Shown here: piece by piece, positions 1 through 6,964 of the stretch
Position numbering within the stretch: the stretch's first letter is position 1
Layout of the letters: every line of letters starts with the position of its first letter
Source of the DNA: Clostridiales bacterium
GTDB lineage: Bacteria > Bacillota_A > Clostridia > Oscillospirales > Oscillospiraceae
NCBI GenBank assembly: GCA_019417795.1
Contig: DXUR01000131.1
Span: 1-6,964 of the forward strand
Direction of reading: 5' to 3'
Length of the DNA: 6,964 nucleotides
Program-made: the position numbers and the translations under genes
The notes under the pieces: generated by a model
The model's database searches: none
What the model was told of the DNA's origin: nothing
The model's input: the letters and a program-made list of their open reading frames with translations, nothing else

Positions 1-18
1 AACCATATAACCGTCTTT

Positions 19-41
19 GATGAAACTATTTTTGTTTCATC
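19..41. repeat. 8-bp stem-loop at left edge
   Basis: The arms 19-26 (GATGAAAC) and 34-41 (GTTTCATC) pair perfectly around a T-rich 7-base loop. There is no T run after the stem on either strand, so it is not a convincing terminator. It lies outside the inverted repeats that bound the hairpin cluster to its right and may be independent of it. Confidence 0.5.
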
Positions 42-54
42 GATGACATTGTAC

Positions 55-319
55 CTGCAAGCAATGTCTTTGTATATACAAAGACATTGCTTGCAAGAGC
101 TTGTTGGGCGCAGCCCAAACCCGGCGTTCTGCATCCGCTGGATGCAGGCTGCGCATTTGTGCCAAATGCTCTTTCAGCACTCCGCAGGAGTGCGCAGCCA
201 TCACGGAAGCGTGATGTTCACAGGGATTGGGATTGCACCCCAACAAGCAGAACACGCACGGCAAATTTGCAATGCCGTGCGTGTTCTGGCCTTTGTGCGC
301 ACAAAGGCACTGCTTGCAG
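55..319. repeat. Cluster of nested hairpins bounded by imperfect inverted repeats
   Basis: This non-coding stretch, starting 22 bases beyond the Nudix stop codon, is almost entirely inverted repeats. Perfect local hairpins are: 56-95 (40-bp palindrome); 104-109/113-118 (loop GCA); 129-136/140-147 (loop GCT); 153-159/163-169 (loop TGC); 177-183/187-193 (loop GCA); 199-205/210-216 (loop GAAG); 227-231/239-243; 248-263/273-288 (16 bp); and 289-308 (20-bp palindrome). Longer-range pairings are also visible. 99-108 is the exact complement of 239-248. 148-152 (GCTGC) pairs with 194-198 (GCAGC) and encloses two of the hairpins. The ends 55-73 and 301-319 are inverted repeats matching at 17 of 19 positions. 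No open frame here resembles a protein. It could be a MITE-like or other palindromic mobile repeat, or a structured RNA at the end of the operon transcript; I recognise no named family. The structure is certain, the role is not. Confidence 0.75.
56..95. repeat. 40-bp perfect palindrome
   Basis: Every base from 56 to 75 pairs with its partner from 95 to 76, with the centre at TATA and no unpaired loop. The right half (78-95) recurs with two differences at 301-318, so the left half can pair either locally or with the far end of the hairpin cluster. A palindrome of this length without a spacer can form a cruciform and is usually unstable in replicating DNA, which makes its retention notable. Confidence 0.85.
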
Positions 320-340
320 ATGCAAATTAGCTCAACAGAT

Positions 341-742
341 TTATTTCATCATCTCTCGGATTTTTTCCAGAATCCTCTGATCAGCCGGGAGCCACTGTAC
401 GGAATCCAGTTCGTCTTTTGTCAACCAGCGTGCGGCTTCGGCTTCTTTCAAAATAAGGTCGCCAGAGAGAACCACGCACCAGAAGCAGTCCATCGAAAGA
501 TGAAATGTCGGATAGTTGTATTCAATGGTTCCAATCTTATCATGTACCGCGATTTCAGTGTCCAGCTCTTCCTCAATTTCTCGTTTCAGCGCCTGCTGTG
601 GAGTCTCGCCCGGTTCGATTTTGCCGCCCGGAAATTCCCACTGCCCTTTATAGTCGCCATAGCCGCGGGCGGTGGCATAAATTCTGTGTTTGGTCTGGAT
701 GGAGTCGCAGATGACAGCTGCGACAACGCGAATCATTTTCAT
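341..742 (-). CDS. Nudix hydrolase, MutT/(deoxy)nucleotide pyrophosphohydrolase type
   Basis: Encodes a 133-aa cytosolic Nudix protein, a usual length for single-domain MutT-like enzymes that hydrolyse nucleoside triphosphates (for example oxidised dNTPs) to monophosphate and pyrophosphate. The Nudix box is seen from G40 to about T62: G40, E46, then R54-E55-I56-E57-E58-E59, preceded by the WEFPGGK segment (35-41) typical of MutT-like members. The glutamates that bind metal are present; the glycine expected near the end of the box is D61. The C-terminal WLPAD motif (117-121) also suits the subgroup. The start at 742 is favoured by a CTCCT complement (AGGAG) at 749-753, 6 bases upstream. It is the last gene of a three-gene operon, 14 bases after the helix-turn-helix gene. 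The exact substrate cannot be read from sequence; a role in removing a nucleotide made or used by the helicase/nuclease is inference. Confidence 0.9.
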   Translation of the reverse strand: MKMIRVVAAVICDSIQTKHRIYATARGYGDYKGQWEFPGGKIEPGETPQQALKREIEEELDTEIAVHDKIGTIEYNYPTFHLSMDCFWCVVLSGDLILKEAEAARWLTKDELDSVQWLPADQRILEKIREMMK

Positions 743-756
743 GAAAATCTCCTGAA

Positions 757-1125
757 TTATTTTTCATAATAGAGTGGACAACCCAGCTTTTTCAACTTGG
801 ATTCGATTGCGCCTGTAGAACGTTTTAGGATGATAGAAATTCGGTTGACACTATTTCCCTGCTGGTGGAGCCGCAACAATTCACGTTCTTCTTTTTGTGA
901 CCATGCTGTTCCAGCGCGAGAATAACGCTCTGCCTTTTTGTTTCGAGGAAGAGACTTCAGATATTCAGCGGTAGATTCAATAGAGCAATGTTCCAATACA
1001 ATCTTTAATGCTTCTTGAATTTCTTCCTGAGCACAACTATCATTTTCAGACAGAATCCAACCGGTTAAAGGATCAATACCTTTTGCAAGAGTTTCAATTA
1101 TGGTGCGAGCCAGCATATCGTCCAT
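757..1125 (-). CDS. Small protein with C-terminal Myb-like helix-turn-helix
   Basis: Encodes 122 aa. Residues about 72-114 form a Myb/SANT-like or sigma-like helix-turn-helix: an AWSQKEE start with W75, a first helix rich in E, L and R, a second helix around 91-100, and a recognition helix with the RSTGAIESKLKKLG pattern (102-115). That pattern recurs in bacterial proteins that carry this module behind helicase or nuclease domains. Residues 10-45 contain a DPLTG motif (18-22) followed by an acidic helix; this resembles a small N-terminal module I have seen with the same HTH, but I cannot name it. The ATG lies 6 bases after the helicase stop codon with only a weak GGGG-like ribosome binding site overlapping that stop, which suggests translational coupling. 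Base composition looks more AT-rich than the helicase gene. It is probably a DNA-binding accessory or regulator of the operon; the target is unknown. Confidence 0.75.
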   Translation of the reverse strand: MDDMLARTIIETLAKGIDPLTGWILSENDSCAQEEIQEALKIVLEHCSIESTAEYLKSLPRNKKAERYSRAGTAWSQKEERELLRLHQQGNSVNRISIILKRSTGAIESKLKKLGCPLYYEK

Positions 1126-1131
1126 AGTATG

Positions 1132-4100
1132 TTACCCCACGATCAGTTTGTTGGTCTTTTTGAGGAACCGTGCCGGAATGGGACGGTCGAGCTTCCATGT
1201 GATGTTCATGGGGCGGGAACCCTCATGCCGGACATAATTCACGGTGCCAAGATAGGTGTAAGCGGCGGCACCGCCGAAACGGGAATCCGCTTTGAACTCC
1301 CGGACAAACAGCAACACACGGCTTCCTTTCTCCCGGTGATGGATGTATCGCTGACCAGTGGCAGAATTTTCAGCTGTGGTGCTCTGGCTCTGCCAGTGGA
1401 ACAGGTTCTCGTTGATGGAATAATCGTTGTACATGGTGGTGGGCGAATAATCCTTGTCGGCTTTGTTCAGGGTCACAAAGAACACATCCAACTGCTTTTC
1501 CGGCAGCCACTTCACACCTTCACGAACGGTAGATGGTTTCAGGAAATCCAGTGCTACCAACAGCTGGTCGCGGGTGTAGGTGCAGTGCAGGTCGAGCGGG
1601 CAGTCAAAGCCCACGTCCACCGGTTCATCAATAAAATCAATGCGGTCATACTGGTATTGTAGAAGGGTCTGCAATTCGCCCAACAAAATTGGGCTGTCCG
1701 AAAGTGCATACAGATCGTCAAGTACGTCCTCGCGGTTCCAATCTTCTGCCGCTTTGCCCCAGACAGTCACATAGAACATTTGCAGCATCCGCTGTTCAAC
1801 AGGCGGCAGGTCTGCAAAATCCGTGTTGTCCAGCTTTGGCAGAAGGTCCAGCAAAAAACGAATCCACCGACGGGAATCCACAACCACAAAGCGTGCAAAG
1901 GCTTTGGTCAGGGTCTCTTCGAGCGGCTCCGCAAAATCATCTACAACCCCCGCACGGACGCACAGCCGTGCAAAGCAGAGCTTTTTACTGTAGAGCGCCC
2001 GCGGGTCAAGATGATAGTAATCGAAAAAATTTCCAAGGGTCAGCGGTAGGCCGGTGTCCTCAGTGAAAGAGGCAGCGCGTGCCACAAGGCCGGAGGTGCG
2101 GTCGTAGGAGGCGCTGATGTTGTCCAGCACATATTTCGCCGCAATCTTTTCCAACTGGATATAGCAACCCTTGGGAGCGGAGACAAAGCCCTCTTTGATC
2201 TCCCGGCTGACGCTGTGGGTGGTGTTGGAGAGCAGGGCGGCAAACTTTTCCTCGAAATTATACTTCTTGTTCGCCTGCCCGATGAAGTCCAATACGGTCA
2301 AGCATTCCTTGTTTTCGGCCAGACGCAGGCCACGGCCCAGCTGCTGCAAAAACACGGTCAGCGACTCAGTAGGGCGCAGGAACAGTACGGTGTTGACTTC
2401 CGGGATGTCTACGCCTTCGTTATAGATGTCCACCACAAAGATGAAACGAATTTCCCCGGAAACGAGCCGTTGTTTGGCGGTGCTCCGCTCCTCGTCGGAA
2501 GAATCCCCGGTCAGTGCCATGGACGGGATGCCGTGGGTGTTGAAATAATTTGCCATGAACCGGGCGTGCTCGATGGAGACGCAGAACCCAAGACCCTTTA
2601 CTTCATCGATATCGGTGACGTATTTCAAGATGGAGTTCACCACAAGGTCGGCACGGCGCTGTGCCACCATGCCGCTGAAGGTGTACAGGTTGGACAGTTC
2701 GGCCTTGTCATAACCGCCGGTGCGCCATTTCAGGCTGCTCAAATCGGCCGTGTCGGTCACTCCGAAATATTGGAATGGACACAGTAGCTTCCGGTCGATG
2801 GCTTCCGGCAGGCGAATCTCGGCGGCAATGCGTCCGCCGAAATAGTCCAGGACGCTTTTTCCGTCCATGCGTTCCGGGGTAGCGGTCAGACCCAGCAAAA
2901 TCTGCGGCCGGTAATACTCCAACAACTTCTGATAAGTTGGCGCCGCGGCATGGTGGAACTCGTCCACCACGATGTAATCATAAAAAGCAGCCCCGGCTTT
3001 GGCCGTGAAATCCTGTGAATTGAAGGTCTGGATGGAGATGAACAGGTGGTCGATGCTGTCCGCCTTGTAATTGCCGACCAACAGCTCGCCGAAATTGGCA
3101 TCCTTCAGCACGGCACGGAAGGTGTACAGGCTCTGTTTCAGGATTTCTTCCCGGTGTGCCACGAACAGCAGGCGGCAGGGCAGGCCGGGACGCTGTTTGC
3201 AGAACCGTTTGTAGTCCAGCGCAGAGATGACCGTCTTACCGGTGCCGGTGGCGGCCACCACCAGATTGCGGGTGTGCCCACGCACAGCGCGCTCCGCTTC
3301 CAGCTTGTCCAGAATTTCCTGCTGATAAGAATAGGGCTGGATGTCCAGCGTGTAAATGCCGCTGTGGTCGGTCTCACTGTACTTTTCGGCTTTCAGAGCA
3401 CGGGTCAGACGCTCCCGCTGGCCTTCGTCGTAGTATTCAAACTCGCCAGCATTCCAGTAGCTTTCAAAGGTGGCGGCGATCTTGTCAATGGTCTCCGGCA
3501 GGTCTTTCTTCGTCACTTTCACGTTCCATTCCAGCCCACTGGAAATGGCCGCGTTGGACAGGTTGGATGAGCCGACATAGGCCGTTGTAAAGCCCGTGTC
3601 CCGGTAGAACACATAGGTCTTGGCGTGGAGCCGGGTACGCTTAGTGTCATAGCTGACCTTGATTTTCGTGTTGGGCAGTTGGCGCAGCTCCTCGATAGCC
3701 TTTACATCGGTGGCACCCATGTAGGAGGTGGTGATGATGCGCAGTTCGCCGCCGTTCTGGGTGAACTGCCGCAGCTCGTCCATGAGAAGGCGCAGGCCGC
3801 TCCACTTGATAAAGGACACCAGCATGTCAATGCGGTCGGCGGACACGATCTCCTTTTTCAGTTCAGTGTACATCTGCGGCTCGTGGATGGCACCGGTAAA
3901 CAGGGAGCTTTGTGCCAGAGACGTTTCCGGCCGCTCGATGTCCTTGGCAGCTTTTCCGGCGGCAAGGAAGGGGTCGCTTTCCCGTAAAAGCGCAAGAAGC
4001 TGCTCTGCCCGCTGGTCAACGCCCAGCGCGGCAAAGTCAGCTTCTTTGGTGGTCGTCTGGATGGTGCTTACGATCTGGTTCGCCAGCTCAATTTGCGCTT

Positions 4101-4290
4101 CGATGCCGCCGCCATTGTCCTGTACGTTATCAAGGCCCTTCTGCACCACCTCGGTCAGATACTGCGCCAGCACCTTGGACGCCTCTGCCGTGTCGATGGG
4201 CGCAGTGGATTTGCGGGCTTCCGGGATCTCCGAAAGCTCACTCTCCAGAGCGTTGTTGATGACCTGTTCGTACAGTCCGGGGTGAAGCAT
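1132..4290 (-). CDS. Phospholipase D-like / SF2 helicase / DUF3427 fusion protein
   Basis: Encodes a 1052-aa protein of about 119 kDa with no signal peptide or membrane segment. Residues 1-130 are an N-terminal region found in this helicase family. Residues 130-260 are a phospholipase D-like (HKD nuclease) domain with H222-x-K224 and the GSSN motif at 240-243. Residues 315-665 are a superfamily II helicase: Walker A ATGTGKT (347-353), DEFH box (443-446), TAT (469-471), motif V around 619-630 and QxxGRxxR (Q649, G652, R653, R656). Residues about 665-1050 match the DUF3427 region. The start is set by AAGGAAG (complement of 4298-4304), 7 bases upstream. It heads the operon. The expected activity is ATP-driven translocation or unwinding of nucleic acid coupled to a nuclease; such proteins occur in defence and mobile regions, often with a Nudix gene. 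Only one HKD motif is seen, so an active nuclease would need a dimer. The fold assignment is firm; the biological role is inferred. Confidence 0.92.
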   Translation of the reverse strand: MLHPGLYEQVINNALESELSEIPEARKSTAPIDTAEASKVLAQYLTEVVQKGLDNVQDNGGGIEAQIELANQIVSTIQTTTKEADFAALGVDQRAEQLLALLRESDPFLAAGKAAKDIERPETSLAQSSLFTGAIHEPQMYTELKKEIVSADRIDMLVSFIKWSGLRLLMDELRQFTQNGGELRIITTSYMGATDVKAIEELRQLPNTKIKVSYDTKRTRLHAKTYVFYRDTGFTTAYVGSSNLSNAAISSGLEWNVKVTKKDLPETIDKIAATFESYWNAGEFEYYDEGQRERLTRALKAEKYSETDHSGIYTLDIQPYSYQQEILDKLEAERAVRGHTRNLVVAATGTGKTVISALDYKRFCKQRPGLPCRLLFVAHREEILKQSLYTFRAVLKDANFGELLVGNYKADSIDHLFISIQTFNSQDFTAKAGAAFYDYIVVDEFHHAAAPTYQKLLEYYRPQILLGLTATPERMDGKSVLDYFGGRIAAEIRLPEAIDRKLLCPFQYFGVTDTADLSSLKWRTGGYDKAELSNLYTFSGMVAQRRADLVVNSILKYVTDIDEVKGLGFCVSIEHARFMANYFNTHGIPSMALTGDSSDEERSTAKQRLVSGEIRFIFVVDIYNEGVDIPEVNTVLFLRPTESLTVFLQQLGRGLRLAENKECLTVLDFIGQANKKYNFEEKFAALLSNTTHSVSREIKEGFVSAPKGCYIQLEKIAAKYVLDNISASYDRTSGLVARAASFTEDTGLPLTLGNFFDYYHLDPRALYSKKLCFARLCVRAGVVDDFAEPLEETLTKAFARFVVVDSRRWIRFLLDLLPKLDNTDFADLPPVEQRMLQMFYVTVWGKAAEDWNREDVLDDLYALSDSPILLGELQTLLQYQYDRIDFIDEPVDVGFDCPLDLHCTYTRDQLLVALDFLKPSTVREGVKWLPEKQLDVFFVTLNKADKDYSPTTMYNDYSINENLFHWQSQSTTAENSATGQRYIHHREKGSRVLLFVREFKADSRFGGAAAYTYLGTVNYVRHEGSRPMNITWKLDRPIPARFLKKTNKLIVG

Positions 4291-4317
4291 GATGACACTT
4301 CCTTGTAGTTTTCTTCT

Positions 4318-4346
4318 ATTATAACGCGGACAAAAGCTCTATTCAA
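4318..4346 (-). promoter_or_regulatory. Sigma-A-type promoter of the three-gene operon
   Basis: On the minus strand a perfect TATAAT (complement of 4318-4323) lies 17 bases after TTGAAT (complement of 4341-4346), which matches four of six -35 bases. Transcription would start near 4311, giving a leader of about 20 bases ahead of the helicase ATG at 4290, with the ribosome binding site at 4298-4304. No operator-like repeat is seen inside it, so the operon may be expressed constitutively. Confidence 0.75.
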
Positions 4347-4411
4347 TGCTCACGATACGGATGAAACATTGCCGGATCACTCAAAAGCACAATAAACAGG
4401 CAGGTTGCTGA

Positions 4412-4594
4412 CATATTTCTATACTAATCTCTGGAAAGAAGTCAGAAAGGTGTAGCTGTGGTCTCTGCTGTGTAGATGGCGGTAAGGACTACTTGCGGCG
4501 TGTCATCAGGACCACAGAAGGCGGCAAATATGAGGACTACTGCGAAGAGCTTTCAGAGTGGGTGGAAGTTCCTGACCCGGACGATGATGACTGA
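4412..4594 (+). pseudogene. 3' remnant of a small DUF7695-like gene
   Basis: This open frame has no start codon and is closed upstream by TGA at 4409-4411. Its translation includes CSCGLCCVDGGKDYLRR, then EDYCEELSE and an acidic PDPDDDD end. From memory, the CxCG...VDGGxDYLRR pattern is typical of the C-terminal half of small cysteine-rich DUF7695-like proteins found in many Firmicutes. The usual N-terminal half, with a first CxxCG and a start codon, is missing. It is followed 9 bases later by a strong terminator on the same strand, as expected for the end of a real gene. I infer a gene truncated when the neighbouring operon or Fic segment arrived. The family name needs a profile search. Confidence 0.6.
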
Positions 4595-4603
4595 ACTCAA
4601 ATG

Positions 4604-4650
4604 AACAAGACCCACAGATTGGGATGAGCATCCAATCTGTGGGTCTTGTT
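4604..4650 (+). terminator. Long stem-loop, terminator of the DUF7695-like remnant
   Basis: Arms 4604-4622 and 4632-4650 form a perfect 19-bp stem, with a possible extra G-T pair and a loop of 7-9 bases. The left arm begins AACAAGA and the right arm ends TCTTGTT, so the distal stem is A/T-rich, but the following GTATCC is a poor U-tract. It probably ends plus-strand transcription and may work in both directions. It lies between the Fic gene and the helicase operon and could insulate them. Confidence 0.65.
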
Positions 4651-4669
4651 GTATCCATTTGCTGATACT

Positions 4670-4693
4670 TATTGATACCAATTGGTATCAATA
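4670..4693. promoter_or_regulatory. 24-bp perfect palindrome, operator-like
   Basis: The sequence from 4670 to 4693 reads identically on both strands, with half-site TTGATACC on either side of a central AATT. Its length and symmetry suit a site for a dimeric repressor, but no intact gene begins next to it. A related, imperfect version (16 of 20 positions) lies at 6021-6040. Its protein partner is unknown; it may be left over from a lost regulated gene. Confidence 0.45.
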
Positions 4694-4723
4694 TACTGAC
4701 AACCAACAAAAAGTCAAGTAAAT

Positions 4724-4740
4724 AGGGCTGCTTTAGCCCT
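4724..4740 (-). terminator. Weak hairpin downstream of the Fic gene
   Basis: A 6-bp stem (AGGGCT/AGCCCT) with a 5-base loop lies about 65 bases after the Fic stop codon. On the minus strand it is followed by ATTTACTTGACTTTTTG, where the T run comes late. It could end Fic transcription with modest efficiency. Confidence 0.35.
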
Positions 4741-4753
4741 TACTCAATGCGGA

Positions 4754-4805
4754 TTCTCTTAAAATTGGCCGTATTTTAAAGGAAAGATGGAACGATTAAG
4801 GGATT
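4754..4805. repeat. Degenerate 3' copy of the Fic control region
   Basis: This segment aligns without gaps to 5869-5920, the Fic promoter/operator, at 38 of 52 positions. The outer blocks agree well: left arm 11 of 12, and a right 33-base block at 26 of 33. All seven differences in the right block are transitions (A/G or C/T). The central 7-base spacer, where the -10 box sits in the upstream copy, has diverged. The copy overlaps the Fic stop codon by two bases. The symmetric arms remain imperfectly palindromic, so it may still bind the same protein. Confidence 0.75.
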
Positions 4806-5850
4806 ACTTCAACCGTAGGTACACAGTTGATTTGCCTGCTCCCTCGCGTTTCAACTCGCCGCTTTCAACGAGCTTCCGCAGGGAGCCCTCAATGGAACTG
4901 AGGCTCAGCGAAGGGCAGAGTTCCCGGATATCCTGCTTGGTAAAGCGTCCGATCTTGTTCTTCGTGGCATTCCGAACAACTTCAATGGCGGGAAGTTTTG
5001 TTTCCACGAGGGCAAAGCGCTCTTCAAAATCGCGGTATGCAGAGAGAATGGTTCCCAAAATATATTTGATGAATGGAACAACATCCTCTGTGCCCTCGTA
5101 CCATCCGGTTTGTGCCTGTGCAAGAGCTGAATAGTAGAGGTCTTTGTCCTTGGCAATCTTGGCTTCAAGTGAGATGTATTTCCCAACGTAGAAACCGTTT
5201 TGATACAGCATCAGGGTTGTGAGAAGTCGGCTCATTCTGCCATTGCCATCGTTAAAAGGGTGAATACAGAGAAAATCATGGATAAACACAGGGATTGCGA
5301 TCAATGGCTCTACTTCAAAGTTCCCGATCACACGGTTGTATTCTTCGCAGATTCGGTCAAGAGCCGCTGGCGTTTCGTAAGGAGCCAATGGGGTGAAAAG
5401 AACTTCGCTATGTCCATCGGGATAGGTTGCGCTGATATAATTCTGTACGTTCTTCGTCCGTCCTGCGACGGGGTTGTTCATGTGGCTGTACAAAACCTTA
5501 TGCAGCTGCAAAATATAATTCTGCGTAATCGGAATCACATCAAAATTTTCATGAATGAGGTTCAGGACATCACGGTAGCCTGCAATCTCTTGTTCATCAC
5601 GGTTGCGCGGCGTCGTTTTTTCCTCCACAAGCTGCTTGATTCGGGTGCTGGTGGTCACGATTCCCTCGATGGCATTGGATGCTTCGGTGCTTTGCACCTT
5701 TGCAATCTCCACCAGACGTTCCAGCTCTTCAGGACGCTGCTTCAAGTAAAGTTCCTGCTTACCCGCTTCTTTATAGATTGCAGCAATATAGCCGAGAATC
5801 TCGGAATCCCATTTTTGCTCTTTGATTTTGGAGTAATTGAATGCTCTCAT
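4804..5850 (-). CDS. Fic family protein (class II, with C-terminal winged helix)
   Basis: Encodes 348 aa. Fic enzymes transfer AMP, or occasionally another nucleotide, from a nucleotide donor to a hydroxyl side chain of a target protein. The catalytic motif HPFNDGNGRMSR lies at 197-208, with the active histidine H197, metal-binding D201, and R205 and R208 all present. An inhibitory-helix motif S58-NAI-E62-G63 lies ahead of the Fic core, which places it in class II (self-inhibited through an N-terminal helix). Residues about 300-348 resemble a winged helix (RFTKQDIREL..., GSLRKLVESGELKREG), so the protein may bind DNA. The ATG follows a GAGGG-type site at 5858-5865. It is transcribed alone from a promoter embedded in a 13-bp inverted repeat, and autoregulation through its own winged helix is plausible. 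No separate antitoxin gene is adjacent, in line with the built-in inhibitory helix. The target protein is unknown. Confidence 0.93.
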   Translation of the reverse strand: MRAFNYSKIKEQKWDSEILGYIAAIYKEAGKQELYLKQRPEELERLVEIAKVQSTEASNAIEGIVTTSTRIKQLVEEKTTPRNRDEQEIAGYRDVLNLIHENFDVIPITQNYILQLHKVLYSHMNNPVAGRTKNVQNYISATYPDGHSEVLFTPLAPYETPAALDRICEEYNRVIGNFEVEPLIAIPVFIHDFLCIHPFNDGNGRMSRLLTTLMLYQNGFYVGKYISLEAKIAKDKDLYYSALAQAQTGWYEGTEDVVPFIKYILGTILSAYRDFEERFALVETKLPAIEVVRNATKNKIGRFTKQDIRELCPSLSLSSIEGSLRKLVESGELKREGAGKSTVYLRLK

Positions 5851-5867
5851 GCCCTTACCACCCTCTC

Positions 5868-5905
5868 TTTCCCTTAAAATATACTACATTTTAAGGGAAA
5901 AGCAA
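5868..5905 (-). promoter_or_regulatory. Fic promoter overlapped by a palindromic operator
   Basis: On the minus strand TTGCTT (complement of 5900-5905) and TATATT (complement of 5878-5883) are 16 bases apart and would start transcription near 5871, about 20 bases before the ATG. The 13-base arms 5868-5880 and 5888-5900 are perfect inverted repeats with a 7-base centre that covers the -10 box. The CCCTTAA core appears at 5871, in reverse at 5891 and again in reverse at 5911, so sites recur every 20 bp, about two helical turns. This arrangement suits repression by a dimeric DNA-binding protein, possibly Fic itself. Confidence 0.6.
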
Positions 5906-5920
5906 GACGATTAAGGGATT
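5869..5920. repeat. 5' copy of the Fic control-region repeat
   Basis: This is the upstream member of a direct repeat pair with 4754-4805, separated by exactly 1115 bp and enclosing the whole Fic gene. A short further match (GCCCTTA at 4736 and 5851) keeps the same spacing and would extend the repeat to about 70 bases, up to the base beside the Fic ATG. The outermost 14 bases, ACGATTAAGGGATT, are identical in both copies. Confidence 0.75.
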
Positions 5921-5922
5921 CT

Positions 5923-5982
5923 GCTCTAAAAAAGTTGGACACTCGAGAAGAACAAGCATATACGGCAGCAATGCCGCCTTAA
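5923..5982 (+). pseudogene. Possible C-terminal remnant of a plus-strand gene
   Basis: A short plus-strand frame reads ALKKLDTREEQAYTAAMPP and stops at TAA 5980-5982, inside the stem of a good plus-strand terminator. The hydrophilic, natural-looking peptide and its terminator suggest the end of a gene whose body has been lost. Nothing further upstream is coding, since the frame runs at once into the Fic control repeat. I do not recognise the protein, and it could be chance. Confidence 0.3.
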
Positions 5983-6003
5983 AGTGAAAAGGCGGTGGTT
6001 TTT
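5971..6003 (+). terminator. Rho-independent terminator, plus strand
   Basis: Arms CCGCCTT (5974-5980) and AAGGCGG (5989-5995) form a GC-rich 7-bp stem, extendable by two G-T pairs, followed by GGTTTTT on the plus strand. On the minus strand there is no T run, so it does not serve the ATPase operon. It belongs to a plus-strand gene of which only a short tail may remain. Confidence 0.7.
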
Positions 6004-6027
6004 GCCCTAACAATGATATAAATGATA

Positions 6028-6416
6028 TTAATTGGTGTCAGCTGACTTCTGATATTCAGCCATGATTTTTCTTGCCCTGCCGTGGGTGGTGTCGTCAAAA
6101 GTTTCATCTTCGCTGAAGCGCAGCCAGAAAGGGTCTTCCATCAGGCAGGCATTGGTGCGCTTGACAATTTCCCATGCGTTGTAGTCGGGCAGTCTCATCA
6201 TCTCCAGAATCTCTTTGCAATCCATCCGATTTCGGGGAAAATGCGTTTCTTTGCCCAGACGACTACATCGACCAGCGGCACCTTGCGGCTGTTTCCAATA
6301 AAAAGGTTCAAGGGCAGGTCGTACTGTAGCACGCCCTCATTGACGCAGAGATACTGCCCATCTTCGCTCAGATGAGCGATTTCCCGTTTATCTAACATCA
6401 GTTTCAGGTAAGCCAT
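6028..6416 (-). pseudogene. Small HipA-associated-like protein gene, split by a 1-nt frameshift
   Basis: Two overlapping frames (6198-6416, 72 aa; 6028-6225, 65 aa) join into one 129-aa protein if one base is restored in the C run at 6234-6237 (GGGG on the plus strand). With five Cs the junction reads RIFPRNRMDCKEILEMMRL with no break. The joined protein has a beta-rich start (MAYLKLMLDKREIAHL), a central VWAKKRIFP helix and an end with MEDPFWLRFSEDE. The latter recalls small Firmicute proteins found beside HipA-like kinases; that resemblance is from memory and weak. The ATG at 6416 comes 2 bases after the ATPase stop, with AAGGAG (complement of 6426-6431) inside the ATPase gene, so the two are translationally coupled. 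The shift could be a true inactivation, a phase-variable tract or a sequencing error. The product as it stands would be a 72-aa truncated protein. Confidence 0.65.
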
Positions 6417-6418
6417 AT

Positions 6419-6964
6419 TTATACGCTCCTTAATAATTCTTTCTTCATGTGAGGAATCGCCCCATACCGGCCTTGCAGATAGCCTTTGGCGATATTCTCA
6501 CCTTTCCGGGGAGAAAACTCGGTCAGGGCATAAATATCGGTCTGCATGGTCTTTTCGTTCTTCTCTGCAAACCAGATCTGGTCTCGGCGCAGCAGGGTCA
6601 GGTCAAGAAGGCCAGTATCATGGGTGGTGAAGATAAGCTGGGCGTGGTTCGTATTGATGGCAGCATCCTGCACCATCTCGATCAGATGCCGGGTCAGAAG
6701 CGGGTGCATACTGGATTCGATCTCGTCTACGACCAGCACGGCCCCGGATTCCAGAGCGGCCAGCCACATCCCAATGCGGGAGAAGAACCGCTGTGTGCCG
6801 ACCGATTCCAGCCCCAGAGAAAGCCAGAATCCCTTGGGAGCACCGTCCCCGGAATCCAGCGTGTGCAGGGCAGAGATGATGGGTTCGTCCTTGGAGCCGG
6901 TAATGCGGATGTCTTTGATGCCGAGGTCTGCATACAGCATTTCATGCAGGATACGGCTCTTTTC
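6419..6964 (-). CDS. AAA15/COG1106-like ATPase, C-terminal part (runs off the right edge)
   Basis: The last 181 residues are present, and the frame stays open to the window edge, so the N-terminus with Walker A lies outside. Seen here are an ABC-type signature-like ESVGTQR (about 53-59 of the fragment), a Walker B strand AVLVVDEIE with D80 and E81, an MHP turn, and the H-loop segment LIFTTHDTGLLD with H115. The end, GENIAKGYLQGRYGAIP, is typical of overcoming-lysogenization/AAA15-type ATPases of COG1106. Such ATPases are often one half of two-gene defence modules (for example RloA with RloB, or PARIS AriA with AriB). Here the next gene is not a recognisable RloB or TOPRIM protein but a small frameshifted one. 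The family call is good; a defence role is inference from family and context. Confidence 0.85.
   Translation of the reverse strand, partial: EKSRILHEMLYADLGIKDIRITGSKDEPIISALHTLDSGDGAPKGFWLSLGLESVGTQRFFSRIGMWLAALESGAVLVVDEIESSMHPLLTRHLIEMVQDAAINTNHAQLIFTTHDTGLLDLTLLRRDQIWFAEKNEKTMQTDIYALTEFSPRKGENIAKGYLQGRYGAIPHMKKELLRSV

Follow-up and report, generated by a model that had tools for sequence, protein, structure and literature searches.

Two inverted, folded DNA units beside defence-related genes of a Clostridiales bacterium are probable extended origins of transfer

The hairpin cluster at positions 55-319 of a 6,964 nt stretch of DNA from a Clostridiales bacterium (Oscillospiraceae; contig DXUR01000131.1), here called the window, consists of two convergent (back-to-back) copies of one folded unit. 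Probably (a chance of roughly three in four), each unit serves a MOBP relaxase of the Tn1549 kind as an extended origin of transfer (oriT), which would place two such origins back to back in the window. The unit is read as an extended oriT because the complement of its edge is a nic sequence, the better-folded strand is the one presumed to be cut, the hairpins are on the 5′ side of the predicted cut, and relaxases are found on the side that would be transferred last.

About nine densely packed hairpins, several with named triloops, had been described in an initial sequence-only reading, and both the sequence and the predicted folds bear this out (Table 1). As single-stranded DNA, positions 40-340 fold with -97.6 kcal/mol, compared to a mean of -52.9 (sd 3.8) for 100 shuffled sequences, none of which equalled it (z -11.8); with RNA parameters the cluster gives z -10.5. 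The layout was absent from that reading: an iterated profile places two unit cores in the window in inverted orientation, so that the array amounts to one unit present twice. Unit A carries an extra TGCTTGCA at 88-95, inside its palindrome, and a third, weak model match (27-97, minus strand, 33.6 bits) overlaps the same palindrome.

Table 1. Features of the window. The window sequence is part of the alignments underlying both models, R1 and R2, whose scores are given for units A and B. A slash marks the predicted cut.
Feature	Position	Strand	Description	Basis
Inverted repeat	56-95		40-nt perfect palindrome	sequence and folds
Inverted repeat	104-108/114-118			sequence and folds
Inverted repeat	129-136/140-147		loop GCT	sequence and folds
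Inverted repeat	153-159/163-169		loop TGC	sequence and folds
Inverted repeat	177-183/187-193		loop GCA	sequence and folds
Inverted repeat	199-205/210-216			sequence and folds
Inverted repeat	227-231/239-243			sequence and folds
Inverted repeat	248-263/273-288			sequence and folds
Inverted repeat	289-298/299-308			sequence and folds
Long-range inverted repeat	99-108/239-248			sequence and folds
Unit A, modelled	54-182	+	core 57-170	R2 97.0 bits, E 3e-22; R1 112 bits; nhmmer
Unit B, modelled	164-320	-	core 317-176	R2 101.9 bits, E 1.8e-23; R1 99.5 bits; nhmmer E 9e-18
Strand presumed cut, unit A		-
Strand presumed cut, unit B		+
Predicted nic, unit A	56-63	-	TGCTTG/CA, between 58 and 57; transferred strand would lead left	sequence; motif from PMC7755788
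Predicted nic, unit B	311-318	+	TGCTTG/CA, between 316 and 317; transferred strand would lead right	sequence; motif from PMC7755788
Conserved core, unit A	99-122	+	GCTTGTTGGG..CCCAAACCC	core pattern: 2 window matches, mean 0.00 in 200 shuffles
Conserved core, unit B	223-248	-	GCTTGTTGGG..CCCAATCCC	one of the same 2 window matches
NUDIX protein, first gene right of unit B	341-742	-		Pfam PF00293; PADLOC PDC-S07
122-aa protein, same gene string	757-1125	-		no Pfam or PADLOC match
PLD-nuclease/helicase with DUF3427, type IV restriction-like	1132-4290	-		Pfam; PADLOC mREase_IV E 2.6e-241
Fic protein	4804-5850	-		Pfam PF02661; PADLOC SoFic
AAA protein, AbiL-like	6419-6964	-	truncated by window end	Pfam PF13304; PADLOC AbiLi

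The element had been suggested to be mobile, and it does have many relatives: blastn finds them in all four of the genomes first examined and in 16 of 31 genomes of the genus. Model R1 (built from 34 units) detects units in at least 23 of the 31 genus genomes (E ≤ 0.01) and at least 64 of 197 family genomes (E ≤ 0.001), and model R2 (built from 113 aligned matches) in at least 98 of 391 class genomes (E ≤ 1e-4), where E-values are only rough and the counts are lower bounds because a limited number of candidates was scored per genome. Similarity searches with the window element gave three phage records and no matches among plasmids; with the Faecalibacterium unit L209 as query, pieces of 27-31 nt were found in two plasmids. 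No title describing the unit came up among open-licence papers on repeats in Faecalibacterium, on structured leaders of conjugative elements or on oriTs with structure. Locus L218 holds two other repeats (approximately 3286-3384 and 3390-3716), which are intergenic, dispersed and present in many copies in genus genomes.

The edge of the unit, GCAAGCA, can pair with a later TGCTTG to form stem P1, which encloses hairpins P2 and P3. Beyond P1 come TTGGG..CCCAA (P4), a run of CCC, P5, an unpaired GGCTGC, and P6, often with T's after it; the P5-GGCTGC-P6 part is present in the dispersed copies and absent from the copies of the Tn1549 type. Covariance among homologues had been put forward as a check on the hairpins, and the stems do covary. 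In the larger alignment (110 distinct rows), which was fitted to the structure, 31 of 38 pairs are doubly changed, with a score of 0.409 versus 0.105 when shuffled. The first alignment, made with MAFFT from 34 units, has 19 of 38 pairs doubly changed and a score of 0.281 (shuffled, 0.102; reached by 0 of 500 shuffles), while further pair types are no more numerous in it than expected by chance (81 of 500 shuffles reach their number). At many stem positions each of the four Watson-Crick pair types is seen, and G-U is rare except in one column. P1 scarcely varies, and it is therefore complementarity that speaks for this stem.

The earlier suggestion that folded single-stranded DNA could be the active form of the element is supported by a strand bias. 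With DNA parameters, the reverse of the modelled strand, which is the strand presumed cut, gives the better fold in 66 of 86 de-duplicated units, and the modelled strand in 18. For P2-P3 alone (58 of the 86 units have the needed motif) the ratio of reverse to modelled strand is 42:14 with RNA and 37:18 with DNA parameters. Stems of the modelled strand in 45 de-duplicated units contain 70 A-C versus 24 G-U cells, a count that leaves out the near-constant G-U pair at column 4, and these numbers swap on the other strand. Twelve copies of the Tn1549 type show a strand bias of 11:1, with no difference in G-U between their strands (10 vs 11). As a yardstick, 21 tRNAs have 52 G-U among 500 predicted pairs; in 18 of them the better fold is that of the sense strand.

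A structured RNA had also been proposed; it could be a cis-acting leader, an antitermination element or a small RNA. Copies of the Tn1549 type lie directly before the ribosome-binding sites of mobC and of an ArdC-like gene, many copies have T's after P6, and conjugative elements can carry such RNAs, as in the case of canT, the structured antitermination RNA of Tn916 (PMC11658703). The small number of G-U pairs and the better folding of the strand antisense to mobC nevertheless disfavour an RNA, as does the position of relaxase genes, 34 of 41 of which are not downstream in leader orientation. The unit also belongs to no Rfam family: in the window, Rfam 15 gave four matches at E ≤ 1, all below the gathering score and two of them within 54-286, and at eight other loci it found pemK only, outside the units. 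The RNA reading is kept as a rival and is very unlikely. The pemK cis-regulatory RNA is at L214 (1112-1176, minus strand), near another convergent pair.

The unit had been said to fit no feature type, and its edge suggests one. GCAAGC is the complement of GCTTG/C, the nic given for Tn1549; published nic sequences are RYGCTTG/C for Tn1549, CTTG/CA for pRS01 and TGCTTG/CCA for pRJ6 (as listed in PMC7755788). The GCTTGC edge is present in 103 of 110 distinct units, including both window units, and the RY that precedes nic in Tn1549 in only 24 of the 103. On the reverse of the modelled strand, TGCTTG/C stands at the 3′ edge of the unit. The predicted structure places nic inside stem P1, and the inverted repeat 5′ of nic corresponds to the covarying P2 hairpin, which adjoins the edge.

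The oriT of Tn1549 is given as 28 bp, 22239-22266 (secondary table in PMC7755788). With a copy of the Tn1549 type as query, 15 plasmid records were matched (14 Enterococcus, 1 Monoglobus), the matches lying at mobC or at a gene for a mobilisation protein. According to its gene table, pMG2200 carries a Tn1549-like element spanning approximately 8.6-42.5 kb, and an 8-mer common to both element ends is located at 8564 and 42371. With 8572 as the starting point, an offset deduced from the sequence, the RYGCTTGC at 30836 of the pMG2200 record would fall at about 22265 of the element, a position that other plausible element starts shift by up to ~250 bases; the next RYGCTTGC on that strand is 3.9 kb away. 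In the Tn1549-like element at L448 there are three model matches (16312-16429, 24168-24347 and 25736-25896), of which the second (minus strand) is at the listed oriT coordinate, just upstream of mobC, and the other two are before a YodL-domain gene and near 32.3 kb in pMG2200 numbering. The match to nic consists of six bases plus the coordinate. Two of the L448 matches flank mobilisation and YodL-domain genes, with their edges outward.

Relaxase genes recur beside the units. Six tblastn queries placed a relaxase within 1.5 kb of at least 41 of 105 distinct motif-bearing units, which are not mutually independent, and found none for the other 64; a Pfam Relaxase domain was present in all four relaxases tested. 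In 40 of the 41 the relaxase is only on the 3′ (P6) side, i.e., the side that would be transferred last, and L222 has matches on both sides. Judged by the nearest match, the 3′ end of the relaxase gene faces the P6 end in 33 cases, the unit lies upstream of the relaxase operon in seven, and in one (L222) the relaxase is on the 5′ side. Flanks of at least 1.5 kb were available on the 3′ side of 59 and the 5′ side of 86 of the 105 units; since fewer 3′ than 5′ flanks reached this length, the 3′ lean is not due to the available flanks and 41 is a lower bound. The Pfam scan found no relaxase domain in the seven scanned proteins of the window, which is short; a relaxase gene in cis would be unnecessary for an oriT that is served in trans.

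The same arrangement recalls a single-strand origin or initiation site (sso/ssi), a place where the transferred strand, once folded, attracts RNA polymerase or primase to begin the second strand. Such a site would be a strand-biased unit of several hairpins, as here, and in 33 of 105 units (by nearest relaxase) the unit is directly downstream of a relaxase gene on its coding strand, much as sso1 of ICEBs1 sits downstream of nicK (PMC4595007). It would leave unexplained, however, the invariant GCTTGC edge, the agreement with nic and with the Tn1549 oriT coordinate, and the switching of modules at that very base (see below). An sso in place of an oriT is accordingly unlikely; the hairpins could also serve as an sso in addition to a role in oriT.

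The edge is also where exchangeable blocks of DNA meet. One upstream block is found joined to several downstream blocks, and vice versa, with the switch at or just inside GCAAGC. Among 147 locus pairs (not independent) that share at least 350 nt downstream, similarity begins exactly at the G of GCAAGC in 39, which is the mode; it begins 0-10 nt before that G in 74 (including the 39) and 32-59 nt inside in 47. The left block is also exchanged, because window positions 1-55 recur next to another unit in MT836237 (98.2% over 55 nt) and in L124. Copies of the Tn1549 type share their upstream DNA too, and the unit is therefore no join there. Followed towards their right ends, the downstream blocks showed conjugative elements of tens of kb. 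In plasmids of Staphylococcus, recombination between oriT copies is described as narrowed to nic (PMC4652767).

Strand-biased folding combined with module switching at one edge could also point to another type of folded single-strand recombination site, such as attC, or to a transcription terminator or insulator at module ends. The arms of attC follow the order RYYYAAC..GTTRRRY, and those of the unit (GTTGGG..CCCAAC) are in the opposite order. Searches of the genus and family genomes also gave no arrays of units, making this reading the least credible of those considered, even though attC does recombine through its folded bottom strand (PMC2727003).

Six other convergent pairs of the Faecalibacterium type were examined (L001, L111, L115, L116, L214 and L225). 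On the unit-B side, four of them have restriction, methylase or HATPase genes, or the same NUDIX gene as the window; at L116 and L225 no such genes are seen there. Two oriTs in inverted orientation are an unusual arrangement. At three loci, a segment of ~950 bp is bounded on both sides by a unit and encloses one TnpV gene (L371 704-1660, L366 762-1660 and L372 707-1660). TnpV was considered as the partner of the unit and set aside, as it lies between two units only at these loci, and the other 17 of 20 tblastn rows fall, at 35-43% identity, in long stretches of other loci. Also rejected was the idea that the units are the ends of transposons of 5-15 kb, prompted by weak hits 5-15 kb apart; those inspected were two units beside mobilisation genes.

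Dispersed copies, single and in inverted pairs, and the TnpV gene between paired units in L366, L371 and L372 would suit a non-autonomous transposable repeat (MITE- or BIME-like) moved by some transposase, the window pair being one element with inverted ends. Flanks of L210, L215, L218 and L371 were searched and revealed neither a target duplication nor a clean empty site, the intergenic regions being too mosaic, and transposition would explain neither the relaxase side nor the nic motif; a repeat of this kind is a most improbable account. A related suggestion, a repeat handled by a single-strand transposase, is not borne out by the neighbours, which are other genes in most of 45 contexts (and in a further set), relaxases being what recurs on one side. 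The same contexts tell against the idea that the element is a substrate of the adjacent PLD/helicase, as most have other neighbours. The window belongs to Faecalibacterium, its helicase being 94% identical to one of F. prausnitzii APC923/51-1. A strong inverted repeat at 4604-4661, in the gap separating the helicase and Fic genes, is matched in L001 and L016.

Under the oriT reading, we infer cutting, transfer in trans, recombination and the function of the window pair as follows. A relaxase and MobC from a conjugative element elsewhere in the cell would bind the folded strand. The relaxase would cut between G and C, stay attached to the 5′ end thus created and carry the strand off in the direction away from the unit, so that the hairpins are transferred last, where they may aid recognition of the strand and its closure. 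As the two units are inverted and their predicted cuts face outward, the DNA of either flank could be transferred, which on the right would mean the block of NUDIX, type IV restriction, Fic and AbiL-like genes. The module switching at the edge would be accounted for by recombination at nic, or by transfer initiated at one copy and terminated at another. The window pair may be in use in trans, or may be a relic of an element.

A wider and more tentative proposal, which we consider possible though doubtful, is that Clostridia carry many relaxase-less folded oriTs, some as outward pairs, from which resident conjugative elements lead out chromosomal defence modules in both directions and splice them at nic, amounting to conjugation-based cassette shuffling of defence islands. 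If the units are indeed oriTs, an oriT of 28 bp would extend to a conserved folded DNA domain that can be found across Clostridia with a covariance model, the unit would mark mobilisable DNA that lacks any mobility gene, and there would be a concrete mechanism by which gut commensals swap defence genes at precise edges.

Several known systems resemble the unit in part. REP/BIME and MITE repeats, including bcr1, are likewise short, dispersed intergenic hairpins found singly or in inverted pairs (as described in PMC3733652 and PMC2267715), but the units here are oriented relative to relaxase genes and have an edge that matches nic. The sso1 of ICEBs1 has several hairpins, is strand-specific and is directly downstream of the relaxase gene; it differs in being defined by second-strand synthesis and in resembling the sso of rolling-circle plasmids, and the likeness drawn here is to its description (PMC4595007). 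Closest is the oriT of Tn1549, served by a MOBP relaxase with MobC, which shares the GCTTG/C edge and has a unit at its listed coordinate upstream of mobC. Its listed length is 28 bp, whereas the unit is a covarying chain of hairpins of ~130-150 nt; the dispersed copies add P5-GGCTGC-P6 and often have no relaxase found nearby, and the window has an inverted pair. The oriTs of non-conjugative Staphylococcus plasmids, as presented in PMC4652767, are, as proposed for the window, used in trans, on DNA without a relaxase of its own; they belong to another relaxase family with a different nic and are carried on plasmids, in contrast to the chromosomal pairs beside defence genes described here.
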